Shown here: piece after piece, positions 1 through 64,000 of the stretch
How positions within the stretch are numbered: the stretch's first letter is position 1
Layout: each line of letters starts with the position of its first letter
Assembly (NCBI GenBank): GCA_020881915.1
Contig: JAJFPB010000002.1
Coordinates: 5,653,001-5,717,000, forward strand
DNA from: Paramyrothecium sp. XJ0827
Taxonomy: Eukaryota > Ascomycota > Sordariomycetes > Hypocreales > Stachybotryaceae
DNA: 64,000 bases
Direction: 5' to 3'
Position numbers and translations under genes: made by a program
The notes under the pieces: generated by a model
What the model was told of the DNA's origin: nothing
The model's database searches: none
Seen by the model: the letters and a program-made list of their open reading frames with translations, nothing else

Positions 1-741
1 GACGTTGCTCTCAGACTCACCCATCAGCGGCCACGCAATTAGCCCAGCAACCGTCTGACCCACGCCCCACCAACAAGCCAGAACAGTCACCATCCACCTC
101 TTGTTGCGAGGCAAGAATTCAAGGAAGACGGTAGCATCGAGGGCGAAGTTACCGCCCTCGCCGAAACCGGAAAGGATCACACATGTGATCCAGAGCTTGT
201 AACCGGGAACCACGCCAGCTAGTATGCCGAAGAAAGCACACACAAAGAGGGAGAGGTTGAATGCCCAAGCTCGACCAACAATATCCGCTCCACTTCCCCA
301 GAACAGGGAGCCCAACAACAGGCCTAGGTACAGGGCTGCCTGCCCACCTCTATGCCAAGTTGGATCATACTCTAGCACGACCTGCTTCGAAACAATACTA
401 ATTAAGAATCCCATCAAGGAATCAGCGGCGTATCTGATTTCAATGTTAGCTATTTTTGGCAATCTTTGTAAGGGAATGAGGGTGTAAGCTTCTCACCCGA
501 AGCCTGCTAGACAGAAAAGCTTCACATGGTAGCCTGTGAATCCGATCTGGTCAATGCTCTGCGCTGGTGTTAGCACGGCTGCTCGGTGAATCCGACATCA
601 TTTCTGCACATCACTTCTGCGTACCCTGTCAACCAGGACCATTTTAGCGGCCACTGCATCTTCCAAACTATGAGGTTGAAGGAGGGGTGCGGTCTCGCTA
701 GCGGCCAGAGCCGATGATGGGGCTTTGACCGATGGCGACAT
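1..741 (-). CDS. MFS transporter, SV2/SVOP-like, 5' part only
   Basis: This is the N-terminal portion of a major facilitator carrier of the fungal SV2/sugar-acid type, a plasma-membrane solute/H+ carrier of unknown substrate. The ATG is at 741. Three exons can be read: 741-625, 558-497 and 433-21. The introns start with GTACGC and GTGAGA, end in CAG, and carry CTAAC branch sites; phases agree. A third GTGAGT donor at 20-15 leads off the window. The protein starts MSPSVKAPSS. Family-typical stretches follow: GYHVKLFCLAGFG (TM1), DSLMGFLISIVSKQ, YLGLLLGSLFWGSGADIVGR (the TM2-3 loop signature) and a TM4-5 stretch ending FLEFLPRNKRW. It is divergent from the oxygenase-like gene at 1227. The family is fairly sure; the substrate cannot be told and the C-terminal half is outside. 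Confidence 0.85.
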
Positions 742-1226
742 GGCTTGAGCACAATAGAATGTGTATGGTCACTCTTCTGCCGTATAACCCTGGTCTAGGG
801 GGATTACTTGTATGATTCGATTGTGGATATTTCGTCATCATTTGCCATCATTGCGTTTTCATGGTCATCGAGTCTGCAATAAAGGGAGTGAGTCCCCATA
901 ACCACGAGAAACGCCGACCCGCAATCGATAGCTTGTGCGTTACCCAAATAGGAAATAATTTGGCCTGGTGGGCCGGGCCACCCCGTTCGCCTCGCCGGCT
1001 TCGGCTGAATAGTTCGGTGGTGCTTCGTTTTGGAGTCAGGATCTTTTGAAGCAGAGAGAGTGGAGAGGTTACATTTCACTATCACGCCCTGGGCATATCG
1101 CTCGAGGGAATAGCGCAAGTGATAATTGATGATATTTCTTACCTGGCAGAGAAGGATACACATCATCTTTTCCCTGATCACCCACCTCGAACAGAACAAA
1201 CGTGAGACCCCGCGTCTCCATCCAAC
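742..1226. other. Divergent intergenic region (485 bp)
   Basis: No gene is seen. The stretch must hold the promoters of both the leftward MFS carrier and the rightward oxygenase-like gene, so co-regulation is possible. Open frames here are short and unsupported. Confidence 0.5.
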
Positions 1227-2603
1227 ATGAGTTCAACGACAACAACCACAGCAGTACAAGTGCCAGAAATGTCCAGGCTCGTTTCGCAGCTGGTGGCGTC
1301 GTCTCAATCATCCCAAAGCCCCGTGACGATGCCGCCATTTGACCCGAAAGTCCACCTCGCTTTTGAGCCTCCCAAAAGGCACTATTCATTCACGCAGCTT
1401 GGCTTGGAAAGGCCCTCCAATGCTCCAGACTTCTGTTACTCAGAACCCTTCCAACTCTTTTCCGAAGAGGGCGTTCGTATGATACGACGTGAGCTGCTCA
1501 GCAAGCGAGTTCTCGACAAGCATCTGACGTCATGGCCTCGCGCTCCATGTATTATCAGCTACCACCAGGAGGTAAAATTCCGAAACTTATGCACTGGAGG
1601 TGATTGAATACTGCTAAATGAGATTTCCCAGACAGCAACGTGGATTAGGGACATGTGGAACCATCCGGCTGTTATCCAATGTATAGAGGAAGCTTTTGGC
1701 ATGCGACTCAAGGTTCTGGGACGGCAAGGTGAAATTGGACACTGTAATGTCCAGCTTGGTGCGGGAGGAGCAGAAGCTGTCTACAAGCTTGGTGAGCGCC
1801 CAGCACCGGCGCGAGAAGCACAATCGCCTGAGGAGTCGCAATATGACACCAAGATGACTGATGCATGGCACCGCGATTCAACACAACTTGTCGTAGTTGT
1901 TATGCTTAGCGACACGACCAACATGGTTGGAGGCGAGACTGCTATTCGCATAGGAGGCAAGGTCTTGAAAGCTCGAGGCTCACGCATGGGAGGCGCTGTC
2001 CTGCTTCAGGGCGGCCACACCACCCACGCAGCACTGAGGGCTACCAATGTTGACGAGCGCATCAGCATGGTCACAAGCTATCACTTTGCTGATCCAGATC
2101 TCGATGATAGCGGTACTTCACTGCGGAGTGTACGCCCAAACGAAGCACTCGGAGCGTGCATCCAAGACCATTTCATCATTCAAAAGTTGCAGAAACTGGG
2201 TGAGCGAATCGAGAAGCAAATCGAGCGCGTCAAGGCGCGACAGGAATCACCAGAAAAGCCGTTCCGGCCACTTCTGGAGCGAGAAGCCACTGAGGGCTGG
2301 GTACGATCGCAGGTGGCGTTCCTGACACACATGTCTTTCGAGCTGTTTGAAAGATACCCGCGATGGCTATACCGCGATGTCCCCGATACTGCTTTGGAGG
2401 AATATCTCACGACGCATCTTGCGAGGTCTTCTTCTCCTCGGCCTGGAGCTGACAGTGCGGGTACAAAAGAGCCGGATACACCACCAAGAGATCAAAGAAG
2501 CATCTCGTTACCTACATATGCACATACTGGGTCATTTCTGTTAGGTCTTGCTGCTGGGGCTTCCCTAGTTGTATTGTCCACAATAGCCCGAGGTCGCCTA
2601 TAG
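1227..2603 (+). CDS. 2OG/Fe(II) oxygenase-like protein with C-terminal membrane tail
   Basis: Two exons, 1227-1571 and 1632-2603, are separated by a 60-nt intron (GTAAAA..CCCAG, branch TGCTAAAT). They give 438 residues. The centre carries a double-stranded beta-helix oxygenase pattern: His195-x-Asp197 in AWHRDST, a distal His247 in GHTTHAAL, and Arg258 followed by ISMVT, where the 2-oxoglutarate carboxylate would bind. The acidic loop TNMVGGETAIR is shared with the paralogue at 57411-58556. Residues 320-400 are charged and helical. The C-terminus has a roughly 20-residue hydrophobic segment (SFLLGLAAGASLVVLSTIA) just before the end, the layout of a tail-anchored protein on an internal membrane. 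Oxygenase activity is inferred from the conserved triad; the substrate is unknown. Confidence 0.8.
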
Positions 2604-3609
2604 AGGGTTTATTATAATGTCTATACTGGCCATCTAAAAGTCTTTCGAATTCAATGAACCTAGAGGCACAGAAGATATGGAGTTGTCCCGGAACTTCAAC
2701 CTTTTCAATATAGATAAGAAAAGTTTACATGCTTGCCTCAATATAGTTCCGGTCAACGTCCAACTCCAATATCACGAAGGACTATTGAGAATCACCGGTA
2801 TAGTATGCCCGAGGCTCTCAATCTGTCACATACGACCATAGCCACAAGAAAACATGGGATCCCGTCCGCTCTCCCTTAATTAAACTTGTGAGCGGCAGAT
2901 TAGTAGTTGGGTCGGTGACGACCAGCGAACACCGGCTGTTGTATGTTTTTGCTCTTGGTGGCTTCTTTTTGCTTCCACGATATCGTCGTCACAGTTCCCA
3001 CGTGTATTCAACACCCATGCTTGGTGAAAACTATACCTAGGTAGTTTGGTAATTCATTCTTAAATCTGGTAGGAAACTGCCGCTATCATGTTTACTCTGA
3101 AGGTTCATCATATTCAGGTTAGTTTCAAACACGACGCCGATGAGCTTCATGACACTGCTTCTGCGAAGTGATTATCAAGGGTAGCTAGCGAATAAAAGCC
3201 GGAATATCATCACTCACCTTCAGCTTTCCAGTTGGTCTAGGGTAATTTCTGTTGTGGGTCATACGCATGTCATCATTTTAGAGCCGATTGCGAGCCAAAA
3301 ATCGTGCCCATAAAATAATCATCCCGGCGATCCATGCCGAATTGCCGGATTATTATGGGCCACCATCTTTGCAACAAGAGAGTGTTTAACACTTGGTCCA
3401 TTTGTATTTGCATGAATGAACAGAACCTTAGAAATCTCAGCATTTATCGTTGAAAGTGTTTACATGCTGTTGAGCCTAATGTCAATCAACCATCTCCCCC
3501 CTTCCTTGAGTGCTTGTTGAATCGTCCAAGACGTTCTCCACTAGTCCCGCAAATTACTAAGATCCTGGCCCACACAACCGACGAGCGATTCTCTAGCATC
3601 AGAGAAGTT
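2604..3609. other. Intergenic region (1.0 kb), no gene seen
   Basis: No supported reading frame, RNA gene or repeat is seen. It contains the 3' end of the oxygenase-like gene and the promoter of the zinc-cluster regulator. Confidence 0.4.
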
Positions 3610-5388
3610 ATGGGAAAGCCTCAAGCGAATATGGCCGATTCAAGGCCAAATTCAAAACGGAAGGGTTGCTGGTTAGCTGACATTTAAACAGATAGCGCAC
3701 GAGCAATTGTGCTGACTTTTCCAACCCGACAGGACATGTAAAAGACAACATCGAAAGGTAAAGCTGCATCTGCTGTTTGTTCGCTCGGCGAGTCGTAGGC
3801 GTCTGTTGAACCAAGCTTGACTAACACGGTGGGAAATAAGTGCGATGAAGGTCGCCCTTTCTGTCAGAAATGCCAAGATTATGGCGCTGACTGCGAAGGC
3901 TATGGATTGAAGCGTGTTGCGTTCCGAATGACGGACAGTGATCCTAGTGCTTGCCCGGCACCAAAACGACGCATGAGAAGAATCATCACTGCATCCGAAA
4001 ATCATGAGTCAAAAAGGAACCCCATGCAATCAGATTCTCTTCAGCTGCTAGCTACTCCTCGAAACATCATCAACCTCTCCTCAGACGAACTGCGCCTACT
4101 AGCGGTCTTCAGCGCCGACTTCGCTAGAGTAACAGCAATATCACCGTTACAGGATCTCTATTCACAGGACATTGCGCCATTGGCAGCGACCCATAGCCAG
4201 GTTCGCGCGACTATCATGGCTCTGTCTGCAGCGTACACCGGCCCAACAAGCAGGACAAGTGCATTCACCTATTATGACAATGCAGTAAAGGCTTTGCAGA
4301 TGTCACAATCGACCACGATAGAAGACAAGAATGCTCAGCTGGCAAGCATGTTCGTGCTGGCTTGGTGTGACGTAGGATATGCCCTTCCACAAAGGTTAGG
4401 ATTGTGTTCGTATACTGATCGTGCTGTTCCTTAGATCCTTGTTTTCGACCCTGAGAAATGGATATTCCATCTGAAGACAGCGTGTGCTCTGATCAACGAA
4501 AATGCCCACTTACTTTGGAACACAGCATCCGGTCGTCGAATGCTGCATGCAGTGGGGCGCCTCGACTGTGCCAACAGCCTGTCCAACCGTGCAACACCAA
4601 TGTTGGATCAATCGATATATCAGCTGATGGAGAATTTCTCATATGATAAGGATGATCCGAGCACGGATATACTTCTAGATGGGGCTTGCGTGCGTTTACA
4701 TGGTATAATGGGCTCCGCGGCGGAACTTTCTTATGATTGGACCAATGCACTACGGCCATTCAACTCGATGCATATCCGGGCCATTGGAGTGATTGACAGA
4801 TTAAAGCGTTGGCACAACGAGCTTCCTGCAAGACTGAAATGGCAAGAGGACTCTGAACATGATCAGGATTACTCCTGGCTCGAAGACAAACCAACTCTCT
4901 TCAAAATGATTTGGCTTCATTACTTTACGACAAGCATCCACACCTACCATATGCTCGACAGTATTAATAACCAAGCATCCAACCTGCCCTTCACCTTGGC
5001 TCAACGGTGCTTGGCCCTAGTCAAGATGCTCGATACCGAGGGAGGTCCAGTCAGTAAATTATACAGAGGCGACATGAGTATATCATTCGTCCTTGCCGTC
5101 ATTGGCGTATTGATAGATAACCCTGAGGACCGATCTTGGATTCAACGATTCTTAACCCGGCAGGGCCGAGAGATGTTGTGGTGTGGTTACGAGCGTGCAT
5201 CGTGCCTTCAGGCGTGGTGGCGAAGCACGGGACCAGGAAAGCGGCTGATACTTTCGCAGCCAGTGAGAGAAGGGCTGTCTTGGAGTTGGAAACCAGAGAT
5301 GGGCATGGGGGTGAGGATACTTTATGAAGATCTCCAAACAAACGAGCTTCACTTTGATGAGCACTTTTTCGAGGATTGCAGGATTTAA
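3610..5388 (+). CDS. Zn(II)2Cys6 fungal transcription factor
   Basis: Four exons (3610-3671, 3733-3757, 3841-4371, 4435-5388) give 523 residues. Splicing the 25-nt exon 2 restores the zinc cluster GCWTCKRQHRKCDEGRPFC followed by QKCQDYGADC, with the canonical C-x2-C-x6-C-x6-C-x2-C-x6-C spacing. This confirms the start and the two small introns. The remainder is alpha-helical and resembles the fungal-specific activator middle region (Fungal_trans_2 type), as in DELRLLAVFSADFA and a WIFHLKTACALI stretch. The third intron is taken as GTAGGA at 4372 to TTAG at 4434, because the alternative donor at 4395 does not keep the frame. It presumably binds CGG-type sites in the nucleus. Targets are unknown; the adjacent carboxypeptidase and Atg22-like permease are candidates by position only. 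Confidence 0.88.
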
Positions 5389-5511
5389 TCAAATAAACAA
5401 TAAATACGCTATAATGGACAGCGATTTCTGTGACTTGAACAAATTTGCCATCAATGGCAGGTACATTTATCTTGCGACCATTTCTCAAAAATAACTCTCC
5501 CCTGCGCTTAA

Positions 5512-7424
5512 TCAGAGCTCAGCCTCGTCGAAGACGCGAATAAATTCGTGGTAGAACAAGATCGACTCAAGGTGAGCTGCCAAGGAAATCTGAGAGTGAG
5601 TGGTGAGCATATTGTCTTGCACCATGCGCAGCGACTGAACTTACACGCTCATTCACATCATGAACACCACCCCAGCCCTCATCGTGCCAAGCTCGCAAGG
5701 GGCCGAACCTGTAGATTTGCGGGCTGAGGTCCCAATAGAATCGAGTGTCCGTGTTGCCGCCAGCATACATTGGTGCCACAAGTACGTCATCCTCATCTTC
5801 ATCAAAAACGTGCTTGATGACGCCTGAGAAATGCGCCCAGGTTGTAGAGTTTTGGGAAGAAATGGGTGAAGGCTCCAGAGTGCCGCGCCATGACAGATCA
5901 AAAGAGTACTCGGGGACTTCGTGTGCGCCCTGGATGGGCCCTGCGGTAAATTTTAGACCGTTCCTGCTAGCCACAGGCTTCAGCGTGTCAATGAGCTTCT
6001 GCTGAAGTTCATCGATCGTGTTGGCACTAGACACACGGTAGTTGACTAGAGCCTGGGCATAGGCGGGTAGCGCATTGGCCTTGTTACCGGCATTGAAGAT
6101 GGTCACGGCTTGTGTAGTGTGGAGAACGCTCTTGGAAGCTGGATCGCTCTCGAGCAACTTGACCACGCGAGCGGCGCCCTTGGGATCCCGGATTGCATCG
6201 CGTAGCTCGGTAGAAATCTCTGTCAAGGGGTCTTCTGCGACGCATTGCAGATACGTGTAGAAGGGGTTTTCTGCAGCCAGCACAAGGGGAAAGTTGGAAT
6301 CCGCAGCTCCTTCGAGGGCTGTGACGGCTTCAGCCAGGATGCCAATTGAAGTGTGCGTGGGCGGAATGCTGCTGTGACCACCAGGGATGTGGACCGTCAG
6401 CTCAAGATCGAAGTACCCTTTCTCGCCCACTTGTGGAATGGCGAATGTGCGCCCAAAGCGCTTGACCACTCCGATTGCTCCTTCGTCAAGGATGATAGAA
6501 AAGGAGTCGGGGCCCCATCTATCGAGAAGCAGAGGGCCGATTTTCGCCGCGCCAAGTTCGTACGCAGTGCTTTCTTCATCGAAGCCGAAGGCCAGCACAA
6601 CTGTCCTCCGAGGTTTGTAGTCCTGCTCTAACAGGGCGGTGATGCTTGAAAGAATACCGACCACGTTGTTTTTGCAGTCATGGCTTCCACGACCGTTGAT
6701 GTAGGTTCCGTCAAAATGTCCGGAGAAAGGAGGATACCTCCATTCGGATAGCGTGTCTTCAGCGACGGGTACAGTCTTCAATCCGTTAGCTACAATAAGC
6801 ATGATAGGTGTGGCTGGTCCTCACATCTTGATGCCCCATCAAAAGGATTGGCTTCAGACTCTTGTTACTGCCGTGCCAAGTGTACAAAAGGGCATGCTCA
6901 TTAACCACTTCGAGGTCAAGCTGTTCGTGCCTTGGAGAAGTAAATAAGCCTGATTTCATAAAAGTAATCCAGTAGATCAGCACTTACAGCAACGGAAAGG
7001 TATCTCGAAAGTACTGCTCTAGCTTGTAAAAAGCGTCCCAGCGGGAGTCATCGCCAAGATCCCCCATATCTTGATAGGTCACTGCTTCAACCTGGACAGC
7101 TCCTGCCAGGCGCTTGATACTGAGCTTCTGAAACTCCTCAGATTTGAATAGCTTATTGACGTTGGTCTCTGTGATGTCCGGTCGAGCCACAGGCCTGATT
7201 TGTGCTTGTGATGGGCATTGTGGCGGGGGTAAGCCGTGACCATCTTTTGGAAATGGTTGGAGGATCGAATTTGGAGAGGACAACCATGTATTAGAGCCAA
7301 AAAACAATATGGCCGTAATACACAACAGTATGATTGACGCCGGGCCCTGCCATCGTCGCTTTGGAACCAATGGCTGGTACGAATCCGTCAACGAGGCCTT
7401 GCCCCCAGAGACTTTTGCATCCAT
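5512..7424 (-). CDS. M20 metallopeptidase, carboxypeptidase S (Gly-Xaa) type
   Basis: Four exons (7424-6988, 6930-6825, 6775-5645, 5589-5512) give 583 residues. The ATG is at 7424; the frame extends upstream only through a TTG. An N-terminal membrane anchor (ASIILLCITAILFFGS) makes it a type II membrane protein like yeast vacuolar Cps1. M20 zinc and catalytic motifs are present in order: LLMGHQD (His ligand and Asp), GRGSHDCKNN (bridging Asp), FGFDEES (Glu-Glu base and ligand) and GNTDTRFYWD near the C-terminus. Splicing out GTAAGT..CTCAG at 5644-5590 gives the C-terminus ISLAAHLESILFYHEF. The likely role is release of C-terminal residues from small peptides in the vacuole or at the membrane, for nitrogen supply. 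Confidence 0.92.
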
Positions 7425-8179
7425 GGTTGGTCGCGTGAAGTCCAATTGATTCGCCACTTTACTCGCGAGGGACAAGGATTGTTTTATCAGTGAGTCTTAA
7501 GGGAATAAGTAGAATGAGCTGCCCACAAGTTTGAAGGAGGAGCGAAGCCGGATGCTACTTGTTTCGCGTGCTTTTAACAAGAGTGGCACTTCTCCACCTG
7601 AGCCTCCACGTTCCACGCGATGGGTGGAGAGGGGAAGGATTTGTAGACTTGCGCTCCGCAGCGTCGGCGACTAGTAATGCAAAACAGGCTATAGGCTCTT
7701 CAATGAATGGCTAATTTGACTTATTAAAGTACATTGATCAGCAGTCCCCCGATTTCCTGGGTTGGCCTTGCTCATTTGCCTCTCGAGACAATCTATGTTA
7801 GACCCAAAGAGGCAATTTTTTGGCTTGCAGGTCCGACTCTCCACCCAACCACTAGTGCAAGGAGGTCGTTCCGCCCCGTTGGTAGGCAAGGACTAGACTG
7901 AATGGCTGGTTCAGCAAGAATGGGCCCAAGGCAGGGCGCTTGTCAGACTAGAGGATGGCGCAATCCTCCATTCCGAATCAGCAATTTGCAACATGGTGTC
8001 GTTCAGATGTAACCTTGGGATCCGTTTTGCAAAGCTGTATGCATGCGAATGAATATCTATATAATCTTCCAGCTCCTTTGCTCGCTCTCTCTGGAGGAAG
8101 TCTAGTCTATCGCCATTGGAGTCTTTCAGGCCAATTTACACCCAGTCTTCTTCTGCAGGCCGAAGCACTTCTCTTCGAT
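7425..8179. other. Divergent intergenic region with an upstream ATG
   Basis: It separates the leftward carboxypeptidase from the rightward Atg22-like permease. The frame of the permease stays open back to an ATG at 7955, which would add 75 residues. These look atypical for the family, so the ATG at 8180 is preferred. Nothing else is seen. Confidence 0.4.
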
Positions 8180-10000
8180 ATGTCTCACAGTCACAATGAT
8201 GGCTTAGAGGCCACGAACTCGGGCAACAGTCCCAGTCTCCCAGAGCTCAAGTCAGAAAAGGACTTGGCCAAGTTGGAGATTGGAAACTTGTCAGATTCGG
8301 AGGCTAGGCAAACTATTGCTCAGTTTGGAGATGAACCTCCTACTGGGAAATGGGAGCTTTGGTCGTGGTGGGGCTTCTACTTCGCCAACAACAGTGCCGG
8401 AACATTGAGTTATGCACCTCTGAGCAAGTCGCCTCTCTTGCAAACAGGAAGATTCATCATTCAGTGCTGACAATCATCTAGTTTTCCAGTCTGTTCTCAA
8501 CCAAGCTGGCTTCGATGGCCGCGATCCTTCCAAAGATTGCAGCGACCCCTTGGCTCCCTGCATGGTCCATTTCGGTGTGGGCAATGTCAATATCAGCTCG
8601 GTCGTTCTGATTTGCAACGGTTTAATCTTCGCCTTCAATGGCCTGCTGCTTCTTGCATTAGGTCCCATGGGAGACTACGGTCGTTGGAAGAGGTGGATCT
8701 TGCTCGGAAGCACCATCGTGTGTTGGGCTACACAGTTTGCCTTTCTGAGCTTGAAAAACGGCGAGCAGTACCAGAGCGCTATTGCGATATACATCCTGAC
8801 AAGTGAGTGACGGGAAATAAGGCGCAACTGTCTCGTCTGAAGGAAGCTGCTGACCATGTTTAGCCGTGTCTTACAACTTGTGCCAAGCGTTTTGGCAGCC
8901 CTCGCTCCCTCTCCTATCTAGAAACACTCCTTCCAGTATCGAAGCCCGTCGAGCGCTCGCCGCTGGTGAAATTGACGATGTCGAGTTCGAGAAGCGCCAA
9001 ACACTGGAGCACAATAGGCTTAGCAACATTGCCTTCGGCGCCATGAGTGTTGGCTACACCATTGTCCTCGTCATTGCTCTAGGTGCGGCTTTTGGTCTTA
9101 ACGCGAACGAGTCCACCGAAGCCAATACGCGGGCTGCTGTGATCATTGTTGGCATCGCCACGGGTTTCTGGATCTTGCTCGGCACTCCCTGGTTCTTCCT
9201 CGAGAAGAAGCGGTCCCAGCCTCTGCCGCCCGGTGAGACCTACTTCTCTGTTGGGCCCAAGGCCTACTGGCAGGTTCTGCGCCACGGCCGCCGCATTGGT
9301 CAAACCTGGCTATATCTTGTTGGTTATTTCTTCTTGTCCGACGGCCATGCGACGGCCATCCAGATTGCCGGAATTTGCCAAAACAGTGTTCTGAGTTACG
9401 CAACTATTCTGTCGACCGAATTGAGTATTGTGCAAGGCATTTCCAACTTTGTTGGCATCGCCGCTTTTTGGATGATCCAGAAATATTGGCGCTTCAGAAC
9501 AAAGCCTATGCTTCTTTGGATTGCCGCCTTTAACCTGTTGATTCCTATCTGGGGTAAGTGAATACCATCGAATAGCTCGCTCTTTCGTGTGACTGATAGT
9601 GAGAACAGGATCAATTGGCATCGGAACCACCAAGTTTGGAATGCACAATGCTTGGGAATTCTGGGCTTTCAGTGTTTTCAACTGTGCCTTTGTTGCACCA
9701 TTCTATGCCTACTCGGCCTCCATGCTGGCAGACATCATTCCTAAGGGGCGCGAAGTTACCTTCTTCTCTCTTTGGGCCCTGTTTGGCAAAGCGACTGCCT
9801 GGGTTGGACCTATCATCTCGGGTGTTATTATCGACAATTCCGGTAATACCTGGAAAGGATTTCCATTCGCAGTTGCGCTGAGTCTTGTTGGAATTGTTCT
9901 GATTGCTATGGTTGATGTACCAAAGGCTCAGAAGCAGTCCGACGAATGGGTGAAATTTGACACCACATTGACAACGACAGCCTGTTTCAACTACTGCTGA
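8180..10000 (+). CDS. Atg22-like vacuolar amino-acid effluxer (MFS)
   Basis: Four exons (8180-8423, 8482-8802, 8864-9553, 9609-10000) give 548 residues. The Atg22 subfamily is recognised from the N-terminal LWSWWGFYFANNSAGTLSYAPL, the long loop bearing DCSDPLAPC, GPMGDYGRWKRW, the post-TM4 VSYNLCQAFWQP, a charged loop starting RRALAAGEIDDVEF, and YAYSASMLADIIPKGREVTFF late in the protein. About 11-12 membrane spans are visible. Intron 1 begins with GC (GCAAGT) rather than GT: the phase needed to join SYAPL to FQSVLNQ is met only there. Family members export amino acids from the vacuole after autophagic breakdown. Next to a carboxypeptidase this suggests peptide or amino-acid recycling (inference). 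Confidence 0.9.
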
Positions 10001-10459
10001 GAAGTAACACGGCGAGAAGAGTTTCGTAAATACTAAAGCTTAGAAAGATGATTTCACTGAAATTATGAATACTAAGAGGATCATTGTCGACCATATTCAT
10101 TATCTACCGGCGTACTAGCTTGTCGTATCTTACGTGCCGTGCCGCACGACGCCGGTTCTGGTGGCAACGCGGGCAGCAATGCCAAAGTCAATCACGTTGA
10201 TTTCATTAAACAGTAGCTTTAAGACTCATCTGCAGGTGAGAGAGTAAATCAGGCTTCCGATAAAAGTTCTCTCTATTCAAAAAGCAAGAAAAGTGTCTGC
10301 CTATCGCCTGTCGCAGCAGGCAATATGTTTATTTACCAGCAACACCTCCAAGGTCTTTGGGCCATATGCGTCCCTAAAGATCTTTCTTCCCACTTTGTGA
10401 GTATCAAGATTTGTTGAGGATTTGATGAATCCTTCACTTTATGGCCGTTATTATGCAAC
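10001..10459. other. Intergenic region between convergent genes
   Basis: About 460 bp between two convergent 3' ends. No gene, repeat or RNA is seen. Confidence 0.4.
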
Positions 10460-11650
10460 CTAGTTATCATCGACCAGGTACACTGCTCTCCAGATAACTG
10501 CTCCTTGCTTCGGGTCCATTACCACCGCGTAATGAGTCTGGTCATTGCTAATCCGCTCGTCGCTAACCATCTTGATGACGTCGTTCACCGACACAACATC
10601 TGATCTGTTTGTGCGTTTCTGGCACGTTCGCATCTTTTTGGTCCAGAGATGATCCAGATGATCTTTCTTGTCGCGGGAGTAGCGGATGATGTCCGCCATT
10701 CCGATCGCATCTTCGCTTTCTGCTGCGTGCTCGAGCTCGGATGGATCCGCTTCATCGCTGGCATCGTGATTGTGCGCCGCCAGAAATAGGTCCGAGTCCC
10801 GAACTGAGGCGTGGCCGTTGTCCTTTTCTACTATGAAAACCTTATGGGGGTTGCAGAAGATAAGATATGCCGCCGTGGATCTAGAATATGCAAGATCTGA
10901 CAGAATAGACTCGACACGTTTCTCTGCAAGCTCTCCAGAACTTCCGGGTTGCTTCCCTTCCAAAGAATCCAGCAGAAAACCGCGCAAGACGCTCGAGATG
11001 GATCGCCGGAATCCAAGCACAACCATGGCTTGGTGCCAACGGAAAGCTGCCTCCTGCTGCCATGTGTCCCTGGCGTGGTGAGGCCTGAAGTTCAGACTCA
11101 TGCTCAGATCCTTTCTCACGCCTGTCAACACCCCGACGTAGCCGAGGTACGTGACAGAGGTTGCCAAGACGGGCCCATCACGATGGCGAACGAAATCAAA
11201 CTCGACTGTGAGTCTCCGCAAGGGGTCCATGGCCCAGTCGAGGGTCCTGAAGTGTAGCATATGAGTCGACGTCTGCGAGGCTGTCGTCTTCGGATCAAAA
11301 ACACGGGCACCGCCACTGGTGCAGCCCAGCATGAGGTCCAGCAGCACATTGAAGGAGATGAGAATGTGCAGCGCAATGCCAGTACTCTTGGCGAGGCCCC
11401 TGATTTCGGCAGTCTCTTCCTGGTCGTATACCCTCCTTAACACCACCTGCGCTATACTCTCTAGCCATCGGCCTGCTGGTCCGAACAAATGGCGGAGCAG
11501 ATCCGAAAACACGGTGGGCAGCTCTTGTCGATCCAGGACATGTCGGAAGTGAGGCACAACATGGTCATATCGCGATTCTGGTGGCACTGACAGGTCGATA
11601 ACAAATTTGGGAATGTCTGAAGGGCGCGCCATTTGACCGGTAACATGCAT
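10460..11650 (-). CDS. Acid ceramidase / NAAA-like N-terminal-nucleophile amidase
   Basis: Single exon of 396 residues; the first true ATG is at 11650 (a TTG precedes it). The putative catalytic Cys sits in LGCTSGGARVF, followed by HMLHFRTLDWAMDPLRRLTVEFDF. This matches the start of the beta subunit of acid ceramidase and N-acylethanolamine acid amidase, where autocleavage exposes the Cys nucleophile. Later family features are the GVRKDLSMSLNFR stretch and a C-terminal HYAVVMDPKQGAVIWRAVY. It would hydrolyse an amide-linked fatty acyl group from a sphingoid or ethanolamine lipid. No clear signal peptide is visible at the start, so a lysosome-like location is doubtful. It is convergent with the Atg22-like gene. 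Confidence 0.85.
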   Translation of the reverse strand: MHVTGQMARPSDIPKFVIDLSVPPESRYDHVVPHFRHVLDRQELPTVFSDLLRHLFGPAGRWLESIAQVVLRRVYDQEETAEIRGLAKSTGIALHILISFNVLLDLMLGCTSGGARVFDPKTTASQTSTHMLHFRTLDWAMDPLRRLTVEFDFVRHRDGPVLATSVTYLGYVGVLTGVRKDLSMSLNFRPHHARDTWQQEAAFRWHQAMVVLGFRRSISSVLRGFLLDSLEGKQPGSSGELAEKRVESILSDLAYSRSTAAYLIFCNPHKVFIVEKDNGHASVRDSDLFLAAHNHDASDEADPSELEHAAESEDAIGMADIIRYSRDKKDHLDHLWTKKMRTCQKRTNRSDVVSVNDVIKMVSDERISNDQTHYAVVMDPKQGAVIWRAVYLVDDN

Positions 11651-12592
11651 CAAAAGCTTGTGATGCCGGTAATTTCGGCTGAGCGAATTGCCTCAGTTCG
11701 CGGGCGTGGACTCAGCCGCAAAATGGAGCTTACCCTATACGACCTATGGATCAGCCTGAGTCGAAAATTCTTTACAAAACCCTAAGCATAGGACAGAATT
11801 GGCGAATTACTTGATCTCAGAAGTGAGAGCAATTCAATTCCAGCATTTTAGCCTTCAAACAATTTTATTTTGGGTCTTTATTGTGGCAGTAAAAATTGAG
11901 AATTGAATTTTTTATAGATTGGGACGTGGAATGGGTGTAATCTCATCACAGGGAACCGCTACGTGACGTGCATGTGTTAGCAAAACCCTCACCTGGATTG
12001 GAGGTTCCGGAAATACATACCATACTTAAAAATAGCAGAGAAGACTACTGAGCCATTATTCGACTGCCGGTTGAAACTAACAATACGAACATTGGGTTCA
12101 AGATGGATCATGCAGACATAAGTATGCAGACGCCGCAATAGACCTATTTTTCAAGTTAGTATGTGGCCATCGTAGGCCTCGTCAAACTGTGCATTGTCGA
12201 ACAGTTCTTTGCATTTGCCAGCGTAACTAAGACACCTCGGTACTTCAACGGAATTGGGAGGGTTTGGAAGGCGAAAGGTATTCTGGGGTGTAGTGCCTTT
12301 GATGAGACTTCAAACCTGGACTTTCGGGACACTGTTATTAAATGCTATTCGCTTCTACACTGCCACTTGGATGGATCAGAACGACCCGAGTCAAGCGCAC
12401 CGAATAGACGCTGGGTGACGCCCCACCGCAACAGGCGAATAGCATCGGGCTACTAGGCAATTATTTCCTAGTTGATACTAGCAGCTCGTGCTAACACCTG
12501 TGGATTAGTTCACAGGTGATTCGGCTCATCGATGCTGCGGGGTACTGCATCTTCCTTATAATTACTACTGCACACATGTTGACCGAAGAATC
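11651..12592. other. Intergenic region (0.94 kb), no supported gene
   Basis: It holds the divergent promoters of the amidase and the methyltransferase. One 97-codon frame at 12163-12456 begins with GTG and shows no family signal. Confidence 0.4.
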
Positions 12593-13375
12593 ATGAGTGC
12601 CGCGTCTTCCTTGAAAAACAAGACTCGCTTCGACGCAGAAGCCGCAGCCTGGGACAGTAATCCTTTCGTCCATCAGAGGAGCCTTGAGGCTTGGGAAGCA
12701 ATCAAGAAAAGAGTCCCTGCTTTCCGTCATGACAACCCCAAGAAACCGGACATACTCGAGATCGGCTGCGGTACTGGGCTTTTAAGCTTGCCCTCTTCGA
12801 CCCGGTCAAAACGAGTCGTAGCGGTTGATGCTGCGGAGGGGATGATTAAGGTTCTTAAGACAAAGCTTGCACAGCCTGGTGTACCGACAAACATAACGCC
12901 TCTTTGCCTGTTGTTGGAGAACCCCGAAGATCAACACCTACCCCCCGCAGATCCATCTATACCCGATGGCCCGAGATTGAAGTTTGACGTTGTCACGTCC
13001 CATCTGGTCCTGCATCACATAGCGGATATTGAGGCTGTACTCAAGACCATGCTGGGATGCTTGAAGCCGGGAGGCGTAGTTGCGCTGACCGACTTCGAAG
13101 ACTTCGGACCAGAGGCTAGGCGGTTCCATCCGGAGGCGAAACTCGAAGGCGTGGAAAGGCATGGAATTAACAGAGCATGGATGACAGACTTGATGGAAAA
13201 AGTTGGTTTTGTCGACGTCGATGTGAGGGTAGGGTGGACGGCTCAGAAGCGAGTGGAGCGGTACCCGGGTGAGTTCCTGGAAGCGAAAGCGACGTGGGAT
13301 GCCGAACAAGGCGAGGTCATGACGTTTCCGTTCCTCTTGTGTATTGGCAAAAAGTCCGAAACCTCCAATTCATGA
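12593..13375 (+). CDS. Class I SAM-dependent methyltransferase
   Basis: Single exon, 260 residues, starting MSAASSLKNKTRFD. Motif I is ILEIGCGTGLLSL (the SAM-binding glycine loop, about residues 54-66). The acidic motif II is VVAVDAAEGMI. The post-motif stretch FDVVTSHLVLHHIADIEAVL and the motif III-like LKPGGVVALTDFED follow. This is the UbiE/Methyltransf_11-type fold, cytosolic, with small-molecule substrates typical. The substrate cannot be told, and no secondary-metabolite backbone gene lies nearby. Confidence 0.88.
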   Translation: MSAASSLKNKTRFDAEAAAWDSNPFVHQRSLEAWEAIKKRVPAFRHDNPKKPDILEIGCGTGLLSLPSSTRSKRVVAVDAAEGMIKVLKTKLAQPGVPTNITPLCLLLENPEDQHLPPADPSIPDGPRLKFDVVTSHLVLHHIADIEAVLKTMLGCLKPGGVVALTDFEDFGPEARRFHPEAKLEGVERHGINRAWMTDLMEKVGFVDVDVRVGWTAQKRVERYPGEFLEAKATWDAEQGEVMTFPFLLCIGKKSETSNS

Positions 13376-13662
13376 CGGGGTGTACAACATGTAGTGTTCG
13401 TGGGGAAAATGAGACGGTAATGGAAATCGAGTCACAGAGAAGACCAATTATTACGTGAAAGAGCAGCAAGGTTATCGCAGCATCTCTTCCTACATGCCTC
13501 GTTGTATGGGAACTGTCATTGGGCGAGATAGCGCAATCCTCTACAGAACAATCGCTTCGGGGCCTTGCTCCCCAGTTAAAGGTCCCAAGGGCTCTGGTGA
13601 GCCAATGTTTGACTTTAAGTTGTTCATAAGCTGGCAGGACACGTAGTCGGAGCTATTTGCCC

Positions 13663-15302
13663 CTAGATACAAAGAGTATTTATTCGGAGTATGACCTTCT
13701 CAATATAGCGTGCAGCGACCACGATGCCATCTGCATCCTGGAACTCGTTCTGGTCTCCAAAGTCCTCGTTGCCAGCATCGAGACACGTCAGGCAAGTTTG
13801 CACAATTTTGGTGTATTTGGTGCCCATTCGTTGCGGTAGATGATTATGTGCCAGTGCGAGCAGATGATCTTTACCCGACGCCCTCAGATACGCCGCGGCT
13901 TGTTTGCTGTCCATATTGGCTGGGAGATAGAGCATTGGCCCTGCTTTGCCTTCCGTGCTACTCTGGTCGTAACGGATTAAACTATCCCATAGGCCGATTT
14001 CAAGGAGACACACTCCCAAACTATACATGTCGTGCTGCATTACGTATTCTTCCTGTGGACTATACCCTTGCCGCGAAGGGTGCCGGTAGAGATTTTTGTC
14101 GAGTGCTTCGTCCCCGATCCGCGTTGTCTGGCCCTGGTCTCGACGAAAGTCTTCGAAACCCACGAGAAAAACTGTCGGCGACGCATACTCATCCGTATCA
14201 TCAAAAGTAATAACAGTCTCGGGCCGTATGTTTTTGTGGACGAAACCAAACGTGTGTACATAACCAACCGATTTGGCTAGTTGCTGGGCAAGTTCCAGAC
14301 GAAAAGTCACTGACACAACGGGCGAACCGTTGAGCATGAGGCCTCGAAGAGTTTGAGGGCCGCAGCGCAGTGTTGGGCATCTGAAGACCAATGTAAACTC
14401 GATCCGCTGCTCTGGCCCAGTACTGTGCGTTTCCTTAACAAAGCCCTTGCATGAGAGTAGACCAAAAGTCTCAGGGTCGTTGTGCTGCAGCCGCCGCGCC
14501 AAGTCGCGAACGTCGGTTTGAGTTGCTAAGAGATTTATCGCCGGTTGCCTTTCAATTCTGTTCAAAATGAAAGTCGAGACTTGACCTGCGGAGTTTGTTC
14601 TAGTTGCCAGAATCGAACGACAAAACGGTATCTGTGTCAACTCCATTTTGCGAATTTGCTCGGCTTCGAGGCTCAAACGTGCTCCAGCCGGGTTTCCCGA
14701 AACCGTTCCCTGGATTCCAGCTCGGATTGGCAAAATGGATGGAATTGCTGCTGCCGTCCTCGACGCATCTGCCATTGCTTTGTCAATGCCAGGATCGGCA
14801 ATTCTCATGAGCAAGAACCAAGACTGGTCCGCGATTCGTTGCCACGTTTCAAAATCCTCTATAGCGTTGTCTAGACTCTCCTTCTTCCAAACAAACTTGA
14901 GCTTGTTGGTTGTAATGCTGGTTCGATGCCCATTCTCATCACTACCATTATTGGATCGCACGAACCTGTCAAGCATAGAGACAACAAGCTCCAGCTTGCT
15001 CAACAAGACGGCTAGAGTACGCTCATAAACATCTCGGTGTTCATCGCCCATTAAATGATGGACTTGCTGGAGTAGTTCGATCCGTGTCTCGAAGTGCACC
15101 CAGCCATTCTCCAACCGAAGTGTGCACTCGGAGAGCGCTGTGTCTGCACCCTTGACCTTGCTGCATAGCTTCTTGAGCTTCCTGCCGTACCTGCGACCTG
15201 TTCAATCAAATGTGAAGAGAGAGATCTCGGTTCAGTTTGCGAAACATACTGGAAGCCTAGATCTATTGCTGGTACGATGGCCAAGGCAAGCTCGATAGAC
15301 AT
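13663..15302 (-). CDS. HeLo-like domain fused to a pseudokinase (MLKL-like architecture)
   Basis: Two exons (15302-15250 and 15190-13663; intron GTATGT..CGCAG) give 526 residues. Splicing gives the N-terminus MSIELALAIVPAIDLGFQYG followed by RKLKKLCSKVKGAD, the hydrophobic first helix of fungal HeLo/prion-inhibition domains. The helical region ends near residue 165 with ADPGIDKAMADASRT. A kinase-fold C-terminal lobe follows: FRLELAQQLAKSVGYVHTFG, then VHKNIRPETVI (residues 336-338 HKN in place of HRD), VGFEDFR (no DFG, about 362) and QHDMYSLGVCLLEIGLW (the alpha-F region). No glycine-rich loop is visible. The loop Asp residues for catalysis and Mg2+ are missing, so it is most likely inactive. 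HeLo domains insert into the plasma membrane and kill the cell when triggered. It is divergent from an active kinase-ankyrin gene. Confidence 0.82.
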
Positions 15303-15821
15303 TTCTTTTTTGACTGGCGTAAAGGTAAGAAATGGTTCGAAAATCAGCAGAGAACAGATGGACTGTCTTGAATATCAAGCTGCCCGCTCCATATTTACCC
15401 CTCTCTCTGGCTATAAATAGGCTCGATTATTGGTATCTATCTGTACAGCCTGAACAATTGAAAAGTGTAATCAAGGAATGGCCTTACAATTGAAGACCCG
15501 GCGGCAAACAGAATTAATTAGTCTTAAATCGTGTTGAATCTTAATTTGTCACACACACTGTCATCTACGCGGACCTTGATTTCACACTGTCCTTGTTAGG
15601 ATGAGCTCAAATGATGGAAGGGAGCCGTGGCTGTATTTAATTGGTTTGAAGCAACGCTGACAGCAAGGACTGTTCCCTAGTCATGTGATACCATACTGCA
15701 AGGCTCAGCTCAGCTCTGGAGCGCCCCTATTGATCCTGATCTCTCACGTCGCACCTTGATGATGCCCCGTCAGCGACAATAGACAGCGCTATCCAACAGG
15801 ACCGCCAAGTGTTGACTTGAA
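15303..15821. promoter_or_regulatory. Shared divergent promoter of the HeLo-pseudokinase and kinase-ankyrin genes
   Basis: 519 bp lie between the two ATGs (15302 leftward, 15822 rightward). A TATA-like element (CTATAAATAG, 15411-15420) lies about 110 bp upstream of the leftward ATG and reads as TATTTATAG on that strand, a plausible distance for the HeLo gene. No equally good element is seen close to the rightward start. One intergenic region serving both genes makes coordinated expression likely (inference). Confidence 0.55.
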
Positions 15822-18800
15822 ATGCCAGTGCCTCACGACGACAGTAGCCTGGAAATTGATGCTTTGCCTGAGTTGGTCCGCGATGCAAGGCTGCAGGCGA
15901 CATTCCGACATGATGGCGTCCAAAGCTACACAATACATTCCCGGCCAGTCCGCCACCGGATGAGGTCTCGAATGGAGGTATGGCAGCGCCAACAGGAACT
16001 GGGACGTGGAGGAAACGGAACTGTTGAGTTGCAGTCGAAAAAAACGGATGACCCCGAGCGTCCGCAGTACCGAGCAGTCAAGAGCATCCGTATTTCGGTA
16101 ATTGATCTGAGGACGAAACAAGACATATATGTGCGTGAATTGGAAGCACTAACCAAATTTTCACAAGAAAAGGTGATTAAAAAAAAGCCTGCATGCTCAG
16201 ATCTAATCACTCACAAAACAACTTGGTAGTACTCAGACTGCTTCGTGAAATTTCATGGTTGGTATGACAGCCCTGGATGGATCCATATCGCCATGGAATA
16301 CTGTGAAATGGGAGATTTGCAGAAATACCTCTCAAACGCAATCAAATGCCCGGGCGGTCGCCTGCCTGAAGATCAAGCCCAAGAAATTGCATTGCAGGTT
16401 CTCGGTGCCATGTCCATGATGCATGAAGAAGGGTTTGCCCATCGGGATCTTAAACCTGCTGTAAGGCTCTGAGCTTATATTTGCTTCGTGATCAACAGGC
16501 TGACACCAAGACCCAGAATATGCTCATAAAGAGTCAACCACCTGATGAATGGTGGATCAAACTCTGCGACCTCGGACTTAGCAAGCGGATTGCGAACGCG
16601 GCGGGCCAGACAAGCGTACACGGGACGCCGAGGTTCATGCCACCTGAGATGCTTGGCTTCATTGGAGATCCAAAGACTGCTGATCCTTACGCTGCAGACA
16701 TGTGGTGCTTTGGGGAAACTGTATTCCAAATGTTGACCGGAAAACCAAGTTTTGATACTCATGGAGAACTTGTTAGGTACTGCCAGGGTCATTCGCCTTA
16801 TCCTTACCACGTACTCAAAGAATCGGATATCGGTGAGGCAGCCATCGATTTCTTACAATCCATCATGGCACCGGATCCTAAGCAAAGACTCAATTGTGGA
16901 GAGGCCTGCAAGCATCAATGGGTTGACGCAGATCAAAACATTGAGTACGGGAATGGCGTCTACAGTTCCCATGTTGACCAAGGCCCCGTGTGGGAGTGGT
17001 CGCCGGAGCAACCTTTACCGCTGAGCGAGGTGACAGGGAGTTGGACAGTGACGAGGCCCAGCATTATACCAATACGTGCCGTTCAGGAGGCATCTGAGGG
17101 ACTGACCGGAGACAAAGCACCAAAAGTAATCGTGCTTGCATCGCAAGGCACAGAGGAGTCGAAGGTAAAGGCTGAGTCGGCATTTTAAGAACGAAACTCA
17201 CCTTCACAGGAGTCATCACTCAAAAACGAGTCTTCTACTCCGAAACTAGAGAACCGACTGAGGCCATTGCACGCAGCCGCAAAAGCTGGTCATCTGAAAA
17301 TAGTTCAACTGCTTACTGAGAAAGGCGCCGAACTAGACAGTGTCGATGATGGTGGACGGACGGCGTTAAATTTGGCTGCAGGCTGGGGCAATCTGGATGT
17401 AGTGAAGCATTTATTGGGCCTAGGCGCTGACCTGACCATTGCTTCCGACCTTGGTCATACTCCCTTAGCATCAGCTGTGATGCACAATCACATAGACCTT
17501 GCCGAGTTGCTGGTTGAAAGTGGCAGTGATCCATTGCTTGTCAGTCAACAGGGCTTTTCTCCAATGCATTACGTTGCGACTCACGGCTACGTTGAGGGTG
17601 CCGAGTTTCTCGCGAAGCATGGTGCTGACATATCAGGACCAACTTCTGCTGAACGGACGCCTGTGAGTCTAGCGTCAGAGAAAGGCAACACGCAAATGGT
17701 TCGCTGGTTGCTGGATAGAGGTGCTGACTTCACCTCCCTGAGCAATACAGGATGGAATCCACTGCACTACGCAGTTCGGGATGGCCACTTCGAGATAATG
17801 CAGTTTCTGATGGAAAATGGGGCCGATTACACAACACCAACCCCATTCGGCCGGACAACTGTAATGTCAGCGTCTTCCAACGGTCATTTGGACATTGTTA
17901 AGCTTCTCGTCGAAAAAGGGGTTGATCCTAGCCCCCAGCAAAAGGACGGATGGACTGCTCTCCATTTCGCTGCAGACAACGGCCATTTTGAGGTGGCAAA
18001 GTATCTTGTCGCATCTGGCGCTCCGATTTCCGCAAGAAATGACTATGGTAGCACGCCATTGCTGATGGCAGCGAAAACTAGCAATCTCGAATTGGCAAAA
18101 CTTTTAATTTCAAAGGGTGCCAGTCCTGCAGACTCTCACTCCCAGGGTTGGATGCCTTTGCATTCTTCGGCAAATGCTGGCCATCTTGAGTTGGTCAAGC
18201 TGTTTTGCAACGGAGGGGCCGATCTAGAAGCTGGAACGAACGAAGGGGACACGGCGCTCTGCCTTGCAGCATCCGGAGGGCATACCGAAGTTGTCGAAGA
18301 ATTAATCGAACGGGGCGCTGATATTCAAGCAAGAAACAAATATGGTATGTCGGTACTCAATCGTGCTGCTGCGCATTCCGAAAAACCCGAGACAGTGCGA
18401 TTCCTTCTTGAGAAGGGTGCTGAAATACATGGAGCTGATATCAAACAATGGACCCCAATAATACGGGCATCTTATTCTGGTTGTCTAGGAATTATCCACT
18501 TACTTCTTGAAAAAGGCGCTCGTATCACAGATAGGAGTGATAATGGCACAACCCCTCTGGACATAGCTTGTCAACATGGGAAGACTGACGTGGCGAAGCT
18601 GCTCCTAGGAAAGGGAGCTGAAATTGAAGCTGTTAGGGATGACGGATGGACCCCACTGCTCTCGTCAGCTCGATATGGGCATGCAGCAACTGCAAGACTT
18701 CTCTTACAATCGGGCGCAAATATTGAAGCCATGGCAGATAAGCAGTGGAGAGCGATACACGTGGCTTCATACTACGGCCAATTGGACGCAGTCAAAGTGA

Positions 18801-19021
18801 TTCTTGAATTTGGTGCCGATTTGACCGCCAAAGCCGAAGGGGGGTGGACCGCGGTCAATTTAGCAGCCGATAATGGCCAGCGGGAGATTGTCGAATTACT
18901 CATTGACCATGGAGCCGACCTAAGTGTCAAAACTACGACTGGCGGGACACCATTGATCTCCGCTGCCAACCAGGGACACTTAGATGTGGTGAAACTGTTG
19001 ATTGAGAATGGGGCAAGCTAA
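15822..19021 (+). CDS. Ser/Thr protein kinase with 18 C-terminal ankyrin repeats
   Basis: Four exons (15822-16172, 16230-16460, 16517-17164, 17210-19021) give 1,013 residues. The kinase motifs are intact: LGRGGNGTV (glycine loop, 60-68), AVK (Lys87), HRDLKPAN (188-195, restored by splicing the GTAAGG..CCCAG intron), DLG (212-214, a common variant of DFG) and GTPRFMPPEM in the activation segment. After a linker (about 330-425) come 18 consecutive ankyrin repeats of about 33 residues (about 428-1013), for example GWTALHFAADNGHFEVAKYL. The gene ends inside the last repeat with no further domain. The kinase-plus-ankyrin order resembles animal RIPK4. The repeats would sense a ligand or partner; the natural substrate may be the divergent HeLo-pseudokinase (inference). 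Confidence 0.92.
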
Positions 19022-20368
19022 GGTATCTCACAGATGGCAAAGACGGAGTTATTTGAAGGTGATTATGGCATTGTGTAATTTAGATATCGTATAGTCGCTA
19101 TGGTCGAGAAGTAGGGAATTGTAAGCCTTGGGTTTGAAGCTTTTGTACAGCGTCAAATGGATGTCTTCATAGGATAACCCCAGGTAAAGGGCTTTGAATG
19201 ATAATGTAGTGTTGGAATTTATCACAAAGTATCCGCACTTTCGTTTTTTTGTTTTTTTGTTTAGACCGGCTATGAGCTGGTCTTTAGGTGACAAAGAATC
19301 TTGTTTCCCACCCTAAAGAACTGCTATAGTGCATATAATGATCGATTGATTTCTCTGTAGGCAATCATCATACCTCCTGGTGAGGCTTGGCATCGGACCG
19401 AAGCAACCCGTTATTGCAAGGGATCGAATCTATAATCATAAGTTCGGATTACCATGTCGAGCTTGAAAGGAGAGATTGTCACATAAAAATTTATGAGTCT
19501 TGATCATTAGAGTGCTGTACCGGTCTCCGCTAATGGAGGGATCCAGTGTCCTCAAACGTATGCACCCGAGTCCAATACAAACTCATACATCTTGCGAGAT
19601 CTGTGTCCTGCATATCGCAAAGCTAGTAACGACAGAGGTTAGTGAACCACGATGTATTTAGTGATAGTTGAAAGATACGGTATCCTAACGAACTCAGGTG
19701 CTGGGATGGCGGTTCGCTAGAGAGCGACTCTTTTAAGCATGTCGCCAGAGAAGCGATGTCGCCCAAGATGATTATAACACTTTCTGATGATATGAAAAGG
19801 CTTGTGGAGCGGATTTGCCATCGATTGAAATCGATCCTACACGGTTTTATAACAACATTGAACGAGATAAACATAGCGTCACACACTAGCATGAGCCACG
19901 GGAACAACCTTCAGAATCACCAGATCGCCCGAAAGGAATTATATGAATTTGCCAAGACAATAGACAAATTGAGACGGAAACTCGATAGAGCAGTCGAGTC
20001 TATGGAAAGCATCTAGTTTGGTAACGAGACTGATTGTAGACTGTAATATCAGCTTTAGGATACGTGCTGTGAATTTCATCGTCACTCATCACAGAGAAAT
20101 CGCAAAGAACGTCGAGGCTCCAATCACAATGCTAAGAGTCCACTAGTGATAATATATCGGGACTTGCAATGTCAGTCTGCACTCGGAGCCTTCATAGGTG
20201 CTGATTTGGTATTAACTTATATCCTTGTAGATACCAACGTAATACCATTCTACGTCAAGGCACGAAAATGCACATTGGGTGACAAAAAAGGAATCAGAAT
20301 GTCCAAAGTCCTCACCATATCCTCAGGCTATACCCCTATGGCTACGGCACCGCCGTCTCATCACAGTA
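19022..20368. other. Intergenic region with a possible small or decayed gene at 19.5-20.0 kb
   Basis: A plus-strand frame ends at 20016 (86 codons from an ATG at 19756) and encodes a hydrophilic, helix-rich peptide (RKELYEFAKTIDKLRRKLDR). Possible introns lie upstream: GTTAGT at 19638, with acceptors at 19697 or 19720. No joined model gave a convincing start or a family I recognise. A small gene or the 3' remnant of a larger one are both possible. Confidence 0.25.
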
Positions 20369-21721
20369 TTAAGCGGGGCACTTGTTGGTGGGATAGTTGC
20401 AGCTTCCTCCCTTGCCACCTCCAGTGACCTTCGTGCCGGAAAAGGTGAAATTGGAGCAGCTGCCGTCACCGCACAGAATGTAGTAGTTGTACGCGGAGCT
20501 GGTTGTTGTACCTGTGACGCCAATGAACTTAATGTTGGAGATTTTGACGCCGTTGGTAGGCTTGCCGGTCGGACCGCCGTTGAGATAATCCTGCTGAACA
20601 TCGATGCCGTATTTTGTGATACCAGAAAGCGTGATGTTTTGGTATGTGACATTGTTGATCTGTTGTTAAAGTCAGCTACGAGTGAACATCCCTTTGAGTT
20701 TTTGAAACTAACTGTGCCAGTGGTGCCAGAGTTAGACTTGATACGGGCGCCGTTCTCACTATTGACAATCTGGGAGTTGATGAACGTGACACCATCGACG
20801 GTGTTGTTGCTCTTGCCACCGACAGAGCCAATGCTGAGACCGTGGCCGCCGTAGCAGTACAGGTTTGAGACTGTCACACGGCTGCCGGATGTGACGGCAA
20901 CACAGTCATCCTGGTTATGAACTTTGATATTATCGAGCGTGACACCATCACTCGAAGAGATATCGAAGCCGTCACTGTTGTGAGCGGCGGGCTTTCCTCC
21001 ACTCTTTGAATTAGGCTGATCGCCTGCAGAGTTGTCCAAGTTGATTCCAGTGACCTTCAGATCCTGGTTGCTGGTCATGGAAAAGCAGTGCACCGGCCAA
21101 TTCTGGATGTTGAGGTTTGTGATCTTTGCATTGGTCGTCTTCTTGACAACAATGAAATGATCAGGTCTAAATTGTGTTAGCACAAGGTAATTTACCAGAA
21201 TGCCGAATCTACGGATTGGACCTACTTGTTCTTAACCGCGCTGTTAGATCCCTCGCCGTCCCAGTACGCTTGGCCATTGCCATCAATCACATGGCCCGGG
21301 GCGCCGGTGATGGTCACACCGCTTCCAGAAATGATGATCGGATCAAAGTCGGCGTCTGGAGTAGTACCAAAGGTCTTTTGCCTCTTAGCACGATAGTTTT
21401 CACACCATAATCGGTTTGGCTTACCGTTTTCCCTTTGAACGTGACAGTAGCGCCAGCCTTGAGTTTCTGCAAGTCAATGGCGCTCGATGCTGGAACAGCA
21501 ATGGAGTCAAGGACGATGTCCGTGCAGGTCTTAACAGCATTCACAATGTCGGCATACGCCGTCACTGTGCAGGTAGCTCTTTGTTCGTGCTATAATGAAT
21601 GAGCTAGCGAATCAAGCAACCCGGTTCGAGGGCGTGACCATCGTCTTACAGTCATGAGAGGACTGGCCGCAACAAAAGCCGAAGGCACCAAGGCCATGAT
21701 CGGGGCACAGTATTTAACCAT
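20369..21721 (-). CDS. Endopolygalacturonase, glycoside hydrolase family 28
   Basis: Five exons (21721-21650, 21589-21425, 21374-21226, 21166-20713, 20659-20369) give 376 residues. A hydrophobic N-terminal signal ([15 protein letters not shown]) directs secretion. GH28 signatures appear in order: NSDGFD (the usual NTD with Ser for Thr; Asp kept), NQDDC (the two catalytic Asp), [12 protein letters not shown] (catalytic His) and ARIKSN (substrate-binding Arg-Lys). The C-terminus has paired Cys ([16 protein letters not shown]). Introns are at positions common in fungal genes of this family. It hydrolyses alpha-1,4-galacturonan of plant pectin outside the cell. Coding appears intact. A TATAAGTT at 21840-21833 is about 110 bp upstream of the ATG. 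Confidence 0.93.
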
Positions 21722-23069
21722 GATTCTGGTGTTAAGAGGCAAATGAGGTGCAATGTGAATAAGTGCTTGATAAGTGGCCTGCCAGATGTCGAGTCTGTGT
21801 TCAGCTGTTCATCTATAGCGGCGTCAAGACTGAACTTATAGCCCCCGAGAAAGATTCCACGCCATCAATGATTGGGGGACTTTTCATCTCAAGCTCCTGT
21901 CCTACATAATCGTCGTGTCCTCAGTATCCGTGTTTTGAGATACTCAGAAAGGTGCTCATGTGGGTTCACTGAGGGCCACTCCGGCAAAGACTTGCCGTAC
22001 AAGTTATGGAGTAGAGTGGATAACGGCATTGCCTTCATACTCATTCAGAGATTGTGGGGTCCCCGGATTTTGTCGCTAAGCTTTCTGGGCCCTGTCTTTC
22101 ATTTCGATATAACAACAACACGGCATTCGAGGTTGCTAGTGTTTCAGCTTGATTTGCGGATAATTTGCGAGAAGAAAACGCGCAGTTTCCACACAAATGC
22201 CCCTTTTGGTTCCCCTTGTACTGACGCATAACTCCACCAATTAATCGGCAAGAGCTAGCACCACATTGTGGCCTATTCGGGCATAGGTAGAGCGCGTGTC
22301 GAGCGCTAGCCGTTGTGTTCCGGCAATCGTCCGTCTAAATTAGCACGTTGATGAGCCGAATACCCGGAGTGAGCCATTAGTGCAGTGTCATGGCCAGGGG
22401 ATGCATACTTGTCTGCTTATTTGGGATGTCTGCCAGTGGCTGCCTGTTCTCATCGCGCAGCGTTCAGTATAGAGACAAGGCCACTTTTTCGAAGTCATGT
22501 ACTCTTTGATCACCATAAATGTTCCTTCACCTAAATGCCTGCCTGATTAGAATCCTCGATCCGGTCGTGCCAATGATTCTCTTCAGACTAGGACTTTGCC
22601 GTGCTCTCCATTCCCAAGTTATTGATTCGTAGTCTAGTGTAATTCATTTGTACCCTTGCTTGTTGGAATATCAGTGACATCAGGGTTAAGTGCCAAGATC
22701 ACGACCCAAACCTTACTGTTCGATCTGTAGTCATTGCAAGCCAAATAGTGCGAGGATTATTTCTCAAAAAATCATGGAGCTGCCCACTCCGAGTTTGCAG
22801 CCAATGGCTGGAACTTCTGACATTTTGTTCAAGGTGGTAAATGTGAGATAAATGCCGTCTACCCGTCCAAGTCATGGTATCTGTGTCAGGTCTGGCTCTG
22901 GTTGGATCAAAATGCGCACCATTCACCCAGATCCATCTTGATACTTGCGTAAGACATTGATGAATTGCAGTGCCAAACACCTATATTCGCGGAGTGAGAA
23001 GTGATAGGCCTTCAAATTTCTATTCCCTGGAACAATAACTAGCGCATAGCGAACATTTCATGGCGTTCT
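21722..23069. other. Intergenic region (1.35 kb), no gene seen
   Basis: It contains the polygalacturonase promoter. Open frames of 93 and 119 codons lie on opposite strands but show no family signal or splice support. Confidence 0.35.
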
Positions 23070-24375
23070 TCATCGCTTTTTCAATGCTTTCACATCCACT
23101 GACTCAATATAATCAACTTTCTCCAATCTTTGTGCTTTGGGTACTAGATCTTCCTGGTAAGCAATGACGTTTCCATAGTATGGGCTTGATCAGGCCACGT
23201 CGACATTGATATGGACTATCCTCTTATGTGAATATTGACCACATGAAATGTGAGATCTTTGGTACCCAGAGACTACTCACAAGAGGTACGATTTGTCACG
23301 TGTTCTGGATACCGACCAGCAAACATGGCAAGTTCGTCCCACATTGGGTTTTGCGTCCCATAATCGTTGAACAGGCTTGTGTACCGTGTTCTCGTCTGAT
23401 ATACTTCTTCGTCATAGGACTCATCTGGAACGTATTGATTGGCACCATTGCCAACGACAGCTGCCCATGACAGGTAAGTAGCAAGTTCGAATCTCTGCAC
23501 CGAATGGAACTTATTGATGTTAGGGAATTTGGTATTGAGCGCAATTTTAGCAGCTTCTGGATCGATCTTGAAGTTGATCTAAAATGGTATGGTCAGTAGG
23601 AACATCACCATCTTATCAATAACCCATATCGCCTAAGAGAAGAGGAACGGTACATCGGAGTTTATGTCGGCTGCCTCTCTGGAACCCGAGGCCATTACTT
23701 GCGACACGTCAAGATAGCCGCCCATAACCACGAGGCCCCTTGTTAGAGAAGCAAAACTAGGGTCTAACCGCGTCGCAAGGACAATGTTGGTCAATGCTCC
23801 ACCACTGTAGATGAGCACTTCTCCCGGATATTCCGTACAATCTCGACCGCCCATGCCGCTGCATGTTCGCCGGCTAGGGTAGTATTTGGATAGCCAGCTT
23901 TGAAAGCACTGGGAGCAATTCGGTTTGGATCACCGGACGATGGATCCTTACCACTGGCCTCGGCTGTGGCATTCTCTGGTCTAAAGGCACCTTGCTACTC
24001 CGGTTATCAGTCTCCGCTATTTTTTCGAGGCGCAAAGAGTGCCTTTCTGGTGCGTACATAAGGTAGCTCGCCGTGCAGCATCCCCCAGATTTGAAGCAAG
24101 TCTGGTGTATTGAGCAGAGGATAATCCGAGCCTTTGTGGACCGGAATGCAGGATAGGTTGCCAATCTCAAGGAGTGCCAGGGCGTGTAGACTGGTTTGCC
24201 GCGCCCAGGAATTCGCCGTGTCGCCTACAAGTCCGAGGACATCCCAGCCAGCTTCCACAGCCAGGAGAAATGTGATGTAGCCATTCAAGTTCCAGTCATT
24301 GTCAATGATGATCTTTCCGAAGGAAGCGGTAGCGGTGGTAGCGAAGGCAACGACACACAGGTTCGGTATACGCAT
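23070..24375 (-). pseudogene. Secreted inosine-uridine-type nucleoside hydrolase, disrupted
   Basis: Exon 1 (24375-24058) encodes a signal peptide followed by GKIIIDNDWNLNGYITFLLA, the fungal variant of the DxD calcium-binding start of nucleoside hydrolases. Exon 2 begins at 23994 (QGAFRPENATAEAS). Near 23832-23835 the frame slips by one base between AVEIVR and EYPGEVLIYSGGALTN, with no room for an intron. After the intron at GTACCG, INFKIDPEAAKIAL and PMWDELAMFAG read normally. In the last exon a TGA (23192-23190) stands where a Trp is expected before SSPYYGNVIAYQEDLV; the frame then continues to the natural stop at 23070. The working gene would cleave ribonucleosides outside the cell. Two independent lesions argue for a pseudogene, though an assembly error could explain the frameshift. 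Confidence 0.8.
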
Positions 24376-24693
24376 GGTGCTCAATGAGTGTTCAGTGCAT
24401 CAGTTTAAAGTCTGTGACGGGTGCAATAGAGGCTTGGACGTTTCTACTCGTACAAAAAGTCAATTCGTTGGGGATGACGCCATTGAGCAGTTACACAAAC
24501 ACCTGGAATGAAGATTCCAGTCACTAGTGTACTTTGATGCTAAGAATGCCCGATGTAGGGTCCGTCGATGCTAACTTGTTCAAACATTTGTAAAACATTA
24601 TCAGAGGCAAGATTAATTCATAAAAAATCAACGTAGCAAACAGTGGTAAACCAGAATAACGCTACAAAAACCTAATCAGCAATTCCGCTCGCA
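24376..24693. other. Intergenic region (318 bp), no gene seen
   Basis: It lies between the start of the nucleoside hydrolase pseudogene and the 3' end of the large unknown gene. Nothing recognised. Confidence 0.35.
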
Positions 24694-27600
24694 TCATTCC
24701 TCAATCTGTAGCACGACTTCATCCTTCAATTCCAACAACTTCCTGACCGGGCGACTCTCAATTCGACTTGAGCGATTCTCCAACAACCCTAGAATGACCG
24801 CCCTAAAGTTCTGTCCCAAAGACTCCCATTCGAAATGCGGATTCAAGGTCTTAGCAAAAACATGCATTGCTGTTACTGGAACAGTGAGAATTGCGCAAAC
24901 ATCCTCGGGCGACACAGCATTCTCCATTGCGGTGATGAAGTTGGGCTGTAAAGCGGATTCATATTTCTCGAACCCACCATCCTCTTCCCGTTCAATCAGA
25001 GCTGTCGAAGTTGTCGGAGATGCCACCACTTCAACATCTGTGAGATTTGGTTCAAGCGAGACAGGCTCGCCATCCAGAATCTCTTGAACGAAAGCCTCAT
25101 CAAGAGGCTCAATCTTCGCGCCGAATTGGCCCTCATTTCCAACCTGCCAGGGCACTCGCCGCCGTTCTGCATCGTTGATAATCTGCCTTGTCAAGTCGTG
25201 GTACGCTATCACAGGATATGTAGCTTCAACATCTGCTTTTAAGAACTCTTGGTAGAACTTCATGCTTTGAACCTTCAATTTTTCCGGATCCACTTGCCAC
25301 AGCGCAGCGATTTTGGCGTGCTGGTCCATTAGCTCTTGGCAGGACTCCTTGGCTTGAGGCCAATCGTTGATCACACAAGCCGCTGCGACCTTGTTCTTAG
25401 TTTCAGCGAACGCAGCTGACCGCTTGGTGTAGACACTGGCAGCAATGAGGTCATCTCCGGTACGCCTTTTGCCTCCTTGTGCTAAGTGTTTCAGATAGCT
25501 AATCATTCTGGTGTAGCTTTGCGTTTGCTTCTCTAATGAATGTGGAAGTCGTTGCAATAGGCGCGCAGCAACAGGAGAAGGATCCGTATCTCCTTTCGTC
25601 AACATTTCCATGAAAATCGTGATGATTGTGCGTGAGTGTTCCAGCTGGATATTCCTGAGCTTGCAAAACTTGACCATCTCAGAGATGCGATCCACTTTGT
25701 TGTCATTTAAGTCTTCGGCTTTTACAACCACCCGAACGATCGTCCTGTCCAGCAAGAACTCTAGGTTTCGATGAAAACGTTCAACAGGCCAGCCAGTGTA
25801 GGGATATAAGGATACCACCGTCTCATACCAGATCCAATCAGGGTGCGTCTTGGGAATGTCATATCGAGGCTCCTTGCCAAACAGCTGCCAGACCATGCTG
25901 AGGGGCCGCACTCCGGATCCGGCCACTGTCAGAAGATTGCCAAAGAGTCCTCGCATCAGTTTCGTCACAGTGTCATCCGCCTTTTCCGAAACTTCGGGTG
26001 CTGTTGTCTTCATGGCCGCCAATTTCGACATAGCCGCCATCAGCAGGGCGCTCATAAGTTGCCCTATCTCCAGGCTTCCAGGTTGGAAGTTATACTCTCT
26101 GGATGCAACCGCCTGACTGAGCGTATCTCTTGCAATTATTCTCAGTGCCGCGATATGCGCGTCGTTGCACTTTTCCATCCATCGGACCTTGTAAGGACTT
26201 TCTAGGTTGACAAACTCGTCCCAGCAGACCCAGGCTAACATCGAGCCGTGGGTTCCTTTACCTTGGCTCAAATATGGTACCGCCAGAATGGGGTGCGTAG
26301 GACCAGCCTGGCTTTTGAGCGGGCCATCGTGGTAGTTTTGGGATTGTTCCATGATAATGCCTGCATCAAGTCCTTCAAGATGAAGAAGTCTCGAGTCAAG
26401 GTCGCAGCACGTACTAAGAATGAAAGTCAGCCTTGGTGTCCTCTGTTGCGTTGAAAAGACCAAAACGGGAAGTGTCAACTAGTTTGACGAACCTGGCATC
26501 AATGGCCTCGCCTTGTAGGCTGCTCAAAAGCTGGAGGTATGGTCCAGTTTCAATATTTAGTAACATGACACCCATCTCTGCTGCATGATCTTCGAGATAC
26601 CCTGCCACTGTTTCGAACGTCATAGTCTTCACGGCATCAACATTGCTCTGAATTTGAGCTTGACGAATTAGCTTTTTCAAATCATGGGTCCGCTTCGAGG
26701 TTGTTTGAGAGGACATCATGTTTGCAAAACTTGTGATCACTGGCTCTAAAGCTCTCTGCATTTCTTTGGTCACTCTCCTTAATTGACCAAGCATCTGATC
26801 TTTCGTTTTCTTCGACTCAGGATCATCATCCTTGTACTCGTTCATGAGAAACTTGAGATACGTCTTCCTGAGGGGAGCGGTTGCACTGCTGAGCTTTGAG
26901 GATAGTACGGACACCAAAGCCTTCGAAAGTTCTTGCAGTTTCTTCTGGGGCAAAAGCGATTGAAGTTGTGGGACTGCCACAGATATGTCCTCGGCCATTT
27001 CCCGAATGTCGTCAATTTGAAGCTTTTCGATCAAGCCTTCCAGGTCTCCCGGCATAACCACATTTCCCAAATTTGGAAGGATAATGGGATTTTCATCGTT
27101 CAAGTTGACCCATCGCTTGGCTCTAGCATCTAACATCGAGTTCAGGCCCGCTGACTCGACTATGGATGTAATATCGGTACCAAATGCTAGTTGAGAAGTA
27201 TTTAAATAGGCGAGATTCGCAAGACCTCTGTAGAAGTAACATTTATCGAGAATTTGGATCAAAACCAGTGACTGTGGGCCTGCCAGAGCTGTTACAGCGT
27301 TGATATTTGCGGAGTTGAGCAATGACAAGATGTCATCGCTATTTTGAGGCTGTGGCTGTGGATTAAGTTGAACGATGAATAATGCATTGAGTCGGTAAAA
27401 GCTGGCAAGGTTGCGAGCATTGTCCGTCATTCGTTCGTCTACAACCACAACGACATTCTTGAGTTGGGCATAATAGCTCCTAAGTGCATTTTCATTCTGG
27501 AATGGGACGTTTGATGGAACTGTACCCGTGGCCAACAAAGGTGGGCCTTCCAGCTGCGAACCGAAAATGCACGGCAAAATGACTGCAGATTGCGCAGACT

Positions 27601-28836
27601 TGCCAGCCGTCTCCTTCCATGATGACTTGAACTCCAAGCCAGTGCCGAAGGTAATAATCTGTGTCTTTTTCAGATTGATGAAAGAAGGCAATGTGACCCC
27701 ATTTACAGCAATTACGGCATTTTCTTTCGCTCCGTTGTTGCGTACTTTTGCCACGATGCCATGCAGGCTTTTCGATACCGAAGTTGTATTCAGTATGGTA
27801 GACTCGGTTCTTGATACTGCCAATCTGTTAGCATGAGAGCTTGTGGAAACCATTCCATGAAAATGGCACAGTGCATACCGGCAACAGAAGAAGCAGGTGT
27901 AGGAGCGGTGAAGTCGGCCCTTTGTATTGCCTCAGGAAAGCAACGGCTTTCCAGCTTACTGCCGGATGCCATCATGTTCTCGTCGGTTGTAGCTTTCGGT
28001 AATATTGAGCAAACCAATGAGTTTCCATCACGCTTAATCACGAGAGGGCAGCAAATGGTCGCGTCTCCGATTGTGGCTGCATCCAAGGGCACCGGGACGA
28101 TGTACAAGACCTGCCACCAATGCATCAGACGAATACACGCACACAGGGGCAATTTTTGCTCACCTTGTCTACATGGTCGGCAACGAGCAAAGCTGGGTGT
28201 GTACCCAGGAACCTAGTGATCTTTGTGGACTGATAGCCTGAGATGAAGACGCACAACTGTTCATTCGTGAACAACCCCTCGTCGAGTCGAACGTGGGCTA
28301 AAAAGTCTCGCCCATTGAGAATATCTCCACTATGATTCATGCCGGGGAATGTGTTTCTCGCATTGAAGCAGCAAGTTCGGTACTGCTCATTTGCAAAGCA
28401 GAAGTCGTAATAAGTGGGTGTTCTTTCGGAGACAGCCAACATGGCAATCTGGCCCGACACTATTGGAACTCTGAACGTCGAGGCTGGTGCTTGCGTAATC
28501 TGAAAGTCGTTGAAAACCTCTACTCATTATTAGTTTCTTGGTTAAACGTGATTCACCGGAGCACACAAGAGAGGCCGAACCGAGATGTTCCTTGAAGCCG
28601 GCCATTCGTCTTAGAAGAACTTCTCCCATTTCACCCAGGTCTACCGCATTGAAGAAATAGTCCTCCGGGTAAGAAGAAATATCAATCTCTTCGATCCCAT
28701 CTTTTGAGCGACAAAGTAGAATTTTCTCGGGGCTGAAAGGATGAGCAGAGCCGACGGGAAGTCCTTCGAGCAATTCTCGAATCGCCGCTTTGGACGACGC
28801 CAAAGGGTCGAAAAAAGTCTTCCGAACCTTCTCCAT
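24694..28836 (-). CDS. Large fungal protein of unknown family (1,303 residues)
   Basis: Five exons (28836-28557, 28519-28164, 28110-27879, 27816-26493, 26413-24694) join in phase to 1,303 residues. Splice sites are ordinary except the fourth donor, GTTCGT, which was chosen because it alone keeps the frame. The first 350 residues look like mixed alpha/beta folds (RVPIVSGQIAMLAVSE, VLYIVPVPLDAATIG). The middle is strongly helical with basic and acidic runs (NEYKDDDPESKKTKDQML). The C-terminal 570 residues are helical, with Trp-rich patches (HPDWIWYETVVSLYPYTGWP). No signal peptide, membrane span or nucleotide-binding motif is seen. I do not recognise the family. The long intact multi-exon frame argues that it is functional. 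Confidence 0.75.
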
Positions 28837-30203
28837 GGCGAATTAAGATGATGATGAAAGATCACAAGTCCAATAGCAATGACTGGTAAATGTCAAGATT
28901 ATATAGTGGCCTGCGTTCAGGATGTGTGACTGATCAAAGGCACTGGGATCTGACCGACGTGAGTCACAGCCACATTGCTGCGGCACAACCAACCAGCAAC
29001 GACGCAGGCATGTAAGCATATTGACTGCATTGACCCACTCTGCACGTCAGAACCTCCGGTCTTCAGCGAGTGATTCATTGTTGAGGGAACATGAAAAGAT
29101 AACAGTCAAGTAAACACGACTTCAGTCAACTTTCTATCCTCTGTGGACTGCAGGGGTGAACATGGAAACCCACTTACACTACCTTAAGTTATGAATGTGA
29201 TGATGGATAGCGCTAAAATTATAGCGTAGTGGGTGCTCGTAGGCCCTCACCATGGTCCAATAGCACAACCGCAGCGATGAATTCGTACTCGTTGTCAATC
29301 CTAATGGAAGATAGCGTCTTCCAATCGCAATCTTGATAGCTGCAGACGAATTCTGTCAAATTGCCTTAATTCAGGAAACCCATTCCTCGTAAACCACAAG
29401 TCTTTTAAGTACAAAGGGCCCCAAATAACCCAGACGCCAGCCTTAACGAGTCAATAATCCGATTGCTGCGTTCAAACCCCATATTTAGTAGGAATGAACA
29501 GCATTTTGCATACGCTTGCTAACTTCCATGAGGATCAGAGTTTTGGTCGATCTGGAAATCAGGCGAACATGACTTCCATGACCATTTCGTTGCTCCTTTC
29601 TACTATCCATGAATGAGGGCGTACCGGCTAATAACTTTCCTAGAATGATATTAATTCAAACTATGATAATCTTTGGATTGATGTAAATAGCACGTTCTTT
29701 TGATGGGCTTCTTTTTGTTTGTTACGCACCACAATGATGAGCATAGTGCTACTCCGTACTGCAAGCACGCTATAATTTGGTATACGGCTTGGTTGGCTCT
29801 TCAATTTCCTGCTATCAAGTACGAGTATGGTGGAAATTATCTTTGCCTACTAGACCCAGACTCGTGTTTTGCCTCATATTAAATCTTCTCTGCCCTGTTT
29901 GGACTGCTTACCCAGGCCCAAAAGGTATTTCAGGCTAGTCCAGGCTGGTAAGGGCTTGGGAGATGCAATCTGCTTTTGTACTTTAACCCAAAATGTCACC
30001 AAGGGTGGGGACGAGGTTAAATTTGCCTTGGTCCTTCACCCACGTAAACAGGGTCTTGGTTTGAGCTAAATGGATGAACCCTAGTCGAAGGGTCCAGCTG
30101 CTATTCAAGCAAGACTGGACCAAGGGAATGGCTTACACGCCAAAATCCCCCATTCTCACTTCCAAGTCCCATTTCCTCGGGATTCTCGCAGGTTGCACAA
30201 AAA
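28837..30203. other. Intergenic region (1.37 kb), no gene seen
   Basis: Divergent spacer between the large unknown gene and the Cys-rich pseudogene. Only a 60-codon frame at 29700 and similar short frames are open. Confidence 0.35.
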
Positions 30204-31026
30204 ATGAAGTTACTGGGGCAAACCGCTGCCACAAGTTTACTTGCGGCTGTTCCCGTCCGCGCAAAGTCCACTTCGACGGACGTCACACTCGACACATTCG
30301 CATCTTACACGGGACCACGCACGACCACATTCACACCTGCGCCAACCTGTCTCTCCTAGATTACGACGCGGCAATATCGACCGGGCCGATACCCGGATCT
30401 CGAGGTCGACTGCCAAGGGCCCGGTGGGAACGAATGTTGCCCCGATGGATGGTGCTGGGATCGATATTTCAGCCCGGGTGTGTGTCCGTCCAGCTACCAA
30501 GCGTTGCACGTTGCCCACGACACGACAAAGGCAAGAGACAACAAATATGTGCTGCCCACAGAGCTTCGACTGTCCACAGGACCCGAGATACGGCATGTGC
30601 AGGAGCTCACTCAACACCGTGAGAACTGTGACATACACGAATGAGAAGGATGAGGTTTCGACAGCAACTTGGTACGCTGTGACAGCCACGCCCATCCAGA
30701 TCCGCTTTCGACAAAATGACTCGGACCTTATCCCCATCCCAAGCGACTCCTTCAAGCTGCCGCCGCCACCGACAGAAGAAGAGGTGGAGAAGGAAAGAAA
30801 AGCCGCAGAGGGTGCCTTATCCACCGGCGCAAAGGTGGCCATTAGTATCGGTGTTGTGGTTGCAGTCGTTGCGTTCGCGTTTGGTGCTTGGTGGGGGAAG
30901 AAAAAGGCATCACGAAGTGAATGGAAAAGAGTCCCGACACTTCAACCAGAACCGACCAGGCCCGATGCGTCAGCATCAGGGAATACTGATGAGAACGATG
31001 CGCCGCCGCCGTATTCCAATAAGTAG
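30204..31026 (+). pseudogene. Secreted/single-pass membrane Cys-rich protein, disrupted
   Basis: The ATG at 30204 opens a signal-peptide-like start (MKLLGQTAATSLLAAVPVRA). The frame meets TAG at 30357-30359, then continues in the same frame through a Cys-rich stretch (GGNECCPDGWCWDRYFSPGV, then CPSSY). Near 30500-30506 the coding shifts to another frame: with one base fewer, SSYQA would join CTLPTT and then NMCCPQSFDCPQDP. Downstream are IQIRF, a Pro/Glu linker, a membrane span (VAISIGVVVAVVAFAFGAWW) and a basic tail ending PPPYSNK at 31026. This order matches a common fungal type of membrane-anchored Cys-rich surface protein. No intron explains either break. CAG-to-TAG is the simplest origin of the stop. 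Confidence 0.7.
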
Positions 31027-31407
31027 CAAAACACTGCGTTTGCATCCGAACCGCTCACTCAAGGAAGGATGGATAAATCTGCCTTCAGGGTTGGCGATCT
31101 TGTCATTTGGAGAGGGTAAATGGAGGCAACACAGGCAGAATCGCTGGGCGCAAATTGGCCATCACTTGGGCTGACTTTGGGCACAACCTGATAAGCCAGC
31201 TTGTGCACTCATTGTGCTGAAAGACGTCACAGTGGCACCGACACCACCATTCGGAATAGACAGAGCATTGACTATCTTGATGAAGATATCTAGTCTTTCA
31301 TTACGATGGAATGCATAGCAGTTGATACAGACTTGGATCGAGAAGTAACCACAGAACTGACATGTGCGTTTTCTTCGACAATTGAATTTGAGTTGACGAA
31401 ACAAAGC
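31027..31407. other. Intergenic region (381 bp) between convergent genes
   Basis: Short frames only; nothing recognised. Confidence 0.35.
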
Positions 31408-34400
31408 CTAATCATCATCTATATCGATACGATATCCCCTCCGTCTTGCAGGTCTTTGCTCATCGTCCTCCCACCATCTCAATGTGAAGCGCCGCCCGTC
31501 GAAAACTTCGGCGAGCGATGTCTTCCCATCCGCATTCACGGCAACCTCTTGAGGCATAACCAAGCGTCCTCCTGCGAGAAGCATAGCAGTCCCCAGGATT
31601 GAACAAGGATTGTGAGGCAAGACCTCCTTCGATCGAAGGAAGAGCTTTGTAGTGATGGCGCAAGCAACCATGATGGACAGCAACACCTGCAGTGCGACCT
31701 TTGACTCCCGATTTTGATGCAGTCTTTGTGCACCGGGAGCTATCATAACGCCTTCGTATGAGCGGAAATTCGGTTGATCATTCTTTGTGGTCAAATTTGT
31801 GCGCAATCCAAACGAAATTAACTGCGTAACACATCTGCCATAAACGCGATTGGCAGCTTTCATAAGGTTCGCCGTATTTCCCTTGCCCACGAGTTCCTCG
31901 ATTGAGCTCCTCTCTATGCCATCAACCATAGCCCCGATAAAACCGTCCATGTTGACGTTTGGGACCGAGAAATTAAAGAATCGAGAGGAACCAGTTTCAA
32001 GATTCGGTGGCCGCAGGTCGAGCTCAAATTTCGCGCTTCCATTCGTGTGCCTTAGCAAATGCACCGAGGATTCATCTACCTCAGGGGCATAACCTTGGGC
32101 TAGCTCAAGGTTGGGGAGTACAAAGGTGGTGTCAACTTCTACCAATTCAATATTTTGGTAGCATAACATCCTTTCGACGTGAGATTCCAATGCGTAATGG
32201 GTCCTACCGTCGACGACGGTTGAATTTGCCAGTCGGGCAGAGCCCAAGGTGACTGAGACCGTGGGACATCCACGCATCCAGGGACGTGAGGGATGAGAAT
32301 ATGGGTCATTCCAATATTCTGCAGAACCCCATCCGAAGTAAACTAAGCTCCCATTTTTATGCAAGGATAAGTTGGCAATGCCATGAGAGTGTGTGCTGTT
32401 TTCAGATGGCCATGTGTCACACCAATCCCTTACGTTTGCTATAGTGTCGAAGGAAAAAGTGGGATCTCCGCCACTTAACCCCTCAGAATTTAATGCCATT
32501 CTCACGCTATCATTTGGAGTGATGGAGCAATTCAGCGTTGGCCTTATTGCGGGAACTTTCGCGCGAAAAAGCCCGGTATCTGTTGTGTTGACTTTGAAGT
32601 GGCTGAATGCAAGATTTTCATGAGTCAAGTGGGTGTAGTTCAGTCTCATATACTCAACTAGAAAACTTGCTACCTGGGCTTTATAATAAACCGAACCAGG
32701 CAGCCTTGGTCCCGCATCCACTAGGTCAAAATCGTCTGCTTGAATCACTGTAATATTCCGCGTCTTGTTAACGCTGAAGGGCGTGTGGAGACTTGATGTA
32801 ATAATGGTGAGGAATCCACTGATGAGACTTCCTAATAACGCCACAGCTACCACAAGATGACCAGATTTGAGAGAAAGCCAGAAAGCACTCGGAAGGAGTC
32901 TTCCATTGAGGGCCTGACAAATTGATCTCGACCCCAGAGCTTTGCCGCGACGAACTGCAATAAATTGGGCAAAGATTGCAGCATTGAAGGCCAAGCTTGA
33001 GTACAACTGGGTAATCATCGACGCGATGATTGCTGGAATTATCGTGCTAAAAAGGATAATAGTCTCGTTAACTTCAACAATGCCAGCATTCTTGTCCGAG
33101 AAATACTGAAGAACTTCAAGGATCATGATACTTATAAGCGGCAAAACAATCGTAATAGCAAGAAACCAGCTGGTCTCTGCGGGAGGGCGCCACCATGACT
33201 CCGAGTTTTCGTTCTCGTCAAGAATTGGATCTGATGACTGACTAAAGCATGTGGTGTGATAAATGGCAAGGTTCTTGCTGAATGCGGCATATGAGGCAGT
33301 GTAGAAGAGAAACTGTTTCAGATTCTGCCGCGCGCTTTTGAGCCCCGAGGACTGCGAGTCGGCAATCACGTCATTAAGGTGAGAGCTGAGCGCAAGTATG
33401 GCTGCGATTGTAGCGACCGGCTCCGGGTCGGCATGTGTACTTGAGTGACATCGAACGTGAAACACGCCAATTGACGTGGCTATCAAAACAGCGAAACAGA
33501 TGCAGAGGATCGTTGTCGGAATGAAACCTGTCTTGAGCCTATATTGGATGGTCGTGACTGTACCCGTGATATTGCGGTTGGTAGGCTGAAGGGCGACATT
33601 ATAGAAGAGCTGAACAGCCATACCCTTGATTACCTCTGAGCTCTTCTTGGCTAATAGTTCCGGATTTAAGAATGCCTCTATTGTGGAACCGTTGTTCTTC
33701 ATCGAAATATACTCAAAAAATGCCTGCGTATCTGTTCCTGCGGTCCCAGATGTGTTCAGGGCAGAGATATCCGGGCTAGACCCTACATAATAACCCAGGT
33801 GTTTGAAGAAATCCCACATAGAGAGGGCGAAGTCTCTATTCGAAAACCCTTCAATTTGTTTTTCTTGTCGATCGGATGAGGTGCTGAGGATAAGTTGGGA
33901 AAGTGAACCGGTGGATCTTGAGGGATGAACCTCAAACTGGCCAATGTGATATGATGGTTTGCACAAGACCACCGATAATTTGCTGATTTGAAAGGCGTCT
34001 GGACCTATATCACTATCGGTCCGCGGGGAGTAATCCAGCTTGGCTACTGAGAAGACCAATCGTTGATCTTCGAATTTGTCGTCGCTAGCTGAACGGCCTG
34101 GACCATAATCGATACCTGTGTTACAAGGGTACCACATGAAATATGGCTGGTACTTGAGCGTTTGTTCCGGAACAGCACTGCCCCAGAACGCGCTGGCTCC
34201 CGCGATTCGAATCCCCATGATGGTACAGCCAGGCACCTCGACATCCGTTGTAAAATAATATTCATTGTGACCTATCCAAGTGCTGTTGTCCAAGGACTCC
34301 TCAGTGTTTTTATGATAAGTCCAATTGGTGGACGGTGCAACCTCACACTGACACTCTGTCTTCAATCCCTCAGTTATATATGTGTAATTGGTCACATCAG

Positions 34401-35552
34401 TAGAGAGGTCGGGCAATTTTACTTCTGGCACAATAGCATCGTCCGACGTACCAGGGGGGTATGGTAGACCAAAGACATGGATTCCGTAATAAGTGTTGCT
34501 AGCTGAGATGTCTCCTGGTCTTGTACTTATTGTGGGGTGGATTTCAGAGATAACTCTAAAATCTGAGCGTTGTTCCGTGAACTCTGTCGATTCGAGGATA
34601 AATAAACCAGTCGAAGATACTATCTAGGGTTTGTTAGCTGCTGTCATGATGTAGGTATGTCGGACCTAAGTTGACGTACTGAGACGACTATCAAAACCCG
34701 GCCAGTCAGTGAGAGGACTACCGACCAATGTCGGTTCCTCATAGCCATCAGCAGGCATACTGGTAGTGATGGGGAAATGTAATCCAGGTCCAGGCTCTTA
34801 TCAAGAGAGGTTGGACCAGACTGAAGCTCTTGCCATGGCATCAAGATCTTGTTCATATGCTCCACACGCCTCCAGAGTGCAAGGACAATGGTTAGAACTA
34901 GCAAAGAATTAGTCATATCTTCCTGTAACTCTAGGCTTATGACGACTTCTGACCGGCAGTCGGGGCATATTTCCAAGCATAATAGTTCTTCTGGTCTTGC
35001 GTGCTGAGACCATTATACTTCTCGGAACAATAGTATAGAACAGGTGTAACAATCCATATGAAAGCGAATGTGATGGTAAAGGTTATAAGAACGCCTCTTG
35101 TCAACCATATGGGAGTCCACATGCCCTGCAAGTCGCTCTGGCTCCGTTCGGGGCTTGAAAGACCAGAGACGGCACTGGCAGCATGAGTATGATTGGCATC
35201 GATTGTGGGTCCCGGGTCGCTGCAAGCGGAAGTGATGCTACTGGAACGCTGTTGCATTCTCGCTCTGGGTCCTATTATTGTTGGCGGTCTAGTCACAGGA
35301 CTAATATCATTGCTGTTTGCTTTGCAGGCATCTCCAAGTACATAAATGTCTGCATCCAAGATGTTTGTTCTTTCAGGCAAGTCTTGAAGTTCCTCGCAAT
35401 TCGAGCATATGGAATCTAGGGAATTTCAGCCTTATGTTTACCCTGAGCCTCCGTACATACCAACCTTGCTGAGAATGACTCTGAGCAGGGTTTGGACTGC
35501 TTGCCCCTGATGATGTTGGGGTGGACTCGGTGCAGGAATGGAAAGGGTTCAT
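31408..35552 (-). CDS. DUF3433 fungal integral membrane protein
   Basis: Four exons (35552-35465, 35415-34954, 34897-34680, 34623-31408) give 1,327 residues. The order is typical of the DUF3433 family, which is known only from fungi and of unknown function. A Ser/Pro-rich cytosolic N-terminus is followed by membrane spans (GVLITFTITFAFIWIVTPVL) and the half-module VEHMNKILMPWQELQSG / ISPSLPVCLLMAMRNRHWSV. A long N-glycosylation-rich ectodomain comes next, and then a second copy of the module (ILALSSHLNDV, FAQFIAVRRGKALGSRSICQ, SAFWLSLKSGHLVVAVALLG). A further glycosylated ectodomain and a last span precede a basic tail (RPARRRGYRIDIDDD). The start ATG at 35552 rests on the phase of a 50-nt intron (GTTGGT..CCTAG) and is less certain than the rest. 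Confidence 0.87.
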
Positions 35553-37416
35553 GGTTATATCGCTTGGATGTGTCTATGGTAGCTGGTAAGTCCAAAGAGC
35601 AGTCGTAAAAAAATGAAGGGAAGCTTGCATAGCCAGACCTGTTGAGGTCTTTCAAGTGAAATATTGCTGACTTTAATCATATGACGTACCACACCGCCGG
35701 GGGCCGTGACAATGGTAAGCGAACCATGATGAGGCTGCCAATGTTGCACTGATGGATGAGGCTCAGGCGATTCCAAAAAATGGTAAAGGCGGTGTAGGAG
35801 CGTTGCGTCCAATTACCTCGTCCGCCAGCCACAGATGGTCGCATCGTCGCCCCCAAAGCACCGTGGAGTTATGCTACTCTCCTTGGCCCTTTAGTCCGGT
35901 GTCGTAGGATTGCAGGTCTTTGCTAATTTAAATTAACTCAAGGCGGAATCGCTGAGTATTGTAAGCTGGAATACTCGAGCAAAGCCTTGGGGTGGTTGCA
36001 TTCGTTGCGGAGTCACCGCTTTGAAATCTGGACGAGTCCTCCAGGCCGCTTTTGGCTCGAGGATAAGCTTGCAGGGTGGGCCTCTACGGGCGCGTCAATC
36101 GCTTCTTTGCAAAAATTTTGTCCATAAATAGTAACGAATTAACTGAGATTATTTAAGTTCTAGCTTTCCGAATCTTATCTCAACGCTGTATTTGCTCGTG
36201 ACATGAAAGTACATGATAATATGAGAGACGCGCTTTAAGGTGCTACAGGGCAAGTTCTTAGCACCAGGTCCTTGCACAAAGCTGCGACTTACAGCAGCCG
36301 TCCCTGAGGGTATAGCCACCTGCTGTTGTATTCAATACAAGAGACCTTCAAGGAGATTTCTTTCGCTTTTATTTACCCAACCTTTGAGATCATGCTTCTA
36401 GACTTGGTTGCTACACGCCCATGATAATGTTTGACAGCTCAGCGAGGACGGCCCAGGAGCAAGGTAATAGCTCAGAGAGCGGAGCAAGATTTGCGAGGCC
36501 AAAAGTCTTATGTGAAACATTTAAACAGGTGTGAAAGTAATCAATACAGATAAAGATATTGAGCAATTGTCTTTGGAGTAAATATTAAAAATGCAAGCGA
36601 AAAGTGTTTTAGCGGTGAATATGAGTGGATTTATTGGGACCCCACAAGCCTGACGACTGACAGTTCGCCAGGCCACCATTGTCATTGTGCTTTTTGCTGA
36701 GATCGTTGTTTGAATGTATTCATATTTCGCTGCGCATCCAAGTTATGAAGTGTTTGAGCCTATTTGCCTATAGGGGTTTGCGCGGCCATTCGCCAATTTG
36801 TGCTTGAGTACATGAATAAAAGAAATCCTACCTGGGCTCAAATTAAGGATTGCAAGAGAGATAGAAGGATGTTCTACATAATATCAAGCACAATTAAAAG
36901 GTGTCAGGGCTACCCTATCACGAGGACTAGCATGATTTGTATACACTTTCTTGCCACCTCCTTTGACAAGCCCTTCCCATGGACATACGTGATTCGTACC
37001 CACCAGAAGCTACATATAGCTTGTCTCAGGTCCTCCATCGTCCGGGCATATGTCTTCTATGTATTGACTTCAGAGGAGCCAGTCTTCGCGAGCCCCGAAC
37101 CACTCCCCAACGGGCTAGAGACATCAGCTTTAATTAGTGTTGTGCAAACTTTTGCGACTTGAAAGATTGTGTAAAAGGCTTAAAAACTTTTACCTAAAGC
37201 CAATTTTTTCTTGAACATACTGGTTGCCGTTGGATTGATCATCAAGGAAAAGCCCGAGCATGGCGTAGAGCCTAGAATATGGATACGTTGATTGAATCTA
37301 CCCACGGCCTTCCTCCATCTACCTGTCCTATCGAGCACAGATTATAAGGAAGATCTCGCATGGTTTTAGCTATCCATGAACCCTGTTGCCCAGGCGCATA
37401 TGCCTTATCGGGTCCC
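35553..37416. other. Intergenic region (1.9 kb), no gene seen
   Basis: It holds the promoter of the DUF3433 gene. A 132-codon frame at 36764-37162 shows no family signal, splice support or compositional bias. Confidence 0.35.
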
Positions 37417-37956
37417 TCAGGAGTAGCTGCTGATGGAGTCATTCATTTTTCCATTGCCATCTGCCAGATCGGCGTCATTCTGGTTCTCGTAGCGGTCGCC
37501 GGAACAGTTGAGGTTACTGAACGATTGCGTTAGCAAGACAAACCCACCAAGACGAAACTTTGGGAGACTGACGTGTACCAAGCGCATACGAATACGTTCC
37601 GGTTATCGTTTCGAATAGAGCTAATAACGTCATTCCATCCGGCTGGGACGTTCTCTGTAGTGCATAAGAGTCAATGGGGATCGTGATACATGGCTAAAAT
37701 ACTGACGGAAATACTTACTGCAAGTGTTGGTAGGCATCCAGTCTTGGCGGCAGACGCCGTGCCAATCAGTATGCTCGCAAAAGAAAATAGGCACATCGGC
37801 CATGATCTCGGCAGTATCGGCCACGATCTCAGCAGTGTCAGCCACGATTTCAGCAGACACTTCGCCAGAATCGCTACTGGCTGTAGCAACAGGAGCTGCG
37901 CCTATGGCGAGAGGCTGCAAGGCCAAAGCGGCAAAACGGGCACTGAGAACAAGCAT
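37417..37956 (-). CDS. Small secreted Cys-containing protein with heptapeptide repeat
   Basis: Three exons (37956-37719, 37654-37573, 37516-37417) give 139 residues. The signal peptide is MLVLSARFAALALQPLAIGA. A near-perfect threefold repeat of AEIVADT follows at about residues 35-55. A compact domain then carries CEHTDWHGVCRQDW, NTCKNVPAGWNDVISSIRND, VCAWYT and NLNCSGDRYENQ, ending DSISSYS. The Cys and Trp spacing and the 'GWNDxISSIRN' stretch are common in small extracellular fungal proteins of unknown function. Both introns (GTAAGT..TACAG, GTCAGT..TTCAG) keep phase and reveal the C-terminal half, which supports the model. It may be an effector-like or wall-associated protein (inference). 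Confidence 0.82.
37792..37854 (-). repeat. Three 21-bp tandem units within the small secreted protein gene
   Basis: Units lie at 37792-37812, 37813-37833 and 37834-37854. They encode AEIMADV, AEIVADT and AEIVADT on the minus strand and differ from one another at several bases. Length change in whole units would keep the frame. Confidence 0.8.
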
Positions 37957-39619
37957 GTTGATGGATGTTGGAGTGGTAAACTTGAGTGGTGTGTAGTTGT
38001 ACTTTAGGTTTGGATGCGGCGTCTTCGTTGTTGCTGGTTTCTATCAATAATGCAGTCTTTCCGTGGGACGAGGAGCTTTTATAGCCTTTTGGGGTCTCAT
38101 CTGTTGACCATCAACTGCGCACGTTTAATCCTGCGTGATATCAAACGGAGACTCTGCATCAAGTTGGTACGACATTGCTTTCACATCTCGCTTGCATCCG
38201 TCTCCCCACAAATATCACCCACCTGATGTTCAATTCAATCTTGCCTCGCAAGTTATGGATATATTTCCTTTACTATACTCATGAATCAGCAGGCTCGCTA
38301 CCCGAGGAATGTCTACCAGGCCGATTAGTTATCCTGGTAATCTGTGAAATACCTAGGTAGCGTTGACAGTGTACATTTCGAGTCAAAGGTCTATGAAAAT
38401 AGACACCAGAATCAGAATCTTGTGCCGTCTCAAACGAAGACTATGAAGAACATGGCTTGGAAATGCGAGTGGCCATCTCTTGGTGACTACTAACTCATCT
38501 AGTCTGAACGAATCTCGTGCTCCGTGTCAAGTGATCGATTTTGAAGGATCCCTCGTGAGCTTGTGCTCTCAACTCCTGATGCATGGCACTCGTTTGAGCG
38601 AGACCTGCATGCGAGCCTTGGTCGAGGCAATGAGTAGTAAGGATGACAATGATTATGCCCTTGGCAGCGCAGAGGCAGCATGGGTCCGGAAGACCCATGG
38701 CTATCGAATCAGACCACATGGGCGGCAAGAGACGTAATAGGAAGGGGCTCAATACAGAATTTAAGCTTATTGGCGGAGTCTTTAGGATCTATCAGAACGC
38801 CAAGGCTGTTGGATAACCAGGATATAAGCTTACCTAGATGAACGGGATCTATGTCAGATTTGGTTCTCATTGGCCTGAGCTCAGTTCACTGCATCCATGC
38901 TGCCTCCGCAATGCTGAATCGGGGTACATTGCCCCAAATGGTTTTTTGGCTTTAGTACCTTGCTTGAGTATATATCACTGTAAGCTTGTTGATTAGGAAG
39001 GCCGAGGGCTTGTGGTCAAGGTGCACAATGAACAAGGCCAATGTGACAGTTCTTCCTGACACTTTGCTGTAAGCATTGGTACATACCAAAACATAGCTGC
39101 CTCACTAACTATCATATATCATCATGAGGTTTTCGTTATTGTATAAATCGCATTCAAATTGATGGAGGTTACACTTACTAGATCTTGGTGAAACTTTGAG
39201 TATGGATTATAGTAGCGACGGTCGGCTGTTGTAAGGGTGTGGTAGATTTACCACCAGTAAAGTAGCATACACCTATGAAGGAGCGATTACTGTATCAACA
39301 CGTGTCCAAGACTGCATGGCTCAAAAATTTCTTCATATGTGGTGTGGAAATCCGGAATCACTCTCCGACCTAAGAGCTCGAACCAAACACGGCAAAAGAC
39401 GGGTCGATAATTTGCCCCAGACAACGGCTACGACCGGTTGTTTCCATATCACTATTGGTATGTCTCCTTGCCTGAGCAACATCAAATTCCTACCTAGTAA
39501 ACAATACCCGATGGGGTCGTATCAGTCGAGGGGCCTCTACATGAAGTGGGTGACATATCCCATTCGTGATTCTCGCCGAGCTAAACTGAGCAGTCGATAC
39601 ACGGCCTTCCTACATTGCT
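37957..39619. other. Intergenic region (1.66 kb), no gene seen
   Basis: Frames at 38480-38737 and 39316-39627 are open by chance on the evidence available. No RNA gene or repeat is seen. Confidence 0.35.
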
Positions 39620-41078
39620 CTAATTAAGTATGACGGCTTGATGTATCTCCTGCACTTCGGATACAGAAATGCGATAATTTCTCCTCCGCTGCCTGCCCCA
39701 GCGCATGATAGCAACCAATTCATCCTTATCTAGAACAATATGGACTGCGCGGCCTTCCCTTGTGTCCTTGAGCTCAGGGTCGAGGGGGAACCAGAGTCTA
39801 GATTGGTCAAACTCGGTCAAGATCTCCAACTCTGGAAGGCAGAAGCATTCAAGGTGCGCTTCGGGGTCATTTTCGTACGTTTGTCGAATGAGGTCATGGA
39901 GACGGTCCTGAAGTACCTGCAACACGCGGTGGCTCACGGGCCTTCTGATTACAGGGCTGAGCAGATCATAGAGATGCTCCCACCCATGATCGCGAGCGAC
40001 ATCTAGTGGGGTGCTATCTTTGCGTGATCCTGATGAACTCTTACGCAAGGTCCTTGCAAGTCCTGTTACCTGATTGTTAGTTGAAACATCAATTTCTGGG
40101 AACTTATGGGACCCACGCCAAGCTCCGTTGTTGAGAAGATTCTGCACAGCTTCCTTGTTGCCGTGCCAAGCGGCCTGATGAAGAGGCGTGAAGCCGCTGG
40201 GCGGCTTTTCCTTCTCATTTCTGTGGTCTGGCAGATTTTCGCGATTAGAAACGCTGCCGGGACGGATGAAAGAGGTAAAAACTTACAAATCTTTCGACAA
40301 TTTGTCCAAATCTGTTTATGCTCCTGATGGCCCTGATCAAGTAGTGCCATGAATCCATCCCAGTCCCCGATCCAGGCAGCATTAGCAAGCCTTTCTCGGT
40401 CTCGAAAATATGGCTTCGAGGCGTCCTGGCCTGGCTTGCATCGAAACTGGCCATGCCACGTGATGCCTTCCGCTTTATATGGAGAGAAAACGCCGCTGCC
40501 GCTGTCGAACTCGAGCGCTTTTGCTGGAGCAGATTTCGGCATAAGTAGGAGGATCGCGTTGAGGAGCTGGTCCACCTTCTTGTTCAGGTTCACGAGTTGT
40601 TCACTGAGTTCGTCAGAAGCAGAGAAGGCGGCCAGAGTCAACATAGTGGTGCGTGGATGGCTTACGACGACAACAGCCTTCGAAGGCGTTCCGCTTGCTC
40701 AGAAAGCTCCTCAACGAGCTTCTCGATCTTGCTCTTGTTGAGAAGCCATTTGACTCTTTCCCCAAATTTCATCTTGTCACCCGAGCCGGATACATCGCTT
40801 TTCAATGGTCGAATTTTTTGCACCAACTCCCACAAATCATTTACCGTGATTCTGCAATCAGCCGTGCTTACTTGGCCATCGAGGAACCGTTGCTCGGCCA
40901 AAGGCAGCTCGCGCTGGATTCCGGCTAGGAACTCGAGAAGTTTTTGAAGCTGGTTAGTCTCATTTATGACGGCTGTGAGACTCTTTGGGGCGTCGACTAG
41001 AGTTTCAACGACACCGGCAAGGAACAGTACCGAGGTGTTGACAATGTCGAGAATGGCCAAAATCGTTCCTGGATCCAT
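39620..41078 (-). CDS. STAND-type helical N-terminal domain protein with ankyrin repeats
   Basis: Three exons (41078-40666, 40603-40287, 40227-39620) give 445 residues. The N-terminus (MDPGTILAILDIVNTSVLFL, then DAPKSLTAVINETNQLQKLL and VKWLLNKSKIEKLVEELSEQ) matches the helical domain found at the front of fungal STAND/NLR-like and ankyrin proteins (Helo_like_N type). A coiled linker follows (VNLNKKVDQLLNAILLLMP). Ankyrin units follow: RERLANAAWIGDWDGFMALL, GFTPLHQAAWHGNKEAVQNL and STPLDVARDHGWEHLYDLL. The C-terminal 120 residues are charged and unassigned. There is no NTPase domain, so this is a short sensor-like member. Such N-domains are linked to heterokaryon incompatibility and cell-death signalling; its role here is inferred from that. 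Confidence 0.8.
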
Positions 41079-43576
41079 TATAAAGGCGGGCGGGAAGAGG
41101 AATCAACGGTCTTTTTGCCTGATTAGATGAGCACTACCTGAGCTTAATGTAGAGAAATAGCATTTGAATTATCGTTGGAGCGAGGAGTCGCCTTCGAAAT
41201 GTTACTGGCAACGAATCCTAACCCAGGCAACCAAGGCGTGGAGGTAAGAGGGGTGAAACAAGATCATGCAGCTCAGCCGTGGCTTGCAATTACGCCGATG
41301 GTGGCTTGTGCTTGTGGCGAGGGCAAAGCGCCCCAGCAGAGTACGTCAGACCGTTCGGCATCACCAATCCGTAAGCCAAATCAGCATGGGGCCAGATTGG
41401 TTGACCCGCTCTGAACCGGGATTGGAGTCAGACCCACGAAAATAAAGAGATTTCGCGGAAAGAGGGGGGCCTCGATAATGATTTAGGGTAGCTAGAAGCC
41501 CCAGCTGTTGTGGACGTGCATTCATACGCAATCTTTGGCGAAGTGCTTAATGAAGTTGTCAACTGCAGTCTCTACTTTTTTTCTCTGTCGTCAGTCAAGT
41601 CTTTAGTGGCTCTAGTACGGCAAATTGGGCTCTGAGTTGTGATTAGAGCTTCGATGAATCAAGATCTAGGGATTTCTTTCAAGCGTTCCCGCCACGCTCT
41701 GCTGTTATTGGGAGCTCCAGGAACCATGAATGAAGTGAAAAGTAGGAGAAGACCGGTATTTGTACAAATTCGATGCCCAAGGAGATTAGTCTGGGGATTC
41801 TTTCAACTGTCGTTCTTTGACAAAGCGGCCTATGGGCATGACAACATAAGAAATGTCGGAGTCTTTTCCACCGCACCAGGGTACCATTCCCCAAGCCTGC
41901 TTACAATGATCGACGTTCGGAGTAATTTTTAGCGCCTTTACCAGGCTTCTGGTCAAATAGGGAATGCGGGTGGTCACATTGCCATTTAAGGCAGTTTTAA
42001 CCACTGCCCTGTCAGTTACCCCGCGAGTTAACGCTCTCTTCACACGAGTGACGGATGCATCGCGCATTAAGAGAAACCATGTCGCAGTCTAGAGGTCCCG
42101 CATCAAAACCCCCGGATCTTGGCATCAATAAAATTAGGGTCAATCTGGGGCTGTGTGGGGATGTAAGAGATAATTGGAACCTGGAGTTGTAGCCTGTCCC
42201 TCGGGTGACGAACCCAAGCAGACACGATTCGAGAATGGCGCTATTCATTCACAAATAGTGCCAGCTGTATTCGAGTTTCGTTAAAAGGGAACACAAGTTT
42301 CGTGTTGTCCGGCGAGCACGCCGTCCAGACTTCGTTCCTTCATTGTAGAGCGTGTGGTCATTAACCTCAATTTCGGCAACCTGGTAGCGAGAAGGAACTA
42401 AGAAGTCCTATGGAAGACTTCAACTCAAGACTTCAACTCGCTATTTGACCTTAAGCACCGCCGCCAAATCAGGTGATTGCAGAAGATTCTCCTTACTGTT
42501 TCCTCAAATCCAGCTATCAACCGAGGGGAAAGCAGCTGAGCTCGCTACAAGGACTCTCTGCGGAAAAACAACACTCTAATGGAATCCGTTTAGCGTAAGG
42601 TGAATGCTGGAAGATATGTTGCCTGAAAGGTAAGTTTCACGAGTCAGACAAACTAATCCTCGAAATTTTGATCGATGCCTGTGAAGGCGCAATGACTTAC
42701 CAAAATGAGCTCTTGTTTTGACACTGAGCCCTTGGTGTGGTTTGGTTCGCCTTGGACTACCCCGATTTCACAGATTGAATTATCTCGCCTCTGTATTGCA
42801 TTACCATTGGCTACGAAACAGTTCATGCATTTATGACGCATTCGATAGTGGCTGAAATGTACATATGTCTGGCTGGCCTTCTACTTTGCTGGCTGAAGAC
42901 CAGTCTGTCGCTCTGTTTATCCTGTCAATTCTCTCAAATATAACACCAAATTTACCTTGGCGGACCAGTTACTGAAGTCTCGAACAAGATGCCATCGAGT
43001 GATGATCGAAGCTTGAGTCTGGGAGACTCGTGTTCCTCGACTTTTCAGGGTATTTTCCTACGACCATGACTGTGCCAAGCCCTGCCACGCATGTGAAAGA
43101 AACCGTCACCAAACAGCTTAGTTTGTGAACAGTCGCACTGACCGACTAAGGCGTTTTCCCAACCACCTTTGCCCTGCAGGGCTTTGATACTCTTTGCTAA
43201 TATCATCACTGTGAGTACGTCCCCACAGTGTTTCCTCGTTTCAAGAGAGAGTCGGTATCTCGTTGGTGGAGACATTAGGCATGTTGCCGACTGGTGAGTG
43301 TGGGGGAAGTCAAATACATTGCCGAATGAGGGAACCCTACGCGCCCTGCATAAGCACTCGGCCCTCCAAATAAGATGCGTTACGTTGAGATCGACGTATC
43401 TAGTCCTCAAAGATGGAAGGGCTCCACACTGGCCTTGGCGCAGTAACACTGAGTGCGGAGCTCCTACTTACGATGGTCGATATAAGACTGTGCCTGTGCA
43501 CCGCTTTCATCCATTTGCATTCCAACGTGAACTCGACCTCTGCATAGCAGGAAGTCTACTATATCAACCTGACACG
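41079..43576. other. Intergenic region (2.5 kb), no gene seen
   Basis: Several frames of 60-134 codons occur on both strands but none shows a family signal or coherent splice sites. The right part is the promoter of the sugar carrier. Confidence 0.35.
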
Positions 43577-45628
43577 ATGGCCCACGCCGAATCGGACTTG
43601 ACCGCAGCAGAGGTCCGTACGCAAGTTGCCTCGAGGAACCGGTGGGGCACTGTATTTTCCAACCCGCGATTGATCATCATCGCATTCTTTGCTTCGTAAG
43701 TGCTTTTCCCCTTTTCAAATGTATTGACATGCGGCGAGGATGAATCGAGTGACTGGAAATTTCTCCCATCGGATTATTATTTGGTCCACTGTGCATCCTC
43801 AAAGCATAGGCTGAGAACTATTGACAGATTCGGTGGCTTCGAATATGGATATCAACAAGGCGTGTTGGGCCAATCCCTGGTCATGTACCGCTTTATGGAC
43901 AACTTCCCCTCCGTCGTGCAGTCTTCCAGCGCCAAAGGCTGGCTCACGTCCATCCTGCAGCTTGGAGGCATTCTCGGCTCATTGACTGCTGGTGTTTTCG
44001 GCGAAGTCTTTTCTCGCAAATACACCATGTTCTCAGCTTGCTGCTGGGTCGTGCTCGGATCATATCTGTACATTGGTGCCTCTCACCATAATCCTGCCAT
44101 GCTGTACGCTGGACGATTCTTCACCGGCATTGGCGTCGGCACCTTTAGCGGCGTTGGGTAAGCCTCATAAACGGAACGTGTTGTCAAGGGAATAGAGTCT
44201 AACATATTTACAGCCCTCTATATAATGCTGAAATCGCACCTCCGGAGATGCGAGGTTTCATCGTTTCTTTCTATCAGTTCGCCACGATCTTGGGGATTAT
44301 GTTGTCTTTCTGGGTTGGGTATGGAAGCAATTACATTGGTGGAACCGGAGAGACTCAGTCCAATATGGCTTGGATGCTGCCATCTATCATCCAAGGCATT
44401 CCCGCCGCAGTTCTTGCCGTGGGTATCTGGTGGCTACCGTTTTCTCCCCGGTGGTTGGTAAAGAAGGGCCGTGATGAAGAAGCGATCCAAGTCTTGAGCA
44501 AGCTTCGCAAGTTGCCCGCCGACAGCGAGACGATCCAGCTCGAGTACAAAGAAATCAAGGCCGAATGCCTTTTCGAGCGACGGGCGTTTGCCAAGGCATT
44601 CCCCCACATGGCGGAGAAGGAAAAGCAGAGTGTATGGATGGGCGAATTGGCACAATACTGGAACATCATCCGGACCAAAGACAACCTAAAACGTGTTTGC
44701 ACTGCCTGGCTTGTCATGTTCTTCCAGCAGTGGAGTGGCATTGACGCCATCATTTACTACGCGGCCGAAGTTTTCCAAAGTCTCGGTCTCACTGGAGGGA
44801 CCCAGGCCCTGCTGGCCACCGGCGTCACCGGTGTCGTGTTCTTTGTCTCAACCCTCCCCGCAATGGCCGTGATCGATCAATGGGGGCGAAAGCCAATGCT
44901 GATCTGGGGGAGCGTGGTTATGTGGATCAGCATGGTTATACCAGGAATCATTGTTGCCAAGATGCAGCACGATTGGCCTTCAAACCCCGCCGCAGCTTGG
45001 ACCGCCGTAACATTCATTTGGATTTATGTCGGGGCCTTCGGCGCGACGTGGGGGCCTGTATCTTGGACCTTGGTGTCCGAAATCTTTCCACTCTCGATTC
45101 GATCTAAGGGTGCGTCCATTGGCGCATCCAGCAACTGGGTAAGTGCGCAAGCTTGAGCTTACGCGAAATTGCAACTGTTCAGGCCTGTGACTGGTCTTGG
45201 AAGAGGAGACGGACTAATCCTTCGCAGGTGAATAACTTTGCTGTCGCATTCTATGTGCCAAGCATGTTTGAGGCTTGGGAATGGGGCACATACATTTTCT
45301 TTGCCGTTTTCCTCGGCGGTAGTATTGCCTGGGTATGGTGGTATTTGGTAAGTAGTGTCCATGCCAAGAGCCCCTTTCCCTAAGTGTGTAAGAGCATGCT
45401 AATAATAACCTTGAAAAGCCCGAAACCAAGGGCGCAACTTTGGAAGAGATGGATCGTGTCTTCAAGAGTCGCACAGGAGCTGAAGACACTATTATGCTCG
45501 AGCAAGCTCGTCGTGACGTGGGAATCAACAGCTCTCTCGAGCTCGACGCCATCAAGAACTTGGCAAAGGATGACTCAAGCACAGTCGAACCGAGAACAAG
45601 CGCGAATGCGCATGTGGAAAACGCATAG
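43577..45628 (+). CDS. MFS sugar-porter family transporter
   Basis: Five exons (43577-43695, 43828-44157, 44214-45138, 45228-45347, 45419-45628) give 567 residues and 12 membrane spans. Sugar-porter signatures are GGFEYGYQQGVLGQS (TM1), GRFFTGIGVGTFSG, the YNAEIAPPEMRG loop, FSPRWLVKKGRDEEA, FFQQWSGIDAIIYYA (TM7), DQWGRKPML, TWGPVSWTLVSEIFP (TM10) and the PETKGATLEEMD tail. It is a plasma-membrane H+ symporter or facilitator of hexoses, disaccharides or related carbon sources. The substrate is not deducible. Coding is intact, with regular GTAAGT/GTAAGC donors. Confidence 0.93.
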
Positions 45629-46124
45629 GGAGCCGACACTGTGTTCAGAGATTTTGATTTCAATAGGCTGAAGGACAATCGCAACGACAAGGCGAATTGT
45701 AGAAGGATTATTAGCTTCAAGATTACGTGTCATAGCATCCGCGAAAAGCTCGTTCCAGGTGAGCCGGTCGCTAGCTGACATCCGGGCCTTGTGTATTCGA
45801 TAGAACAAGACTGTTGTTGGAAGCTATTCTAGCATCAGCCCTGGTATTAATACAAGACACCAAGATCAATAGTTCAAACTGCATTTATCTGAAGCTATCG
45901 TATCACTCTTTTGCCGTCATGGCAGTGCCTGCTTCTGAGTTGTGATTTCTCGCCAATCGCCCCTAAGATCAGTCGAAACATGACTCAATATGTTTCAATC
46001 TTTTTCCAGAGTTTATATGATGCGTTTTACATTTATGAATTGCTCGCTGATTCCATTTCTACCATAAAATTACAAATGGTCCGTTAATTCCTACACCAGA
46101 GTCTTGAACGTGGTTGTAGCCTTA
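45629..46124. other. Intergenic region (0.5 kb) between convergent genes
   Basis: No gene or repeat is seen. Confidence 0.35.
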
Positions 46125-46670
46125 TCATGGAGGAGTAGGAGTAACAGTGGTAGGGATGAACTCGGCACAGTTCCGGCCATTCCTACTCACGGTGACTTCG
46201 GCAATGTCATTGTGTCCATTGAGGCACGCGCCACTACTTGAAACCACGTTCTGACCGTTGAAGCTGACCAGCTCAACGTCGTTGGCCGTGCAGTCCTCGG
46301 CGCGAAAGTGAGTGCCATTAAAGCCAACGCAGACATCTTGGCCGACGAGGTCTGCTCGGAAGCCGTTGCTGAACGCACGCTGGACTACCAAGGCGTCCTG
46401 GCCATTACGCGTAGCGGGAGTGATCTGGCGGTCGGCGGCTTCGTTGACGCACGCAGCATTGACGATTTCGCCTGCACTAGTCAGCATATAGCACTCAATC
46501 GAGGATTTTACAGCCATACCGTTGTTTCTGAAGGTAAGACATTCGTTTCCGGGTACACCCCCGACTTCGAAAAGCACGAGCGTGCCCTGCTGGCGCGCTT
46601 GGAGACTCTGGCTAGGCAGGGCACCGACGCAAGCTGCGCTGATGAGGGAAATGATAATTGAGAACTGCAT
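46125..46670 (-). CDS. Small secreted protein of unknown function
   Basis: Single exon, 181 residues. A clear signal peptide (MQFSIIISLISAACVGALPS) is followed by LQARQQG, which could hold a processing site. The mature part has seven Cys (NECL, IECY, AACV, DVCV, EDCT, GACL, NCAE) spread over 150 residues and alternates beta-like hydrophobic strands, ending in a Pro/Thr tail (TTVTPTPP). No catalytic motif is recognised. The secretion signal, Cys and size fit a fungal extracellular or effector-like protein. Confidence 0.8.
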   Translation of the reverse strand: MQFSIIISLISAACVGALPSQSLQARQQGTLVLFEVGGVPGNECLTFRNNGMAVKSSIECYMLTSAGEIVNAACVNEAADRQITPATRNGQDALVVQRAFSNGFRADLVGQDVCVGFNGTHFRAEDCTANDVELVSFNGQNVVSSSGACLNGHNDIAEVTVSRNGRNCAEFIPTTVTPTPP

Positions 46671-49600
46671 TTGATCGGTTGTGGGGTTTAAATTAAAACT
46701 TTTACTCTTGACAAATATCGTGAAAGAGATCGGGCCGGCCGAGAGAATGAAAGGTTGAAAATGCTGGTGAGTTGTTCTTGGACTTGATCATCAAAACATT
46801 GTCATGCGGTACCGCTGGTCTTATATCTTTGGTCACTCGTTTCATCTCATTTCCGACAAATGGTGTGAGCTCTACCGAAAGGAATGGAAACGAGCAATTT
46901 TCCGACGACTGCTTCAATCAGCCATTTCCGGACTGGAGCTTGAATTGATGAGACACGTAGGGTTCCGAAAGTCCATTCTCTGACAGTAACCCCTGGACTT
47001 GGGGTCTGAGACATGGAGAGACTGGGACATCGCAACCTCCCGTGATTGGCTAGAAACCAATACTGACCGACCTGTCCCACCACGACACTCCACCTTTTGT
47101 GTCGTCCAACCAATCCTGGTCCAATACGCGAAGCGCCGTCCAACCTGAATCGCTGGGATGAGAACTCCACCACTGCTCTGGGGCTTCCACCAGCAAAACT
47201 GACCCGCTGCCATCATTGTCCGAGAGCGCTTGCATAATGAGACAGGAGGAGAAAGTAGGACCCTTGCCATCCGACGAAGTTGTTTGACGCGATGCTTCAC
47301 ATAGAACAGGGCCATTTCATGGGTGCAACGGGTCAGGTGTTACTTCCTGTGCTACAATACTTATAGTTACACATTTTCCTTCTTCTTTTTTTCTAATCTG
47401 ACATTTAACCCAAGGGCATGCACTGTTTACTCTACTTCGACAGATATTCCGTAATCCACCATTGTAGCCAGTATTATGCCAAGTCATGGTGTTTCTTGTA
47501 TCCTCCGAATTGAATTGGAACCAAGATAGTCATAAATGATGCAAATATCATTTTAAGAGGTAGCTCTGCTTTTGCTCGGGTATCGAGGCTCGCTGCGTCC
47601 GTCCGGACTCCGATTGGGCTTTGATAAAAGCCTGGTGCGACTTTGGCACGGAAGACGAAGGCTTATACCCAAAAGTTGCAGACCAAAACCTGTCTGGCAC
47701 CTGACGCTATCCTGGCTTGGTTAACTAGCTGTGCCTATCATAAGGGATGGTTGCTTACATCCGTCGTACTGGTTCGCCTCACCAACCTAGCACGGAATTC
47801 CAAGATCTATGATTGAGCAATGATTCTTCTCACCGAAGGTATCATCCTCCCGTCTTTAGATGGGTGCTTGTATTTCTCAAACAACTTATGAGGATATAGT
47901 ACATCTAGATGCCTTTCAATCCTCTTACCATGGGCATACCCACCACCCAATCTAATGCCGCGGCGACGGAACAGGAATAGTCATCTTGGACAGATAGTTT
48001 TGTCTTTTAGATTTAGTCATACTTAATTACTCCGGCACGCTTAGTCATTGGCTATAATTCATCAACGCGCACAATTGAGAGGCACTGGAATACTTTGGCA
48101 GAGGGCGAGATGTGCGACCAAGGTGGTGCTGCAGGATACTTAAGATTCATTGGCTGTACTGTACTCTCTGCATTAAGTGATGGATGAGTGCCCCATTACT
48201 GATACAGGTAGCCGTGTGCTGTTGGGACTGTGGAATGAGTTCTTCATTCGCCCGGTTTTTACCACGCAATGGTGAAAGGAAATGAAACAACCGTAGGTAG
48301 ACTGCGATTAAAAAGATGAAGAACGACTTTCCTCGTATCCGTGGCATCTCTTTCTGTGAATAACTGGAGGATAAAAGAAAGTACAGACGAGGAGGAAAAG
48401 AATCTCCAGGTTCTGAAACACAAACGATAAAGCAAGTAAGTAACCTTCTTTCGGATCTATGTGCTAAGTTTTTGCTTCAACAGCAACCTTTCTCCAGCAA
48501 GATTCTTAGGGCGTCTTGATTGCGCTTTGCTGGTCTGTATGCTGGTGAGTGGCATGACCTGGTTCAACCTTTAAAAGTTTAGCTTGGTCAATTACTTTTC
48601 CTTATTGGAAGAGAAGTATATATTTGTTTCCCCCCCCGGGAGCCGCTAAGGAGTGACGTCGAGAGATGAGCAATTGTGGTCCATAGTGTAACCGATTAGC
48701 ATTTATGTCAAAGAAAGGCACATCGGTCTTTTCTATGTTGTTTCAAAAGCTACTCCAGGTTCTGTTTACTTGATGATTCAATTCTTTCAATTCACGGGAT
48801 GCTCGGTTTCGTCAAACTCGCCGTAACAATGGTAACCATGTCGGTGGCATGCAAGCCACGGGTATCACAGATAGAGGTCAGTGCTGTGGTCCTACTTCAT
48901 GGGAGTTCCCCCCGAAATCACGAGTGCGGGCTCGGGAAAGATGATTGGCTTCCTAACATTAGTTGTGGCGCATGTAGCTTGCTTCAAGTCTGCAGCCTGG
49001 TTTGTAATCATTGGTTGCTCCCTCTTAATCACGGGGCCTGATGCATGGGGAAAAAGATCGCAATCCCAGTTTTTTCTGGTTTTATCCGTGTCCCATGAGC
49101 AGTATAAACTTCTCGAGTTAGACCACTTCAATGGGCATGAGGTGAGGACTGCACTGTCCTTGGAGGGTAAGGGGTCACCTATAGTGCTAGTGTTGCAGCC
49201 TCGCCGTTTAGCCACCTACATCAAAATCCCCACAAGTTTGTGTTCCCAGCAAGCAAGATAGTTCAGCCACCCCAGACTCTGGCATGAGGGGACGAAACAG
49301 CGTGCATGTGAAGATACCAGTTATACACGCCCGATAGTAGGTGAATAACTGGAAACCCCGGGCGAGCCCTGTGACCAAGCGAGTCGACTCCGCTCCCTTC
49401 GCAACCACGGCAGTGAACCTTAACCGGCACAAAAAATCTCATCAGTCTGGGAATCTTACGGGTCATGTGGCCGGTGAGAGGTTCATCCGTGGTTGCTGCG
49501 CTATAGATGGCCCCCCGCACAACTGTAGAAACTGAAAGTGGCATGGTCGCGACGAGCCGTAACAAGGCAGGGTGCTTTTCCGTATGGACAGCAGGGACCG

Positions 49601-50445
49601 CTTGCAACTGAAACATGTTTGCTCAGCGACCCATCACCTTAGTTACTTGCCTGGTTACAGGACGCAACACAGGCATTTGATTTTTGGAAACAGCAGCGGC
49701 TAACTGATCATGACCTTCCATCGAATGTTCTCGACCCCGAAGTTAGGCGGAAGAAGTCTAATTGGCTTCACGCGGGATGCAAAGGACATCTACTGTGTCC
49801 AGTGCCAGGAGCTCCCGGGTGCTCCGTTCTAACCTTGTCTTGTCGAGAGTCTGGATCAGCGGGACGACGAAATGCACCCAGATTGCGATGTTGGGTTACT
49901 GCTCCCTCTTCTCAGAATATCACCTCCATGCTCACAAGCGGGTGGCGTTATCTCGCTTGCACAGTTCGCATTACCTGATGTGAGGGGGAAGTAGCACTTG
50001 TAGTAAACTCAAAGCTCACCTGATTGTGGCTGGCAGCTCGGATGGCAGAAACACGTACTACCAACCGAGCTGGGCATTGTGGCTTCCCAAATCGGGCCAA
50101 TCAGAGCCAACGAGCGCTCATAACGTTCTTGGTAGCAATCCAGAGACATCAAGCTGGGACAGCCTGTCTACAATGGAGAGCACGGCTGGAAAGTTTGTGT
50201 CCAGTTTCAGGGCGCATCGATTGAATTTTAATCAAACGCTAACGGCTTGTTTAAGATGCCGAGTTGCCTGGCCGCATTGACAAAGTTGAGTATAAATGGC
50301 AATCGCCTTTTTCAAAAGGTAAGACTTTGAGACAAACGCGCTTCGACCCGATCAACATTCAGTGGAGCAACACACACAAAGTCCGCTTTCCCAAAAATCG
50401 CATACTACCCGATCATTACTCAGAACTTCCTCGCTTCACCTCAAG
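46671..50445. other. Long gene-poor region (3.8 kb)
   Basis: No gene can be supported. Overlapping frames at 46.9-47.3 kb (minus) include a Trp-rich peptide (PEQWWSSHPSDSGWTALRVL) that might be a fragment, and frames at 48.8-49.6 kb lie on both strands. None has a convincing start, splice pattern or family. A TATA-like TATAAATGG at 50291 lies about 155 bp upstream of the MARVEL gene start and probably serves it. Confidence 0.3.
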
Positions 50446-51146
50446 ATGGCGCGCACAAGCTCGGGAATCGCGCACAAAGTCATATCAGTCCTTCTCCGCC
50501 TTGGCGAGCTGGCCTGTGGTGTGATCGTCATGGGAATACTCGCCCGTTTCTGCTACCTCATCAGCATCCCGCAAGCCTCCGCTGATGGAAGGGTCGTCTA
50601 CACTATGGTCGTCGCCGGTATCACCATTGCATTTTCGATTTTCTTCAGTCTACCATTCAAGCCTCTCTACTTGGCTTTCCCAGTCGATTTCATTCTATTT
50701 GTGATGTGGCTTGTGGCATACTGCCTGCTTCAGACTGTAAGGATTTCTCCATCTCGTGATTCATATTGGGAAAGGTCATTATCTAACCTGGGTCGACAGA
50801 GGACCCGTGGGCATGCTTGCTCAGCGAACTGGTACTACAACTACTGGGGTTACTACTGGGGTCGTCACTGGACCGACGGCCCCATTGGGACAGTAAGAGT
50901 CAATGAAGGTTGCGCACACTGGAAGACCACTTTGGCTTTTTCCTTTATTGCATGGTTCTTGCACCTCCTGAGCGGCATCCTGGTAAGTGGTCACTGACCG
51001 CATGTTCTGTTTACAAGACACCTCTTAATCCATTTGTGTAGGGTGCATATGTCTTCCACACTTATATCAAACTCGAGGACACGAAGCGCGAAATCAAGCA
51101 CCAGACTGAAAAAATCACAAAGTTTGTCTCCACTGCATTTCGGTAA
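50446..51146 (+). CDS. MARVEL-type four-span membrane protein
   Basis: Three exons (50446-50736, 50800-50982, 51042-51146) give 192 residues; the ATG at 50446 gives MARTSSGIAHKVISVLLRLG. Four membrane segments are visible: LACGVIVMGILARFCYLI, YTMVVAGITIAFSIFFSL, FPVDFILFVMWLVAYCLLQT and TLAFSFIAWFLHLLSGIL. The loop before span 4 holds two Cys and an aromatic Trp/Tyr run. This is the usual fungal MARVEL layout, proposed to act in membrane apposition and trafficking. The TAA at 51144 may not be the true end: a 36-nt intron (GTAATA at 51143 to AAAG at 51178) would extend the frame by about 27 residues (DINGQNGAQSTVTTTAV) to TAG at 51263. Confidence 0.75.
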
Positions 51147-51961
51147 TAGATTATGGACTAACATTGTTTACTTCAAAGGAGTCATCCTCGAAATCAAGGC
51201 TACCAGCAGGATATCAACGGACAGAATGGCGCTCAGTCTACCGTGACTACCACAGCAGTCTAGTCTTGGCACGCTTGTGCCTGAAGTTTGCCTTCCAGAC
51301 GACGGTCATAATAATTAATTAAGGGATTTTTGTGTAGCTACAGAGCTTGATAGTAATCAAATCAACATGAGGTCTACAAATATGAACAATTACGCATGCA
51401 CAGAACCGAAGTCTCGTCCCTTACTGCATGATGTCTTGTCAATTATTCGCCTCCTTGTAGCTGGCATAAATAAGGCCAAGGACAGAGTGAAGCATGTGCC
51501 TTCAACTGTCATATCCGGCCCACTTTGGCGGGTCAGTCAAAGTCTGGTGGAGTTTTTGGCCTCGTTCCCACTGGTCCGTCCACAGACCTGGCATCTTAAA
51601 ATGCAACACACTTCAATTGAGAGATGTTTCGATTACTGAAGTTATTCAATAATGCCAAGATGGTTGTCATGGTGATTGGAGAGTGGTGTAGGACCAAGAC
51701 TTGGCACGAGGGCATGAATTGTAGTCTCAAATCGGGGCTTAAATCCTCGCGCTCAACGAGAAGCACATTTATAAGTAGACGTGGAGTTTCTACCAGTCGG
51801 GCGAGTACAATAGACGGCGAATAGCTCAATGACTAGGCTAGTATTTACAGAATCGCTGGTTCCCGTCCGTGTCTGCTGAAAATCCATTGCCCTCTCACAA
51901 CATGCATGATTCGTTCAATTTGCAAAGAGACTACGTACAAAGAAGCTCATCACTTCATGTC
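51147..51961. other. Intergenic region (0.8 kb) between convergent genes
   Basis: Apart from the possible last exon of the MARVEL gene (51179-51263), nothing is recognised. Confidence 0.35.
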
Positions 51962-53608
51962 CTAGGCAATGTTGGAGACCTTGAAGCCACCGGTAACTCG
52001 GTGCTGGAAGAAGCCAATGGGGTCGTACTCGGCAGCAACCTCCTTCAGGAGCGCCACGTTCTTGGCACCGTAGGAGCTCAGGGGGTCTTGAGCGGGGCTA
52101 GCGTAAGGAAGGTAGCGGAAGGGAATATCAGCGTCGATAGACTTGGCGTAGGCCTCGAGTTTGGCAGTGATGACGGCAAGCTTGGCGCTGAAGAAAGCCT
52201 CCTCCTCGCGCGTGTTGACGGTGGACTCGCCGGCGAAGAGGATGGAGTTGTGGGTCAGGCTGTCTTCGAGGCCCATGACGGTAGACCCGGCCTTGATCTT
52301 GGCAATCTGCTTGGGGAAGGGCTGGAAGACAAAGTTGAAGGCCCAGCTACCGCTGGGGAACGCGGCTTCTGCGTCATCAATGAGGCCCATGAAGAGCTCC
52401 TCAGCCTTGTCCATCATGCGCTGGTCGTTGTGGAAGGTGAGAGTGTACCACTCGTACCTCTGTCCGCCCTCGTCCCTCATCATGCTCAGCAGTTGACCAA
52501 GCGTCTGTTCCATTCTCATATCAAAGGAACTGGTCATCTCGTTGATACCTCGGAAAGGGGTAGCGGTGCGGTTTCCCTGGAGGTTCATAGGGATGGTTCC
52601 CATCTGTGGCCTGCCGTTGCCGGCGTTGTAGGTGAACATGGCAATCATGCTGCTGTCCGGGTCGTCCTCGCTGTTGTCAATGGTATCGATAAGGTTCTGG
52701 ACGAGGGCATCCTTGTGGTCCCAGTCGATGAACATGATGCCACCGTACATGGTGGTAGACTCGTGGGTCACCATGTCGAAGCGGGTGACGATACCGAAGT
52801 TGTTGGAACCACCTTTCAGAGCCTTGAAGAGCTTGGGGTTGGTTCTCTTGTTGGCATTGACAATCGAGCCGTCGGAGAGGACAACCTCATAGTTGATCAC
52901 GTCGTTGGCAGCGAGGCCACGCTTGGCAAGGTGGAAAGAGGTACCGCCGCCGAGGGTCAAGCCGGAAACACCAACGGTGCCGATACGGCCGCCGGTAACC
53001 ACAACACCGTGCTTCTCAGTCTCTGCCATGACCTCAGCCCATCTCGAACCCGGTCCGATGGCAGCAATCTAATGACATTGTTAGCTCAAGCATATGTTGT
53101 AAGCTCCAATATCTACTTACAAGACCGCAAGTGTTGTTGCGAACAAAGGTCTTGTTCATCTTCGAAAGGTCGATGGTGACGCCGCGGGCCACATTGTTGC
53201 CGCCCCAGTGGCCGTGACCACCACCACGGACAGCAACCTGCCAGTAGCCAGCCCCGCTCAGGGGAGCCAAGGCTTTGACGGCCTTGGAGACTTCCTCTGT
53301 ATCCTTGGGTTGCAGAAGGCAGGACGGCTTCAGCTCTCGCATGGACGCCGAGTAGTAGTTTTGCACGCCACGGAAATACGCATCCCCTTCCGCGGTAGGG
53401 AAGAGAAGGCTGTCCCCAAGCCCGGCCTCGATCAAAGCGTCGCACTGCAGAATACGATCAGCACAAACAAGGTTTCCAGGGATGGATCGCCCAGATCGGG
53501 TACCAGAGAGTGGCTACTTACGCTTTGGTACCCCGTCACTGTAGCATTGCAGCCTGTGACGGCGAGCAGGGAAACGCCAGTGGCGGCGAGGCCGATCATT
53601 CGCACCAT
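51962..53608 (-). CDS. Secreted FAD-linked oxidoreductase (BBE-like / PCMH fold)
   Basis: Three exons (53608-53522, 53444-53121, 53068-51962) give 505 residues. The signal peptide is MVRMIGLAATGVSLLAVTGC. The FAD domain shows VAVRGGGHGHWGGNNV, where the His after GGG (His106) is the usual covalent 8-alpha-N1-histidyl site. ATIGPGSRW-like and GGRIGTVGVSGLTLGGGTSF segments follow, then GLAANDVINYEVVLSDGSIV. The second covalent Cys of bicovalent members is replaced (GGRIGTVGV), so single attachment is expected. GGSNNFGIVTRFD and the C-terminal YDPIGFFQHRVTGGF complete the fold. It oxidises a small alcohol, sugar or alkaloid-like substrate with O2, giving H2O2. A 436-codon frame runs antisense to it and is regarded as a shadow. 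Confidence 0.92.
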
Positions 53609-55060
53609 GGTAATTAATTAAAGAGCGTGGTGAGTCTCACAGGGGGGCGTGAAGAACTCGTTGGATGCAGTAGCGAGCGAATGAGAGAAGTAAAAGGCCG
53701 TCTCTAAAGATCGGTGCAGAAACAGGGCATCAAGGAGGGAAGGGAACCAAATAAAGAGGCCGCCACAAGGCATTCTCGCAGCCCACAATTGGATAAGGCT
53801 GGACTCAGCGGCCTCTTGGAATAGCCCGTCCACATCGCCAACCGTCAGACTCGATAGTCTGCATTGGTGTGCAGGGAACAAGGCCGGACTACTGCCGAGT
53901 TATTGGACCCATCCGACTCAACACAAGGCTTTCGAGGCTACATATTGGTTGTGTTGTTTCTCAGGGTCCTGGTCATGCGTATCTCATTTCATTTCTGAGT
54001 CCGCGCTGAATCCTACATTAGTAGTGTTCTCCGCAACCCTGCACCCTACTCTAAGTCTAGCAGCTTTTGCAGTCTACATCTCGGATGGACCCAGCCAGGA
54101 AGATGTGGGTTTGGCCAAGCCCCTGCGTGGGGGTATAATGGTCCAGCATCACTCAGCAGCACCGTAGGATGCACTCACATAGTCCCGACTGAACGGACAA
54201 CACCACGTGAGCATGCACGCATGCACGTCCCGGATGCACCCATCGTCAACACACATCGTCGATACAATCACACGATTAGTTGAACCATGGGTCCGAATAA
54301 GCGTCGGCCAGTATGCCAGGCTCTTCACGAGCGCGGGGAGTTGATAGTCAGCTCCGCATGACACCCACCAGCATGAGGCATTTCTTCAAGGCCCGTCCCG
54401 GCCGTTAGCGGTGATTGGCGCGAATGGAGATTTAGTCAAGGCCATGGCCATGACGCAGGGGCGTCGCCGCTAGAGTCGCCCGACGCTCGGGGAAGCTTTA
54501 GCAGTTGTTTAGGGCACGGGGAAGTGGCTTCATTCCACCTCGTAGTCCATACCCAAACCTTGCTTGCACAGGGATGTCGTCCCCACACGCCTTAAAAGCG
54601 TTTTCAATCTCAAGATGGACCGTCGACTACCGATGGGACGGGACCAACGGCGTGCTCACTGTTTCATCTGCTTACATTATGACCATCCAAACAACCATCT
54701 CCAGATTCCATGGTGAAGGGCAGCCCTTAGTTGACTGTGCTCGGCATAGGCATTCTGACATGTCACATGTGCTTGTCGGACATATATTAACTGCTGGCGG
54801 GCGACGGAGTACTCGGCCCCCGGTTACATTTGCCAAGGGCACATTTCCAGTGGAGTGGATCCGATTATCAAATTTGCACTGTATGAAGCTCGTCCCTGGA
54901 TCTCCCGAACGACTGGGACCTCTTCCACCCAGCCTTGTGTTCTTTGTGCTGATCCTGCCCCGAAGCAAAATAATCGTTCGATCTTGCCTTGCAAGGGGCG
55001 CCTTTGAGATAAAAGAAATCAGGGTTTCTTCAAAAGAGCGACCCAGCAAGGCGGCCACCA
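53609..55060. other. Intergenic region (1.45 kb), no gene seen
   Basis: It holds the promoter of the FAD oxidoreductase. A frame from 54505 that runs into the minisatellite begins with TTG and has no family signal. Confidence 0.35.
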
Positions 55061-55188
55061 GAGGCGATTTCACTAGAGGCGATTTCACTAGAGGCGATTT
55101 CACTAGAGGCGATTTCACTAGAGGCGATTTCACTAGAGGCGATTTCACTAGAGGCGATTTCACTAGAGGCGATTTCACTAGAGGCGAT
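55061..55188 (+). repeat. 15-bp minisatellite, 8 identical copies plus a partial
   Basis: The unit GAGGCGATTTCACTA is repeated eight times without a mismatch from 55061 to 55180, and an eight-base partial unit follows. The array is divisible by three; on the plus strand it reads RGDFT repeats within an open frame ending at 55224. Perfect identity points to recent expansion or ongoing homogenisation. Whether any of it is translated is unknown. Confidence 0.97.
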
Positions 55189-55517
55189 ATCCGTTCATCT
55201 TCCCAGACGTTTAGCTATCACTAGAAATGAAACAGTGCTCAACTTCCAGAAGGGGCAACCCGTCCGTCCCTACAGGGTTTCTGGTGCAGTGCCGAACGGA
55301 GTTTAGCAACGGGCGGGGACAAAGGATGCATTAACATTGCCAGCCCATGCCAATTTTGCGGCCGCAATCATCTCACCCCGGGCATAATGCGAGTCACATC
55401 CACGCCGTACCGGTACCACATCTTTATCAAAACGTAGATTCGCATTCCATTCTTCTCCCCTGTTCGCGACGAGGATGAAACCTGGCAGCAAGATGCAACC
55501 TGCTTACAGACCCTTGA

Positions 55518-56504
55518 ACCCCCGTCACCCTTCTTCGGTTTTCCACGAAGGTGCAAAAGTACATTATCTGGTTCGTCATTGCCACAATCACCTTCCTCTT
55601 CGTCTTCCACGTTTTCGCCCAGTGGAAATGGGTCTGTGGAGACCCTTCACCATACAGACTACCAGGAGCGTGTTGGGAGGTCAAGAACCCAGGCTATGTC
55701 AACATTGTCAGCTCGAGTACGTCCGATTCGAGATCATCCCGATGGGGGTTTGCAGTGGTGGCTGACAAGAGAAACAGTGTATTCCGCATTGACCGACTTT
55801 GTGCTCGCCTTCCTCCCTTGGCAGGTCATCTGGGGCTTGAACATGCGCAAGGAAGAACGCATTAGTGTTGGTATTGCCATGAGCTTCGGCATTATGTAAG
55901 TTCTCGCCGGATTGTGTGCTACGGAAGATGACCTAACCATGCACAGCGCCGGCATTACCGGAATCATGAAGTCCGTCCAAAGCATCATGACCCTGAACCC
56001 GATGACAACAGGCTGTAAGAACTTTCCGTCTCCACATTTGTTTGCAAGATTTAGTATTAATGACGCCTAGTCCTTCGAAACTTGCAACTGTTTTGGATTT
56101 TCTCGCTTGCAGAACCAAGCTCCACTATCATAGCCGCCTCTGTTCCCGTCCTTCGCGTCCTTATCAAGGATAGTGCTCGCGGAACGAATTACGGCTCGTC
56201 TCTCGGACCTAACGGGTACTTGCGATCTACGAAGAACGAGTTCCACGTCAACATCCAGTCGAATTCACAAGGGGTGCGCACACAGGGTACTCGAGCCGAC
56301 CACACAAACACAGATGGGGATGCCGATAGCGATCGAAGCATTCTGGGATATAACACCGCCATAAACAAGGGAGGAATCGCGCTTACGACGGAGATTTCGG
56401 TGGAGTATGACAGAGCCGTGAATGGAGGATCTGCTGGAAACGAGTCATATGAGCTCACCACGCGCAGAACGTCGGTTTCTCGAAGCAGAGGAGATAAGAA
56501 TTAG
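55518..56504 (+). pseudogene. Rhodopsin-like (PTH11-type) integral membrane protein, 5'-truncated
   Basis: Four exons can be joined in phase (55518-55716, 55778-55895, 55947-56014, 56071-56504). They cover the C-terminal half of the fungal seven-span rhodopsin-like family: VQKYIIWFVIATITFLFVFH (TM4), CGDPSPYRLPGACWEV (loop with the family Cys), YSALTDFVLAFLPWQVIWGL (TM5), MSFGIIAGITGIMKSV (TM6), FSLAEPSSTIIAASVPVLRV (TM7) and a long cytosolic tail. Spans 1-3 and a start codon were not found upstream. Just before PVTLLRFSTK there is an in-frame TGA, and the minisatellite lies 330 bp further left. A truncated relic is the simplest reading; a missed set of 5' exons is the alternative. Confidence 0.65.
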
Positions 56505-57410
56505 GAGACCACGGGGAAGCAAATATACCCATTCTCAGACAGTCTGCTTGAACGCTCGGTTCTCGTCAGAGTTGATTGTGTTTGACCGAAGGCCTTATTG
56601 AGGCATTGTTTAGATCCGAGGCGCGGCTTCTGGGATTGAAATATTCCTCGATGTTCACATTAAGCTGCAGCGCCCAGTGCTAGGTCCAGAGATCTCAATG
56701 GTGCTAGTTTTCCTTCGGGAAGGGCGTAGATACAGCTGCGGCTGCGCATGAATCCGTAGGCCTGCGTCGCAGCAGTTTTTTCTAGTAGGCTGCTTTCTGG
56801 GACGCCCAGCCAATTCTTCAACGGGCTTATCTAGCACCTAAGTGGACTGTCGCCTCGTCAAGTAGGGGTCAGGTGAGGTGTCAGTCACCCCAATCAAATC
56901 ATGCAATAGCAGAAGCTCTACCGCCAAACCCTTCTTCAAGAACGTAACACCAGGGCGTTACCAGTTCTCGATAGGATACGTGTTTAAATCGCTGGCATTA
57001 TTAGGCCCTGGGGAACGTGGCTTTCTTGTTGAGCAGGAAAAGGGTGCTGTGTTTGGTCTAGGGTAGGCTCACAACATGGCGAAAATGGAGCCTATCCCTA
57101 TGACATGCTGAATAGAGGAAACATGCGAGATCCCGTCCGAAATTTGGGCATATTTGGGGCGCTCCACAACGACAGTTTCTTTCTTGAAATGGGTTCGTCA
57201 AATGTGGCCAGCCGAATACAGACGAAAACAGAAAGGATAGTCTCCCCAATATGAAGTATTGCCTAAGTCGACGTACGTCTTCAAGGGGAGTTTACATTCC
57301 ACATATGATAGCTTTATTACGAGTTCTCTTTCCAGTTTACGTCAGTGTGGTCTCGCAAGCCGCGTCGAATCCTCGAGTAGTGGACCACTGCTTGAGTACT
57401 ATTTGACAGA
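56505..57410. other. Intergenic region (0.9 kb) between convergent genes
   Basis: No gene, repeat or RNA is seen. Confidence 0.35.
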
Positions 57411-58556
57411 TCACACAACTTCATACATTTCCTCGAGCATCGACTCCAAGTATTGTTTCTGCTCAGTAATGAACGCTCTTGTCTCGTCTAGATTGAACGG
57501 GCGCTTCATGACCCGCCGCCGCCGCTCCTCTTTCAGCTTCTTGCGGAATCGTTCCTCAAGAATCTCCAATCGGTATTCGGTATACTGGGGGTATAGCTCG
57601 TTTAAATCGCTGATGGGGCGTACTCCCACGAGGACTGACTCGTCCCGAACATGAGGGTCCTTCGCTCGGAATGGCGTGACCATGGAGATGCGTTCGCGGC
57701 CACCGAAGGCCTTCAGCGCTTGGTGGTTGATGTACCGTCCCTGCATGACTACCGCGGTTCCCTTGGAGCAGTTAGGTCGTGAAGCTTCTATGTGCGGTTG
57801 GGCTAACTTACCATGGCAGGGCCTCGGACCTTTCGAATCTCACCGCTGGGAAGCCTGATGGCGGTTTCACCGCCGACCATATTTGTGCAATCAGAGGCTA
57901 TCGTGACACAGACGAAGGGAAAACTATCGTAGTGCCACGCTACGGCGGATGTTTCGTGGGACCCAGTTAATGGCTTATAATTCTGATCATTGATGGAGAT
58001 GTTGATGTTGGCAACCTCAAAGTCAAAGACAGGAACGAGTTCAATGCCAGCCACCTCGGAGATCCTCGCGAGAGTCTGAGGGTCGTACCAGGCGCTGTAT
58101 GTGAAGGGAGCGCGCCTGTCATTATCGCCTGTTAGAGTGAAATCCAAGGACATCCGGCTGCAGGCATAGGTCTACTTACTCGGGGCCCATTCCTCGGACC
58201 ATGTTGGCATTGAAGTCGGACATATATCTGCAGTTCGCGAGCACCTCTTCGCTAAAGACCTCGCGTCTCATCTGGAGGATGGCTTCCTGGCTGAACAGGG
58301 GGAAGGGGTCGGTGACAGCGTTTGGAGAGATGCCATGGCCTTCAAGGCCGATGTCTTTCATGCTTGTGATGTGGGCGGGGGGTTGGAATGTAAGGTGCTT
58401 CTCTGCATCCCATTGTTCCGGGACTGTGGCGCGGGCTTCTTCAACGAGATAGTCAGGGATCTGGCAGGCTGGGCGAGTGAGCTTCTTCTGCTTTGGCCCT
58501 ACCACAAAGGGAGCCTTGGGAGGAAGGACAGGTGAAGCGGAAGCCAGCCCAGGCAT
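57411..58556 (-). CDS. 2OG/Fe(II) oxygenase-like protein, soluble paralogue
   Basis: Three exons (58556-58180, 58115-57812, 57761-57411) give 343 residues. The oxygenase triad is in place: His187-x-Asp189 in AWHYDSF and distal His240 in YINHQALKAFGG, followed by Arg251-ISMVTPF. It shares the CTNMVGGETAIR loop, the LTFQPP / ISMVT blocks and the 'FPLFSQEAILQMRREV' helix with the gene at 1227-2603, so the two are paralogues. It ends after a charged helix (RRRVMKRPFNLDETRAF) and lacks the membrane tail of the other copy, so a soluble location is expected. The third exon start at 57761 (acceptor CTCCAAG) was preferred because it alone keeps phase and gives GTAVVMQGRY, matching GGAVLLQGGH of the paralogue. 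The substrate is unknown. Confidence 0.82.
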
Positions 58557-59695
58557 TGTGTCTTATGAGAAAGACAGTAGGTAATTGAGTTGATAAGTAA
58601 TATGTTTGCTACTGTAGCCTGGTCTTCTGCTTTGTGGTATAAGATGACTGGAATTTTGTTAAATCATGAAGGCCGATTCATACTTATAGAGCAGTGGGAT
58701 GCGATAGTGGTGGCATGACCTTCGCGGAGTTGAGGTTTGCTATTCCGGTCAGGTGAGCAACTGGAGCTAGGTTCGAGTCCAGACCCGTTCACTGCATGTT
58801 GCCGATGTTTCATTAGGTTGGGATCGTCAGGCAGGAGTGCATCGGCTCGCGATAAGATACGGCTTCTTGAAGCCAGCGTTCGTGGTTTTGTCTGCGTCCC
58901 CACAGGGTATCGGGAGAGGCTTGCGGAGAGCCCCCATGATCTCGGCTTCGGAAGCCGAGGCCACGATAAGATGCTTAAATGGTGTGGCACACCATTCTCG
59001 ACGCTTGCATCGGCACCACCCCACCTCGGCATCCGCCGCCAGTTCTGGGGCTACCTAAGAAGCAGTGGAGAGCTCATGCAGAGCAACCACACGTGGAAGC
59101 ACAATACAATATGGTAATCATTACGTATAAACCTGACCTTCATTCCAGCCACTATTAATGTGCAGCACGGCAAAGCATTCAATCTTTCCTTTGACCAAAC
59201 CTTGAAGTAAGCGCCTCATTTGTAACTGCGTCTGCTCTGGTGCAAGGCAGAGGTGAACCAAAGTGGCCAGTCAAATCAAGGTCAAAGTTCCTAATGCTAG
59301 TAGGCTAGTCCTGACGACGAGCTTAGGACCATGCCTTGCGTGGGACAGTTGTACAGTCTCCCGGCACATTCTCCTACTTTTGTTGCGGGAAAAGACACTT
59401 GACATGAGCCTGGATAAACTCTTCCGACAATGTGACCCAAGCTCCGAGAGTGAATTCTGTCTCCTCAACACCTGGCGAGCCGAAATGCTGAATCAATTAC
59501 AAGTTGCGACGAGAACTTCTGGATGTGACAGGGCACTTGTAATGCATTTGCTCCATCATGTCTCCGACCTTCCATATATCAACATGCAATAGCCAGTTGC
59601 ATGTAAAGAGTTCAGCGAAGCCACGACCCAAGATGTAGTTCGAGAGAGCAACTAGAAAATGTTTGATTGGTGAACAGTGACAAGTTTCACAGATT
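58557..59695. other. Intergenic region (1.1 kb), no gene seen
   Basis: A 109-codon frame at 59263-59592 and shorter frames have no family signal. A tRNA-B-box-like string at 58770-58780 does not fold into a tRNA. Confidence 0.35.
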
Positions 59696-60744
59696 CTATA
59701 GCCCAAACATTGCTACACTGTTCTTCCACGCGGCTTCCGCAACCTCTTCTACGGTCGTGCCCTTCAAACCTGCCAGAATGAATGCGACACGGTCTATCGC
59801 GCAGCTCTCGTTCCTCTCCTTGACCATGCACGTTGCGTCCCACTTGTCCTTCTTCTTGCTGGCTGGTAGTGGGGGCGCATTGGCCAAATATCGCTTCCCC
59901 AGATCAGAAGTGGGCTTGATCTCGCCCCACGGAGCATCGGTCTCGATTTGCAGCTTATCCAATGGGATTGCTGCGACCATGTCCAAGCTCTCACGATCCT
60001 TGAAGCTGAAACCGTTGACGCTGATGCCGAGTCCAAGTTCGACCAGCGTCTCCATCTGAGCTTTTGATCCAACAAAACTGTGTAGGAGACCTCCGCGGGG
60101 AAGCTTGTCGACGTAGGATTTCATGATGTCTACGAAATCTTCAAATGCCGCACGGCAGTGTAGGAATAACGGCAACTTCCATCCCTTCTGGACAAACAAA
60201 TCGAGCTGCGCTTTGAAAGCTGCAATTTGCGTTTCCTTATCCGCGAGCGCGAGACGATCGTAGTCGAGGCCTAGTTCACCATACGCTGCGATCAAGGAAG
60301 TGTCTTGGGCCAGCGCATCGTCGATGTACTCTGCCAACTTCTCAAGATGCTCTGACTGGGCCAACGGCCCTTGACCTGATAGTTGAGCTGCATTGTAGGG
60401 GTGAACGCCGATTGTCAAGAAGCAGCTGCCCTGGGGCTGGGAGCGAGCAATCTGTGCGTTTACGGCCACGTCTGCCAGAGACATGCCGGTAAGAATCACC
60501 TTCTCCACGCCAGCAGCTCGCGCCCTTTCAAGGACACTCGGAAAGTCTGCGGGATGTTGCTGCTTTCCGCGGTAAATACCGGCAAACTCCTGCGCTGTGG
60601 CCGTGACTGCCACCTGGACTCCTGGTCAGCAACACCCCTTATCAAGCTTTGTGGCTGGTTCTTTGGAGTTACATCTGCGAAGCGGAGCTTGGAACTAGGC
60701 CGCTTTGGGGCGCCCTCTGGCAGGCCCGTAAAATCTATACTCAT
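59696..60744 (-). CDS. TatD-family metal-dependent nuclease
   Basis: Two exons (60744-60673 and 60613-59696; intron GTAACT..TCCAG) give 329 residues. Splicing joins LRFAD to VAVTATAQEFAGIYRG, the first strand of TatD enzymes. Metal-site motifs are FLTIGVHPYNA, AAYGELGLDYDR (Glu ligand), LPLFLHCRAAFEDF (His), GLLHSFVGSKAQM (His) and LQIETDAPWGE (Asp). A KKKDKW insertion precedes the C-terminal helix. Family members are Mg2+-dependent 3'-5' exonucleases or DNases, linked in yeast to apoptotic DNA breakdown and repair. It is a conserved housekeeping-type gene in an otherwise accessory-looking stretch. Confidence 0.93.
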
Positions 60745-61174
60745 CTTTACTCAATCTGCGGTCGAGTATCTTGCGGTGACAGTCGCGAGTTGGGCCCTAC
60801 GTGAAGCTGTGACTGCTGGATCGCTGTCCAGGAGGTGCTCAGTTGGTGTCGTCCATGGGCCTTGGCTTCACTGAAGTTTCTAGAATTTCACGCCATGAGC
60901 TAATTAAAAGGTACCCACATCAAAGACTTTGTACGGCGAAGCTAGCGGCAATAGACTTATTTTACCACAGCAGCCGAATAACCTAGTACCCGCTTTGAAC
61001 CCAACAGTGCCCACCATTATGCATCCAGCAAGAGTTGCTAGTCACCTCAAAGTCGTGAGAATAGATCTTCTCAGGGCAAGTGTTTTCGCAATTGCGACCC
61101 TTTTATTAATAACTATGATTACATTCAAACCCTGAAATCTAATTCGCGGTTTTGTACTTGTTGAGATACGTCTG
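60745..61174. other. Intergenic region (0.43 kb)
   Basis: It lies upstream of the TatD gene and downstream of the next minus-strand gene. Nothing recognised. Confidence 0.35.
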
Positions 61175-62254
61175 CTACAGTTTTTCGTCTTTGGCGGTAA
61201 TGGTCGAGCAAGACTGAAGTGAGTCTTGGCGCCACAATCTTTCGCTATCGGCCCTCCCTTGGTGTTGGAATAATAAGTCGTGCTCCACCAGCCGGCATCC
61301 GCCCATCGTGTGAAAAAGGCATCGTAGCTTGGCCAGCTCGTACATTAGCACTATCCGACAGAGAATCACCGAGCCCAGGAATCGTAAGATGACAGGCAGG
61401 CAGTCTCTTGGGGAAATGAACAAGGCGCTTGAGAAGAGCAGCGAGCCAAAAATGAGGTGTGATCCAATCAGAATGGAGGTAAATCCTGAAAGAAACGCGC
61501 AAAACAGGGTTTCCCGCCCAATGTGAACAACATGCCTCTCATCAGAGTGCATTATCCAGTTCATGATTCGGTGGCCGCTCTCCAAGCTGTCCTCTTTTTC
61601 GATCCGAACTCTGAGCCACAGAGAAAAGGCCCCGAAAGCATGAGGAATGACGGCTCCAAAAACCCAGACCAGGGCCAGCCAGGTCAAGTGAGGCACGAAC
61701 ACCACGACTTTGACGCCAAACTCGTACCCCAAGGTGCCTAAGTTAACAATAGCTGCCAAAACGGCAAAATACTCCAGCATAAGGATGAGGATCTCGAAGC
61801 GGCCAGAGAAAGCAAGCGGATCCAGTCGGCTGGCTCGTTCGTCGATGACTTCAGCCGGCCTGCGATGCTGAAAGAGACGTAAGGGCACCACCGCAGGAGA
61901 CCCAGCGCTAAGAAACAACGCAAGGAGGGGCTTTCGACCCACGACGGAAAGCACAGATGTCTCATCAACACCGGAGCCCAGGGTGGCCAGTATGGTGGGT
62001 GTCAAACCCAGCATAACGCCAGCAGCCGCCATGCCCGCCTTGATGTACTCGGAGGAGTGCTCAATGATGCAGTTGACGAGGGGCACGGCATGAGCTGTCG
62101 AAGTGCCCGCTCCTGTCCATCGCAAAGAGTCCTGCCAGACTTGCCTGGTTATGGGGCCCTGTAGCATGAAATTGTACTCGGCAGAGCAGTTGTCCTGTAT
62201 GATGCGGTTGAAGATGAAACCCCATTCCGGGTACCAGGCTTGAAAATGAGCCAT
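61175..62254 (-). CDS. Six-span membrane protein of unknown function
   Basis: Single exon, 359 residues, starting MAHFQAWYPEWGFIFN. Hydrophobic segments are visible at about residues 72-95 (AAAGVMLGLTPTILATLG), 108-124, 153-174 (ILILMLEYFAVLAAIVNLG), 184-208 (VVVFVPHLTWLALVWVFGAV), 251-280 (LFCAFLSGFTSILIGSHLIF) and 290-308. The N-terminus is not a classical signal peptide and has two Cys. I recognise no characterised family. Uninterrupted hydrophobic periodicity over a long frame supports a real gene. Confidence 0.75.
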   Translation of the reverse strand: MAHFQAWYPEWGFIFNRIIQDNCSAEYNFMLQGPITRQVWQDSLRWTGAGTSTAHAVPLVNCIIEHSSEYIKAGMAAAGVMLGLTPTILATLGSGVDETSVLSVVGRKPLLALFLSAGSPAVVPLRLFQHRRPAEVIDERASRLDPLAFSGRFEILILMLEYFAVLAAIVNLGTLGYEFGVKVVVFVPHLTWLALVWVFGAVIPHAFGAFSLWLRVRIEKEDSLESGHRIMNWIMHSDERHVVHIGRETLFCAFLSGFTSILIGSHLIFGSLLFSSALFISPRDCLPVILRFLGSVILCRIVLMYELAKLRCLFHTMGGCRLVEHDLLFQHQGRADSERLWRQDSLQSCSTITAKDEKL

Positions 62255-63567
62255 GACTACTGAAGGCAGACAAGAAAGGTGTGATAGAGAATGATTGCTT
62301 TGGATTATGTTTGGCGATCTTTAGTGTAAGGCCTGTGTGAAGGAAGTCGAAGACGTGTTATTCAATGTTCTTAGTCCGTTGCAAGAACTTGGGAATGCCA
62401 GAGAACATCCAGTTCTCATCGGTGTCGCATAAGGCTGAGACAAGTATCCGATGCGACCCTACAACTCGTTGACGAGCAAGCCCCTAACGCTGATTCGGTT
62501 TCCCCAACTCCCTGATTTTGTGTATTGGTAGGCTTGCTGCTAGTTCGGACCAAGCATCTTTGCGACTGAGCAACAGAGATGGGAATGCTCGCGATCGCGA
62601 TTGTCCGAGTTGCTGTGAGACGACTTCAAAAGATTTTGGCATCACACTAGTTCTACAAGGGCAATGGGAATGATCACAATCACCTTTGTAGAGAGCCTTG
62701 GAGTTCAGCTCTCTGCTGTGAAGCGAGCGCTGTGGCCAAATTTAGCTCCACCATGCGAGCCTCGAACTGCGGCTGCTTCGGCCCCCCGCAAACCCATATG
62801 CAGGACCCAGGGGGGAGAGCACAAGGCGCCGATGCAAGCTGTGAAACATGATCAATGATGACCCGAGAAATACGAGATGATTTGATACCTTGACAGCTTG
62901 GTGCACCTCATCCTTCACCTGCAGTCGATGCGAAACGGGAATGGCCACCACGAACCGGGCTCCTGATGAATCTCCCACACGCACGCGAGGACAAGGATCG
63001 TAATCCTAGGCCCAGCTCTTCCTACTAGGCGGATTCAGCACTCAAGAGACATGGTGCTGCGGCCTCATCTCACCCACAGTTGCCCTGCGGCTGTGCCTCT
63101 GACAGCCAGCCAATCAAATGGCTAAAGCCCACCCCTTATTCTCACCTTTAACCCTGCATGGTGCGTAGCTCATTTTAGGGGCTGTTTTGGTAGACCAGAG
63201 TCAGCGGTGGTGCTGAAAACCCTCGAGGCATTCAGACGGTAAATGCACACTGCTCTTTGCACCAATCACACCAGTTTTACAACCTCGGCTGAGGAGTATT
63301 GGGATAACATGTGTTCAAATCTTGCGCGGGAGCTCAAACAAGAGATTGGAGCTTGTTCATCCGGGCATGGCTGTAGAATAACGACAGGCTCATGAAAGAC
63401 GTCAGAAGCCCTATTAACTCCAAGAAGGCTCATATTGAAGTGTGGAATGATATTCCTTTACACCACGCCTAATGGGCGCACGTTGAGTACATAACGCATG
63501 CCCAGGGACATGAAAAATGTGTTACTGACGTATCATTTCACCTCGTCCAACCCTTTCCGCCACGTTA
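62255..63567. other. Intergenic region (1.3 kb), no gene seen
   Basis: It holds the promoter of the six-span protein gene. Only short frames are open. Confidence 0.35.
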
Positions 63568-63813
63568 TTACTTCCCTGGAGCCTCGTGATGGCTGTATTT
63601 GATGCCTTCACGAGCCGCCCCCGAATACTTGGCTCCGCAGAAACTAGGATGTGTTAACAAAATTCTCACGCGTTCTGAGATTTACAGGATCACTTACGGT
63701 GCAGCAGGGTCTGAGATCACGCCCGCATTGACTGCGAATGCTAAATGCCAGATACTCCGATGCTCGGTGCAGCTACCCAAATATGTCGTCACGACATAGG
63801 AGGCCAACTTCAT
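63568..63813 (-). CDS. Tentative two-exon small protein (63 residues)
   Basis: Exons 63813-63698 and 63643-63568 join through a 54-nt intron with a GTAAGT donor, a GTTAACAC branch-like site and a CCTAG acceptor, in phase. The product starts MKLASYVVTTYLGSCTEH and ends HHEAPGK. It has two Cys and a weakly hydrophobic start. No family is recognised. Splice signals and phase are the only support. Confidence 0.35.
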
Positions 63814-63837
63814 GTGACGACCGGGCCTGGACCTAGG

Positions 63838-64000
63838 TATAGGGTAGGTAGTTTTATAGTTTATTATTTAATGTAGGGAATGGGATTCTTTCTTTAAAGT
63901 AATAGATTACTTATTACTAATTTATAAGACTTCTTGTCATGCCATATTTCACAGGTTGCCAAATCTGGCCTATAAAAGGCTAAGATCGATAGTAGTACCA
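63838..64000. other. AT-rich tract at the right edge
   Basis: From about 63838 the sequence shifts to long A/T runs (TTTATAGTTTATTATTTAAT and similar) unlike the balanced DNA to the left. It may be the border of an AT-rich, possibly repeat-derived block outside the window. Confidence 0.5.

What the first reader, a model, noticed from the sequence alone, without database searches (positions are those of the whole stretch)
13663..19021. Divergent HeLo-pseudokinase and kinase-ankyrin genes: a possible fungal necroptosis-like pair
Two head-to-head genes share 519 bp of promoter. One couples a HeLo-like, presumably membrane-killing N-terminal domain to a dead kinase fold. The other couples an intact kinase to 18 ankyrin repeats. 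In animals, RIPK-type kinases (RIPK4 also has kinase plus ankyrin) act upstream of death signalling, and MLKL is a four-helix killer domain fused to a pseudokinase that is switched on by phosphorylation. HeLo/HELL domains are already considered relatives of the MLKL bundle. A sensor-kinase switching on a HeLo-pseudokinase executioner would be a phosphorylation-triggered route, distinct from the amyloid-templated NLR/HET-S route. The pairing and the functional link are inference.
Basis: partly seen in the sequence, partly recalled or inferred. Interest (0 to 1): 0.88.

Follow-up and report, generated by a model that had tools for sequence, protein, structure and literature searches.

The report
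Fungal kinase and pseudokinase gene pair
Two back-to-back fungal genes, one for a working protein kinase with a repeat-built tail and one for a helix bundle joined to a dead kinase, stay together in many fungi and look like a phosphorylation-triggered cell-death switch, although killing itself has not been tested.

Summary
The two genes are real. Gene A (13663-15302, minus, one intron, 526 aa) is a predicted four-helix bundle followed by a pseudokinase. Gene B (15822-19021, plus, four exons, 1013 aa) is an intact Ser/Thr kinase followed by about 18 ankyrin units. Their ATGs are 519 bp apart.

I found 27 linked A/B pairs elsewhere, in 23 named species and two metagenome contigs. In 9 of 9 linked pairs with comparable locus tags the tags differ by one. 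In this genome all 4 A genes, the window's included, have a kinase match within 9 kb, 3 of them within 1 kb. A lacks the DFG-Asp in 27 of 27 linked proteins; B keeps its catalytic residues.

Three limits: A's HeLo identity rests on predicted fold (0 of 56 members match Pfam HeLo); B is CHK2/RAD53/CaMK/DAPK-like, not RIPK-like; phosphorylation and killing are inference.

Best reading: an MLKL-like executioner switched by its neighbouring sensor-kinase (0.55). A 2025 review notes fungal HELL-(pseudo)kinase proteins; I saw no report of a partner kinase. New variant of a known kind.

The parts
15250..15302 (-). Gene A exon 1: start codon and the hydrophobic first half of helix 1 (residues 1-18)
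   Evidence: gene model; one search shows the same N-terminus in full-length homologues; mean hydropathy of residues 2-18 is 1.4 here and 1.5 over 44 homologues against -0.3 for whole proteins
15191..15249 (-). Gene A intron (59 nt, GTATGT...CAG)
13663..15190 (-). Gene A exon 2: rest of the helix bundle, linker and pseudokinase, to the stop codon
14764..15302 (-). HeLo-like/MLKL-like four-helix bundle, about residues 1-160 (spans the intron)
   Evidence: AlphaFold2 of homologue P0001 and of window fragment 14776-15189 (pLDDT 76.7); no Pfam match
14716..14745 (-). Linker motif IPSILPIRAG (residues 167-176), shared with many relatives
   Evidence: [ILVMF]RA[GS][LIVMFK] in 50 of 120 A proteins
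13666..14676 (-). Pseudokinase domain, about residues 190-526; HKN for HRD (residues 336-338), GFE for DFG
14125..14127 (-). T373 codon in the pseudokinase activation segment: T in 54 and S in 2 of 56 rows
   Evidence: candidate phospho-acceptor (inference)
14074..14076 (-). S390 codon in YRHPSRQG of the activation segment: S in 47 and T in 4 of 56 rows
   Evidence: candidate phospho-acceptor (inference)
15303..15821 (.). 519 bp between the two start codons, presumed shared promoter region
15822..16172 (+). Gene B exon 1: N-terminal extension and kinase N-lobe
16230..16460 (+). Gene B exon 2: kinase middle, ends in HRDLKPA
16517..17164 (+). Gene B exon 3: kinase C-lobe and linker
15984..16924 (+). 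Intact Ser/Thr kinase domain, residues 55-330 (spans two introns)
   Evidence: Pfam Pkinase 161.4 bits; catalytic residues kept in linked partners
17024..17053 (+). Linker motif of B kinases, here SEVTGSWTVT
   Evidence: relaxed form in 24 of 27 linked B proteins and in 56 of 98 other B-like kinases; 3.6% per protein in shuffles
17210..19021 (+). Gene B exon 4: ankyrin array (about 18 units, residues 423-1013) and stop codon

Best explanation
The locus is a two-gene cell-death (or cell-damage) switch. B is a sensor-kinase: its C-terminal repeat array senses or scaffolds on something non-self or damaged, and the kinase becomes active. B then binds and phosphorylates the pseudokinase of A, most likely in the activation segment (T373/S390). 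This releases the N-terminal helix bundle of A, which oligomerises and attacks membranes with its hydrophobic first helix. Shown here: the architecture, the dead/alive kinase split, the conserved physical pairing, the parallel descent of the two genes, and B's variable C-terminus. Inferred: sensing, phosphorylation, release and membrane attack.
For: Conserved pairing: 19 same-contig pairs in 18 of the 21 species listed on both sides, and 8 more after a third search; in 9 of 9 linked pairs with comparable locus tags the tags differ by exactly one. In this genome, distances from the 4 A genes to the nearest kinase match are 682, 767, 961 and 8708 bp, while 0.57% of the genome lies within 1 kb of a kinase match. 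As a control, 0 of 22 DUF7580 pseudokinase loci have a listed kinase match within 1 kb and 2 of 22 within 5 kb (the kinase list is a lower bound).

Division of labour: the DFG-Asp is gone in 27 of 27 linked A proteins and the HRD-Asp in 23 of 27. Linked B proteins with the window's keep VAIK Lys in all 26 rows with a residue there, and HRD-Asp and DFG-Asp in all 27. Parallel trees over 31 pairs, r = 0.91, 0 of 5000 permutations as high. A Talaromyces protein (P0205) joins a B-like kinase and an A-like bundle-pseudokinase in one chain.

Link to true HeLo: in the same genome a gene with a Pfam HeLo domain and a pseudokinase is head-to-head with a gene holding kinase and ankyrin domains (L037). 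Its pseudokinase is related to A's (hhalign 99.1%). Hydrophobic first helix and conserved Ser/Thr in the activation segment.
Against: No sequence match between A's bundle and Pfam HeLo. Structural matches of the bundle are not above unrelated bundles. B is not RIPK-like. T373 and S390 are 2 of 10 Ser/Thr columns conserved at 85% or more in A, and 8 of these lie outside the activation segment, so they may be structural. B-like kinases also occur without A: a kinase-TPR gene beside a HET-domain gene (L034) and one beside an MFS transporter (L033), so B may have other duties. A third HeLo-DUF7580 gene of this genome (L038) has no listed kinase within 200 kb (h6), and of 10 HeLo loci only 2 have a kinase within 5 kb. 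A shared species tree explains part of the tree correlation; the true assignment ranks 2nd of 96 and own2-4 are unresolved. No data on expression, binding, phosphorylation or toxicity.
Confidence: 0.55

Rival explanations
1. A is a regulator or membrane anchor of B, not an executioner. The pseudokinase switches the kinase on or off allosterically (as STRAD does for LKB1 or JAK JH2 for JH1; recalled), the helix bundle localises or oligomerises the complex, and B signals onward.
For: Kinase-pseudokinase pairs of this type are known (recalled). A's kinase fold is well kept, with an invariant FVHK and a conserved HDIYSLG core, as expected of a binding surface. Inheritance as a unit fits any obligate complex. 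The bundle has no sequence link to HeLo.
Against: The conserved hydrophobic N-terminal helix and the neighbouring HeLo-pseudokinase with kinase-ankyrin pair (L037) point to the death-effector superfamily.
Confidence: 0.22
2. Guard reading: B restrains A. Phosphorylation by B keeps A closed, and loss of B (for example by a parasite or in an incompatible fusion) frees A.
For: Tight linkage is what such a guard needs, since A without B would be lethal. 3 of 4 A genes here have a kinase within 1 kb.
Against: An A gene with its nearest B-like kinase 8.7 kb away exists (L031/L032). No loss data. B's varied tails fit a receptor better than a constitutive guard.
Confidence: 0.1
3. Amyloid route: B and A are linked by a short templating motif, as in NWD2/HET-S, and the kinase is secondary.
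For: Both partners carry a conserved short motif in a linker (A: IPST..IRAGL; B: [AP]SG.W[ST]), and Lophiotrema B carries its motif twice.
Against: The two motifs are not evidently alike. B's motif also occurs in 56 of 98 other B-like kinases. A RHIM-core-like pattern (recalled) is in 2 of 27 linked A, 0 of 27 linked B and neither window protein. The kinase is conserved, which amyloid templating does not need.
Confidence: 0.05
4. The two genes are co-regulated but do not work together, or the module acts in development with no cell death.
For: A divergent promoter alone can keep genes together. No functional data exist.
Against: The link is seen in 23 named species and in further pairs of this genome (L029, L030, L037), beyond one promoter's inertia. 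The alive/dead kinase split recurs in the linked pairs.
Confidence: 0.08

Closest known systems
Animal RIPK3-MLKL necroptosis
   Same: Active kinase partnered with a helix-bundle plus pseudokinase protein that lacks catalytic residues; conserved Ser/Thr in the pseudokinase activation segment
   Different: B is CHK2/CaMK/DAPK-like, not RIPK-like; the genes are adjacent; no sequence link of the bundle to a known family was found; no RHIM-core-like pattern in the window's proteins; phosphorylation untested
Fungal two-gene cell-death clusters: NWD2/HET-S, PNT1/HELLP (passages of PMC7885112, PMC10197012 and PMC12881547 seen)
   Same: Sensor gene next to an executioner gene with a helical membrane-attacking N-terminus; sensor built of repeats
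   Different: A kinase domain takes the place of NACHT/NB-ARC, and a pseudokinase takes the place of the amyloid motif
Fungal gasdermin plus protease-repeat pairs (passages of PMC12881547 seen)
   Same: Enzyme-plus-repeat sensor (TPR, ANK, WD40) encoded next to the pore former it activates
   Different: Kinase in place of protease; phosphorylation would replace cleavage
Fungal HELL proteins with a kinase/pseudokinase domain (one sentence in PMC12881547, seen)
   Same: Probably the same protein kind as A, or its HeLo-DUF7580 cousins
   Different: The passages seen mention no partner kinase gene and no catalytic-residue analysis
DAPK1 (kinase, ankyrin repeats, death domain; architecture recalled) and RIPK4
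   Same: CaMK-type kinase (DAPK among the best solved-structure matches) with ankyrin repeats
   Different: No death domain in B; the fungal kinase is paired with a separate pseudokinase

Membership tests
MLKL / HeLo-superfamily executioner (gene A) | N-terminal four-helix bundle | tested here: met
   Predicted fold only. AlphaFold2: helices 9-30, 35-64, 67-101, 111-138 in homologue P0001 (residues 1-6 below pLDDT 50); four main helices in the window's own fragment
MLKL / HeLo-superfamily executioner (gene A) | Specific structural match to MLKL/HeLo/RPW8 bundles above unrelated bundles | tested here: inconclusive
Pfam HeLo PF14479 | Sequence-profile match | tested here: not met
   0 of 56 members at E <= 0.01; not among the 25 of 50 families shown for 85 members at E <= 10, where unshown families match one member each at most; hhalign 0.1% against 8 own-genome HeLo domains
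MLKL | C-terminal pseudokinase lacking catalytic residues | tested here: met
MLKL | Activated by phosphorylation of the pseudokinase by a partner kinase | not testable with these tools
   Only conserved Ser/Thr (T373, S390) and a linked kinase with intact catalytic residues were found
MLKL / HeLo-superfamily executioner (gene A) | Membrane permeabilisation and cell death | not testable with these tools
   No assay; hydrophobic first helix only
HeLo-DUF7580 pseudokinase proteins (gene A, C-terminal half) | Homologous pseudokinase domain | tested here: met
   hhalign 99.3% (L035) and 99.1% (L037), both genes with Pfam HeLo; 99.4% for L036, without HeLo (Pfam). Direct Pfam DUF7580 match in only 1 of 56 members
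RIPK (gene B) | Kinase of the RIPK/TKL type | tested here: not met
   The best 60 of 742 solved-structure sequence matches are CHK2, RAD53, CaMK, CDPK, DAPK, STK17, ULK1 and PKC iota; none named RIPK among those 60, the other 682 not shown
RIPK1/RIPK3 (gene B) | RHIM motif | tested here: not met
   Simple core pattern [VI]Q[VIL]G (recalled) absent from window B and from 27 of 27 linked B proteins; a degenerate motif is not excluded
Kinase-ankyrin proteins (RIPK4/DAPK-like architecture, gene B) | Intact kinase followed by an ankyrin array | tested here: met
Fungal NLR/effector two-gene cluster | NACHT or NB-ARC domain in the sensor | tested here: not met
   Pfam finds only kinase and ankyrin families in B

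The most novel reading that the evidence does not exclude
Filamentous ascomycetes carry a third class of immune-type death module beside NLR/amyloid/HeLo and protease/gasdermin. In it a kinase with interchangeable tails (ankyrin, BAG, acyl-CoA-binding, DUF7082, perhaps TPR and WD40) phosphorylates its genetic neighbour, a helix-bundle pseudokinase, to kill the cell: the arrangement of RIPK3-MLKL, assembled from a CHK2/CaMK-type kinase.
Probability: 0.45. Interest if true: 0.92.

Novelty: new variant of a known kind. Interest (0 to 1): 0.8.

Why it matters
Fungal executioners related to MLKL are known, but the signalling step described for them in the papers I saw is amyloid templating from an NLR. 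How far necroptosis and fungal necroptosis-like death are conserved is named as future work in PMC12881547 (section 18 read). A conserved linked pair of kinase and pseudokinase-bundle would make that question directly testable in a genetic model: does a kinase trigger a fungal MLKL-like protein by phosphorylation? It also suggests a class of repeat-built fungal receptors, without a nucleotide-binding domain, that NLR surveys would miss.

Tried and rejected
RIPK relationship of B: rejected.

A as a plain Pfam HeLo protein: rejected at sequence level; only the fold argument and the L037 neighbour remain. The HeLo set was 8 of the 14 matches (about 10 loci).

A and B motif as one homotypic motif: the window's two linkers look alike by eye (PSILPIRAG in A, PSIIPIRAV in B), but the family-wide motifs differ, so I dropped it.

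B's linker motif as a pairing-specific docking site: not supported. The relaxed form occurs in 24 of 27 linked B proteins but also in 56 of 98 other B-like kinases. A stricter form gave 19 of 27 and 22 of 98.

Tree control: the six best of 96 partner assignments all keep the window pair, both Rosellinia pairs and both Fusarium floridanum pairs. The true assignment is 2nd, because own2-4 branches are too deep.

Pairs that did not link: Neoarthrinium moseri, Ustulina deusta and Rhypophila decipiens have A and B listed on different contigs; different strains may stand behind the clusters, not checked. Of the 60 named A proteins (one search shows 120 of 651 hits), 25 have a linked B in what I could see. 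The B lists show only 120 of 2015 and 120 of 540 hits, so the other 35 say little either way. One B row without contig data (P0135) was left out.

Limits of the linkage test: same contig was read from equal contig lengths in one species, not from maps. On chromosome-sized contigs this is weak (11 of the 19 pairs are on contigs under 600 kb). Only the locus-tag cases and this genome show adjacency, and only this genome shows orientation. The kinase list scored 123 of 263 candidates and missed the L037 kinase, so the genome fraction and the control rest on an incomplete list.

First try of the HeLo comparison used unturned minus-strand loci; redone. Alignments A2 and A3 misplaced the fragment's tail; A4 was used. 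Structure searches with the whole homologue model were filled by kinases.

Full report
WHAT IS THERE. Gene A runs on the minus strand: exon 1 15302-15250, a 59-nt GT-AG intron, exon 2 15190-13663, 526 aa. Gene B runs on the plus strand in four exons, 15822-16172, 16230-16460, 16517-17164 and 17210-19021, 1013 aa. The gap between start codons is 519 bp. A's first exon supplies the N-terminus found in many full-length homologues, so the model is likely right in its most delicate place. Pfam gives B a protein kinase domain (161.4 bits, residues 55-330) and ankyrin repeats, and gives A nothing at E <= 0.001. Counting 33-residue units finds 16 clear ankyrin repeats; one degenerate and one truncated unit make 18.

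THE PAIRING IS CONSERVED. The protein searches give, for many hits, the species, a contig length and a locus tag. Of 60 named A proteins and 81 named fungal B proteins, 21 species occur on both sides; 18 of these have an A and a B on a contig of the same length, 19 pairs in all. In 6 of 6 such pairs with comparable tags the tags differ by one (Ilyonectria robusta AUP68_11582/11581, Fusarium lateritium, F. floridanum, Pestalotiopsis fici, Xylaria multiplex, X. grammica). A third search (tabulated) adds 8 pairs, three of them with adjacent tags (F. decemcellulare, a second F. floridanum pair, Diaporthe australafricana) and two on metagenome contigs of only 7.6 and 9.3 kb. That makes 27 linked pairs, 23 named species, 9 of 9 adjacent where linked tags are comparable. 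Three species had A and B listed on different contigs, and 35 of 60 named A proteins have no linked B in the lists, which show only 120 of 2015 and of 540 B hits.

IN THIS GENOME. Besides the window there are three more full-length A paralogues, at 36-38% identity (one match, on C9, reads through two stops, probably an intron). Each lies near a B-like kinase: L029 on C8 and L030 on C9 head-to-head with a kinase followed by ankyrin exons (Pfam), and C7 with 8.7 kb and other open frames between (L031/L032). Distances to the nearest kinase match are 682, 767, 961 and 8708 bp, while 0.57% of the genome lies within 1 kb of a kinase match. As a control, of 22 loci of the broader pseudokinase family DUF7580 (exon pieces merged) none has a listed kinase within 1 kb and 2 have one within 5 kb (the list is incomplete). 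Those two are instructive, because both proteins carry a Pfam HeLo domain. In L037 a HeLo-pseudokinase gene (HeLo 46 bits) is head-to-head with a gene holding kinase and ankyrin domains. In L035 a HeLo-pseudokinase gene (HeLo 113 bits) has a kinase gene about 3 kb away in the same orientation. hhalign relates their pseudokinases to A's at 99%. Against this, a third HeLo-DUF7580 gene (L038) has no listed kinase within 200 kb, and 2 of 10 HeLo loci in all have one within 5 kb. A pseudokinase gene without HeLo lies 3 kb from a kinase-ankyrin gene in L036.

PARALLEL DESCENT. Trees of 31 A and B partners give distance matrices that correlate at r = 0.91; none of 5000 label permutations comes near (maximum 0.53). 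Species history explains part of this. The better test is within genomes: of 96 ways of re-assigning partners within this genome, Rosellinia and F. floridanum, the true one ranks 2nd, and the top six all keep the window pair, both Rosellinia pairs and both Fusarium pairs; only own2-4 are unresolved. A Talaromyces pinophilus protein of 902 aa holds a B-like kinase (37% identity) and an A-like bundle-pseudokinase (35%) in one chain. The source names it 'HET-s/LopB domain protein'. It may be two genes merged in annotation, which would still mean neighbours.

THE SENSOR END. The C-terminal part of linked B proteins differs: ankyrin here and in L029 and L030, BAG in Pestalotiopsis fici and Xylaria scruposa, acyl-CoA-binding protein in Apodospora, DUF7082 in Ilyonectria, and no Pfam domain beyond the kinase in 6 of the 10 scanned. 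Kinases close in sequence to B but not seen linked to A carry TPR, WD40 or other domains (precomputed columns). One in this genome, kinase plus TPR, is head-to-head with a HET-domain gene (L034). Conserved core plus exchangeable tail is what receptors show. Sensing itself is inference.

MECHANISM. The best reading is that B, once triggered, phosphorylates A's pseudokinase and frees the bundle. The activation segment holds a Thr (T373: T 54, S 2 of 56) and a Ser (S390: S 47, T 4 of 56) that are nearly invariant; eight other Ser/Thr columns of A are as well conserved, so these two are candidates only. Rivals are a regulatory complex without killing, a guard in which B restrains A, an amyloid link, and mere co-regulation.

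WHAT IS KNOWN. [quoted passage not shown] I saw no mention of a partner kinase gene in the passages shown of PMC12881547, PMC10197012, PMC9815663, PMC7885112, PMC5485727, PMC4986451, PMC12258605, PMC4835503, PMC11476962 and PMC9950082. Eight library searches listed no paper whose title or abstract start names such a pair; each showed at most 20 rows. Most subscription papers and all preprints are outside that library. B's kinase is nearest CHK2, RAD53, CaMK1 and DAPK among solved structures, not RIPK, so this is a likeness of arrangement rather than a fungal RIPK.

VERDICT. The pairing is close to certain. The active/dead kinase split is shown at sequence level. The HeLo-like fold is likely. 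The death function is plausible and untested. Interest 0.8.

Noticed in passing
L034:3151-9327 (G000 C14): A B-like kinase-TPR gene lies head-to-head with a gene for a HET (heterokaryon incompatibility) domain protein: a possible second kind of effector paired with this kinase family.
   Followed up: partly
L037:1-5149 (G000 C15): A Pfam-HeLo plus pseudokinase gene is head-to-head with kinase and ankyrin exons: a more distant version of the module with a recognisable HeLo domain.
   Followed up: yes
L036:1108-9172 (G000 C3): Kinase and ankyrin frames are followed about 3 kb downstream, same strand, by a pseudokinase gene without HeLo.
   Followed up: partly
window:17024-17053: B kinases share a short linker motif [AP]SG.W[ST] of unknown role just after the kinase domain; one relative carries it twice.
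   Followed up: partly
window:14716-14745: Many A proteins share a linker motif around IPST..IRAGL between bundle and pseudokinase; a strict pattern finds it in 50 of 120.
   Followed up: partly
window:20369-21231: Pieces of a glycosyl hydrolase family 28 gene on the minus strand, beside the pair.
   Followed up: no
window:12509-13375: A methyltransferase-like frame ends about 290 bp from the end of gene A.
   Followed up: no
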